A stretch of DNA of 44,643 nt, from contig JAFGUB010000031.1 of the NCBI GenBank assembly GCA_016938735.1, positions 1 to 44,643 of the forward strand, written 5' to 3'. Positions 1-44,643 of this stretch are shown here, one piece after another; within the stretch, counting starts at the first letter, position 1, and each line of letters begins with the position of its first letter. Source of the stretch: Campylobacterales bacterium. Its GTDB lineage: Bacteria; Campylobacterota; Campylobacteria; Campylobacterales; Sulfurimonadaceae. The notes below the pieces were generated by a model, which saw nothing but the letters and a program-made list of their open reading frames with translations, made no database searches and had not been told where the DNA came from. A program made the translations under genes and the position numbers.

Positions 1-150
1 ATAAGCCACAAGGTTAGGGCTGATGCTGTATCTGCCTTTACCTCGCTCGTCTTGCATCTGCTTAAGGCTAAGCAGCTCAATAAACCCCGTGGTCATGTTG
101 ACCACCGGATAGAGCTTTCTTGGTTTTTTCATCTTTACGTTCGTTTCCAT
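1..150 (-). CDS. Partial hypothetical protein, N-terminal 50 residues
   Basis: An open frame runs leftward off the window edge from an ATG at 150, preceded by a good ribosome-binding site (GAGG about 8 nt upstream). The 50 visible residues are basic at the start (METNVKMKKPRKLYP) and continue VVNMTTGFIELLSLKQ. I do not recognise the family. The basic, soluble N-terminus would suit a nucleic-acid-binding protein, but that is a guess. It diverges from the WYL-domain gene and shares a 100-bp intergenic region with it. Both belong to an A+T-richer patch that looks acquired. Confidence 0.55.
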   Translation of the reverse strand, partial: METNVKMKKPRKLYPVVNMTTGFIELLSLKQMQDERGKGRYSISPNLVAY

Positions 151-163
151 CGACTGCCTCCAC

Positions 164-191
164 TTGAAAGATAATGCAATCTTCCTATAAT
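164..191 (+). promoter_or_regulatory. Sigma-70-type promoter of the WYL gene
   Basis: TTGAAA at 164-169 is followed after 16 nt by a perfect TATAAT at 186-191. The start of transcription would fall near 198, inside the inverted repeat at 197-210. The ATG of the WYL gene lies at 253, with GGAG about 11 nt before it. Confidence 0.6.
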
Positions 192-196
192 CTAAA

Positions 197-214
197 GACA
201 CATACGTGTCCTAT
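197..214. promoter_or_regulatory. Candidate operator, copy 1 (GACAC-N4-GTGTC, then CTAT)
   Basis: The inverted repeat GACAC-ATAC-GTGTC begins 5 nt after the -10 box, where a repressor would block transcription. A matching element sits at 2365-2382 downstream of the candidate -10 box of the 5'-nucleotidase gene. The two share GACA, a 5-nt gap and the 9-mer GTGTCCTAT in the same orientation. WYL regulators often repress themselves through inverted repeats, so the WYL protein is the natural candidate to bind here. That is inference. Confidence 0.4.
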
Positions 215-252
215 GCTAAAATTCACTAGAATGAAACGTAGGAGCGACAGCC

Positions 253-1569
253 ATGGCTAAAAAGAAAAACGGAACTAAAGGAGTTCCCAAACCTAAATTG
301 ACAGATGCGGCGGTGCAAATATTGCTGCAAAAACTTGTTCAACTCGTGATGAACAACAGAGAGATCGATGTTGAAAATGAGCATCTTGACAAACTAAGTG
401 TTAATAATATTTATCCATTAGAAACGAAAGGATTGGATGGCAATCCCATAGCAGACGGTGAAAGGAAAGGAACTAAGGAGGCGAAAGCAAGCAGAAAAAG
501 TAGACAGCGATATTTAAACATGGTTCACTGCATCTATAAACCGATGATCAAGAAAAAATCCACTAAGCCAATAACATTGGGGTGCGACGACGAAAATTTT
601 AAAAATCTCTATAAAAGCAACACTACATTCGCAGAGATGGACTTCATGCTTCGTTACAAAATCAATATGCTTAAATATCCAGGGGGGATCAAGAATACAT
701 GTACCTCAAAAGAAGTCATGCCAGATATTGCATTAAGTCAAAAGATTGATGAACTTGAAAAAGCACTAAAAAATCTTTACACCTCTTATATAGGCAACGA
801 AACACCCGAAAAGCTCTCAAATCAGGAGGTGTTTGATGCCTTGCAATCCGCTATTGCGCGAAGAGAAGTTGTCAAAATATCGCACCATCATTACAATTAT
901 GCTAACAGTAAAAAAATCGAGTACACCATCTGGCCCCTCAAGCTCTTTATCGAGAGGGGGTATTGGTATCTTGCCGCGTCGGTGCTGAGCTATATGAAAA
1001 ATGGTGAAATGGTCAATAACGAAGGTAACTTTTCTGATGAAAATGGAATCGAAAAAAGTATTGAGAGCTTTAAGATCTCCAATATAGAGTTGATCGAAGA
1101 CAATCTAAACCATGAAATAGAGGCGAAAGTTAAAATAGCGATCGAGGAGATCATCAAAAATGGTGCATTCACGGCGTATCCCTATCACAAAAGGTACACA
1201 GCCTATCTCCAGTGTCCTGATGAGAATATTTATAGCTACTTCAAACGCAAAAAATATGCACCAAGCCAAGAAACGCTTGGAAACCGTGTAATAGATGGAA
1301 AAAAATTATCTTTGGTGGTTTCATTTGATTTTGCCTGCTATCACGAGTTTAAAATCATCTACTTTCCATGGCTACGGTATGTGACGCTCGTTGGAATCGA
1401 TGATGAAAAAAAAGAGAGTGTGAGTGCTTTTGAAATGATTTTAGGAAAGATTGAAGAGGATATCAAAGCGGTGATACGCATGCATCAAGCGATCCACCCA
1501 GACTTTAATCCAAGCGCCGCATCCTCTAGCTTACCACGTAACCTAGAACAGCATCCGTCTTGTCGCTAG
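253..1569 (+). CDS. WYL-domain protein, probable ligand-sensing transcriptional regulator
   Basis: The protein has 438 residues. A WYL domain occupies roughly residues 195-285: it begins with A-I-A-R-R-E-V-V-K-I and contains PLKLFIERGYWYLAA, the family signature region. A likely C-terminal extension (WCX-like) follows from about 295 to 400. WYL proteins are mostly regulators, often in phage or defence islands, in which the domain senses a nucleic acid or nucleotide ligand. The first 190 residues show no obvious helix-turn-helix to me. They carry a basic stretch with GTKEAKASRKSRQRYLN, so the DNA-binding part is unusual or cryptic. Codon use is clearly A+T-richer than that of the core genes. 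The last 15 residues overlap the 3' end of the convergent 5'-nucleotidase gene by 44 bp, suggesting the frame runs into older flanking DNA. It has its own promoter and a candidate operator upstream. Confidence 0.75.
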   Translation: MAKKKNGTKGVPKPKLTDAAVQILLQKLVQLVMNNREIDVENEHLDKLSVNNIYPLETKGLDGNPIADGERKGTKEAKASRKSRQRYLNMVHCIYKPMIKKKSTKPITLGCDDENFKNLYKSNTTFAEMDFMLRYKINMLKYPGGIKNTCTSKEVMPDIALSQKIDELEKALKNLYTSYIGNETPEKLSNQEVFDALQSAIARREVVKISHHHYNYANSKKIEYTIWPLKLFIERGYWYLAASVLSYMKNGEMVNNEGNFSDENGIEKSIESFKISNIELIEDNLNHEIEAKVKIAIEEIIKNGAFTAYPYHKRYTAYLQCPDENIYSYFKRKKYAPSQETLGNRVIDGKKLSLVVSFDFACYHEFKIIYFPWLRYVTLVGIDDEKKESVSAFEMILGKIEEDIKAVIRMHQAIHPDFNPSAASSSLPRNLEQHPSCR

Positions 1570-2320
1570 GTAGATTGTGAAGCTTATCATCAAAAAAGAT
1601 GTCAACATCATAGGCGCAAAGCGCCTTGTACTTTTCGCTCCCGTCTAAAAAGAAGAGCGCATCGGGAATACACTCCCAGCTGCGCAGCGTATGCATCACC
1701 CGGCGTTCCGCCGGTATGCCTCTTGCCGTTATAATGGCAATCTGAATCTCCTCGCTTTTGGCCAAACGCGTTTTAAGACGGCACAGTTTTTGGTACAACG
1801 CTGCGAACGGTCCTTGGGGTAGTTCAATAGCACTGTGCGCAGCTTCGTGTTCAAAAAAAGCGTCCCTTCCCAGCGTTTGAAAGAGTCTTTCGGTCTGCTT
1901 GTCAAAAAGTACGGCATCCGCGTCGAAGGCAAAACGTATGCGCCATTGATGGACTTCTTTATCTTTTAAAGAGCGGGGCAGCACAATCGCAGATGCACAA
2001 ATGCCTTCGGCCATCATACACGCATGCTTGTCGGAAGCCAAAAAAAGATCGATCTCGAAAGCGCTCAAACACGCAGCGAGCCCATCACTCCCTATAAATA
2101 TTGCACGTGCAATCTGGATTTTGGCTTCTCGAAGGCGCTCTAAGACGATTTCTGCTTGGTAGAAATCTTGATTTGAGAGCAGATAAAGTTCTAGGTTGAA
2201 CCCGTCTCCAGAAACTGATAGCATCTGTAGGTTGCCAAGCAATGTGGCTAGCGAAAGGTGTGAAGCCTGCCGATCTTCGACGTTTAAGAGGCCTGTAGCG
2301 ATAGCGATAGAGAGTTTCAT
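1526..2320 (-). CDS. 5'-nucleotidase, cytosolic type (PF06189-like)
   Basis: The 264-residue protein matches the cytosolic 5'-nucleotidase I family, which removes the phosphate from nucleoside monophosphates. It opens with MKLSIAIATGLLNVED. It carries the family's central RIRFAFDADAVLF (Asp-x-Asp type motif, about residue 130), the block IITARGIPAERRVMHTLRSW (about 195-215), and DVDIFFDDK near the C-terminus, all typical of HAD-like phosphatases. Length agrees with the family. The gene faces the WYL gene and overlaps it by 44 bp. A possible -10 (TATAAA, minus strand 2394-2389) and the second copy of the candidate operator lie upstream, so nucleotide metabolism may be regulated together with the WYL gene. 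Confidence 0.8.
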   Translation of the reverse strand: MKLSIAIATGLLNVEDRQASHLSLATLLGNLQMLSVSGDGFNLELYLLSNQDFYQAEIVLERLREAKIQIARAIFIGSDGLAACLSAFEIDLFLASDKHACMMAEGICASAIVLPRSLKDKEVHQWRIRFAFDADAVLFDKQTERLFQTLGRDAFFEHEAAHSAIELPQGPFAALYQKLCRLKTRLAKSEEIQIAIITARGIPAERRVMHTLRSWECIPDALFFLDGSEKYKALCAYDVDIFFDDKLHNLPSDKTDAVLGYVVS

Positions 2321-2364
2321 AAGAAATCCAAACGAATATTTTCATCATTGTCGGGAAAAATGAA

Positions 2365-2394
2365 GACATTAATGTGTCCTATTGCTGATTTATA
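2365..2394 (-). promoter_or_regulatory. Candidate operator copy 2 and -10 box of the 5'-nucleotidase gene
   Basis: On the plus strand 2365-2382 reads GACATTAATGTGTCCTAT, an imperfect inverted repeat with the palindromic core ACATTAATGT. It shares 13 of 18 positions with 197-214. On the minus strand a TATAAA box at 2394-2389 precedes it by 10 nt, so it lies near the expected transcription start. No convincing -35 box was seen. Confidence 0.35.
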
Positions 2395-2403
2395 TGAGAG
2401 GGT

Positions 2404-2720
2404 TCAGAGTTTGATGTAGCGTTTGTGTGAGCGAATAGCCTCATCCCTCCAAAACCTCCCAACGCCCTCTCGTCCCGCCAACCCTTTGCAGCACATGTGT
2501 TGCCGGCGTTGGGTGAGATTACCGACCTTATTACCGACTTTCTCGATCGCTTCCGCAGTGTTCAAGCACCTTGTAGTAGGCTTGTTGCTTATTTCATGCG
2601 ATGCGCCCACTAAAGCAGCGGCTTCGATGATTAACCGATGTTATTGTAGCTTGTTATGAAAGAGGAGTAAAAAAATTATTTTGGATGATTATGAAGAAAA
2701 AATCTAACGCAGAAAACCGT
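2404..2720. other. Stretch without a supported gene
   Basis: Short open frames cross this stretch on both strands (up to 78 codons), but none has a good ribosome-binding site or a recognisable domain. The minus-strand frame contains KVGNKVGNLTQRRQH and ends ...HKRYIKL, which could be the decayed tail of a mobile-element gene. I cannot assign it. No tRNA fold was recognised. Confidence 0.4.
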
Positions 2721-2746
2721 TTAAAGCCCTAAAAACAGGGCTTTAA
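2721..2746 (-). terminator. Hairpin terminator after the superoxide reductase gene
   Basis: A perfect 10-bp stem, TTAAAGCCCT / AGGGCTTTAA, encloses a 6-nt loop immediately after the TAA stop (2748-2750). The U-tract is short and interrupted (AACGGTTTT on the minus strand), so it may terminate only partly or mainly protect the 3' end. Confidence 0.7.
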
Positions 2747-2747
2747 C

Positions 2748-3140
2748 TTACTCAGCAACCGCGACTTCTACAGGATCGGATTCCCAGATACCGTGTTTGG
2801 TGCAGTAGCTTTGGGCGACGAAAGTCATCTTTTTGCCCTTGGGGACGACGTTGAAGGTGACGGTGGCGTGGCCTTTGTGGTCTTGTCCGCCAAGCATTCC
2901 CGCGACAAACTCCGCTTTAGCCAAAAGGGTTTCGCCGTTGTAGAGCTGGACGCCTTCGATGAAGTGGTCGAAATCATCGGGGTGGGTGTACTCTTTGCCC
3001 ATTTTGACGGTAACCGCAAAAGGCTCTCCGGCTTTTGCGGTGCTCTCACAGTGGATAAACGGTGAGTGGCGGTCGATGTAGTCTTTTTTGGATTCGCGTT
3101 CGATGGTGTCGATATCGACATAGCGGTTGATTTTTGGCAT
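2748..3140 (-). CDS. Superoxide reductase, neelaredoxin type (desulfoferrodoxin family)
   Basis: The 130-residue protein reduces superoxide to hydrogen peroxide at a mononuclear iron centre bound by four His and one Cys. Candidate ligands are visible: the His of RHSPFIHC, the His residues of KEYTHPDDFDHF, and the Cys and His of SYCTKHGIWES near the C-terminus. The N-terminal desulforedoxin domain of class I enzymes is absent. The family's Glu-Lys-His before the first ligand reads Asp-Arg-His here, a conservative change at the residue pair linked to catalysis. The ATG at 3140 is chosen because AGGAAG lies just upstream; the frame could extend 8 codons to a TTG, which would put that site inside the gene. 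The gene stands alone, divergent from glyS, and ends at a hairpin. Confidence 0.87.
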   Translation of the reverse strand: MPKINRYVDIDTIERESKKDYIDRHSPFIHCESTAKAGEPFAVTVKMGKEYTHPDDFDHFIEGVQLYNGETLLAKAEFVAGMLGGQDHKGHATVTFNVVPKGKKMTFVAQSYCTKHGIWESDPVEVAVAE

Positions 3141-3308
3141 GTAACTTCCTTTTTTTGATTTCAAACGGGGCCATTGTAACGCTTCTTAGTTTTAAGCAAA
3201 CATAAAAAAGATAAAAATTATCCTCTTTAATCCCCGCCTAAGAAACAAGCCGTTTTTAACCAAGCGGGCGCTAAAATCCGCCTACTTTATCATCTCTGGA
3301 ACCATACG

Positions 3309-5369
3309 ATGTTACACACCCTTTTGATCGAAATCGGCGTCGAGGAGCTACCGGCGCTGCCCCTACTAAACGAGCTAGAACAGATCGAGCGCAAATGGGC
3401 CGACGTGCTCTCAGGCGCTTCGCTGCTGTGCGCGTTTGAGTTTTATTACACCCCCCGCCGTCTGGTGCTGTGGCACCGCGAATTTCCCGCTTTGCAGCCC
3501 GAGCGCGTCGAGGAGCTGTTCGGTGCTCCGGTCGATGTGGCCTACAAAAACGGTGTGGCTACTCCCGCCGCCGAGGGCTTTGCCAAAAAATGCGGCGTCA
3601 GCCTTGATGCCATCGGCCGCAGCGTTAAAGGGGGCAAAGAGGTGCTCTACTACCGTAAAGTCCACGCGGGCCAGCCCAGTGAAACGCTGCTGGAGTCGAT
3701 GATCCAAACATGGCTTTCGTCGCTTTCGTTTGGTAAAAGTATGCGCTGGGGCAGCCTCTCTGAGAGCTTTATCCGCCCCGTGCGCTGGGTGAACGTGCTG
3801 CTAGGTGAGCGTCTCGTCGATATGCAGCTCTTTGGGGTGCGCTCATCGGCGCAGACCTATGTGCACCGAATGCACAGCTTTGAACCCTTACATGTAAGCA
3901 CTCCGCAAGACTATTTCGACGGGATCGAAGCGGGAAGGGTGACGCTCTTTCCTGAGCTAAGACGCCAAAAAATACTCAGCGAATTTGCCAAGCTCAGTGC
4001 GCGTGAGGGCTTTGAGATCGAGATCGATGAGGCCCTGCTGGGCGAAGTCGTGGCCATTACCGAGCAGCCCACGGCGCTGCTGGGCAGCTTCGATGAGGCC
4101 TTTTTGCGCCTGCCGCCCGAAGCGATCATCACCTCCATGAAAGAGCATCAGCGCTACTTTCCGGTCTTTAAAGACGGTGTGCTGCAAAACCGCTTTGTCG
4201 TGGTAAGCAACGCTTTGTGCGACGATTTTTCCAAGGTGATCGAGGGCAACGAGCGGGTGCTGCGCCCGCGCCTCTCCGATGCGCTCTTTTTTTACGAAAA
4301 CGACCTGAAGCGGGGGCTTTGCACGCAGGGGCTGGAGAAGGTGGTCTTCATCAACGGTTTAGGCACGCTCCAAGATAAGATCGCGCGTGAAGAGCAGATC
4401 GCACTGGGGCTGTTTGCGCGCTACGGCGCACAGATCGCGGCGCAAAACGGTAAAAGCGTCGAAGAGAACGAAGCCCTGCTGCGCCGCAGCGTCTCTCTGG
4501 CCAAGGCCGATTTGATGAGCGAAATGGTCTATGAGTTTACCGAGCTTCAAGGGCTTATGGGCAGCTACTACGCGCTGGCTTTGGGCGAAGCGCCGGAGGT
4601 GGCCTTGTGCATCAAGGAGCAGTACCTACCCACAGGCGAAGAGAGTGCGCTGCCCTCTACGCTGCTGAGTGCTCTGGTGGCAATGGCGATCAAACTCGAT
4701 ACCTTGATGGGGCTTTTTAGCGTCAATCAGTTGCCCACAGGCTCACGCGACCCCTTTGCGCTGCGCCGCGCCGTCAACGGTCTGGTGCGCATCATTCTGG
4801 CGTACCGTCTGGAGTTTGATTTTGTCGAGGTGATCGAGTCGTTTAAAGGTCTGTATGCGCACGATGAGCGCTTTATCTCCAACCTGCGCAGCTTCATTCA
4901 AGAGCGCCTTTTTGGTTTTTACAGCGTCAACCCTTCCATCATCGAAGCGGTGCTGGGGGCTTCGGATGAGGCTGCTTTGCCGATTGAGCGCATTGATCGT
5001 AAGATTCGCGCCGTTCATGCGATTGTGAGCAGTGACGGATTTGCGGAGCGCTTTTCGACCTTCAAGCGGGTGGCCAATATCACCAAAGATCTGGATATGA
5101 GCACCTTACATGTAAATGAATCGCTGCTGATCGAAGCGCCGGAACGCGCGCTGTATGAGGCCTTTACGGTGGTGTGCGCGGGATCGTTTGAGGGGTATGA
5201 GGAGCGGCTTGATGCGCTCTTTTCGCTGAAGCCTCAGCTTGATGCCTTCTTTGATGGCGTTATGGTCAATGCCGAAGACGAAGCGTTGCGCCAAAACCGC
5301 CGCGCACTCGTGGGCGGCATCTACCAAGCGCTGCTCTATGTCGCGGATATCAAAAAAATCAGTGTATGA
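3309..5369 (+). CDS. glyS: Glycyl-tRNA synthetase beta subunit
   Basis: The 686-residue protein is the beta chain of the alpha2-beta2 glycyl-tRNA synthetase, which binds tRNA(Gly) and works with the catalytic GlyQ chain. It begins with the family signature LLIEIGVEELPA and contains RPVRWVNVLLG, LPPEAIITSMKEHQRYFPV and GSRDPFALRRAVNGLVRIIL, all diagnostic. Length is normal. glyQ is not in the window. Two exact copies of the TTACATGTAA palindrome lie in the gene (3888 and 5106), each read as Leu-His-Val. The 3' end overlaps the next gene. Confidence 0.97.
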   Translation: MLHTLLIEIGVEELPALPLLNELEQIERKWADVLSGASLLCAFEFYYTPRRLVLWHREFPALQPERVEELFGAPVDVAYKNGVATPAAEGFAKKCGVSLDAIGRSVKGGKEVLYYRKVHAGQPSETLLESMIQTWLSSLSFGKSMRWGSLSESFIRPVRWVNVLLGERLVDMQLFGVRSSAQTYVHRMHSFEPLHVSTPQDYFDGIEAGRVTLFPELRRQKILSEFAKLSAREGFEIEIDEALLGEVVAITEQPTALLGSFDEAFLRLPPEAIITSMKEHQRYFPVFKDGVLQNRFVVVSNALCDDFSKVIEGNERVLRPRLSDALFFYENDLKRGLCTQGLEKVVFINGLGTLQDKIAREEQIALGLFARYGAQIAAQNGKSVEENEALLRRSVSLAKADLMSEMVYEFTELQGLMGSYYALALGEAPEVALCIKEQYLPTGEESALPSTLLSALVAMAIKLDTLMGLFSVNQLPTGSRDPFALRRAVNGLVRIILAYRLEFDFVEVIESFKGLYAHDERFISNLRSFIQERLFGFYSVNPSIIEAVLGASDEAALPIERIDRKIRAVHAIVSSDGFAERFSTFKRVANITKDLDMSTLHVNESLLIEAPERALYEAFTVVCAGSFEGYEERLDALFSLKPQLDAFFDGVMVNAEDEALRQNRRALVGGIYQALLYVADIKKISV

Positions 5370-6477
5370 CGTCGCCATCGTCGGTGCCGGTATCACCGGA
5401 TCGGCGCTCGCTTTTTTTCTGACCCAAGCGGGCCAAAAGGTGCTACTGCTTGATGCTGCGGGGATCGCAGCGGGCGGCAGCGGCGCGGCGGGCGCGTTTG
5501 TATCGCCCAAAATTGCCAAAGAGGGGGCGCTAAAGGCGCTCAGCGAAGAGGCATTTTTGTTTGCGCTGGAGTTTTATGAGCGCTATTTTCCCCACCTCAC
5601 GCGCTTTGCGCCGCTCTTACATGTAAGCACCGATCCCACGCAAAATGAGAAGATCGAGTACTTTAAAAAACATACCGCATTAAAACGCTGCGCCCCCTCA
5701 AGCGAAGCAGCGGCATTTTTGGCCCAACATCCGCAATGCGCGTCGGTGATGATCGAGCGCAGCGCTTTGGTAGACGCCGCGCAGGTGTGCCGCGAAATGG
5801 CCCAAGGTGCGGAGGTGCTGATCCATGAGGTCAAAACCCTTACATGTAAGCCTACACACTGTCAAATCGATCACTTCATAGCTAAAAAAGCGGTGCTCTG
5901 CATCGGAGCGTATCGGCCTGTTTTGACGCTCCCTTATGTATCGCTGCGTGGGATTTGGGGGCATCGCATCGACATTGCCACCTCGACGCAGCTTCCTTTT
6001 CATCTACATCAGCATCTCTCCGTTGCGGCGACGTGTGAGGGGCGTAGCGCCATCGGTGCCACCCACGACGTACACTACCACCCCCAGTATGCGCAACAAC
6101 CCTACGACATCGAAGCGGGGCGTCAAGAGCTGCTGCGCAAGGCGGCGCAAAGCCTCAGCCTTGAGCATGTCGAAGTGCTGCGCGATTATACGGGGCTTCG
6201 TTCGGGATCGAATGACTACCTGCCGCTTCTTGGGCCGCTGGTGGACGCGGAGGCTACATGTACGCACCTAAGCGGTCTGCGTGCGGGTAGACACTATGAG
6301 CGAGCGGCGTTTAGCTACCATCCCAATGTGCTGATGTTTAACGGAGTAGGCGGCTACGGCTTTGTGTTGGGGCCCTATTTGGCGCGTGAAATGGCGCGTC
6401 ATCTCACGCAGGGGGTCGCGCTCAGCGCAACGCTTGATCCGACCCGTTTTTTTGAGCGTTGGGTGAAGCGGCGTTAA
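5338..6477 (+). CDS. FAD-dependent oxidoreductase, MnmC C-terminal-domain-like
   Basis: This is a DAO-family flavoprotein. The Rossmann nucleotide-binding motif VAIVGAGITGSALAFFL follows closely after the start, and the C-terminal YTGLRSGSNDYLPLLGP and FNGVGGYGFVLGP are the usual substrate and FAD contacts. The overall pattern resembles the oxidase half of MnmC, which converts cmnm5(s2)U34 to nm5(s2)U34 in tRNA. The methyltransferase half is absent. From the ATG at 5338 the protein has 379 residues and overlaps glyS by 32 bp. A GTG at 5362 would overlap by 8 bp, and neither has a clear ribosome-binding site. Two exact TTACATGTAA copies lie inside (5617 and 5840), plus a core copy at 6255. Exact substrate is inferred; a glycine-oxidase-like role is possible. 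Confidence 0.75.
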   Translation: MSRISKKSVYDVAIVGAGITGSALAFFLTQAGQKVLLLDAAGIAAGGSGAAGAFVSPKIAKEGALKALSEEAFLFALEFYERYFPHLTRFAPLLHVSTDPTQNEKIEYFKKHTALKRCAPSSEAAAFLAQHPQCASVMIERSALVDAAQVCREMAQGAEVLIHEVKTLTCKPTHCQIDHFIAKKAVLCIGAYRPVLTLPYVSLRGIWGHRIDIATSTQLPFHLHQHLSVAATCEGRSAIGATHDVHYHPQYAQQPYDIEAGRQELLRKAAQSLSLEHVEVLRDYTGLRSGSNDYLPLLGPLVDAEATCTHLSGLRAGRHYERAAFSYHPNVLMFNGVGGYGFVLGPYLAREMARHLTQGVALSATLDPTRFFERWVKRR

Positions 6478-7685
6478 GGATTCACCGGCTCAAAGGTGGC
6501 GTAGCCCGGGGCATAGAGCTTCACGGGGTAGCGCACCTGAGCGTCGATGATGGAGGCGGGATACTCTCGCTCACTACCGATAGAGAGGTGGCGGATATAG
6601 TCGATGCCGATGGTGGTGGCGTAGTTGATCCAGTCGTAGTTGATGTCGTTGCCCAGCAGCGCGTTGGTTTCACTGATGATCGGGTTGTAGACGGTGATAC
6701 CGCTGGCGATGAGCATCTTACGGCGGTCTTGATACTGCGTCATGGTGAGCAGCAGGGGATCGTAGTTGATCTGGGTGGAGAGAATTGTGGAGGCGTTGAC
6801 CTCATAAAGGGTGATTTGCGACATCACCATCGCGCTTTTGACGACTGGGGTGTTGAGGACAAAGGTGGCCTCTTCAAAGGCGGGATTGTTCTGAAGCGGA
6901 TGTTTGAGATTGGAGCTTTTTTGATCCAGCCCGTAGCTGTAGACGCTGCCGATACCGTGCATCGGTTCGCGCGCTTCCAGATAGTGTTGCTCGGTTTGGC
7001 TTTTGAGCTTTCTGCCCAGGGCCGACTCGTCATAAAAGATCACGAGCGCGTCGCTGCTGCGTGCGAGCAAGGCTTCAAGCTGCGCTTCGTAATCGATGCC
7101 GCCAAAAAGCAGGTTGGGGTGCGGTGTGCTGATTTCGCTTTGGTGCACGGTAGGAATGTAGACCCAAAGCAAAGGATCAAGCGTGCTGAGATGGCGCGCT
7201 CCTTGGGCGGTTAGCGGAGCGATCAGATAGGCAAACCCCTCTGCTTTGATCATGCTTAGGGCTTTGGCGATCTGCTCGGGGCTCTCCTCCTCAATGCGAA
7301 AGCTTTTGAGCTCGTACTGGCTGTTTTGCGAGAGCAGATAGGCAAAGATCGATTGCGCGGTGGATTGGGCATAACGACCGATCTGGCGGTGCGGCAAGAG
7401 CAAAGCGATCCGCAATTCCCCTTCGGCGACGGCGGGTGCGGTGAGGTTGAAGAGGTTGACATGCACCATGCGGATCTGATCCATCAAGGGGTCTTGGAGC
7501 TTGCGGTCGCTGTGGGCGAGAAATGAGAAGATTTGGCCGTATTGAAGATGCTCTTGCAAGCAGGCGTTGTTGCAAGATTCTGCGTCTAGGTTAAGAATGT
7601 AGGTTTTAGGCAGCGCCACAGGGGAGATCAGATGGCTTTGCGCAAAGAGCCACAGCGGTAGCAGTAAGATGAGGAACTGTTTCAT
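6474..7685 (-). CDS. Exported protein, LpoA-like periplasmic-binding fold (putative)
   Basis: The 403-residue protein starts with a signal peptide (MKQFLILLLPLWLFAQS). From about residue 90 it resembles type I periplasmic-binding proteins of the LpoA kind: ELRIALLLPHRQIGRYAQ, then an alternation such as AYLIAPLTAQGARHL and LLFGGIDYEAQLEALL. LpoA proteins activate penicillin-binding proteins, but the identity is weak here and an unrelated sensor role is possible. It overlaps the upstream uracil-DNA glycosylase gene by ATGA, so the two are probably translated together. It converges with the MnmC-like gene with a 4-bp overlap. Confidence 0.55.
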   Translation of the reverse strand: MKQFLILLLPLWLFAQSHLISPVALPKTYILNLDAESCNNACLQEHLQYGQIFSFLAHSDRKLQDPLMDQIRMVHVNLFNLTAPAVAEGELRIALLLPHRQIGRYAQSTAQSIFAYLLSQNSQYELKSFRIEEESPEQIAKALSMIKAEGFAYLIAPLTAQGARHLSTLDPLLWVYIPTVHQSEISTPHPNLLFGGIDYEAQLEALLARSSDALVIFYDESALGRKLKSQTEQHYLEAREPMHGIGSVYSYGLDQKSSNLKHPLQNNPAFEEATFVLNTPVVKSAMVMSQITLYEVNASTILSTQINYDPLLLTMTQYQDRRKMLIASGITVYNPIISETNALLGNDINYDWINYATTIGIDYIRHLSIGSEREYPASIIDAQVRYPVKLYAPGYATFEPVNP

Positions 7686-8338
7686 AGGCGTTCTTTGATC
7701 TTTTGTAAATCTTGCATGGCCACTTTTTTAAGCGAGGGGTTGCGCAGCAAAAAGCTTGGATGGTAGATGGGAATGACGCTCATGGCACCAAAAGGAATCT
7801 CGCGGCCACGTACCTGCTCAAAGGGTGTCGTGTCGCCGGTGAGCATCTCATAAGCTTCGCCGCCGAGCGGCATGATGATTTTGGGCTTGATCAGTTCGAG
7901 CTGTTTAAAAAGATAGGATTGGCAACTCTGAATTTCACTCTCGGAGGGGAGCTGGGTACCTAAAGGTTTGCACTTGACCCCGTGGGTGATAAAGACGTCG
8001 CGGACATCAAGCATCAAGACGTTTTCGATCATCTTTTTGAGTGTGGCACCGGAGTGTCCGGCGTAGTAGTGGTTGCTCTCATCGACGGCGGTGGAGACGT
8101 AGGCGTCGAGAATCATCAGCCGTGCATGGGGGCTTCCCGAACCGCTCATGCTGCGGGTACGCGATTTACTCAGATCGCACAGATGGCAGTTTCCGATCAT
8201 GGCGCAGAGCTGATCATACTGGCTGGGTAGGGGGTCACTGCTGGGAGGATTGATGAGGATCGGATCGCTGTAATTGCAACCGAGCGCACGAAGCCGATAG
8301 AGGTTCTGAAGAACAAGAAGATTCTGAAATGAGCGCAT
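7682..8338 (-). CDS. Uracil-DNA glycosylase, family 4 type
   Basis: The protein removes uracil from DNA at the start of base excision repair. Diagnostic parts are the Cys pair in NCHLCDLSKSR (Fe-S cluster ligands), VFITHGVKCKP followed by further Cys (QSCQSYL), KIIMPLGGEAYEML, and the C-terminal IPIYHPSFLLRNPSLK with the HPS motif. I take the ATG at 8338 (218 residues), because an upstream extension would run through the promoter and start of the divergent gene and its residues look non-coding. No strong ribosome-binding site is visible. The last bases overlap the LpoA-like gene (ATGA). Confidence 0.85.
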   Translation of the reverse strand: MRSFQNLLVLQNLYRLRALGCNYSDPILINPPSSDPLPSQYDQLCAMIGNCHLCDLSKSRTRSMSGSGSPHARLMILDAYVSTAVDESNHYYAGHSGATLKKMIENVLMLDVRDVFITHGVKCKPLGTQLPSESEIQSCQSYLFKQLELIKPKIIMPLGGEAYEMLTGDTTPFEQVRGREIPFGAMSVIPIYHPSFLLRNPSLKKVAMQDLQKIKERL

Positions 8339-8365
8339 ATGAAGCGAAGTATAGCCGAAGATCGG

Positions 8366-8371
8366 TATAAT
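8366..8371 (+). promoter_or_regulatory. -10 box for the small conserved gene
   Basis: A perfect TATAAT lies 22 nt upstream of the ATG at 8394, in the 55-bp gap between divergent genes. The ribosome-binding site GGAGTGA follows at about 8384-8390. Confidence 0.5.
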
Positions 8372-8393
8372 TCCAAAAAGTTTGGAGTGAGTC

Positions 8394-8684
8394 ATGGGAC
8401 GTAAATCGATCGATAAGCAGCAGGCCAAAGAGATGCAAAAAGCGATCAATAAGCTGCAAAAAGAGCTGGGCGAGGAGATCGTCGCCATCTTCAAAGAGGC
8501 GGGCAAGCCCCTTGACGTCGAAGAGCTGATGGAGCGCTATCCCGACAACGCACGCCGTCAAGAGAGCAACGCCACAACCCTCAAGCGTTACATGCAACTT
8601 GGCCTTGGGCCGCTGGTGCAAGAGGGCGTCTTGAAGCAGTTGCCCCAAAGTGCTGACGGGCGTTATCGCCTCGAACTCGCCTAA
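8394..8684 (+). CDS. Small conserved hypothetical protein, charged and helical
   Basis: The 96-residue protein has no signal peptide or membrane segment. It starts with a Lys/Gln-rich helix (residues 5-35: KQQAKEMQKAINKLQKEL). Then follows what looks like a small helical domain (AGKPLDVEELMERYPDNAR, TTLKRYMQLGLGPLVQEG) with the feel of a winged-helix fragment. I do not recognise the family. The ATG is supported by GGAGTGA and the upstream TATAAT. Its stop overlaps the aroE stop region by 4 bp (convergent). Confidence 0.75.
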   Translation: MGRKSIDKQQAKEMQKAINKLQKELGEEIVAIFKEAGKPLDVEELMERYPDNARRQESNATTLKRYMQLGLGPLVQEGVLKQLPQSADGRYRLELA

Positions 8685-9475
8685 AAAGCGAAACTCTCGC
8701 GCATGATCGTCTCGATCACGGCGCGTTCAAAACGCCCCTGCGTAAAGTATTCCGCCGCCAAAACCCCCTGAGACAAGAGCATTTCTGATCCATCCATCAC
8801 CGCTTTGTTCATCGCTTTTGAACGCTTCAAAAAGGGGGTCTCTTTGCCGTAAATGACATCAATGCAGTGTCCGGCTTGTGCCATAGTAGGCTCCAGAAGA
8901 GCGAGTGGAGCAGGGTAGTGCATGTCGGTAAGACCGGCTGAAGTGGTGTTGATGATCAGATCATAAGGGCGCGGCGTAAACGACTCCCAGTCAAAGCAAG
9001 CAAAACCCGCTTCTTCAAAAAAACGCAAACGCCCCTTGCTGCGGTTGAGCATCGTGACCGCACACCCCTCTTGTGAAAGTCGCATGGCGAGTGCCTTGGC
9101 CGTTCCGCCGGCACCAAGCATCAGAATGTTTTGGCGATGATGCACATGGCGCAGCGCATACCAAAAGCCGTCAGCGTCAGTGTTGTAACCGATCAGTCGG
9201 CCATCTTCATGGACAATCGTATTAACCGCGCCAATGCTTTGCGCCAATCCGCGCACCTCGTCACACGCCTCAAAAGCGGCCTCTTTGTGCGGAAAGGTGA
9301 CGTTAGCACCGCTAAGCCCAAGAGACAAAAAACGCTCTTTGAGCCTGCTTCCCTCAAGCAGATCAATGCGGGTGTAGCAGGCCTTTACATGTAAGGAATC
9401 AAAAAGATGGTTGTACATCAGCGGTGAACGCGAATGCGCTACCGGATGGCCGAAGATGGCAAAAAGCTCACTCAT
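8681..9475 (-). CDS. aroE: Shikimate 5-dehydrogenase
   Basis: The 264-residue enzyme reduces 3-dehydroshikimate with NADPH in the chorismate pathway. Substrate-binding residues appear in FGHPVAHSRSPLMYN and GANVTFPHKE (catalytic Lys). The nucleotide site is MLGAGGTAKALAMRL, followed by NRSKGR, typical of the NADP form, and later INTTSAGL and the C-terminal DGSEMLLSQG. Length is standard. It is the last gene of the leftward operon and overlaps trpE by ATGA. An exact TTACATGTAA at 9385 is read as Leu-His-Val. Confidence 0.97.
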   Translation of the reverse strand: MSELFAIFGHPVAHSRSPLMYNHLFDSLHVKACYTRIDLLEGSRLKERFLSLGLSGANVTFPHKEAAFEACDEVRGLAQSIGAVNTIVHEDGRLIGYNTDADGFWYALRHVHHRQNILMLGAGGTAKALAMRLSQEGCAVTMLNRSKGRLRFFEEAGFACFDWESFTPRPYDLIINTTSAGLTDMHYPAPLALLEPTMAQAGHCIDVIYGKETPFLKRSKAMNKAVMDGSEMLLSQGVLAAEYFTQGRFERAVIETIMRESFAF

Positions 9476-10872
9476 ACTTTCAGATCATCAAGCGTGCTCA
9501 TAAGGGCGCCGAGCTTGTTTTGTACTTCGAGGTACTCCAGCTCGTGTTGTGAATCAGCCACGATGCCCGCGCCCGCTTGCAAGATGATTGAGCCGGGCCG
9601 GATTAGGGCGGTTCGGATGGTGATCGCGCTGTCCATGTTGCCATCAAAGCCAAAGTAGCCTATGGTTCCGCTGTAAAAGCCGCGTTTGAGCCCTTCAAAC
9701 TCTGCGATCAGCTCCATTGCGCGGATCTTCGGCGCGCCTGTCATGGTGCCCGCCGTGAAGACGGCGGCAAGCAGATCGAACATATCGTTTTCGTCGCGCA
9801 GTGTAGCGATGATATCCGTGACAATGTGCATCACATGCGAATAGCGCTCGATGTGCATCATATTCTCGACTTTGACACTGCCGGTTTTGGCAACGCGCCC
9901 AACGTCGTTGCGTCCTAGATCGATGAGCATCAGGTGTTCGGCGCGCTCTTTGGGATCGCTGAGCAGCTCCTCTTCAAGTTCGCGGTCGCGTTCTTTGGTG
10001 TTGCCGCGTTTGCGGGTTCCGGCGATAGGGCGCAGCAAAATCTCGCCGTCATGCAGACGTATCATCACCTCAGGCGAACTGCCGACGATGCTGTACGTTT
10101 CATACTCCATGAGGTACATGTAAGGCGATGGATTTTTGGTGCGCAATATGCGGTAGAAGCTAAAAGGATCGACATCGGCGTGGTGGGTGTAGCGGTTGGT
10201 CATCAAAATCTGAAAAACGTCTCCGCTGCGGATCATCGCTTTGGAACGGTCTACCATCTCGAAGAAGTGCGCTTTGTCAAAGGCGAAATCCCCTCCGCGA
10301 TCGTTGCCGATGGGCAACAAAGGGGTGTAGTCGTAGCGCGATTTCAAAGCCGATTCAATCGGCTCAAAAGCTTCGCTTCCCAGAGCGCTCAGCAGGGTAA
10401 TTTTGTGGTTTTTGTGCGAATAGACGATGACCTGTTTGGGCAGGATCAGATCCATGTCCGGAGTATGCATCTCATCTGTGAGATGATCCATGAACGACGC
10501 GAGCACAGGTTCAAAGACCTTCACCATGTCATAGCCGATAAAACCGATAAAACCGTCGATGTAGCCTAAACCAAGCTCTTTGGCACGTGTGCGGAAGTAA
10601 CCCTGATCGACTGTTTGATAATAGTTCTTGAGAAAAGCGAAGGGTGAGATCGAGAGTGCTTGTGTGACTCCCGATGCATCGGTGTAGTAGGTATTTTGAT
10701 CCCGATACACCAGCCGTTCGCGGGCACCGATGATGATGATGCTGTAATTACCGCCCGAATTGCTCGCACTTTCAAACAAAAAGGTGACTTCATTGGGGTA
10801 GAGTGATTTGAGTTTTTGGTAGACGGCAATCGGTGCGAACTGATCGAGCGTAAACTGGGTTGCGTGAATCAC
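9472..10872 (-). CDS. trpE: Anthranilate synthase component I
   Basis: The 466-residue protein converts chorismate to anthranilate using ammonia supplied by TrpG. It shows the chorismate-binding domain (GTRKRGNTKERDRELEE, LIDLGRNDVGRV, TMTGAPKIRAMELI). It also has the N-terminal FLFESASN element, close to the LLES feedback-inhibition site of TrpE, which favours TrpE over PabB. The start is a GTG at 10872, with AAAGG 8 nt upstream. It follows the SPOR gene by one base and precedes aroE with overlap, so it sits inside the fur-lysS-glyA-aroE operon. No other trp gene is in the window. Confidence 0.9.
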   Translation of the reverse strand: MIHATQFTLDQFAPIAVYQKLKSLYPNEVTFLFESASNSGGNYSIIIIGARERLVYRDQNTYYTDASGVTQALSISPFAFLKNYYQTVDQGYFRTRAKELGLGYIDGFIGFIGYDMVKVFEPVLASFMDHLTDEMHTPDMDLILPKQVIVYSHKNHKITLLSALGSEAFEPIESALKSRYDYTPLLPIGNDRGGDFAFDKAHFFEMVDRSKAMIRSGDVFQILMTNRYTHHADVDPFSFYRILRTKNPSPYMYLMEYETYSIVGSSPEVMIRLHDGEILLRPIAGTRKRGNTKERDRELEEELLSDPKERAEHLMLIDLGRNDVGRVAKTGSVKVENMMHIERYSHVMHIVTDIIATLRDENDMFDLLAAVFTAGTMTGAPKIRAMELIAEFEGLKRGFYSGTIGYFGFDGNMDSAITIRTALIRPGSIILQAGAGIVADSQHELEYLEVQNKLGALMSTLDDLKV

Positions 10873-10873
10873 A

Positions 10874-11596
10874 TCACACCTTTGTCAAAAATGCGCCGGA
10901 TTCGATCACACGTCGCACTTCCCCAAGCGCCTTGCGTGCTTCGGCATCACTATTGTAAGGGCCGATGAGGACTTTGGTCATACTCTTGCCACCGCTCTCC
11001 ACTTTGTGGTACATATAAGCAAAGCCCGATGCTTCGATCTTTTTGATCAGAGTGTTTGATGGAACAGGTTTGCTAAATGATCCTACTTGAATATAGTGTT
11101 TGCCTTTAATGACGCCCGCAGGTGTCGCGACGGCTTTGGGAAACTCGGGTACCTTGGCGACTGCAGGTAGTGTTTGGGGCTTGGGTGTGTTTTGAACGGG
11201 TGCGGGCTCTGCCTTTGGCGGTGTCAGCGGTGTCGGTTCTGCGATAACGACCTCTTCTTGAGCCTGAGCTGTTTGCTGTGTCTGCTGGCTCTGTTGCTTC
11301 AGCTTTTGGGCGATCTGATGCAATTTTTCATCTTCATCTACTTTCTCTTCGATGACTTCTACCGGTTCGAAGAGAGGATCTTCCTGAGGTGCAGCGGTGC
11401 TTTGTGTTACGGGCTCTGGGGGCAATACGGCTTGAGGTAGATTGTCGTTGCTTTGCGATTGAAGCGAGTTCATAATCACAACTACGATGATGAGGATCAA
11501 CGAGAGGGTGGCGACTGCCAAAAGTAGTTTTTTGTTGCTACCGTTCGAATTGTTTCGATTGAGGATGATATCGTTGAGTTCGTTTTTTTCTTCCAT
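10874..11596 (-). CDS. SPOR-domain membrane protein
   Basis: The 240-residue protein has a short cytoplasmic tail, one membrane helix (residues about 23-42: LLLAVATLSLILIIVVVI), and a long Gln/Pro/Glu-rich linker (about 45-155). A C-terminal SPOR domain begins KHYIQVGSFSKPVPSN and ends near KVLIGPYNSDAEARKAL. SPOR domains bind denuded glycan strands at division sites, so a role in cell-wall or septum biology is likely. The ATG at 11596 follows AAGGG; a GTG ten codons upstream is unlikely. It lies 11 bp after the DUF1882 gene, the same order as in Campylobacter jejuni. Confidence 0.85.
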   Translation of the reverse strand: MEEKNELNDIILNRNNSNGSNKKLLLAVATLSLILIIVVVIMNSLQSQSNDNLPQAVLPPEPVTQSTAAPQEDPLFEPVEVIEEKVDEDEKLHQIAQKLKQQSQQTQQTAQAQEEVVIAEPTPLTPPKAEPAPVQNTPKPQTLPAVAKVPEFPKAVATPAGVIKGKHYIQVGSFSKPVPSNTLIKKIEASGFAYMYHKVESGGKSMTKVLIGPYNSDAEARKALGEVRRVIESGAFLTKV

Positions 11597-11607
11597 AGGG
11601 GCACCCT

Positions 11608-12156
11608 TTACATATGTTTCGACCACGAAGCGCCACGCTCTTTGGCGAAGACCTCGTAGGGCAGATTGAGAATGTTATATTCCGGCGGTAGTTCGTCACT
11701 GGGAAACATGCGCCACTGTTTAGGCTGTTTGGCGGCCAGTTTGAGCGATATGATTTTACCGAGCTGATAGGCCTCTTGCAAGGTGGTATGCCCTTTATGG
11801 ATATAGACGTGCAGATGGCCTTCGGTTTTGCTCGTAAACGCGGTAAAATTGATAAAGCCCTCTTCGCGCAACAGCAGTTGGGTTTTGTGGTAGAAGCGCT
11901 CAGGATCTCTGCCGTTATAATCGATGACGATATTTTCGACCTTGTTCATCTTGTTGATCAGTGAGTGCGCGACCGTGAGCTCGCCTTTAAGGTGCTGGTT
12001 AATCACGGCTTGGGTCAGCGTACGATCAACACGCTCGTATTTATTAAAAAACGTACGCCCCTTGAAACTGATTTTGTCGATCACGTTGTCACTCTTTTGC
12101 CAGTAGTGATCGGTGAGCATCTTGATCAGTTTTAGATCCATAGTGGTTACGGGCAT
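11608..12156 (-). CDS. DUF1882 protein, Campylobacterota-specific
   Basis: The 182-residue cytoplasmic protein is recognised as DUF1882 from its conserved blocks [49 protein letters not shown] and the C-terminal [11 protein letters not shown]. Function is unknown. The family is essentially confined to Campylobacterota and sits next to the SPOR gene and glyA in that group, which makes it a good lineage marker here. AAGGAAG precedes the ATG at 12156. The gene begins 15 bp after glyA and is probably co-transcribed with it. Confidence 0.88.
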
Positions 12157-12171
12157 ACGTCTTCCTTGGGC

Positions 12172-13419
12172 TTAATAAGTTGGTTGATGATAGAGGATAA
12201 AGTTTTTGGCCAATGCGGCAAGTTCCTCTTTAATCGCTTGATGTTTGGCTTCATTGGTAATGTCATCTAGGACATCTGCGATACGGTTGGCGATGAGCTC
12301 AAATTCTTTCTCTTTCATACCGCGCGAGGTAAGCGCGGGCGAACCGATGCGGATTCCGGAGGTGACGAAGGGAGATCGTGTTTCACCCGGAACGGTGTTT
12401 TTATTGACGGTGATGCCCGCGCGACCAAGCGCGGCATCGGCATCTTTGCCGCTAAAGGGTTTGTCAAGGAAAGAGAGGAGCACCAGATGGTTGTCGGTAC
12501 CGCCGCTTACCACATCGTAGCCGCGCGACATCAGCACTTCAGCGAGTACACGGGCGTTGGCCTTCACTTGTTTCGCATAGGTTTTCCACGCATCGGAGAG
12601 ATTGTGCTTGAAGCCAACCGCTTTGGCAGCGATGACGTGTACGAGCGGTCCGCCCTGAAGTCCGGGGAAAATCGCGGAATTGACCTTTTTAGCGATCTCT
12701 TCGTTGTTGGTGAGAATAATACCGCCGCGTGGTCCGGCGAGGGTTTTGTGCGTCGTGGAGGTGACGACATCGGCGTAAGGGAGGGGGCTTGGATGCTCAC
12801 CCGCCGCGACCAGTCCGGCAATATGGGCGATATCGGCAAAGAGGATGGCACCTACGGCATCGGCGATCTCGCGGAAACGTTTGAAGTCGATCTCGCGGGC
12901 ATAAGCTGAAGCACCGCAAATGATGATTTTGGGTTGGACGATTTTAGCAATCTCCATCACTTTGTCGTAGTTGATACGGCCGTCAAGCTCGACGCCGTAG
13001 GTGAAACTGTGGTAGTTTTTGCCCGAAAAGCTGGGTTTTGCGCCGTGGGTAAGGTGGCCGCCGTGGCTAAGATCCATCCCCAGTAGCTTGTCTCCGGCTT
13101 GCAGCAACGCCGCATAGACGGCTCCGTTGGCTTGCGAACCCGAATGGGGCTGTACGTTGGCGTAGCTGCAACCAAAAAGCCGGCATACGCGGTCGATGGC
13201 CAGTTGCTCGACGCCGTCGGCAAATTCGCAACCGCCGTAATAGCGTTTATAGGGGTAGCCCTCAGCGTATTTATTGGTAAAAACCGAACCCATCGCTTCC
13301 ATAACGGCGGGCAGGGTAAAGTTCTCAGAAGCGATCATCTCCAGATGGTGGGTCTGGCGGTCAAGCTCTTGGGCGCAGTAGTCGTAAATTTCGGGGTCAA
13401 AATCTTTTAAAAAGCTCAT
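12172..13419 (-). CDS. glyA: Serine hydroxymethyltransferase
   Basis: The 415-residue PLP enzyme interconverts serine and glycine, charging tetrahydrofolate with a one-carbon unit. It shows the N-terminal [10 protein letters not shown], the [11 protein letters not shown] block, the PLP-lysine region [14 protein letters not shown] and PGLQGGPL. Length is standard. Its ATG overlaps the lysS stop (ATGA), indicating translational coupling. Confidence 0.98.
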
Positions 13420-14933
13420 TCTTGCTCCTCTTTGGTAGGTTGATTGTCATTTAGGGGTTTCATAGCTGGGAAGAGTAAAACATCTCGAATAGAGTGTTCA
13501 TTGGTCAGCAGCATTACCAGACGGTCGATACCGATCCCCTGTCCTGCGGTGGGTGCCATGCCGTAAGAGAGGGCAGTGACAAAGTCCTCGTCCATTTCGT
13601 GCGCTTCGTCGTCGCCGCCTGCTTTGGAGGCCATTTGTGCTTCAAAACGTTCAAGCTGATCGAGCGGATCATTCAGCTCACTAAAAGCATTGGCAATTTC
13701 GCGTCCTGCGATAAAGAGCTCAAAGCGTTCTGTGATGGCAGGGTTGCTGTCGCTGCGGCGTGCCAGCGGCGAGATCTCCACGGGATAATCGGTGATAAAG
13801 GTAGGATCGATCAATTTCTCTTCGACAAATTCATCAAAAAGTGCGCCTTGCAACTGCCCTAGGCTCAAATTCGCGTTGGCTTCCAGCCCTTTGGCGCGCA
13901 AAAAGGTGAGAATCGCCTCTTGGTCACAGACGATCTCTTGCGGTACGCCGCCGATCACGTAGAGCGATTCGACCAGCGGAATCTCTCTAAAGGCGTTGAA
14001 ATCGACCCGCATCTCTCCGTAGGGCAAAACGGTCGGCAGATTGAGATGGTCAAAGAGATAGTGAAAATACTCTTTGGTCAGTTCGATAAGATCTTTGTAG
14101 GTTTTGTAGGCCCAATAAAACTCAATCGAAGTAAATTCAGGATTGTGGGTGGCATCCATTCCTTCGTTGCGGAAGTTGCGGTTGATCTCAAAGACCGCCT
14201 CAAATCCGCCGACAATCAAGCGTTTGAGATAAAGTTCCGGCGCAATGCGCAGATAGCGATCTACCCCTAAAGCGTTGTGGTGGGTGACAAAGGGCTTGGC
14301 ATTGGCACCGCCGGCGATGGGGTGCATCATCGGCGTTTCGACCTCTAAAAAGCCCTTCTCCTCAAAAAAGCGGCGGGTGAGGCTGATGACGCGTGAACGG
14401 ATTTGGAAGGTTTTGCGTACTTCCGCGTTCATGATCAGATCAAGGTAGCGCTGGCGGTAGCGGATCTCTTTGTCAGTGATTCCGTGGAACTTCTCAGGCA
14501 GTGGGGAGATCGATTTGGTGAGGAGTTTGAGCTGGCTTACATGTAAGGAGAGCTCACCTTGGTTGGTCACAAAGGGAAAGCCGCCCACTTCGATGATATC
14601 ACCCACTTCGATCTCTTTTTTGAAGATATCGTTGTAAAAGCCCTCGGGTAGGTGATCGCGCGTAACGTAGATCTGTAAAACACCGCTTTCGTCTTCAAGG
14701 TTGAGAAAGCTGGCTTTGCCCATAAGTCGAAAAAGTTTGATACGACCCGCGACGACGTAGTGGCGCCGCTCGTCGCGTTTTTCTGCAAGCTGCGCTACGT
14801 CGCTATTGACGGAAAGAAACTTTTGGATGGTGCAGTTGCGTCCGGCATCGTTGGCATAAGGGTAGTAACCGGCCTCTTTGAGTCTTGCGGCTTTTTCGAT
14901 GCGCAGTTGAACGTACGGGTTGTCAAACAGCAA
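13416..14933 (-). CDS. lysS: Lysyl-tRNA synthetase, class II
   Basis: The 505-residue enzyme has an N-terminal OB-fold anticodon-binding domain (about residues 55-150: [17 protein letters not shown]). The class II catalytic domain follows, with motif 2 near [20 protein letters not shown] and motif 3 in [11 protein letters not shown]. The start is a TTG at 14933 immediately after the fur stop, with AAGGA upstream. No ATG is available nearby. An exact TTACATGTAA at 14537 is read as Leu-His-Val. Confidence 0.97.
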
Positions 14934-15416
14934 TTATTTTCCTTTCTCTTGGCACGATTTGCAGATACCGTAGATCTGCATGGAGTGGTCTTGCATCAAA
15001 AAACCGAGCTCTTTGGCGATATCATGTTGCCTTGCTTCGATCGCCGCATCGACAAACTCGGTGATCTCACCGCAGGAGGTACAAATCATGTGGTCGTGGT
15101 GCTCTTTGGCGCCCAGCTCATACTTCTTTCCCTGCGCACCGAACGAAAGCGAGGTCACCATATCCGAGGTCTCAAGCAGTGCTAAGGTGCGATAGACGGT
15201 GGCAATGCCCGTTTTGAGCTCCGGATAGAGCTCTTTAATACGCTGATGCAGCGATTCGGGTGTGAGATGCTCGTCACAGTTGTAGAGCGTTTCGAGGATC
15301 ACTTCCCTTTGAATGGTGTATTTATAGCCGTTTTTTTTGAGAAGATCTTTAAATTTGGCTAAAAGGTCATCGTACTCTATCGTGCGCTGGGAAAAATCGG
15401 TTTCAGTTTTGCTCAT
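14934..15416 (-). CDS. fur: Ferric uptake regulator family repressor
   Basis: The 160-residue protein has the Fur layout. The N-terminal winged helix contains YTIQREVILETLY and TGIATVYRTLALLE (recognition helix). The metal-binding domain contains EHHDHMICTSCGEI (His/Cys ligands) and the second Cys pair CKSC near the end. The position directly upstream of lysS and glyA matches fur in Campylobacter, which supports Fur over PerR. It overlaps cvpA by ATGA and is followed by lysS without a gap. Confidence 0.9.
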   Translation of the reverse strand: MSKTETDFSQRTIEYDDLLAKFKDLLKKNGYKYTIQREVILETLYNCDEHLTPESLHQRIKELYPELKTGIATVYRTLALLETSDMVTSLSFGAQGKKYELGAKEHHDHMICTSCGEITEFVDAAIEARQHDIAKELGFLMQDHSMQIYGICKSCQEKGK

Positions 15417-16054
15417 TGATCGCTCTTTGATGGTTGGGATAGTGCAGTCATGTTGACATCATTTGGCTCAAGCAGTGCTTTGGCTTTGGCTTGGATCGCT
15501 TCACCGGCTGCGTCGCTCGCTTTTTGGATCCCCTCTTCGACCCCTTCGCTAATTTGTGCGCTTGCTTCAGTCGGATCGATGTGCATAATGATATCGCCGA
15601 CCTCCACGAGAACGGGATAGAGCAGGGAGTTTTGCATCAGCGGTGCAAAGTTGCTTTGGATGGCTTTAATGTTATTGAGAGCAAAAATGATCACAGCAGC
15701 GATCAGAAAAAACTTTCCGCTGCCGACCACGAAGCCCATGAACTTATCGATAGGCCCGAGCCCGCTGGCATGGCTGAGCTTTTTAAAGAGAATGCCGAGC
15801 ATGACCATCACACCCCAAAATAGGCCTAGCGTGAGCAAAAATCCGGTAAAGGTGACGGCACTTTGGTTTTCAAAATGAAAGATGGTGTTGTTGACCATCT
15901 CTCCAACGACTGAACCGAATCGAGAAGCCAAAAAGACGCCACCGATAATGCCGATGAGCCCAAAGAGCTCTTTAAAAAAGCCGTTAAAGATCCCCTTGAG
16001 ACCTAAAAGCAAAACGACGACGCCTATGACGATATCAAAATAGTGAAATGACAT
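15413..16054 (-). CDS. cvpA: CvpA family inner-membrane protein
   Basis: The 213-residue protein has about four membrane helices (residues roughly 5-25, 28-48, 65-90 and 100-125) with the family pattern FDIVIGVVVLLLGLKGIFNG and GFVVGSGKFFLI. A helical cytoplasmic tail is rich in Ala/Glu (about 155-205). CvpA was named for colicin V production in E. coli; the general role is unclear. The ATG at 16054 has AAGGACA upstream and lies 5 bp after the diguanylate cyclase stop; a longer frame would overlap that gene. Its stop overlaps the fur start. Confidence 0.87.
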   Translation of the reverse strand: MSFHYFDIVIGVVVLLLGLKGIFNGFFKELFGLIGIIGGVFLASRFGSVVGEMVNNTIFHFENQSAVTFTGFLLTLGLFWGVMVMLGILFKKLSHASGLGPIDKFMGFVVGSGKFFLIAAVIIFALNNIKAIQSNFAPLMQNSLLYPVLVEVGDIIMHIDPTEASAQISEGVEEGIQKASDAAGEAIQAKAKALLEPNDVNMTALSQPSKSDQ

Positions 16055-16059
16055 ACCGA

Positions 16060-16986
16060 TTATTGTCCTTGATTCCAAACTTGCAGTTGATCTTTACCCA
16101 TGTTTTTAGCGCGGTAGAGTGCCTGATCGGCATGTAAAAGTATCGATTCCGCATCATCGCCCTCTTGGTAGTGGGCGATACCGATACTGAGCGTTACCCC
16201 CATCTGCTGCTCTTTAAAGAGGAGCTTGCTTTTGCGTACGATCTCCATAATCCGTTCGGCAGCCATGACGGCTCCATCGGTGTCGGTACGGTTGACAAAG
16301 ATGACAAACTCTTCGCCGCCGAAGCGAAAGACTTTATCCCCGTCACGTACTGTCTTTTTGAAGATATTGGCTAGGAAAATCAACACTTTATCGCCCGCGA
16401 GATGACCGAATCGATCGTTGATATGTTTAAAATCGTCGATGTCGATCATCAACAGATGAAGGTTCTTTGGGCTTTTGCTCTGCTGGCAGGCACTTTGAAG
16501 AAATTCGTCCATTTTACTGCGGTTGTAGACTTTGGTCAGCGGGTCGATTGAGGATTTAACCTCCAAGTCTTTGATTTGCGAGACCAAGTCAGTAATGGTT
16601 TGATTGGCTTTACTAATCTCTTTGTTCATGTGGTCTTGAATCTCACGGAAGCGTTCGCTGATGCTTGCTTCGTCGATCAGTTTTTGCTCGAAACTTTCGC
16701 TGAGAATTTCACGTTGGCGTTCGGTGAGTGTTGCCATAATGTCGTTCGTGCTTTGATACGAGGCGAGCCCCTCTTTGGCGATATACTGGTACTCGCTGTC
16801 AAACGATAGTTTAGGAGTGTAGAGATTGAGGGGTACTCTAAATGAGCCAGCAAAGAGTTTTTGCGCGATCTCATGAAGGAAATCGATCAATTCAGATTCG
16901 TTGATCGGATCAGGCGTGTTGTCAATACGTGCGATGATCGCATCGTACACTTCATCGACAATGACTTTTGCATCGCTTTTGTTCAT
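16060..16986 (-). CDS. Diguanylate cyclase (GGDEF domain)
   Basis: The 308-residue protein makes cyclic-di-GMP from two GTP. The C-terminal half (about residues 140-305) is a GGDEF domain with active-site FRFGGEEF and an intact inhibitory I-site RDGD five residues before it. DPLTKVYNRSKMDEFL marks the domain start and TLSIGIAHY follows. The N-terminal 130 residues are helical with a short coiled coil (about 105-140) and no membrane segment or named sensor domain. The ATG at 16986 is preceded by AGGG; a start 7 codons upstream is less likely. It is the first gene of the leftward operon to aroE. Confidence 0.9.
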   Translation of the reverse strand: MNKSDAKVIVDEVYDAIIARIDNTPDPINESELIDFLHEIAQKLFAGSFRVPLNLYTPKLSFDSEYQYIAKEGLASYQSTNDIMATLTERQREILSESFEQKLIDEASISERFREIQDHMNKEISKANQTITDLVSQIKDLEVKSSIDPLTKVYNRSKMDEFLQSACQQSKSPKNLHLLMIDIDDFKHINDRFGHLAGDKVLIFLANIFKKTVRDGDKVFRFGGEEFVIFVNRTDTDGAVMAAERIMEIVRKSKLLFKEQQMGVTLSIGIAHYQEGDDAESILLHADQALYRAKNMGKDQLQVWNQGQ

Positions 16987-17134
16987 GGAGACCCTGCTTT
17001 GGAGCATAGCTTGAAACGGTAATTATAGCAGTTGTTATTGAAAATAGCCTTGTACATGTAAGTGCCGTCCCTGCGGTTTGTTTCATTAATTTGTGCTAAA
17101 ATCACACCCTTGATAAAATAAAAAGGTTAGATTA

Positions 17135-18484
17135 ATGAGTACTTGGACACCCGACAGCTGGAGACATTTTCCCATCAAACAACAGCCTGTCTATGAGAAT
17201 CAGCAGCACCTCGCAAGGGTAGAGTCGGAACTTCGCAACTATCCGCCGCTCGTCTTTGCCGGAGAAGCCAGAAACCTCAAAAAACAGCTTGCCGATGTGG
17301 CGGCGGGGAACGCCTTTTTGCTCCAAGGCGGAGATTGTGCGGAAAGTTTTTCAGAGTTTCACGCCAGCAATATCCGCGACACCTTTAAAGTGATGCTGCA
17401 GATGGCGGTAGTGCTGACTTATGCAGGCGGCGTACCGGTGGTTAAAATCGGTCGCGTCGGAGGGCAGTTTGCCAAACCCCGCTCCGCCGATACCGAAACA
17501 ATCGGCGGTGTGACTTTGCCAAGTTATCGCGGTGACATCATCAATGGCGTCGAATTTACGGCTGAGGCGCGTATTCCCGATCCCGAGCGCATGATCAAAG
17601 CGTATAATCAGTCTGCGGCAACGCTTAATCTTCTGCGTGCGTTTGCCTCCGGCGGATTGGCTGATCTCAATCAGGTGCACAAATGGAATCTGGGCTTTGC
17701 GTCACAAAACGAGGTGAGCGAAAAGTATGAGGAGTTGGCACGTCGCATCGAAGATTCACTGCGCTTCATGGAGGCGTGCGGTGTGACGTCGCGCAACTAC
17801 CGTACTTTGCGCGAAACTGATTTTTATACCTCTCATGAGGCACTGCTGCTGAGTTACGAGCAGGCTTTTACACGTCAAGATTCGCTCACGGGCGATTGGT
17901 ACGATACTTCGGCGCACATGCTCTGGATCGGCGACCGTACCCGCGAGGTAGAGGGGGCTCATGTCGAATATCTGCGGGGCATTCACAACCCCGTCGGTGT
18001 CAAGTGTGGTCCAAGCATGAAGAGCGACGATCTACTGCGTCTGTGTGAAGCGCTCAATCCGCTCAATGAAGCAGGACGGCTCAATCTGATCGTACGGATG
18101 GGTGCCAATAAAGTGCTTGATGGGATGCCGCGTCTAGTGCAGGCGGTCAAATCGGCCGGATACAACGTCGTTTGGAGCTGTGATCCGATGCACGGCAACG
18201 TCTATAAAACGGCCAACGGGTTCAAATCGCGCCCTGTCGATGCGATCTTGACGGAGATGAAAGAGTTCTTCCAAGTCCACAAAAATGAAGGTACTGTTGC
18301 CGGTGGTGTTCATCTGGAGATGACGGGTAAAAACGTTACTGAGTGTACCGGCGGTACTTTTGTGGTGACCGAAGAGGATCTCTCCAGCCGCTACCACACC
18401 CACTGCGACCCCCGCCTCAATGCCGATCAATCGCTTGAACTGGCATTTATGATTGCCGACACCCTCAAAGAGTCCCGCAAATAA
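17135..18484 (+). CDS. aroG: 3-Deoxy-7-phosphoheptulonate synthase, class II
   Basis: The 449-residue enzyme joins phosphoenolpyruvate and erythrose 4-phosphate in the first step of the shikimate pathway. It is the plant-like class II form: [37 protein letters not shown] and [15 protein letters not shown] are diagnostic, and include metal ligands and phosphate-binding residues. A -10-like GCTAAAAT lies upstream near 17095 and an AAAAGG ribosome-binding site precedes the ATG. The gene is monocistronic and followed by two TTACATGTAA palindromes that separate it from convergent pilT. The symbol follows the M. tuberculosis class II enzyme. Confidence 0.95.
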
Positions 18485-18487
18485 CGC

Positions 18488-18521
18488 CTTACATGTAAGG
18501 AACTCAAGCCTTACATGTAAG
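18488..18521. terminator. Paired TTACATGTAA palindromes, probable bidirectional terminator
   Basis: Two copies of CTTACATGTAAG, at 18488-18499 and 18510-18521, are separated by 10 nt in the gap between the convergent aroG and pilT genes. Each can fold by itself (GCCTTACATGTAAGG). The two can also pair with each other, forming a longer stem with a loop. The minus-strand side lacks a clean T-tract; the plus-strand side is followed by CTTCTCTCTTCT. Confidence 0.5.
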
Positions 18522-18532
18522 CCTTCTCTCTT

Positions 18533-19603
18533 CTACAGAGCTTGAATCATGCGTACAAGTTCATCCGGACGGTTGGAGAACTGAATCGCACTCTCTTTGG
18601 TAATCATTTTTTTGCGCAGGAAGTCGATTAGCTCTTGCGACTGCGTGACCATCCCCGTACCGGCTTGGTTGAGCTGCATTTGTGAGTAGAGCTGATGCAC
18701 TTTATCTTCACGAATCAGGTTGGCGATGGCTGGGTTGGTGATGAAGATCTCCTGTGCCGCCACGCGGCCGCCTCCGATTTTGGGTAGCAGCGCCTGAGAG
18801 ATAACGGCGATGAGGGAGGTCGAGAGCTGGGCGCGTACCTGCGGCTGTTCGTCTCCGGCGAAGACGTCGATGATACGGTTGATGGTTTGGGGTGCGGAGT
18901 TGGTATGCAAGGTTCCAAATACCAAGTGACCCGTCTCTGCGGCGGTGAGCGCGGCCGAGATGGTTTCGCGGTCGCGCATCTCCCCGATCAGGATAACGTC
19001 GGGGTCTTCACGCATGGCGTATTTGAGTGCGGTAGAGAAGCTGCCGGTGTCGGTATCGATGTTGCGGTGTGAAAAGAGGCACTTTTTATTTTGGTGCACA
19101 AACTCCACCGGGTCTTCGACGGTGATGATGTGTTTGGATTCGGTCATGTTGATCTCATTGAGCATCGCCGCAAGGGTGGTTGATTTACCGCTACCCGTTG
19201 GGCCTGTGACCAGAATCAGCCCCTTTTCGCGCTTGATGATCTCTTTGAAAATCTGCTTGGCATTGAGCTGATCGAGTGAGGGTATATCGATGGGGATGAT
19301 ACGAAAGGCACAGGCGATGTCGCCCATCGTGCGGTAGTAGTTGGCACGAAAACGGCCGACGTCGGGAATGACCAAGGAGAAGTCAAGTTCCCAATCCTCC
19401 TCGAAGGCCTTTTTCTGCTTCTCGGTGAGCAGACTATACGACATCGCTTCAATATCTTCGCCGGTCAGGATCGGAAGATTGAGCGCTACCAGTTTTCCGT
19501 CGATACGGATTTGCGGCTCGGAGCGAGAGACGAGGTGTAGATCGGAAGCCTTGTAGGCGACGACGCTTTTAAGCAGTTTTTGAATATCCATCGTTTGACT
19601 CAT
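18533..19603 (-). CDS. pilT: PilT-like twitching motility ATPase
   Basis: The 356-residue protein is a hexameric retraction ATPase of type IV pili. It has the N-terminal PAS-like domain (SDLHLVSRSEPQIRIDG), Walker A VTGPTGSGKSTT (about residue 130), Walker B DPDVILIGEMRD, the AAETGHLVFGTLHTNSA box and AAQEIFITNPAIANLIRE near the end. Length matches PilT. No pilin or assembly gene is nearby. It overlaps the Spx/ArsC-like gene by ATGA. Confidence 0.95.
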   Translation of the reverse strand: MSQTMDIQKLLKSVVAYKASDLHLVSRSEPQIRIDGKLVALNLPILTGEDIEAMSYSLLTEKQKKAFEEDWELDFSLVIPDVGRFRANYYRTMGDIACAFRIIPIDIPSLDQLNAKQIFKEIIKREKGLILVTGPTGSGKSTTLAAMLNEINMTESKHIITVEDPVEFVHQNKKCLFSHRNIDTDTGSFSTALKYAMREDPDVILIGEMRDRETISAALTAAETGHLVFGTLHTNSAPQTINRIIDVFAGDEQPQVRAQLSTSLIAVISQALLPKIGGGRVAAQEIFITNPAIANLIREDKVHQLYSQMQLNQAGTGMVTQSQELIDFLRKKMITKESAIQFSNRPDELVRMIQAL

Positions 19604-19941
19604 GAAACAATTCCTTCATAAATATTGGGATCAAACCCCACGATCAAGCGTTGGCCCACTTCGATGACGGGACGCTTGATCAGAAGATTGTGGCTACAGA
19701 GATAGTCGCGCTTTTGAGCGTCGTTTAGATTCTGTGCTTTGAGATTGAGTGTTTTATACGTGGTGCCTTTGGTGTTGAGCAGCGTTTCAAGGTTACTTAG
19801 GCGTAGCCATTCGTCGATTTTTTCGCATCCTACGGGCGTGCTTTTGAAATCCACAAAACGTACCTCGATGCCCTTCTCCTTGAAGAAGGCGAGGGCCTTT
19901 TTGACGCTGCCGCAGCTTTTGATGCCATAGAGCGTGATCAT
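19600..19941 (-). CDS. ArsC/Spx family thioredoxin-fold protein
   Basis: The 113-residue protein has the family start ITLYGIKSCGSVKKALAFF, with a single Cys (Cys-Gly-Ser-Val), and the later NLLIKRPVIEVGQRLIVGFD, the conserved Arg-Pro segment. It resembles the YffB/Spx-like group rather than true arsenate reductases, and the absence of ars genes agrees. The role is probably glutathione- or thiol-linked but is not defined. It lies between gatC (3 bp gap) and pilT (ATGA overlap). Confidence 0.8.
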   Translation of the reverse strand: MITLYGIKSCGSVKKALAFFKEKGIEVRFVDFKSTPVGCEKIDEWLRLSNLETLLNTKGTTYKTLNLKAQNLNDAQKRDYLCSHNLLIKRPVIEVGQRLIVGFDPNIYEGIVS

Positions 19942-19944
19942 GGC

Positions 19945-20235
19945 CTACTCGATGATTTTGGGGACGATGAAGAAGTGTTCATCGCTGCGCGGCGCGTGCA
20001 TGAGGATATCGTCGTTGATGCGGGTGTCGCAAAAGGGGGTGTCTTCTCGCAGTCTGGTGGCGGTGTCGCTCATTGCGAAGCTGCCTTCGATTCGGGAGGT
20101 GTCGAGTTCACTTAGGTTATCGACGAATGCGATCATTTTGTCCATCTGGGCGATGATTTCGGCACGTTTGTCGTCAGAGACTTTGAGGTAGGAGAGGTTT
20201 TCAAGTTTGCTCAGCAGGGTATCGTCAACTTGCAT
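19945..20235 (-). CDS. gatC: Asp-tRNA(Asn)/Glu-tRNA(Gln) amidotransferase subunit C
   Basis: The 96-residue protein is the small subunit that holds GatA and GatB together in the amidotransferase that makes Gln-tRNA(Gln) or Asn-tRNA(Asn). Conserved features are LSKLENLSYLKVSDD, a long helix with MDKMIAFVDNLSELDT, LREDTP and the C-terminal FFIVPKIIE. AAGGCAG precedes the ATG. gatA and gatB are not in the window. It is the first gene of the leftward gatC-spx-pilT operon. Confidence 0.93.
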   Translation of the reverse strand: MQVDDTLLSKLENLSYLKVSDDKRAEIIAQMDKMIAFVDNLSELDTSRIEGSFAMSDTATRLREDTPFCDTRINDDILMHAPRSDEHFFIVPKIIE

Positions 20236-20363
20236 AGGCTGCCTTGTTTTGAAATGGTTACAGAGGGGCGATTGTAACAGATTTATCGTTACATGTAGCC
20301 CTCTTAGCCCTGATTAACGAACACTTTGCTACCATGACGCACTTTTTTTAGGGGGCAACGGTT

Positions 20364-20960
20364 TTGAGTCTGAAAGAAAATATGACGATGGTCAGGGAGG
20401 AGCTTAGCTCCGAAGAGCAATTTTTTGAAAGTGCGGTCAAGGCGGAACGCTTTGTCAAACGCTACAAGAAACCTCTGATTGGCCTGTTGGTGCTCATCGT
20501 GCTCGGCGTCGGCGCGGCGGCACTGTTTGAAGCGAAGAAGCAAGCGGATATCGAAGCGGCCAATGCCGCTTTGCTGACACTGCAAAAAAACGGCGATGAT
20601 GCGGCTGCGGCGGCCGAACTGCAGCAGCGATCACCTGCGCTCTTTGAGGCGTGGCAGCTCTCCTCTGCACTTGCCAAAGGCGATGTTGCGGCACTTGAGA
20701 CATTGGGTGCTTCGCAGGTAGCGAGCGTGGCCGATCTGGCGGCATACCACAAGGCGGTGTTGAGCGAAGACGCCGCCGCGCTCGAGGCGTATACGCTCAA
20801 GCCCGATGCGATCTACCGCGACTACGCGTTGCTCCAGCTGGGTGTTTTGCTCTTGCGCGAAGGGCGTACGCAGGAGGCGCATCAGAAGTTGCAGATGATT
20901 CCTGAAGATTCGATGCTCTCTCGCTATGTGCAGCCGCTGATGCATTACGGAGCCAAATAA
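20364..20960 (+). CDS. Single-pass membrane protein with TPR-like periplasmic domain (YfgM-like)
   Basis: The 198-residue protein has a cytoplasmic N-terminus with acidic stretch LSSEEQFFESAVKAERFVKR, one membrane helix (about 36-54: PLIGLLVLIVLGVGAAALF) and an Ala-rich helical domain resembling TPR repeats. This is the plan of YfgM, a membrane-anchored TPR protein that works with the SecYEG-associated chaperone PpiD. The gene is followed after 2 bp by a BamB-like lipoprotein, the yfgM-bamB order of E. coli. The TTG at 20364 has AGGGGG upstream; an in-frame ATG at 20382 is the alternative. Similarity is by architecture and context. Confidence 0.7.
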   Translation: MSLKENMTMVREELSSEEQFFESAVKAERFVKRYKKPLIGLLVLIVLGVGAAALFEAKKQADIEAANAALLTLQKNGDDAAAAAELQQRSPALFEAWQLSSALAKGDVAALETLGASQVASVADLAAYHKAVLSEDAAALEAYTLKPDAIYRDYALLQLGVLLLREGRTQEAHQKLQMIPEDSMLSRYVQPLMHYGAK

Positions 20961-20962
20961 AC

Positions 20963-21952
20963 GTGAATCAGCTCTATATCGCGGCGCTTCTGGCGCTTCT
21001 GGCTCTAAGCGGATGCAGCTCCAAAGGGTATTACAAACCCGAGCAGGTCGAAGGGACGTGGAAGCACCGCTCCGCTTTGTCATCGCCTATCGTTGAGGTC
21101 AACAGTGATGCAGCGCTACTTGAAGACGGCAAGATTTTGACGCGTAATGAAGCGTTATCGTACACTCTGCCGCAAGAGTATCGTCTCGTCGGCGTGAGCG
21201 ATGGCCGGATCATCGGTGCGCGTATCGACGGCAGCCTCATTTTGGCTGATCGTACAGGCGAGGTCAAAACCTTTACGCTGGGCAAAACGGTCGCGGCGGC
21301 TTCGGTCGCAGGTGATCATCTCGCGGTGCTCTTTGCCAACAACGAAAAGGCGATCTATTCAGTCGCTACAGCTCAGCAGCGCTACAAAGAGATCGGCTCG
21401 CCGGTTACGGCACTAGACGGTCGCATCGCCAACCCCTATTTTCTCAACGATCTGGTGCTTTTTCTCACGCTTGACGGCAAAATCGACATCGTCAATACAG
21501 ATTCGCTTGAGCTGTTGCGCTCTATCATCGTCAGCTCCGAAGAGCACTTCAACAACATCATCTACTTCAATGTCGTTGATGAGATTCTCTTTGCCGCGAC
21601 AAGCTATCGTGTGCTCTCGCTGGCTGAACAGGAGATGCGCGCTTCGTACGAGCTGCGTGATGTGATCTTCACCAAAGAAGGGGTATGGCTGAGCACCAAA
21701 CAAGGCGAGGTGATCGCTTTGACCCCATCACTCACCCTCAAGGCCAAAAAGAAGTTCCCTTTTGCCCATTTTCTGGAGATGGCGCTGCATGGGGAGAAGC
21801 TCTACTTGTTGGAGCGTGAAGGCTATCTGCTAGAGATGAGCACCTCTTTAGAAGATCTGAAGGTCTATGAGGTAGATATTGACGACGGTTTCGTCTTTGC
21901 CTCTAAAGAGGCCATTTTTGTCAACGATCAGCGTATTTTGCTCTCAGAGTGA
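20963..21952 (+). CDS. Lipoprotein with beta-propeller-like repeats (BamB-like)
   Basis: The 329-residue protein begins with a lipoprotein signal peptide ending in the lipobox LALSGC (Cys18). The rest is beta-rich with repeated units such as GRIIGARIDGSLILADRTG, LVLFLTLDGKIDIVNTDS and GVWLSTKQGEVIALTPS, like the PQQ-type propeller of BamB, a helper of the Bam outer-membrane assembly complex. The start is a GTG two bases after the YfgM-like stop. The stop overlaps the recombinase ATG (TGATG). The function is inferred from architecture and the yfgM-bamB-like order. Confidence 0.72.
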   Translation: MNQLYIAALLALLALSGCSSKGYYKPEQVEGTWKHRSALSSPIVEVNSDAALLEDGKILTRNEALSYTLPQEYRLVGVSDGRIIGARIDGSLILADRTGEVKTFTLGKTVAAASVAGDHLAVLFANNEKAIYSVATAQQRYKEIGSPVTALDGRIANPYFLNDLVLFLTLDGKIDIVNTDSLELLRSIIVSSEEHFNNIIYFNVVDEILFAATSYRVLSLAEQEMRASYELRDVIFTKEGVWLSTKQGEVIALTPSLTLKAKKKFPFAHFLEMALHGEKLYLLEREGYLLEMSTSLEDLKVYEVDIDDGFVFASKEAIFVNDQRILLSE

Positions 21953-22791
21953 TGTCGGGTGAACTTGAGGCTTTTGTCGAGTTTATCACGGTCAACAAGG
22001 CGTTAAGCCCCCGTACCGTTGCCGCGTACCGCCACGACCTGCATGATTTGGAGCTACGCGCCGCAAAACCGCTTTTTGCCCTTGATGGCGACGCGGTTTT
22101 GGGCTTGCTTGGCGGCATTGCCAACCGCCGCACCCTCAACCGCAAGCTCTCTGCGCTCAACAGCTTTTACGACTTTTGCTACCGCAGCGAATTTCACTCT
22201 AGCAAGCAGCACTTTACCCTCTCCAAAGTACCCAAAAACCTCCCCAAGTTTCTCGACTACACCGCCATCATGCGCGCCCTTGAGCTGATCGACCGCTCGG
22301 AGTGGATCGGACTGCGTGACTATGCGCTGATCCTTTTTCTATACGCTTCGGGGCTGCGCATCAGCGAACTGCTGGGTATACAGCGGCAGGATCTGGAGGG
22401 GATGTGGTTACATGTAAGGCACGGCAAAGGCGAAAAAGAGCGCATGGTGCCCGTCGCGGCAGAGGCGCTTGAAGCACTCAAGCACTACCTAGACGCCGCG
22501 CCGATGCATGCGCAAACGCTCTGGATCAACTACAAAGGCGGTGCGCTGAGCCGTATCTTCGCCTTTAAGATCACGCAAAAATATCTGGGCGTCTCGCCGC
22601 ACGTGCTGCGCCACTCCTACGCCACCGCACTCATCTTGGGCGGCGCGGATCTGCGGGTGGTGCAAGAACTGCTCGGCCACGCCTCGCTCTCCACCACCCA
22701 GATCTACACCCACATCCGCCGCCAAGACCTGCTTGAGACGCTCAACCGCTGCCACCCGCTTGCCGTTATGACAAGTGTGGATGCGCTATAA
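21952..22791 (+). CDS. Tyrosine recombinase, XerC/XerD/XerH type
   Basis: The 279-residue protein has an N-terminal SAM-like core-binding domain ([16 protein letters not shown]). Its catalytic domain contains all key residues: Arg in [11 protein letters not shown], Lys in [11 protein letters not shown], His-x-x-Arg in [10 protein letters not shown], His in [11 protein letters not shown] and the nucleophile Tyr in IYTH. Chromosome-dimer resolution is the most likely job, although it is shorter than H. pylori XerH. An ATG at 21952 overlaps the preceding stop by 1 bp. Its last 41 bp are repeated about 640 bp downstream beyond the Uma2 gene, so the present C-terminus (…AVMTSVDAL) may not be the ancestral one. 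Confidence 0.9.
22732..22772 (+). repeat. Direct repeat, copy A (3' end of the recombinase gene)
   Basis: This 41-bp segment matches 23372-23412 at 37 of 41 positions, including the identical 20-mer CTCAACCGCTGCCACCCGCT (22741-22760 and 23381-23400). It codes for [13 protein letters not shown]. Confidence 0.85.
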
Positions 22792-22821
22792 TAAATGCAT
22801 TTCGTTGCACGTATCAAGGAG
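22787..22821 (+). promoter_or_regulatory. -10 box and ribosome-binding site of the Uma2 gene
   Basis: TATAAT at 22787-22792 overlaps the TAA stop of the recombinase gene. AAGGAG at 22816-22821 lies 6 nt before the ATG at 22828 and decides that start over one 11 codons upstream. The inserted gene therefore appears to have its own expression signals. Confidence 0.55.
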
Positions 22822-22827
22822 CATCCG

Positions 22828-23361
22828 ATGGGCGCACTCAAATATATCGAACACTACAGCGTCGCCGATTACCGCCTATGGCAGGGGGATTGGGAGCTGA
22901 TAGCGGGCCGTCCTTACGCTATGGCGCCTTCTACTAGCTTCGAGCATCAGCGCATCAGCCTCAAAATATCCAGACAGCTTGATGAGGCGCTTGACGGATG
23001 CAGCGAGTGCAGCGCCGTATTTGAAACGGATGTCCTGTTTGCCGACGATACGGTTGTGCGTCCCGACTGTATGGTGATCTGCTATCAGCCCAAAGAGCAG
23101 CTCACCAAAGCCCCCGCCATCATCTTTGAAGTCCTCTCTCCTTCCACCGCCAAACGTGACGAAAACCTAAAATTCGGACTCTATGAAGCCGAAGGAGTGC
23201 ACTACTACGCGCTGGTCTACGGCGACCAACAAAAGGTTAAGCTTTATCTTCTTCACAATGGACGCTATCAAAAAGTAGGCGATTTTGAGCGCGAACGCTA
23301 CTTCTTTGAGCTGGATCGTTGCACGATTGATTTTGATTTTTCTAAAATCTGGCCGCATTAA
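22828..23361 (+). CDS. Uma2 family (DUF820) putative restriction-fold nuclease
   Basis: The 177-residue protein has the DUF820/Uma2 pattern: DYRLWQGDWELIAGRPYAM near the start, FEHQRISLKISRQLDEAL, then the PD-(D/E)xK-type core VVRPDCMVIC and IIFEVLSPSTAKRDENLK, with Asp, Glu and Lys in the expected order. The family is common in cyanobacteria and sporadic elsewhere. Nuclease activity is predicted from the fold, and the biological role is unknown. The gene lies exactly between the two copies of the recombinase 3' end, which marks it as an insertion. Confidence 0.85.
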   Translation: MGALKYIEHYSVADYRLWQGDWELIAGRPYAMAPSTSFEHQRISLKISRQLDEALDGCSECSAVFETDVLFADDTVVRPDCMVICYQPKEQLTKAPAIIFEVLSPSTAKRDENLKFGLYEAEGVHYYALVYGDQQKVKLYLLHNGRYQKVGDFERERYFFELDRCTIDFDFSKIWPH

Positions 23362-23371
23362 TTCTTCACTT

Positions 23372-23422
23372 CTTGAAACACTCAACCGCTGCCACCCGCT
23401 CGCCGCTATGACGCGGGAGTAG
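23372..23422 (+). pseudogene. Direct repeat copy B, remnant of the recombinase 3' end
   Basis: In frame this codes [16 protein letters not shown] and then TAG, the same ending as the recombinase apart from Val to Ala and the final residues. It has no start codon of its own. The most economical reading is that this was the original 3' end of the recombinase gene before the Uma2 gene was inserted with a replacement end. Confidence 0.7.
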
Positions 23423-23445
23423 GGCGCTTACATGTAAAGGATTCC

Positions 23446-24057
23446 ATGATGCTCGCCTCCTTTGTTCAGGGCCTGTTGCTGGGTTATGGCGCTTGCGTGC
23501 CGATAGGCCCGATTAATATTTTGCTGATGAACCTTGCGCTGCACTCCTATCGCTCGGCGCTCTCTACCGGCTTCGGTGCGATGAGCGCCGATATGCTCTA
23601 TCTGACGCTGCTAAGCTACGGACTGCTCTCGCTGGATGATTCCTTTTGGATGCGGCTGCTCTCGATCTTCGGAGGGCTTTTTTTGTGCTATCTGGCCTAT
23701 GCGTCATGGCGGGCGCGTCATGCGCGCTCCTCTCACCGTCACCTCGCGCCGCGCTCTTTATTGCGGCACTATGTGCAGGGGCTCACCCTCACCGCGCTCA
23801 ATCCCTACACCGTCGGATTTTGGAGCAGTGTTTCCCTGCTCGCACACTCAAGCCAAGACGATTATCTCTATCTTTTTGCGGGGATGGCGCTTGCCATCGG
23901 ATCGTGGATCACGCTGATGCCTCTGGCGATCTACCGCTCGCGCCATCTCATCGGCGACTCTGTGCTTTTAGTGCTTTCGCTGGTGTCGGCGGTTGTGTTG
24001 GCGGGGTTTGGGGCGATGCTGCTTTGGCGCGGGTTTGAGGGTTTTTGGGGAAGCTAA
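23446..24057 (+). CDS. LysE/RhtB family amino-acid exporter
   Basis: The 203-residue protein has about six membrane helices. It starts with the family signature GYGACVPIGPINILLMNLAL and repeats the helix-plus-Pro/Asn pattern in LTLTALNPYTVGFWSSVSLL. The substrate (an amino acid or related compound) cannot be told from sequence. An exact TTACATGTAA palindrome (23428-23437) runs into the ribosome-binding site AAAGGA just upstream of the ATG, so a folded palindrome could hinder translation. Confidence 0.88.
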   Translation: MMLASFVQGLLLGYGACVPIGPINILLMNLALHSYRSALSTGFGAMSADMLYLTLLSYGLLSLDDSFWMRLLSIFGGLFLCYLAYASWRARHARSSHRHLAPRSLLRHYVQGLTLTALNPYTVGFWSSVSLLAHSSQDDYLYLFAGMALAIGSWITLMPLAIYRSRHLIGDSVLLVLSLVSAVVLAGFGAMLLWRGFEGFWGS

Positions 24058-24121
24058 GCCGCCAAGAGGGATTTAGCCTCATTGCGCTATCATTGCGCCA
24101 AAAGCGCACAGAAGGAAGCAG

Positions 24122-24442
24122 ATGAGAATCGATATGGAAGCGATCGACAACAGGCGTCTGGCCGGCAATCACCTCAGTGAAATTCCCGCTGCGGCGCTGG
24201 GGATTCGCAAGCAGGTGCGCATTTACCACACGGTGGAGACCAACGGCATCAGTACGGTGATGGTGGTGCTCTCTCAAAAGAGCCGCATCGTGCTCAAAGA
24301 TATACCGACGCTCGAATCGATTGCCAATGCCGCCTCGTTTTATATTCAGAGGCCGCTGATTTACAAGATGCTGCTCTCGCAAGCGCCGATCTGCTCCAAA
24401 GCACGCAGCGCACTGGAGTCTCTGGGCTGGGGGATCGCGTAG
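24122..24442 (+). CDS. Conserved hypothetical protein, 106 residues
   Basis: A small soluble protein with a beta-rich centre (KQVRIYHTVETNGISTVMVVL, split by charged residues) and a helical C-terminal half containing two Ser/Ala-Cys segments. No signal peptide or membrane helix. I do not recognise the family. AAGGAAG lies 5 nt before the ATG. The stop overlaps the coaX GTG by 1 bp, so it is probably co-translated with coaX and hisG. Confidence 0.7.
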   Translation: MRIDMEAIDNRRLAGNHLSEIPAAALGIRKQVRIYHTVETNGISTVMVVLSQKSRIVLKDIPTLESIANAASFYIQRPLIYKMLLSQAPICSKARSALESLGWGIA

Positions 24443-25056
24443 TGCTGCTGTGCGACGTGGGCAATACGTCGTATCACTTTTTTGACGGTGTGCGCGATTA
24501 CCGCGCCGCTGCGGCGTCGTTTGACCCCGCACAGATTGATGAGCAGGTCTTTTATATTAACGTCAATCCGAAGCTTGAAGCGATTTTGGCTGCTTCGGGG
24601 TGGGTTGATTTGGGCTTACATGTAAGCAAACAAGGGTATTACGAAACCATAGGTATTGATCGTCTGGTCGCCTGCGAAGCGGCCGGGGACGGTCTGATCG
24701 TCGATGTCGGCAGCGCGATTACGGTGGATTTGATGGAGCAGGGGTGCTACAAAGGCGGCTTCATCTATCCGGGGATCGAGGCGATGCGCCGCGCTTATGC
24801 ACAGCTTTCAAGCCGACTCGATTACGCTTTTAACTTTGATATCGATTTGGATAAAATGGCATTCAATTCCCAAGATGCCGTAAGCTACGGATTTTTGGCG
24901 CCTCTGTGCGCCGAAGTGGCCCGTCACGACGCACGCGTGATCCTCACCGGCGGAGACGCGCATCGCTTGCTGCCGTATTTTAAAACGGCGCAGCACGATC
25001 CGCTGCTCATCTTCAAAGGGATGCAAAAAATCATCAATGAGGCTGCTTTATGTTGA
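24442..25056 (+). CDS. coaX: Type III pantothenate kinase
   Basis: The 204-residue enzyme phosphorylates pantothenate in coenzyme A synthesis. CoaX features are the phosphate-1 loop LLCDVGNTSYHF, IGIDRLVACEAA, IVDVGSAITVDLM and GGFIYPGIEAMRRAY. It is on the short side for the family, as in other Campylobacterota. The start is a GTG at 24442. An exact TTACATGTAA at 24616 is read as Leu-His-Val. It overlaps hisG by 7 bp. Confidence 0.93.
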   Translation: MLLCDVGNTSYHFFDGVRDYRAAAASFDPAQIDEQVFYINVNPKLEAILAASGWVDLGLHVSKQGYYETIGIDRLVACEAAGDGLIVDVGSAITVDLMEQGCYKGGFIYPGIEAMRRAYAQLSSRLDYAFNFDIDLDKMAFNSQDAVSYGFLAPLCAEVARHDARVILTGGDAHRLLPYFKTAQHDPLLIFKGMQKIINEAALC

Positions 25057-25676
25057 CTGTCGCACTACCAAAGGGGCGGATTGCCGAAGATACGCTCGCC
25101 ATTTTCACGCAGATTTTTGGAGAGCGTTTTGTCTTTGACGACCGAAAATTGATCCTTGAAACCCCCAACTTCAAATTCCTTCTGGTGCGCAATCAAGACG
25201 TCGCTACCTACGTCTATCATCAAGCCGCCGATATCGGCGTGGTGGGTCTTGACACCATCGAAGAGCAGGGGCTTGACGTGATCCGCCTGCTGAACCTTCA
25301 GCGCGGCCGCTGCAAGATCGCCATCGGGATGCGCAAAGGCGAAAAGCTTGACCTCTCCAAGCCGGAGATCAAGGTAGCCACCAAGATGGTCAACATCACC
25401 AAACGCTACTTTGCCGAGCGCGCGGTAGCGGCGGATGTGATCAAGCTTTACGGCTCTATCGAACTGGCTCCGCTTGTGGGGCTTGCGGATATGATCGTCG
25501 ATATCGTCGAGACCGGAGCGACCATGAAGCAAAACGGTCTGGAGGTGGTCGAGGAGATCATGGAGTCCACCACCTACCTCATCGCCAACAAAAACAGCTT
25601 TTTCGAGAAGAAGCACGAAGTGCTGTCAATCTACGAGAAGATCAATGCCATCATCAAGGCGGAGTCCAAGCAGTAG
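25050..25676 (+). CDS. hisG: ATP phosphoribosyltransferase, short form
   Basis: The 208-residue enzyme catalyses the first step of histidine synthesis. Signatures are VALPKGRIAEDTL, ADIGVVGLDTIEEQG, the catalytic segment IVETGATMKQNGLEVVEEIM and the PRPP-binding Asp-Ile-Val-Glu-Thr-Gly. It lacks the C-terminal regulatory ACT-like domain of the long form, so a HisZ partner should exist elsewhere in the genome. None is in the window. It overlaps coaX by 7 bp. Confidence 0.95.
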   Translation: MLTVALPKGRIAEDTLAIFTQIFGERFVFDDRKLILETPNFKFLLVRNQDVATYVYHQAADIGVVGLDTIEEQGLDVIRLLNLQRGRCKIAIGMRKGEKLDLSKPEIKVATKMVNITKRYFAERAVAADVIKLYGSIELAPLVGLADMIVDIVETGATMKQNGLEVVEEIMESTTYLIANKNSFFEKKHEVLSIYEKINAIIKAESKQ

Positions 25677-25682
25677 GGCCGA

Positions 25683-26744
25683 GTGCGCATGATACTGCCA
25701 TTTCGCCCAAAGATCGCCGCGCTCTTGTTGAGTTGCGCTTTTTTGGGCTGGTGTGACGCGCAAGAGCCGCTTCAAATCGACCAAGCGCCTCAAAACGGCA
25801 TCGATACGCTGCATCACTACTTATCGCATAAAATAAGGGTCTTCTCAAGCAATGTGGATGGCGAATTGGCCTCTTGGGCAGGGTCGGAGTATGAGCGCAA
25901 TGCCACACAAGGGGTTTCGGACTATTTTAGTGGTTTTTTTCGTGACGAGACCTTTTTCAACAGTCACAATAAAAGCTATTTTCGTCTGCGCAGTGGTATG
26001 GATTGGAGAGACCGCGAGGCCGATTTGTGGGTGACCCAGATCAATTTCAACCTCAGTTTGCCCTATACGCAAGACGCTTTTGATCTGATGATCGGAGAGG
26101 AGATCGAAGACGATCTCGAAGATCCAAAACGTGACCCAAAAGCCGCCGATCCGAGCGTCGGGGTGCGCTGGCATCTACCGCGCTTCATCGATCCTGTTGA
26201 AACGAACTTTATCGTCGGTGTACGGGGGATTGATCTCTTTGCGCGGGGGTATATGCGTCTGAACATGAACTTTGGCGGTTGGCGTATCTATCCGGTGCAG
26301 ACGGTCGAGCAGGCATTCATCGAGACGATGGCGCGTGGACGGCTCTTTGAAGAGACACGCCTCTTTTTTGATCGTCGCCTCTCTCTGACACAAATGATGC
26401 GCTTTGTGTTGCGGCGCAGTAGCGATACTGAACAACTGGGGCAGCTTTACGGTGCTTCGCTGTCGTATTACTACAGCTTGGGCAAGCGCAGTTCCGGATT
26501 GCAGCTCTATAGCGCTCTTTCGGGTGATACCCGCTATTTTGCGAATCATTCGGGCTACGTGCCATCCGGACATGAACGTACAGGAATCGACACCTGCCGC
26601 AGCGGGGTGGTCTGGAAAGAGCAGATTTGGCGCTCATGGCTCTACTATGAGATTGAGCCGGCCATTGAGTGGGACCGCGTCTACGACTACGCTCCGCACT
26701 ACCTTTTATTGGCCAATTTGGAGTTTTGGTTCGGCACCTACTAA
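25683..26744 (+). CDS. Exported protein, probable outer-membrane beta-barrel
   Basis: The 353-residue protein has a signal peptide (about residues 1-26: ...IAALLLSCAFLGWCDA). The mature part has alternating strands (SYFRLRSGMDWRDREADLWV, GWRIYPVQTVEQAFIETMAR, SYYYSLGKRSSGLQLY) and a C-terminal aromatic residue (…LEFWFGTY), as in many outer-membrane proteins. I do not recognise a family. The start is GTG at 25683 or ATG at 25689, 6 bp after hisG, so it may belong to that transcript. It converges with the next gene with a 4-bp overlap. Confidence 0.6.
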   Translation: MRMILPFRPKIAALLLSCAFLGWCDAQEPLQIDQAPQNGIDTLHHYLSHKIRVFSSNVDGELASWAGSEYERNATQGVSDYFSGFFRDETFFNSHNKSYFRLRSGMDWRDREADLWVTQINFNLSLPYTQDAFDLMIGEEIEDDLEDPKRDPKAADPSVGVRWHLPRFIDPVETNFIVGVRGIDLFARGYMRLNMNFGGWRIYPVQTVEQAFIETMARGRLFEETRLFFDRRLSLTQMMRFVLRRSSDTEQLGQLYGASLSYYYSLGKRSSGLQLYSALSGDTRYFANHSGYVPSGHERTGIDTCRSGVVWKEQIWRSWLYYEIEPAIEWDRVYDYAPHYLLLANLEFWFGTY

Positions 26745-27541
26745 AGCAGCCGCTTCATCAGCTCGATATGGTAGCTCTCTTGGGCGTTGATGCAGTTAAA
26801 AAAGGCGCTCAGCTCAGGGTCGTGTACGGCGTCAGATAGGGTGCGGCACTCCTCTTTGGCGGCGCGCTCTTCATCGATGCCATCGAGCACGAAGCTGCGC
26901 AGATCGCCCACTTTGTAGCTGAGCTCATGCACCTCTCTAGGAAGGGCGAGAATGCCCATGAGCGCCATCATCTCGCCAAAACGCTGAAGGTGGAAGTACG
27001 ATTCGTCGATCAGATCGGTAAAGACTTCGTAATGGTGCAGCGAATCGGTATAGGTCTGCATGTAAAAGTAGGTGAGAATGAGCTCGTACTCTTTATAAGA
27101 CTCTTCGAACAAAAAACGGATCAGTGCATCGCGCGAGTTGCGGTCAAGCGATTTGTGCGGATAGTGCATGTGGCGCTCGAAGGCGCTGATGCTCTGCTTG
27201 GTCTGCGGCGTTTCGCAGTAGTTGCCGAGGATGCCACGCATGTAGCGCTCGTCGCCGGTGATACGCTCATAAAGCGCCGCATCTTCAAAGGCAGGGGTCT
27301 CAAGCAGGCCATACAGCGATGCAAAGAGGGTGTGCGTGTCGCTGTGTACGATAGGTAGAGCGCCGCGCCGGAAGTGAAAGTAGCGGTTATGGCTTTTGTA
27401 GTGAAGGGCAATCCACTTGAGGTGGCGAAAGGCGATACGCGCGCAGTCGTGCAACTCCGATTTGATCGATTGGTCGGGCGTGGCAAAAGCCCCAAAGAGT
27501 AGGCCCAGCCACTGTTCATGTTTGTATTGAAAGAGATCCAT
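26741..27541 (-). CDS. Ferritin-like helical protein, putative di-iron protein
   Basis: The 266-residue protein is almost wholly helical and has no signal peptide. Four helices carry Glu/His in ferritin-like spacing: FEESYKEYELILTYF, DESYFHLQRFGEMM, DEERAAKEECRTL and INAQESYHIELMKRL (Glu-x-x-Tyr-His). This suggests a di-metal carboxylate site, but I cannot name the family. It starts 2 bp after the IscU-like gene, so the two are very likely one operon. Oxygen- or peroxide-related chemistry or metal storage would be plausible. Confidence 0.5.
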   Translation of the reverse strand: MDLFQYKHEQWLGLLFGAFATPDQSIKSELHDCARIAFRHLKWIALHYKSHNRYFHFRRGALPIVHSDTHTLFASLYGLLETPAFEDAALYERITGDERYMRGILGNYCETPQTKQSISAFERHMHYPHKSLDRNSRDALIRFLFEESYKEYELILTYFYMQTYTDSLHHYEVFTDLIDESYFHLQRFGEMMALMGILALPREVHELSYKVGDLRSFVLDGIDEERAAKEECRTLSDAVHDPELSAFFNCINAQESYHIELMKRLL

Positions 27542-27543
27542 TG

Positions 27544-27981
27544 TTACTCCTTGTTCGGCGTGCAGCTTTGATTGATCATCTTTTTGTGCATCATGTCGGT
27601 TGCGCCTTTGGTGCGCGCCGTGGTGTTTTGCCGCGCGGCTTCAAAAGCGCACAGGACCATCTCGGCGCAGGCTTGCTGAGACGCGCTCGCCTCAACCATC
27701 TGCGCGCGCATCAGCTCCAGCGCGCGGTTGCCATGCTCAAGGCTATCGCCCTTGATCATCTCCGTAAACATCGATCCCAGTACCACGGTGTCCTGACAGC
27801 CATTGGTGGCAAAACCGATATTCTCAATCTGTGTGCCGCCTACATGTAAGTACACAATCACAAATTCACCGCTCTTTTCATCATACCCCATCCCTACGCC
27901 GTTGTGCGGATCGATCTGACCATAGTTCTTGGGGTGCATCAGATGCTCTAATATCTCTTGGCTCAATTCTTCGTTCATCAT
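27544..27981 (-). CDS. IscU/NifU N-terminal-like scaffold protein, one Cys ligand missing
   Basis: The 145-residue protein aligns with Fe-S scaffold IscU: EILEHLMHPKNYGQI corresponds to the His-Tyr-x-Asn-Pro-Arg-Asn-Val-Gly start, NIGFATNGCQDTVVLGSMFT to the second Cys block, and ACAEMVLCAFEAA to the third. The first ligand Cys (Ala-Cys-Gly-Asp in IscU) has no counterpart in GMGYDEKSGEFVIVY. It may therefore be a divergent scaffold or carrier. Start is ATG at 27981 or the next ATG at 27978. It precedes the ferritin-like gene by 2 bp and diverges from the YgiQ gene. Confidence 0.75.
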   Translation of the reverse strand: MMNEELSQEILEHLMHPKNYGQIDPHNGVGMGYDEKSGEFVIVYLHVGGTQIENIGFATNGCQDTVVLGSMFTEMIKGDSLEHGNRALELMRAQMVEASASQQACAEMVLCAFEAARQNTTARTKGATDMMHKKMINQSCTPNKE

Positions 27982-28010
27982 GGCTGGATTCTAGCATAAG
28001 CTTTATGAAG

Positions 28011-28016
28011 TATAAT
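28011..28016 (+). promoter_or_regulatory. -10 box close to the YgiQ start
   Basis: TATAAT ends 6 nt before the ATG at 28023, so transcription would begin at or near the start codon (leaderless message). No ribosome-binding site is visible. No clear -35 box was seen. Confidence 0.35.
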
Positions 28017-28022
28017 CGCCGC

Positions 28023-29630
28023 ATGGATTCAAAGCACCCTTTTCCCCCAAAAATTTTTCTGCCTACCACCCGCGCCGAAATGGACGCACGCGGTTGGGAT
28101 GTATGCGACGTGATTCTCATCAGCGGCGACGCCTACATCGATTCGCCCTTTATCGGGGTGGCGGTGGTGGGGCGCTTGCTTGAGGCGATGGGGTACCGCG
28201 TGGGGATCATCGGCCAACCGAGCCTCGATTCGGACGCGGATGTAGGCCGTCTGGGGGAACCGAGGCTCTGGTGGGGGGTGAGTGGAGGCAGTGTCGATTC
28301 GATGGTGAGCAACTACACCGCCACCAAGAAGTTTCGCAATTCCGATGACTACACCTCCGGCGGTAAAAACACCGCCCGGCCTGATCGCGCCGTGCTGGTC
28401 TATTGCAACCTGATCCGCCGCTACTTCAAAGCAACGGTCCCCATCGTTATCGGCGGCATCGAAGCGAGCCTGCGGCGGGTGACGCACTATGACTACTGGA
28501 GCAACAAGCTTCGCAAGCCGATCCTCTTTGACGCCAAAGCCGACATCCTCATCTACGGCATGGGCGAGACGGCCATCCGCGAAGTGACGCAGGCGTTGGA
28601 ACGCGGCGGCGAGTGGCGCGATGTACGCGGGATCTGCTATATCGCCAAAGAGCCAAAAGAGGGCTATATTGAGCTCCCCTCACATGCGCAGTGTCTGGCC
28701 GATAAAGAGCGCTACATCGATCTGTTTCAATACTTTTATGATCACAACGACCCCATCAGCGCCAAGGGGCTTTGCGAAGAGGTGGACGGGCGTTTTTTGA
28801 TCCAAAATCCTCCTTGTGATTACCTCAGCGAACCGGAGATGGACGCAGTTTCGGCGCTGCCTTTTACCCGCGAGCTGCATCCCTATCACGCCACGCAGGG
28901 CAAAGTGCGCTGCCTAGAGACGATCAAATTTTCGATCATGAGCCATCAAGGCTGCTGGGGAGAGTGCAACTTCTGCGCCATCGGGGTGCATCAAGGCCGC
29001 ACCATCCGCACCCGCAGCGAAGAGAGCATCGTCTCTGAAGCGGAGCTCTTTACGCAGTACAAAGATTTTAAAGGGATCATCTCCGACGTAGGCGGCCCTA
29101 CGGCCAATATGTACGGCTATGAGTGCGCCAAAAAGCTCAAAGCGGGCACCTGTGATCATCAGCGCTGCGTGGACGATACCCATCTGTGCAAAAGCATGAA
29201 GGTGAACCACCACCGCGCCATCGAGATGCTGCGGCGTGTGCGCGCCGTCAAGGGGGTCAAGAAGGCTTTTGTGGCTTCGGGGGTGCGTTATGATCTGATT
29301 ACTGCCGATAAAGCGCACGGTTACATGTACCTCAAAGAGCTGGTCAAGCACCACATCAGTGGTCAGATGAAGGTGGCTCCGGAGCATACCGCGCCGCATG
29401 TGCTGCACCTGATGAACAAGCCCGGTAAACAGACGCTGATCGACTTTAAAAAGCTCTACGATCAACTCAACCGCGAAGAGGGCAAAAAGCAGTTTCTCAC
29501 CTACTACCTCATCGCCGCGCACCCCGGATGCACGGATCGCGACATGCATGAGCTCAAGCGCTTTACCTCAGAGGAGTTGGGGATGAACCCCGAACAAGCA
29601 CAGGTCTTCACCCCTACACCCGGCACCTGA
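28023..29630 (+). CDS. YgiQ family radical SAM protein, truncated by in-frame TGA
   Basis: The 535-residue product has the YgiQ layout. An N-terminal B12-binding-like region contains VCDVILISGDAYIDSPFIG, GGIEASLRRVTHYDYW and ILIYGMGE. The radical SAM core has the cluster motif CWGECNFC (Cys-x3-Cys-x2-Cys, about residue 318), GGPTANMYG and VAPEHTAPHVL. The function of the family is unknown. The frame stops at TGA 29628-29630 right after VFTPTPGT, in the middle of a conserved block. The same frame continues as SAVMYYTELDPQT to 29768, as homologues do. A single G to A change (TGG to TGA) explains this. The start is the ATG at 28023; upstream in-frame codons overlap the IscU-like gene. Confidence 0.9.
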   Translation: MDSKHPFPPKIFLPTTRAEMDARGWDVCDVILISGDAYIDSPFIGVAVVGRLLEAMGYRVGIIGQPSLDSDADVGRLGEPRLWWGVSGGSVDSMVSNYTATKKFRNSDDYTSGGKNTARPDRAVLVYCNLIRRYFKATVPIVIGGIEASLRRVTHYDYWSNKLRKPILFDAKADILIYGMGETAIREVTQALERGGEWRDVRGICYIAKEPKEGYIELPSHAQCLADKERYIDLFQYFYDHNDPISAKGLCEEVDGRFLIQNPPCDYLSEPEMDAVSALPFTRELHPYHATQGKVRCLETIKFSIMSHQGCWGECNFCAIGVHQGRTIRTRSEESIVSEAELFTQYKDFKGIISDVGGPTANMYGYECAKKLKAGTCDHQRCVDDTHLCKSMKVNHHRAIEMLRRVRAVKGVKKAFVASGVRYDLITADKAHGYMYLKELVKHHISGQMKVAPEHTAPHVLHLMNKPGKQTLIDFKKLYDQLNREEGKKQFLTYYLIAAHPGCTDRDMHELKRFTSEELGMNPEQAQVFTPTPGT

Positions 29631-29768
29631 TCGGCGGTGATGTACTACACCGAGCTAGACCCCCAGACGCGCCAAAAGATCTTTGTCGAAAAAGATACCG
29701 TGCGCAAAGAGAAGCAAAAGGCGATTGTGGTGGCCAAAGAGGAGATCAGGCACGGCTTTGATTCGTGA
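29631..29768 (+). pseudogene. C-terminal tail of the YgiQ gene beyond the TGA
   Basis: In the same frame as YgiQ, 45 codons follow the stop and read SAVMYYTELDPQTRQKIFVE, then a Lys-rich helix and a second TGA at 29766-29768. The segment matches the usual YgiQ C-terminus. It overlaps the 3' end of the convergent hybrid kinase gene by 23 bp. Confidence 0.8.
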
Positions 29769-32700
29769 TAGGACTTGGCGCAGTGAGCAGCGCATCGATC
29801 CGCTGGGCCGCCGCTTCGAGTGCGAAACCATCAATCAAGTGTCCGATGGTTTCGGCTTCGCGGCTCCATCCGCAGGCACCAAGCCATGAGAGAATCTGCT
29901 CTTTGTGCAGTACCGCTTGGGTATCGAGGTCATGCAACAGCGTAGCGTAGCGGCGTAGTTGCAGTTGAGGGCTCAAGTCGTTTGACGGCTCGTTTGTTGG
30001 GTGTGCTTCTGCGTGCAGCGCCTCGTCAATGGCGTCGATCAGCGCCGCAAACCGCGCTTCGAGCATCTCCCATTGGGCTTGCGTGATGGGAGTGTTTGGC
30101 ATCTGTATCTCAAGTTGGCGCAGATCGTGCATCAGGGCGCTGGCTCCGATATTGCCGCAGAGCCCTTTAAGGCTGTGGATCTCGCGTGAAGCGGTCTCTA
30201 ACTCCTGATGCTCGTAGTGAGCGCGCATCTGTGTGAGGGCTTCGCGCTGCGTCTGTGCAAAGCGTCGGAGTAGGGTGCGTAACAAGGCGGTATCGCCGCC
30301 GCAGTGGTTCAAAGCGGTGTCAAGGTCAAGTGTATGAATCGGCGCAAGCACGCTTTGGTCGGGCTGTTGGAGCAGGGCGCCGCTATGGTGGTGTGCGGGT
30401 CGGATATGGCGGGCAAGCACATCGAAAAACGCACGCAGATCGAGCGGTTTGGAGATAAAATCGTTCATTCCCACCGCTAGGCAGTGCTCTTGGTTTTGCT
30501 CTTGGACGTTGGCCGTCATGGCGATGATGGGGAGGTCGGCGTATTGGCTCATCGCGCGGATGCGTCTCGTAGCCTCAAAGCCGTCCATTTCAGGCATCTG
30601 ACAATCCATCAAAACACCGTCGAAAACCTCCTCTTCGAGCTTGCGCAGTGCCTCGATGCCGTTTTGAGCACAGATCGAGGTGGCATTGGCTTTGGCCAGA
30701 TAGGATTGGACGATCTCTTGACCCAGTAGATTGTCCTCTACCACGAGCAGATGCGCACCGCTTAGTGTTCGTATCGAAGATTCGATCGGCTCAATGGTTT
30801 CATAGGGCGTTTGCTGCGTCAACAGCGGCTGCAGCGGTAGCGTGATGGTGAAGAAAAAGCTGCTGCCTTGTCCTAGGGTGCTTTCAAAACCGATGGCGCC
30901 GCCCATCCGATCGATCAGTGCTTTGCAGATCGACAGCCCAAGGCCGCTTCCTCCGTAGCGGCGGGTGGTGGAGATATCGGCTTGCTTAAAGGCCTCAAAG
31001 AGTTGTTGTTGTGCTTGCGTGTCAATCCCGATCCCGCTGTCTATGACCGCGAAACGCAACGTCGCCGTATCAGCGTCGCAGGCCTTACATGTAATGCTGA
31101 CGCGCACGCCGCCTTCGTGGGTGAATTTGATCGCGTTGCCGACGAGATTGATGAGAATCTGTCCCAGACGCAGCGGATCGCCCATCAGCGCCGTGGGCAC
31201 CTCCGGTGCGATCTCAAAGCGTAGATCAAGCCCCTTTTGTTTGGCTTGAAGGGTGTGGATGTCGATGATTTTTTCTTGGAGTGCTTCGAGTCTGAAGGGG
31301 ATCTGCTCAAGACTCAATTTGCCCGCTTCAATTTTTGAGAAGTCCAAAATATCGTTGAGAATCCCCAGCAGATGCTGCGCGGCGTTTTGCGTTTTTCGGG
31401 CGTAATTGAGGATGCGCTCATCCGAACCCTCTTGCAGCAGCAGGGTCTGCATACCGATGATGGTATTCATCGGCGTTCTGATCTCATGGCTCATATTGGC
31501 CAAAAAGATACTTTTGGCCTGAGTTGCCTCTTCGGCGACGGCGCACGCCTCTTGAAGTGCTTTGAGCGCCTCATGTTCGCTTGTGGTATCAAGTACCACC
31601 ACGACGACACCGCCGTTTTGCTCCTCCAGTGCGCGCATGGAGATACGGGCCCAAAAACTCGAGCCCTCTTTGCGCTCCAGCTGCTGCTCCCAGATGGTGA
31701 TGGTATCGCTCATCATATCGGCTTGTGGTAGCCACGAAGAGGTCTGCGCTCCGATCTGCGCTCCTTGGGCGTAGCCCATCAGCTCATCCATCCGCCGATT
31801 GCAGCGTGCGATTCGCCCCTCCAGCACAAAGGCGATCCCGACGCCCGCAGCATCGAAAATGGCCTGCTGCTCATGGCTCAGCTGTGACAGCGCGCGCGTG
31901 CGCTCTTCGACGATACCTTCAAGATCGCGGTTGAAGGCTGCGAGCTGGGCGGTTTTGAGTGCTACCTTTTGGTTGAACTTGCGGTTCCAGTAAACGAGCC
32001 ACAAGGTGAGCGCCAATGCGCCAAGTGCGATGCGCAGTGCCAGATCGTAGTCGATTTTGGGGGCAAACTCCAGATGAACCCAGCGGTTACGGATCTGCAG
32101 CGACTCTTCGGGGGTGATCGAGGATAAAGCGGCGTTGAGGATGGAGGCGAGCATGGGGTCGTTGGTGATCAAGCCCGTCTCCATGACCACGTCGGTTTTG
32201 CCCACCACCTGCAGATTGTGCAGCCCCTCTGTGACGATCATATAGGTGGCGAAGGTGAGCGAGGAGAGCATCGCGTCGTAGCGGCCGCTGGCGACCCCTT
32301 CGAGGGCTTTGGTCGGACTTGTGACTGGGATGAACTCAAGAAGCGGGTAGCGCGCTTGAATCGCTTGGGTGTAGCTGTAGTCGCCCATGATGGCGATGCG
32401 TTTGCCCTGCAGCTCAGAGAGATCGGCAATAAAAGGGGTATGCGCTTGCGCTTTCATGATGATCACCACGGGGCTATTGAAGTAGCTTTGGGTTGTGTTT
32501 GCATCTGGGGTATCGGATGCGGCTCTGAAGTAGGGGTGCAGATCGGCGCTTTGCGACTCAAGAGCGGCCTTACATGTAAGCGGATCGCCCGCTAGACGCT
32601 CGATGGTGATCCCCAGCCGCGACGCGATCAGGTTTAAGTGATCGGTGACGATGCCGTGATGTGCACCGTCAATAAAGGTCTCATGCGGCAAAATATTCTG

Positions 32701-35010
32701 ATGGCCGCAGTAGATCAGGCGTTGGCGGTTGTGCAGCCAGCGCTGCTGCGCACTGTCGAGCTTGGGTTGGGCCGAGGCTTTTTGGAAGCTTCCAAGCACC
32801 CAACGGTTGCGGATCATGGCGTGCTCTTGCGGGGTGAGGGTATCGAGCCCTTTTTGGAGGATGTCGCGCAAAACGGTCTGCTCTTTGAGGGTTGCAAAAT
32901 GGAGTTTGCCATCTTCGCCGATCGCTTCAAACTCAAGCGGGGTGATCCGGATATTGGTGAGCGTGCGCTGCATCATCAGGTGGCTGAGCACCGCGATGGA
33001 GTCGATCATCGCATCGGCGGAGCCAAAATTGACCGCACTTAAAGCCTCAGCGACGCTTTGGGTTTTGATCAGCGTGACGCCCGGGACCTGCTTGAGGAGC
33101 TGCTGCGCGGTGCTAAAACCCTCGACCATCGCCACGCGCTTGCCGCGCAGTGCGGCGATGCTTTTGATCTCACTCCCTTTTTGTGATGCCAAAGCGTAGT
33201 AGCTGGTGTAATAGGGGGTGGTAAAGGCAAAGTGTTGATCGCGCTGCGGTGTGCGGTAGATGCTCTGCATCAGATCGATCTCGCCGGCTTGAAAGGCACC
33301 AAGCAGCTCCTCCCATGAGCCTTGAACATAGCGTACATGTAAGCCCACTTTACGGGCAATGTGCTCAAGATAATCGATACTCAAACCGCTTGAGCGCCCC
33401 TGCTCGATGAAATCAAAGGGAGGCCAGTCGTGCTCGCTTGAAGCGGTGATGAAAGGATGGGCATTGATCCATGCCCGCTCATGCGCTTCAAGTGTGATCG
33501 CTCCTTTTTGTCTCTCTTCTGAGGGTGCCTGTAGGGTGCCTTCCCATCGGCTGCGGATCTGCTCGATCTCCTGTGGGGTATAGGAGGCGATGGCCTTGTC
33601 GATGATGCTTTGCAGCAGAGGATCGCTCAGAGCATAGTGCGAAGCGCTTTGCAGCTCCGAGAAAAAACGCAGTGCCAATTTGTACTCCTGCGCCTCGGCC
33701 CTTCGGCTTAGGGCGTGATGCAGCGGGGCGGCGTAGTCAAGCACCCCATCGGCGCGTTTGGCCTTGAGCGCTTCGATCAGTTGGGTCATGCCGCCTTGAA
33801 TCTCGATCAGCTCCAGATCGGGCCGCCAGCGCTTGACGAAGGTACTAAAGGCACTCCCTTGAACAATCGCGATGCGTCGCCCTTCAAAGGCCTGAAGGGT
33901 GTCGATGTAGGGGTGGGTGCTGGGTGTCAAGAGGCCGATCGGGGCGAGATGATAAGCTTTTGAGAAGTGCAGACGCGCTTCGCGCTCGGGTGTGGGCGAG
34001 GCGGGAAAGATGCCCTCATAGCGGTGCGCCATCGCCGCTTCGAGTGCGTCGCTCCAGGGCAGATGTTCAAGGGTGATCGGGATCTTGAGGCGTGATGCGA
34101 GCAGGGCGGAAAAGTCGATCTCCAGCCCCATGTACAGGCCGCTTGGATCTTTGAAGCTAAAAGGGGCCCACTCTTGCGACGCGCTGACAAAGTGCAGCCG
34201 CTTTTTGCTTCTGAGGTAGCTGCGCTCCTCTTGTGTCAGGTTCAGATCCACGCTGCGCTCTTGCGACCACTGCGCCAAGATGGCACCGAGCGTATCGCCT
34301 TGAACCTCATCCAGCGCTTTTTGCAAGAGGGTGTGCAGCAGCGGATAGCTTTTGGATGTGCCGATGCAGAGCAAAGAGCCTTCGCGGGTGGTATCGAGGG
34401 CGTCGATTTTGAGGTTATCAAAGAGTTCGTGCGTGATCTTGTGGCGCACGACGGCGCGGTTGCCCACGTAGGCATCGACCAAGCCGTTTGATAGGGCGTC
34501 GAGGGCGGCGGAGGTATTGGGGTAGGTGTGCAGCTCGATCTGCGGAAAGTAGCGTTTTAGATGGGCTACGGTGCCTACCCCCTCTTCGAGCGCGACGCGC
34601 TTGTGGCGCAGAGCGGCCAGCGAGCTAAAGGGGCTCTGCGCTTTGCGCGAAACGATCACATGCGGAATGTGCAGATAGGGGTCGCTAAAGTAGAAGTGTG
34701 CTTCGCGTTCGGGTTTTGGGGTGAGGTCGAGCAGGGCGTGAAGCGACCCTTTTTGGGCGGCGTCATAGAGTTTGTGCCAGTCATCCGAGACGATAACGAG
34801 CTTGCCTTCTAAATGGCGGTTGAGCGCCGCTACAAGATCGGCGCCGATACCTGAGGCATGACCTTGAAAATCACGAAAATTGATCGGCTCCCAATCGTGC
34901 ATCGCGCCGATGCGGATCTCTGGCTGCGCTTCGAGCCATGCGCGCTCCTGTGGGGTGAGGGCGAGCGCGTAGAGCCAAAACGGCAGCAGCAGGAGCCAAA
35001 AGGTTTTCAT
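29746..35010 (-). CDS. Giant hybrid histidine kinase with four tandem solute-binding domains (BvgS/EvgS type)
   Basis: The 1754-residue protein begins with a signal sequence (MKTFWLLLLPFWLYALA). Four SBP_bac_3 (Venus flytrap) domains follow at about residues 20-250, 265-490, 515-745 and 765-985, joined by similar linkers (ERAWL, ERSYL, ERAWI, QRWLH starts; IRNRW-type ends). Then come a membrane helix (about 990-1010), a PAS domain (1045-1160), HisKA with MSHEIRTPMN (His about 1175), a HATPase (DSGIGI, GGSGLGLSI), a receiver (LLVVEDN about 1420, VLMDCQMPEMDG) and an Hpt domain (REIHSLKGLCG about 1611). BvgS carries two flytraps; four is unusual. Ligands cannot be told. It is the last gene of the operon and its ATG overlaps the previous stop (ATGA). 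Confidence 0.93.
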   Translation of the reverse strand: MKTFWLLLLPFWLYALALTPQERAWLEAQPEIRIGAMHDWEPINFRDFQGHASGIGADLVAALNRHLEGKLVIVSDDWHKLYDAAQKGSLHALLDLTPKPEREAHFYFSDPYLHIPHVIVSRKAQSPFSSLAALRHKRVALEEGVGTVAHLKRYFPQIELHTYPNTSAALDALSNGLVDAYVGNRAVVRHKITHELFDNLKIDALDTTREGSLLCIGTSKSYPLLHTLLQKALDEVQGDTLGAILAQWSQERSVDLNLTQEERSYLRSKKRLHFVSASQEWAPFSFKDPSGLYMGLEIDFSALLASRLKIPITLEHLPWSDALEAAMAHRYEGIFPASPTPEREARLHFSKAYHLAPIGLLTPSTHPYIDTLQAFEGRRIAIVQGSAFSTFVKRWRPDLELIEIQGGMTQLIEALKAKRADGVLDYAAPLHHALSRRAEAQEYKLALRFFSELQSASHYALSDPLLQSIIDKAIASYTPQEIEQIRSRWEGTLQAPSEERQKGAITLEAHERAWINAHPFITASSEHDWPPFDFIEQGRSSGLSIDYLEHIARKVGLHVRYVQGSWEELLGAFQAGEIDLMQSIYRTPQRDQHFAFTTPYYTSYYALASQKGSEIKSIAALRGKRVAMVEGFSTAQQLLKQVPGVTLIKTQSVAEALSAVNFGSADAMIDSIAVLSHLMMQRTLTNIRITPLEFEAIGEDGKLHFATLKEQTVLRDILQKGLDTLTPQEHAMIRNRWVLGSFQKASAQPKLDSAQQRWLHNRQRLIYCGHQNILPHETFIDGAHHGIVTDHLNLIASRLGITIERLAGDPLTCKAALESQSADLHPYFRAASDTPDANTTQSYFNSPVVIIMKAQAHTPFIADLSELQGKRIAIMGDYSYTQAIQARYPLLEFIPVTSPTKALEGVASGRYDAMLSSLTFATYMIVTEGLHNLQVVGKTDVVMETGLITNDPMLASILNAALSSITPEESLQIRNRWVHLEFAPKIDYDLALRIALGALALTLWLVYWNRKFNQKVALKTAQLAAFNRDLEGIVEERTRALSQLSHEQQAIFDAAGVGIAFVLEGRIARCNRRMDELMGYAQGAQIGAQTSSWLPQADMMSDTITIWEQQLERKEGSSFWARISMRALEEQNGGVVVVVLDTTSEHEALKALQEACAVAEEATQAKSIFLANMSHEIRTPMNTIIGMQTLLLQEGSDERILNYARKTQNAAQHLLGILNDILDFSKIEAGKLSLEQIPFRLEALQEKIIDIHTLQAKQKGLDLRFEIAPEVPTALMGDPLRLGQILINLVGNAIKFTHEGGVRVSITCKACDADTATLRFAVIDSGIGIDTQAQQQLFEAFKQADISTTRRYGGSGLGLSICKALIDRMGGAIGFESTLGQGSSFFFTITLPLQPLLTQQTPYETIEPIESSIRTLSGAHLLVVEDNLLGQEIVQSYLAKANATSICAQNGIEALRKLEEEVFDGVLMDCQMPEMDGFEATRRIRAMSQYADLPIIAMTANVQEQNQEHCLAVGMNDFISKPLDLRAFFDVLARHIRPAHHHSGALLQQPDQSVLAPIHTLDLDTALNHCGGDTALLRTLLRRFAQTQREALTQMRAHYEHQELETASREIHSLKGLCGNIGASALMHDLRQLEIQMPNTPITQAQWEMLEARFAALIDAIDEALHAEAHPTNEPSNDLSPQLQLRRYATLLHDLDTQAVLHKEQILSWLGACGWSREAETIGHLIDGFALEAAAQRIDALLTAPSPITNQSRA

Positions 35011-36140
35011 GGGCTTACATGTAAGGCTATCGGCAGCGTCAGTTCAAAGCAGGCACCCTCATCGTCGTTGTAGGCGCGTAGGGTTCCGCCCAGGCGTTTG
35101 GTGACGATTTGGTGGCTCATGTAGAGTCCTAAACCTGAGCCTTTGGTTTTTTTGGTCGAGACATATTTGTCAAAGATCCGCCCCAAAACCGCGGGGTCGA
35201 TACCGCGGCCGTTGTCGCAGATGCGCAAGGTGATGATGTGGGCATTTTGGCTCATCTGGATACGGATACGGCGCTCTTTGGGACGCTGCATCAGGACATC
35301 GACCGCATTGGCAAAGATGTTCATCAACACTTGAATCAGATCGTTTTTGCGGGTGCTTAGTTCGATGGGAAGCGCTTCGAGCTGCACATCGATGTCGTGG
35401 TGGATGAATTTGAGCTCGAAGAGCTTGAGCGTTCGGCGCACCATCTCTTCGAGCGCTACCGTTTCGGGTTTGGGCGTCTCTTGGATGAAGTCTCGAAAAT
35501 CATCGACGGTGCGGGAGAGGTGGGTCACGGCGCTGTCGATGGCATCGAGTGCATCGCGCTCTTCGGCCTCATCAAGCGATCCCAGCGCCCGACCCAGACG
35601 GATGTTGTGGCAGCTAAGCGAGATGATGGAGAGGGGTTGTTTCCACTGATGGGCAATGTGTTCGAATATCTCACCCAGTGAGGCCATCTTCGACTGTGTG
35701 ACGAGCAGCTCCTCTTTGTGCGCCAGCTCGGATGCGAGGGCATCGCGCAGACCTTTGAGCTCGATATGGGTTTTGATGCGGGCCTTGAGCACCTCAGGTT
35801 CAAAGGGTTTGGCCACGTAATCGACCGCGCCGACTTCAAAGCCCTTGACGATGTCGTGTTCGCTCTCGAGCACCGTGATAAAGATGAGCGGGATGTGCGC
35901 CAAAGCCTCCTGCGCTTTGATACGGCGGCACACTTCGAAGCCGTCAAGATCGGGCATCAGCACATCGAGCAAGATCAGATCGATCACCGGACGCTCGCTT
36001 AGATAGTCCAGCGCTTGGATGCCGCTTGCAGCAGCTTTGATCGTATAGTCGCTTTGCAGCAGGTGTGTGAGCATCATGAGCATATCGGGCATATCGTCGA
36101 TGATGAGGATGACCGGTTTTACATGTAAGGCTTGCGGCAT
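35007..36140 (-). CDS. Receiver-histidine kinase fusion, soluble
   Basis: The 377-residue protein has an N-terminal receiver domain (about 9-125: ILIIDDMPDM, phospho-Asp in LILLDVLMPDLDG, Lys in VAKPFEPE). A short coiled coil leads to a histidine kinase with HIAHQWKQPLSIIS (His about 165) and a HATPase ending (ICDNGRGIDP, KGSGLGLYMSHQIV). There is no membrane segment, so it is a cytoplasmic relay whose kinase is probably controlled by phosphorylation of its receiver. Exact TTACATGTAA palindromes lie close to both ends of the gene (36119 and 35015), giving ALHVKP near the start and ALHVSP at the stop. It abuts the HD-GYP gene without a gap and overlaps the giant kinase gene. Confidence 0.92.
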   Translation of the reverse strand: MPQALHVKPVILIIDDMPDMLMMLTHLLQSDYTIKAAASGIQALDYLSERPVIDLILLDVLMPDLDGFEVCRRIKAQEALAHIPLIFITVLESEHDIVKGFEVGAVDYVAKPFEPEVLKARIKTHIELKGLRDALASELAHKEELLVTQSKMASLGEIFEHIAHQWKQPLSIISLSCHNIRLGRALGSLDEAEERDALDAIDSAVTHLSRTVDDFRDFIQETPKPETVALEEMVRRTLKLFELKFIHHDIDVQLEALPIELSTRKNDLIQVLMNIFANAVDVLMQRPKERRIRIQMSQNAHIITLRICDNGRGIDPAVLGRIFDKYVSTKKTKGSGLGLYMSHQIVTKRLGGTLRAYNDDEGACFELTLPIALHVSP

Positions 36141-37637
36141 TTAAAATCCTTTGATCTGTGCGATGTTGGCCAGAGGCTGCAGTTGTAAATCGATTGGGCG
36201 GTAGCTAAGGGTGATCCCTTGATCGGAGAGCTTTTGCGATTGTGCGTCAAGCCGCTCCAGATTGAGCGTCTCACGATCGAGGATCACGAAATTGTCTCCG
36301 AATACCCTAAAGATCATCGCTTCGGGCCAGAGTGCTTTGAGCTCCAGACTAAAGGATTTGAGTAGCGCGTCGCCCGCTTCCCAGCCATGGCTCTTGTTGA
36401 ACTGCGAGAAGCGGTGTAGCAAGATCAGATGCATGTAGCGATAAGGTTCCGGACTAAAGACGTTTTGTTTCAAAATGACGTCGAGATAGCGCTTGTTGTA
36501 AAAACCGGTGAGAGGATCGCGGTAAAAGTAGGCGAAGCGCTCTTGTTCGAGCTGATTGTGAGGAAGTTGATCGACCTGGGCATTGAGCTGAATCTGCTGC
36601 AGAGCCACAACCGCCGCGTCGACCACTTCGGGATGAAACTGTACACCGCTAAAGGTGCGCAACTCCGACAGCGCTTCGGGGAGCTCTTTGCGCGCTTTGT
36701 AGATGCGGCTGGTGGTCATGGCGTCAAAAGCGTCGGCGACGATCATAATGCGCGCTAGCGGATCGATAGCGTTGCCGCTTAGGGCGTCGGGATAACCGGT
36801 ACCGTCGTAGCGTTCGTGGTGGTGGCGCATGATTTCGGCAATCGGTGCGAAGATCGGGATGTTGTGCAGGAGTCTGTAGCCGATGGCAACATGCTCTCGA
36901 ATGATCTGCTGTTCCAAGGGTTCGAGCCGCTGGGGATTGAGCAAAATGTTGTCGGGGATGGCGATTTTACCGATGTCATGCAAGATGCCCGCCTTGTACA
37001 GCAGTGCGCAGGTGGGCTCATCGTATCCCATGGTTTGAGCGATCTTGACAGAGTATTCGGCAACGCGCACGGAGTGTCCGGCGGTGTAGGTGTCGCGGCT
37101 TTCGATCATCTCCACCATGGAGCGCAGCGTCATCTCGTACTCTTCGATTCTTCTTTGCTGCAAGAGCTCGAGATCATGGCTCTTTTGATCCACCATCCGT
37201 TCGAGCCCCTCTTTGTAGGCGCGGTTTTCACGCCTCATCTCAACGCGCACGAGACTTTTGTAGAGCTCTTGGGTCAAAACCTCGAAATCGAAGGGCTTGA
37301 GCAGGTAGCCGCTGACGCCGATGGCGATGGAGCCTGAGAGGTAGTGATAGTCGCTAAAGGCCGAGACGATGAGAATCTCCTGCTCCTCATCAAGCGCACG
37401 AACGGCTTTGGCCAAAGCGAGGCCATCCATTTTGGGCATGGAGATATCGGTGATGACGATGTGGTACGGAGCGGCTTTATAGAGCGTAAGCGCTGCTTCC
37501 CCGTCGTGCGCTAGATCGACATGGGCAAACAGTTTGGAGAGGAATTGTGCCATCTTGGTGCAGATCTCAAGATCGTCATCGACAAACAGAACCTTCTTCT
37601 CTTGACTCAGGGTTTTGAGTGCTTGAAGATTGGTCAC
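36141..37637 (-). CDS. Receiver-HD-GYP cyclic-di-GMP phosphodiesterase with decayed GGDEF domain
   Basis: The 498-residue protein has a receiver (about 15-130: VLFVDDDLEI, phospho-Asp in IVITDISMPKMDG). An HD-GYP domain (about 165-340) has the metal-binding set intact: AGHSVRVAEYS, GILHDIGKIAIPD, IMRHHHERYDGTGYPD (the GYP signature) and IVADAFDAMTTSR. HD-GYP enzymes break cyclic-di-GMP to GMP. The C-terminal part begins DPLTGFYNKRYLD, a GGDEF-domain start, but the active site reads FRVFGDNF instead of GGDEF, so it is probably inactive as a cyclase and may only bind GTP or partners. The GTG start at 37637 overlaps the previous stop. Confidence 0.93.
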   Translation of the reverse strand: MTNLQALKTLSQEKKVLFVDDDLEICTKMAQFLSKLFAHVDLAHDGEAALTLYKAAPYHIVITDISMPKMDGLALAKAVRALDEEQEILIVSAFSDYHYLSGSIAIGVSGYLLKPFDFEVLTQELYKSLVRVEMRRENRAYKEGLERMVDQKSHDLELLQQRRIEEYEMTLRSMVEMIESRDTYTAGHSVRVAEYSVKIAQTMGYDEPTCALLYKAGILHDIGKIAIPDNILLNPQRLEPLEQQIIREHVAIGYRLLHNIPIFAPIAEIMRHHHERYDGTGYPDALSGNAIDPLARIMIVADAFDAMTTSRIYKARKELPEALSELRTFSGVQFHPEVVDAAVVALQQIQLNAQVDQLPHNQLEQERFAYFYRDPLTGFYNKRYLDVILKQNVFSPEPYRYMHLILLHRFSQFNKSHGWEAGDALLKSFSLELKALWPEAMIFRVFGDNFVILDRETLNLERLDAQSQKLSDQGITLSYRPIDLQLQPLANIAQIKGF

Positions 37638-37990
37638 GTCTGCGCTCCTGTGGGCAAGAGGATCTCAAAGCGGACACCGTGCGCTTCATTGTAGACCTCC
37701 AAAGTGCCGTGAAGGTGTTTTTCGACGATGGTTTTGGCGATGTAGAGTCCAAGCCCGGCCCTCTGATGCTCCTCTTTGGTGGTGAAATAGGGGTTGAAAA
37801 TATCGTGAATGATCGCGGTGTCGATCATTCCGGCGTTGTTGCTCAGTGCGATGCAAACCGTCTGCGGACTCTTTTGGCTTACATGTATAGCGATTCGTCG
37901 ATCTTCATTGTTGTGGCGCAAGAGCGCCTCTTTGGCATTGGTGAGAATGACGAGCAGCACCTGCTGTAGTTCACGGACGCTCAACGTCAC
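37634..37990 (-). CDS. C-terminal ATPase fragment of the frameshifted PAS-PAS-GAF kinase
   Basis: This 118-residue frame has the HATPase parts of a histidine kinase: N-box QQVLLVILTNAKEALLRHNN, then NPYFTTKEEHQRAGLGLYIA and a C-terminal LEVYNEAHGVRFEILLP. Its GTG at 37990 has no ribosome-binding site. The frame remains open upstream to 38040, where it joins the -1 frame of the preceding kinase (EYHDITLQTVYAYEGTVTLS). It is therefore the missing end of that kinase, not a separate gene. The canonical Asp-x-Gly-x-Gly box reads SNNAGMID. Confidence 0.85.
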   Translation of the reverse strand: MTLSVRELQQVLLVILTNAKEALLRHNNEDRRIAIHVSQKSPQTVCIALSNNAGMIDTAIIHDIFNPYFTTKEEHQRAGLGLYIAKTIVEKHLHGTLEVYNEAHGVRFEILLPTGAQT

Positions 37991-39636
37991 CGTGCCCTCA
38001 TACGCATAAACGGTCTGAAGGGTGATGTCGTGGTATTCGAAATCTCCAAAGCCTCTTCGATCGGGGCGCGCAAAGTGGTCTGCTGGTCGTGCGAACTGGA
38101 TGCAAAAAAGGTACGAAAATCGTCGATGATCATTGAGAGCTTGCGGGTTTGATCGAGCAGCTCTTCAAGGGCTTGGCGTGCTTGCAGGGGGTTGAAGAGC
38201 TCGAGCTCGATATCGGCAATGATGTTGTTAACCCCCATGGCAATGACGGCGATGGGTTGGCGCCATTGGTGGGCAATCATACCGATCATCTCTCCCATAG
38301 CGGCGTAGCGCGACTGCGCCAAAAGCATCTCCTGAGTTTGTTGTAGTTTGATACGGTTGCGTTGGCGCTGTACCAGACGCCACGTCTCATTGGCCAGTAG
38401 CTGCAGGGTCTCTACGTCGGTTTGGTTGTACGCTTCATCTTTGTTGCCGATGCCGCAGAGCATCACGACTTTATTGTCTTCGATCACCGGTAGACTGATA
38501 AAGCGCTCAAGCGGCGCATGCCCCTCGGGCAGACCGCGTTTGTGGGGGTGTTTGGGATAGTCGTTGATGACGATGGCTCGGCGCTCGCGCAGCGCATCGG
38601 CCCAGATGCCGGCTTGGGTTACGGGGTAGTGACGATCATGTACCACATGGCAATACTCATCAAGGGTACGGCGTGACCAGGTGATCAGCTCGATGCTCTG
38701 CTCATCATCATTGACGAAATGGATAAAAGAGATCGGGCTTTGGGTAAGCTCCTCGGCCATTTCGAGCATCCGCTGCATAAAGTCGGGTTTGCTCAGCGAT
38801 TCGCTCAGATCCGGCAGCGCCAACATCACTTCGGCGCGGCGGGCGTGTAAGGCGTTGCGCGCTTCGCTGGCTTTGATGCGGGTGATATCGGCGTGGGTAC
38901 CGATCATCCGTACCGCTGTGCCCTCCAGATCAAAAAGGGTGAACCCCTTATCCAAAATCCAGATCCATGCTCCGTTTTTGTGGCGCATACGGTATTCGAT
39001 GTCGTAGTTGCGGTTGGGGGCGCTGTGCGCATGGGTGATCGCATCGAGCGCGCCTTGCAGATCATCGGGATGCACCAGCGTGCTCCAACTCTCAAGTGCG
39101 CAAGGCAACTCATCGTCTCCGTAGCCCAGCATCTCTTTCCAGCGTGGCGAAAAGTAGATCGTGTCGGTGCGCAGATCCCAGTCCCACAGTCCTTCATTCG
39201 CGCCTTTGAGAGCGAACTCATAACGCTCTTTGAGCAGATGCAGCGCGGAGACATCGTTCATATAGCCAAATAAAAGACCTTTCAAAGAGGAAGGGTGCAG
39301 CTCTAGCTCAAAGATATAGACCGCGTCGCCGCGTACAATCTTGACGCGCTGAGGTTCGTTGCGGTGGTTGAGTACATATTCCGCCCAAGGCACCCCATCT
39401 ACGGTGGCACTTAAAAATCCGGGGCAAGGCTCGAAAAAATCGCCAACGCAGGCGTGCGCCGATTTGAACGATGCGATCGTCTCAAAACCGAAAAAGTCCA
39501 AAAAACGGCGGTTACATGTAAAGAGTGAAGCGCCGTCGGTGACAAAGATCAGGGCCGATTGGGCATCTAAAAGGGTGTCAAACAGATGGGTTTGGTCACA
39601 TTGCGCGTAGGCATCCATCGAAGTATCGAAGATCAT
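37987..39636 (-). CDS. PAS-PAS-GAF histidine kinase, N-terminal part (frameshifted near 38040)
   Basis: The frame codes 549 residues. A first PAS lies at about 22-130 (SALIFVTDGASLFTCNRRFL). A second PAS at about 140-262 contains NEGLWDWDLRTDTIYFSPRW, DDLQGALDAI and MIGTHADITRIK. A GAF domain spans about 270-415 (SPISFIHFVNDDEQSIELIT, SLPVIEDNKVVMLCGIGNK), followed by the phospho-acceptor helix MIAHQWRQPIAVIAM (His about 448). After APIEEALEIS the frame changes to nonsense (NTTTSPFRPF…). Reading the minus strand, one T too few at the AAA run 38040-38042 restores EYHDITLQ and the ATPase domain ending at 37634. The restored protein would have 667 residues. It has no membrane segments and overlaps the ODP gene by ATGA. 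Confidence 0.9.
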   Translation of the reverse strand: MIFDTSMDAYAQCDQTHLFDTLLDAQSALIFVTDGASLFTCNRRFLDFFGFETIASFKSAHACVGDFFEPCPGFLSATVDGVPWAEYVLNHRNEPQRVKIVRGDAVYIFELELHPSSLKGLLFGYMNDVSALHLLKERYEFALKGANEGLWDWDLRTDTIYFSPRWKEMLGYGDDELPCALESWSTLVHPDDLQGALDAITHAHSAPNRNYDIEYRMRHKNGAWIWILDKGFTLFDLEGTAVRMIGTHADITRIKASEARNALHARRAEVMLALPDLSESLSKPDFMQRMLEMAEELTQSPISFIHFVNDDEQSIELITWSRRTLDEYCHVVHDRHYPVTQAGIWADALRERRAIVINDYPKHPHKRGLPEGHAPLERFISLPVIEDNKVVMLCGIGNKDEAYNQTDVETLQLLANETWRLVQRQRNRIKLQQTQEMLLAQSRYAAMGEMIGMIAHQWRQPIAVIAMGVNNIIADIELELFNPLQARQALEELLDQTRKLSMIIDDFRTFFASSSHDQQTTLRAPIEEALEISNTTTSPFRPFMRMRAR

Positions 39637-40397
39637 CCGTAGAGCTCCGTGCCCAAATCGATCCCGCAGCGCAACTGTTCAAACCATGCCAGAAAGTGCG
39701 TTACGTCTTGATCCTTCAGTAGTGCTCCATGCTGCGGTGCGATCTGTGCGATGTCGAAACGCCGTACTTTCTGAACCCAAAAACGTACGGCGGCATTGGA
39801 AGCCATATAGCGGCGGTGAAAGCCCTCAAGATAGGGTAGGTGGCTCTCAAAATCGTGTACCTCTTTGTAGAGCTGTGAAGGGGGCACGACCGCAGCGCCG
39901 ATATCGCCGCTAAAGAGGATTTGTGAGCGGCTGTCATAGAGCGAGAAGTTACCCGGTGAGTGCAAAAAGTGCGCCGGAATAAAGTGCAAGGCGTCGTTGC
40001 CAAAGACGATTTTGCCGCCGTGGTCTTCTAAAGGAAGCATCCTTCCCATATCCAGCAGGCCGTAATGGCTCATAAACCGTACCCATAGCTTCGAGAGCAC
40101 CAGTTTGGCTTTGGTGGCTACCCCCCATTCGGTAATTGAGCCGGCGACATCGGGGTCTTGGTGGGAGAAGAAGATATATCGGAGTTTATCAATCGCAATA
40201 TGGCGCTCGATCGCTTCGCTAAGGTCATAAAAGATGGCTGATGAGCCCGGGTCAAGCAGTATGGCACTGTCGTTTTGAATGATAAGGTACTGATTGACGC
40301 TCAAAAAGCGCTCCTCTTGGGATTCGTCGTCAAAGCTAAACATGACACACTTGTGGGTACCGTCGTCAAAGAGGATCTTTTCGTGATTATTTTCCAT
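39633..40397 (-). CDS. ODP-type metallo-beta-lactamase-fold protein, putative di-iron oxygen sensor
   Basis: The 254-residue protein has the beta-lactamase fold of flavodiiron proteins but no flavodoxin domain. Metal ligands are visible in FFSHQDPDVAGSI (His-x-Asp-x-Asp), AHFLHSPGNFSLYD, ILFSGDIGAAV and IAPQHGALL. This matches the ODP group, oxygen-binding di-iron proteins found beside chemotaxis and signalling genes. The inner cavity could bind oxygen or NO; a reductase role without a flavodoxin domain would need a partner. It lies between two signalling genes, overlapping both (11 bp and 4 bp), which argues for a sensory role in the operon. AAAGGA precedes the ATG. Confidence 0.87.
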   Translation of the reverse strand: MENNHEKILFDDGTHKCVMFSFDDESQEERFLSVNQYLIIQNDSAILLDPGSSAIFYDLSEAIERHIAIDKLRYIFFSHQDPDVAGSITEWGVATKAKLVLSKLWVRFMSHYGLLDMGRMLPLEDHGGKIVFGNDALHFIPAHFLHSPGNFSLYDSRSQILFSGDIGAAVVPPSQLYKEVHDFESHLPYLEGFHRRYMASNAAVRFWVQKVRRFDIAQIAPQHGALLKDQDVTHFLAWFEQLRCGIDLGTELYG

Positions 40398-41898
40398 ATT
40401 GCATTCCTTTAAATTCCCGGATGAGTTCCATTTGTCGTTTGGCGAGGTATTCGGTGAGACTGCGTTTGGTGGCAGGGTTGGTCAGCTCGAATGAGCAGAC
40501 AAGCTCGAAGCGGCGTGCTTGTTCGCTCTTTTTGATCAGCGTCGCTTCGGTGTTGATGATGATCTGGCGTTTCTCGATCCCCAGCACCATATCCAGTCGT
40601 ACTATTTCGCCTTTCTCAAGGCCTGCAGGCAGAGCGTTCATGGCAATGCGCACTGCGTCTACCGAGAGATCGAGAATGCTCAGATCGCCGAAAAATTTGT
40701 GTTCGTTAAAAAAGAGCGTCACGGTATGCTCACTGCTGGGCTCGAGCCGAATGTTTTTGCGCTGTAGCGGTGAGGAGTTTAAGAGTCGTACGCCTGAGCA
40801 GAGGACGCTTTGGTTGTCAAAATCTATTTTTTGCACGCCGTCGCAGGCGATATCTGCGGGTAGGGCTTCGCTACTGAGAACGAAGCTCTTTTCGACCTGT
40901 ATCGCCTTTTGCTGCAGGAAATTGGTTTTGATGTGCAGCGTGTCGTTTTTGGTCTCGACGATTACTCCGTCATTGGTGATGCTAAGGCCGCGGTAGAAGT
41001 TGTGGATTTTCACTTTGGCGTGGTTGCGCTCGATGACGCCGAGCAGATCGAAGATCTTTTTACGGTCGGTTTTGCTTCGGTCGTCCTTGCTGGTTTTACC
41101 GTCGAAGAGCCCTAATAGATTGAGCTCCGTAATGTCGTCAAAAGAGAGGATGGTGTACTCCTCTTTTTGGGGAACGTGGTGGAGCTTGAAGATGAAGTGG
41201 TGCGTCGTATGGTTGGCGTCATTCATCTTGACATGGAAGAGTTTATCAGGAGCGGCCGAGGCGACCTCAAACCACTCTTGATGAGCTTCGTTGTACAAAA
41301 AACCCTCATGACGCAGTAGGCAGCTGCCCAAATCGCCGCGCATCTGCATAAATCCTTCAATCGAGTCGATACCGAAAAAGTCTAAAAAGCGCTGGCTTGC
41401 CAGCAGCATCTTTCGGCCTTGCATCATCACCACGAGGGCGCTTTGGTAGTTGAAGACGTCGCTAAGGTGGGTGTAGAAGATACGGCTCTGCTCTTCGTTT
41501 TCGATCGCTTCAATCGCGGCGCCAAGCGCATCGCCGAGTTGTGTCACTGAGGCGGGTTTTTTGATAAAGCGAAAGACCCCAAGCTCGATCCCTTTCATCA
41601 GTGTCTCTTGATCGTCATGGGCGGACATGATGATGATTTTGGTGTCGGGGCGGATCTTTTTGATCTGGGCAATCAAAGAGAGCCCGTCCATGTTGGGCAT
41701 CTTCAGATCGGTGATGACGATGTGGGGATGGTGTTTGCGAAAGAGCTCAAGCGCCTCTATGCCGTCTTGTGCCTCATAGACCTCTGAGAAGAGTTTGCGA
41801 AAAAAGAGCGACGCCTGCCCTCGCAGATGGGCATTGTCTTCGGCAAAAAGGAGCCTGTAACCGACCGCTCTGGTTTTGAGTTGCGCAAGATCGGACAT
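40387..41898 (-). CDS. Receiver-PAS-PilZ protein, putative cyclic-di-GMP effector
   Basis: The 503-residue protein has a receiver domain (about 14-130: LLFAEDNAHLR, phospho-Asp in IVITDLKMPNMDG, Lys in FIKKPASV). A PAS-like domain (about 150-270) contains LLASQRFLDFFGIDSIEGF and ILSFDDITELNLL. A middle region (275-375) resembles no named domain. A PilZ domain (about 385-495) shows RKNIRLEP (Arg-x3-Arg) and DLSVDAVRI. PilZ binds cyclic-di-GMP through Arg-x3-Arg and Asp-x-Ser-x-x-Gly; the final Gly is Ala here. No kinase or DNA-binding domain is present, so it is a likely output protein. It overlaps neighbours by 1 and 11 nt. Confidence 0.85.
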   Translation of the reverse strand: MSDLAQLKTRAVGYRLLFAEDNAHLRGQASLFFRKLFSEVYEAQDGIEALELFRKHHPHIVITDLKMPNMDGLSLIAQIKKIRPDTKIIIMSAHDDQETLMKGIELGVFRFIKKPASVTQLGDALGAAIEAIENEEQSRIFYTHLSDVFNYQSALVVMMQGRKMLLASQRFLDFFGIDSIEGFMQMRGDLGSCLLRHEGFLYNEAHQEWFEVASAAPDKLFHVKMNDANHTTHHFIFKLHHVPQKEEYTILSFDDITELNLLGLFDGKTSKDDRSKTDRKKIFDLLGVIERNHAKVKIHNFYRGLSITNDGVIVETKNDTLHIKTNFLQQKAIQVEKSFVLSSEALPADIACDGVQKIDFDNQSVLCSGVRLLNSSPLQRKNIRLEPSSEHTVTLFFNEHKFFGDLSILDLSVDAVRIAMNALPAGLEKGEIVRLDMVLGIEKRQIIINTEATLIKKSEQARRFELVCSFELTNPATKRSLTEYLAKRQMELIREFKGMQYGK

Positions 41899-42299
41899 TA
41901 GCCCTCTTTGGACGCTAGGTGTGCTTCAAGAGCGCGCAGCAATTGCGTGATCATCGCAAAATCGACCGGTTTGGGAAAGCACAGATGAGCGACGTTTTGG
42001 GTATCGACGGGGTCTACGGTGCCCGAGAAGATGACCCGAAAAGGATCGTATCCGCGTTCAAGTAAGGTCTGCATGAGCGTGAGTCCGTCCATACCCGGCA
42101 TACGCAGATCACACAGCAGCAGATCGTATTGCGTTATGGAGAATTTTTCGAGCGCTTCCGTGGCATCTGCGGCACAATCCACGCGATCAAAAAAGCGCTG
42201 CATGAGCCTACATGTAGCATCACGCACCGCAGCTTCGTCATCGACGACCAAGGCAACGATATGATGCAACGCTTCGCGCAATTTTTGGGTTTCATTCAT
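41898..42299 (-). CDS. Stand-alone receiver domain protein
   Basis: The 133-residue protein is a single CheY-like receiver: VALVVDDEAAVRD (acidic pocket), phospho-Asp in LLLCDLRMPGMDG, IFSGTVD and CFPKPVDFAM (Lys-Pro). It has no output domain and could act as a phosphate shuttle or sink between the kinases. AAGGAG lies 6 nt upstream of the ATG. It overlaps the upstream kinase by ATGA and the downstream receiver-PAS-PilZ gene by 1 nt. Confidence 0.92.
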   Translation of the reverse strand: MNETQKLREALHHIVALVVDDEAAVRDATCRLMQRFFDRVDCAADATEALEKFSITQYDLLLCDLRMPGMDGLTLMQTLLERGYDPFRVIFSGTVDPVDTQNVAHLCFPKPVDFAMITQLLRALEAHLASKEG

Positions 42300-43192
42300 G
42301 AATACTCCTTGCAGGGGATGGTAAGCGTAAAACAGATACCTCGGGCCTGACTGTGTACCTCAATGGTACCATGAAGCTGCTTTTGGACAATCATCTGGCT
42401 GATGTAAAGACCAAGACCCGTTCCCGACTGCTCCCCTTTGGTCGTAAAATAGGGCTCGAAAATACGGTCGATGATGATAGGATCGATACCGGGACCGTTG
42501 TCACAAATGCTGATCATGAGCCTGTCCTGACCTGCTAAAACGTTGATGGTGATGGCAGCATCTTTGGTATGATGGTCGTTTAGGGCGTCTTGAGCATTGC
42601 GCACGAGATTGATCAGCACTTGTAGTAAGGCGCGGGCATGGAGCGTCGTTTCGAGCGTATCATCACACTGCACGTTGAGCGCAATGGAGGAGTACTCCAG
42701 ACTTTTGCCGATGATTTGGCGCAGCTCGTCAAGCAGCGTGGCGATGCGGATGGTTTCGGGTTTGTGTTTGGGCTTGAAAAAGTGTCTGAAATCTTCTATG
42801 GTGCGTGAGAGGTATTGAGACTGCTCCAGTATCATCTGACATTGACGTTCCACCTCCTCATCCTCGATCTGGTTGAGCGCGACATCGGCCAAAAGGGCGC
42901 TGGCGCTCATGCTGATGGTGCCTAAAGGCTGACGCCATTGATGGGCGATGAGGCTGAGCATCTCGCCCATGGCGGCGCTACGCGCTTGCGTGAGCATCAT
43001 CTCTTGGTTTTTGATCAGCTCCGAGCGGAGTGATTCACGCTCCGTAATGTCCTCACCGGCACAAATGACACCGTAAGCTTGGCTGTTTGAGTGATAGAGC
43101 ATCGTGTTGTGCCAGCTGATGAGGTGGGTTTTACCGGTGAGATCGAGTACCTCGTTCTCAAAGTATTCGGGCAACGGTTCGATGCCTTGCAT
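42296..43192 (-). CDS. C-terminal half of the membrane PAS histidine kinase (after in-frame TGA)
   Basis: This 298-residue frame holds the end of a PAS domain (EVLDLTGKTHLISWHNTML, GVICAGEDITERE), a phospho-acceptor helix SLIAHQWRQPLGTISM and a HATPase domain (INLVRNAQDAL, ICDNGPGIDP, GTGLGLYISQMIV). The ATG at 43192 lies inside the PAS domain, so it is not a natural start. The frame is open upstream to the TGA at 43255-43253 (FEHFLPPTCASQVHAFFKRS), joining it to the N-terminal half. Its TGA overlaps the receiver gene start. Confidence 0.88.
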   Translation of the reverse strand: MQGIEPLPEYFENEVLDLTGKTHLISWHNTMLYHSNSQAYGVICAGEDITERESLRSELIKNQEMMLTQARSAAMGEMLSLIAHQWRQPLGTISMSASALLADVALNQIEDEEVERQCQMILEQSQYLSRTIEDFRHFFKPKHKPETIRIATLLDELRQIIGKSLEYSSIALNVQCDDTLETTLHARALLQVLINLVRNAQDALNDHHTKDAAITINVLAGQDRLMISICDNGPGIDPIIIDRIFEPYFTTKGEQSGTGLGLYISQMIVQKQLHGTIEVHSQARGICFTLTIPCKEYS

Positions 43193-43252
43193 GCTACGTT
43201 TGAAAAAGGCATGGACTTGTGAGGCGCATGTCGGCGGTAAAAAGTGCTCGAA

Positions 43253-44104
43253 TCAATTGAGTCCGATCATATGCTCACTCGGACAGCCTAGAATCTCGCC
43301 GGCCTTTGAGTTGGCCATCACGATGGTCCCTTGCACGTCGAGAATGATCAGCATGGTACCGATCTTGTCAAGATACTCGCGGTTAAGTGCGTGTTCGGTG
43401 GCGAGCATACGCTCTTGCTCTTCAAGTTGCTCGATATTTTTTTGCATCTGCTTGAACAGAGGAGCGATGAGGTAGTGTTGCAGCATGATCAGCGCCATAG
43501 CAATCAAAACCGCCGCACTCAAAGCCACAAATGCCAGTTGCATGTAATGCTCATTGAGCTTGGCGATGCTCAGATGTCCTACGAGGGTTAAATCGGGGTA
43601 GAGTGGATTGACGATGCGCGTGGCGTAGGCTATGACACGCTCGGGTGCTCCACTGCACCGTACCTCTGAATAGAAGGTCTCATCCGGGGTGTTAAGAGCC
43701 TGACGCAGCAGTGCAGCGTTGGCTGATGTCTCTAGGACATGTTCTCGGATTCTGCAGTTTTTAAAGTGGTGAAAGAGCATGTAGGTATGCTCGGGCGTAG
43801 TGTAAAAGAGGGTGTGGTCGATACGCGCCGTTGCGGCGATTTTGTGGAGGGCTGCGTCGAAACGCTCAATGGAGCGCCGCAGCGCCTCTTGGGTGCTTAT
43901 GCCGAGCAAGGAAGTAGTGCTTTGATCGGCTTCGATGATTGCCTCTAGGATTCGTGCGTCTTGTTGCAGTTGTGATGCTACCCATTGGGTATTGGCTTCG
44001 ATTTTAGCTGAGTAGGCTTCATGCAACAGCACGACGGCAAAGAGAATGATGGAGAGTACCGTAATGAGTATCATGGCAAGATAGCGCTTCTGTTCGATAT
44101 GCAC
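43253..44104 (-). CDS. N-terminal sensor half of the membrane PAS histidine kinase (stops at in-frame TGA)
   Basis: The product has a membrane helix near the N-terminus (LAMILITVLSIILFAVVLL). An extracytoplasmic domain of about 140 residues follows (AYSAKIEANTQWVASQLQQ to LTLVGHLSIAKL), then a second helix (LAFVALSAAVLIAMALIML), a coiled coil and the start of a PAS domain (ILDVQGTIVMANSKAGEIL). It stops at MIGLN-TGA where PAS domains of this type read N-W-F; the frame then continues into the kinase half. TGG to TGA is the simplest explanation. I take the GTG at 44104 because GGAG lies 6 nt upstream; a TTG at 44116 would place that site inside the gene. It is the first gene of the signalling operon. 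Confidence 0.85.
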   Translation of the reverse strand: MHIEQKRYLAMILITVLSIILFAVVLLHEAYSAKIEANTQWVASQLQQDARILEAIIEADQSTTSLLGISTQEALRRSIERFDAALHKIAATARIDHTLFYTTPEHTYMLFHHFKNCRIREHVLETSANAALLRQALNTPDETFYSEVRCSGAPERVIAYATRIVNPLYPDLTLVGHLSIAKLNEHYMQLAFVALSAAVLIAMALIMLQHYLIAPLFKQMQKNIEQLEEQERMLATEHALNREYLDKIGTMLIILDVQGTIVMANSKAGEILGCPSEHMIGLN

Positions 44105-44141
44105 GATTGGCTCCAAGGGCTAGGATTGCGGCTTGAAACTC

Positions 44142-44150
44142 ATTGTAGCA
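44142..44150 (-). promoter_or_regulatory. Extended -10 promoter of the signalling operon
   Basis: On the minus strand TGC-TACAAT (44150-44142) is an extended -10 element about 38 nt before the GTG at 44104. No clear -35 box is seen, as expected for an extended -10 promoter. It is the only good promoter candidate upstream of the eight-gene operon. Confidence 0.4.
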
Positions 44151-44180
44151 CAAGCTGTGTTCGAGGCGGTGTCCATTGGT

Positions 44181-44208
44181 TTGCTTTCAAGGATTTAAAG
44201 ATTATAAT
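44181..44208 (+). promoter_or_regulatory. Promoter of the rightmost SPOR-like gene
   Basis: TTGCTT at 44181-44186 and a perfect TATAAT at 44203-44208, 16 nt apart, lie 28 nt before the ATG at 44237. The divergent operon promoter is about 30 bp to the left. Confidence 0.55.
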
Positions 44209-44236
44209 GCACCAAATTTTTATCAAAGATTGACAG

Positions 44237-44643
44237 ATGAAACGATACGCACATTTAATTTGTTGGTTGGCCTTGGTGCTTTTACACTCCGCACTGGTTG
44301 CCGATGAGGGGTATTATCGCAAAATCGTCGTCGGGAGTTATCTGACCGAGTCTGACGCTCACGCGGCCCTAAAGCGCCTGGATAACGAGTTGCAAAGCCA
44401 TCCTCAGATCGCGGACCTTCAACAAGAGCACGGATTTGCGTTTATTGCCCGCTCTTCCGGTGCGTACTACATTGTCTCCGTTGAGCCGTTTCATGACAGG
44501 GTGGTACTGCAAAGTGTCCTTGACACGCTGCGCTTAAATCATCCCGACGTCTTCGTCAACCGCATAGAACCGCCCGCGCAAGCCTCAAGTGTTTCAAGTG
44601 TTTCAAGTGTTTCAAGTGTTTCAAGTGTTTCAAGTGTTTCAAG
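44237..44643 (+). CDS. Exported SPOR-like protein with Ser-Ser-Val repeat, partial
   Basis: The frame is open from ATG 44237 to the window end (135 codons seen). It starts with a signal peptide (ICWLALVLLHSALVADEG). A SPOR-like unit follows (about 25-105: YYRKIVVGSYLTESDAHAAL, GAYYIVSVEPFHDRVVL). From about residue 117 it becomes a Ser-Ser-Val repeat coded by a perfect 9-bp tandem repeat that runs off the edge. SPOR units bind peptidoglycan, so a cell-wall or envelope role is possible. It diverges from the signalling operon across 132 bp. Confidence 0.75.
   Translation, partial: MKRYAHLICWLALVLLHSALVADEGYYRKIVVGSYLTESDAHAALKRLDNELQSHPQIADLQQEHGFAFIARSSGAYYIVSVEPFHDRVVLQSVLDTLRLNHPDVFVNRIEPPAQASSVSSVSSVSSVSSVSSVS
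44585..44643 (+). repeat. 9-bp tandem repeat (TCAAGTGTT), at least 6.5 copies
   Basis: Six perfect copies of TCAAGTGTT plus TCAAG fill the last 59 bases, in frame with the SPOR-like gene (Ser-Ser-Val). The array is cut by the window end, so the copy number is a minimum. Changes in copy number would keep the frame and alter linker length. Confidence 0.95.

Follow-up and report, generated by a model that had tools for sequence, protein, structure and literature searches.

A sensor kinase frame interrupted by an in-frame TGA

The window, by which we mean the whole analyzed stretch of 44,643 nucleotides from a bacterium of the sulfur-cycle type, carries a signaling operon on its minus strand, the first gene of which is a sensor histidine kinase frame of 602 codons with a TGA at codon 284 (minus strand 43255–43253). 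The frame opens with a GTG at 44104, just 3' of a GGAG at 44114–44111, and closes with a TGA at 42298–42296; the codon at 43255–43253 is the sole internal stop between the two. The minus strand around it reads ATG ATC GGA CTC AAT TGA TTC GAG CAC TTT TTA CCG, the third base of the TGA being plus position 43253, exactly where the original prediction had placed a stop between MIGLN and FEHFLP. The upstream ORF (43253–44104) encodes a transmembrane segment, a periplasmic sensor, a second transmembrane segment and the first half of a PAS domain, with a predicted product of 283 residues. The in-frame continuation (42296–43252) encodes the rest of the PAS domain, HisKA and HATPase_c and ends with a TGA; an open kinase half of 319 codons had been predicted, and although the frame is indeed open, its length is 318 sense codons. 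Open runs in the other five frames of this post-stop stretch reach at most 78 codons, and for random sequence of equal composition the chance of remaining open as this frame does is ~2e-6.

Read through the stop, the frame matches PAS (residues 249–361), HisKA (PF00512, 1e-7) and HATPase_c (PF02518, 7e-23) in Pfam, and the phospho-acceptor H box and the N and G boxes of a HisKA kinase are all present (MLSLIAHQWRQP, NLVRNAQDAL, DNGPGI and GTGLGL). Because the post-stop stretch of 318 codons is free of stops, conserved and equipped with complete HisKA and HATPase domains, we treat the split frame as one gene, although the TGA at 43255–43253 breaks the continuous frame under translation table 11 that such a kinase should have. 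The stop cuts the PAS fold itself and, as foreseen, separates the sensor and half of the PAS domain from a complete kinase. The order of transmembrane segment, sensor, transmembrane segment, PAS, HisKA and HATPase is that of the AtoS/ZraS-like sensor kinases, from which this kinase differs in being interrupted in its PAS domain; none of the NCBIfam equivalogs listed for that comparison attains its cut-off on it.

We considered whether the locus might encode two proteins, a 283-residue sensor and a separately started kinase made by termination-reinitiation coupling. The kinase half is intact, and the first possible restart, an in-frame ATG at 43192, lies 21 codons past the stop and would open a frame spanning 42296–43192. 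Against this, the two products would divide a PAS fold between them, no clear ribosome-binding site precedes the ATG at 43192, and the ATG is not kept in the ortholog described below, so that we regard a two-protein gene as very unlikely.

The genes downstream, all on the minus strand, are likewise mostly of signaling type. A receiver-only response regulator (41898–42299) overlaps the kinase stop by ATGA and is followed by a 503-residue receiver-domain protein (40387–41898), which holds the same order in the ortholog locus. Next comes an ODP-family metallo-beta-lactamase-fold protein of the di-iron oxygen-binding type (39633–40397; PF19583, E = 1e-72), the presence of which in a two-component operon suggests an oxygen or redox input. 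The second kinase of the operon (37634–39636, PAS-PAS-GAF-HisKA/HATPase) is frameshifted near 38038–38041, which parts HisKA from HATPase, and its ATP site is degenerate, with NNAGMI at G1 in place of the usual DNAGGI-like motif and RAGLGL at G2. Judged from these motifs, it looks like a case of real decay rather than of a single error. Beyond it lie a receiver protein with an HD-GYP type and a degenerate GGDEF domain (36141–37637), an intact receiver-HisKA-HATPase_c protein (35007–36140) and a 1754-residue hybrid kinase with SBP_bac_3 domains, a receiver and an Hpt domain (29746–35010). In this assembly, the operon is thus probably without its first two kinases. A search of plasmid records gave no match.

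The stop position in relatives and the genetic code

Among 228 genomes of the family, the sensor half was found only in one genome of the same genus (G001, matching record DZBC01000115, Sulfuricurvum sp. MAG SulCav_PC08-66), and the ortholog there is the only full-length relative found. It is 73% identical over its full length, starts at the equivalent GTG behind GGAG, and reads MIGLNWFEQFLPP, with TGG at the position of the stop codon. In an alignment of 35 PAS domains of the family, a set that includes the interrupted kinase itself, the residue at this position is tryptophan in 28, phenylalanine in 4, cysteine in 1 and tyrosine in 1. The expectation of a tryptophan at the stop is thereby borne out, and the possibility that homologues simply end here found no instance, since the ortholog and the 35 PAS relatives continue past the position. 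Compared with the ortholog, the parts upstream and downstream of the stop show 71% and 75% identity and a pN of 0.18 and 0.15, respectively, with dS saturated. The similar identity and pN on both sides imply that the lesion arose after the two species had diverged; these values allow no finer dating. Some apparent parallel cases were discarded: the TGA codons flagged in kinases of genus g8 (G025 and G008) are located upstream of the true start codons, and the TAG flags in G008, G040 and G059 are real gene ends.

A single in-frame stop in a conserved accessory gene whose ortholog is intact in a relative is what nonsense-interrupted bacterial sensor kinases, that is, pseudogenes or null alleles, have in common. 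The present gene differs from the typical case in having no second lesion and in carrying its stop exactly at a tryptophan codon. We also weighed the ways in which a UGA might be decoded. A table 4 type code, with UGA unused as a stop, RF2 lost or a tRNA-Trp(UCA) present, does not describe this organism: UGA terminates 14 of the 37 genes in the window and ~33% of the coding ORFs in an 833-kb sample of the genome, with no sign of avoidance, the RF2 gene (prfB) is intact and scores above the curated cut-off (505 bits), and the tRNA-Trp has the anticodon CCA. Genome-wide reassignment was rejected on these grounds.

Selenocysteine at this site has the identity of the stop codon in its favor and nothing else. 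Neither tRNA-Sec nor selB is found above cut-off in the genome, where the best selB match is the EF-Tu adjoining the tRNA-Trp gene; the RNA 3' of the UGA is no more stably folded than shuffled sequence (z +0.5) and offers no bSECIS hairpin; and the relatives carry tryptophan here, with cysteine in only one of the 35. The probability that we attach to it is negligible. Within the limits of the assembly, the data exclude both selenocysteine and a reassignment of UGA across the genome.

Interrupted genes elsewhere in the genome and the draft consensus

A census of interrupted genes was made by a dicodon six-frame scan of the 833-kb sample, which replaced a version based on single-codon usage that proved too noisy. 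Approximately six other genes that are otherwise intact are cut by TGA, TAG or TAA (about seven with this kinase). A TGA lies inside an FAD-dependent oxidoreductase (C31:98134), TAG inside a GGDEF-EAL protein, a chemoreceptor (MCP) and a MutS-like protein, TAA inside a hybrid kinase, and a possible TAG inside another kinase; a kinase on contig C54, outside the sample, has both an in-frame TAG and an in-frame TAA. Further signaling genes with one or two in-frame TAG or TAA codons, but otherwise intact, are at C31:78129 (−), C31:103442 (+), C31:57304 (+), C36:37868 (−) and L052. In 400 kb from each of two single-contig relatives, G016 and G244, we saw no convincing interrupted gene, as judged by eye. 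Interruptions are therefore above the level of the relatives, and they are not specific to UGA, because the genes concerned are cut by all three stop codons and the second operon kinase is frameshifted. At least one of the interrupting stops stands at a position that is not tryptophan in relatives.

The TGA in the FAD oxidoreductase also replaces a tryptophan codon, which is TGG in the sister genome (94% identical and uninterrupted) and in eleven other aligned relatives, the rest having mostly tyrosine. By path counting, the chance that two of seven interruptions are TGG-to-TGA changes is 1.5–8%, but the kinase TGA is itself what prompted the census and so is not independent. The interrupted oxidoreductase, at C31:97648–98997 (L224), resembles L-2-hydroxyglutarate oxidase and malate:quinone oxidoreductase. 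The MutS-like protein (C36:70505 (−)) has a C-terminal HNH-like region (CVICG...HHI), and its TAG falls just before the ATPase domain.

Such a census bears on whether the base itself is right. A consensus or assembly error, or a base from a minority strain, would leave the organism with TGG and an intact kinase, and we rank it second, given that interrupted genes are more numerous in the draft than in the finished relatives. The genome is a 62-contig draft, the window contig ends in a 9-bp repeat at which the assembly breaks, and by our own estimate the count of interruptions is what random base errors of ~1 in 5 kb would be expected to give; the non-tryptophan position noted above and the lack of a second lesion in the kinase half fit as well. 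All of the interrupted genes found, however, are accessory or signaling genes, and none of 82 GGDEF domains and only one of 66 HATPase domains contains a stop. The second operon kinase also has several altered catalytic residues in addition to its frameshift, which has the look of real decay. An erroneous base is a serious possibility but the less probable one when set against a genuine mutation.

tRNA-Trp, readthrough and the fate of the kinase

The only tRNA-Trp found in the genome (contig C48, next to EF-Tu) has the anticodon CCA, A9 and G24, and a C27:A43 mismatch that reduces its anticodon stem to 4 bp. C27:A43 occurs in all of the 30 closest tRNAs of the family; among 20 further ones, 8 share it and 12 (genera g2, g5, g7 and part of g6) have C27:G43. 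It is thus a clade feature, present in many but not all genera of the family, and not one specific to this organism. The stem is therefore unpinned at 27:43 in a tRNA that has neither A9C nor G24A, and the latter change, the Hirsh-type suppressor, is absent. No UGA suppressor tRNA was seen among the tRNA genes read, but these lacked several expected ones (Pro, His and Ile), so that a suppressor might lie in a gap of the assembly. A U50:U64 mismatch is also present in tRNA-Trp(CCA) (L073:1498–1573 (−) and L133:443–518 (−), contig C48).

Four-bp anticodon-stem tRNA-Trp(CCA) is prominent in Campylobacterota, and unpinning alone (C27A), with the tRNA overexpressed in E. coli, raised UGA readthrough ~2.5-fold (PMC13092985). 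The UGA could accordingly be read in part as tryptophan by the cell's own tRNA, so that some full-length kinase would be made, in low or regulated amounts. The residue inserted when UGA is read through is mostly tryptophan (PMC11126739), which suits a tryptophan site, the second in-frame TGA likewise stands at a tryptophan codon, and the downstream kinase half is again free of a second lesion. In having a sole tRNA-Trp that is unpinned at 27:43 and carries A9 and G24, the organism resembles the Blastocrithidia-like system in which a 4-bp-stem tRNA-Trp(CCA) reads UGA (PMC13092985). It differs in that UGA is an ordinary stop beside an intact RF2 and that a relative with this tRNA feature yielded no case of an interrupting UGA: G016, with the same C27:A43, shows no gene with an in-frame TGA in 400 kb. 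The other relative scanned, G244, has C27:G43.

Other observations also weigh against readthrough. TGA is the unavoided normal stop of approximately one-third of genes, and there is no excess of in-frame UGA at conserved tryptophans over other in-frame stops, TAG and TAA interruptions being as frequent in this genome as TGA (2 TGA versus ~5 TAG or TAA in 833 kb). With the finding itself omitted, one TGG-to-TGA change among six is not unusual (3–7% per event). The base after the TGA is T, and a U in this place makes UGA a strong terminator; the downstream RNA fold, moreover, does not exceed chance. We consider partial readthrough of this UGA unlikely. The broader proposal, that the 4-bp tRNA-Trp keeps UGA ambiguous in this genus and that a few tryptophan codons, such as those of the kinase and the FAD oxidoreductase, have drifted to UGA with full-length protein made at reduced levels, seems to us less likely still.

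The explanation that we find likeliest, although at roughly even odds, is a recent nonsense substitution in an ordinary transmembrane PAS sensor histidine kinase. A TGG-to-TGA change, a G:C to A:T transition, would have arisen in the kinase gene of a two-component operon; ribosomes would stop after 283 residues, the HisKA and ATPase domains would be made little or not at all, and the allele would be null or nearly so, making the gene a young pseudogene. This reading takes the TGA to be present in the organism's own DNA and to terminate translation efficiently, both of which we infer. The reading is favored because the ortholog has TGG and 28 of the 35 PAS relatives have tryptophan; because RF2 is present, tRNA-Sec and selB do not reach their cut-offs and TGA is a normal stop; because similar lesions occur in other accessory genes, including the second operon kinase; because a T after the stop goes with efficient termination in E. 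coli, where U in that position raises termination efficiency (PMC11126739); and because the housekeeping genes of the window have whole Pfam domains. Counting against it are the 4-bp anticodon stem of the tRNA-Trp and the unblemished downstream half, as would equally be expected from a consensus error or from readthrough. Of the three options left by the original prediction, a broken gene or allele is thus ranked highest, followed by a wrong consensus base and then by readthrough.

A broken or miscalled gene matters for annotation only. If the UGA is read through, the kinase would provide a natural test, in a bacterium that uses the standard code, of what a 4-bp tRNA-Trp does at native levels, a question left open by the work in E. 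coli (PMC13092985).

The 9-bp tandem repeat at the contig end (TCAAGTGTT, 44585–44643) is present in 6.6 copies, compared with 10.1 in a relative (L040:2832–2922). It lies within a divergent gene and apparently encodes a Val-Ser-Ser linker, the length of which could vary in frame.
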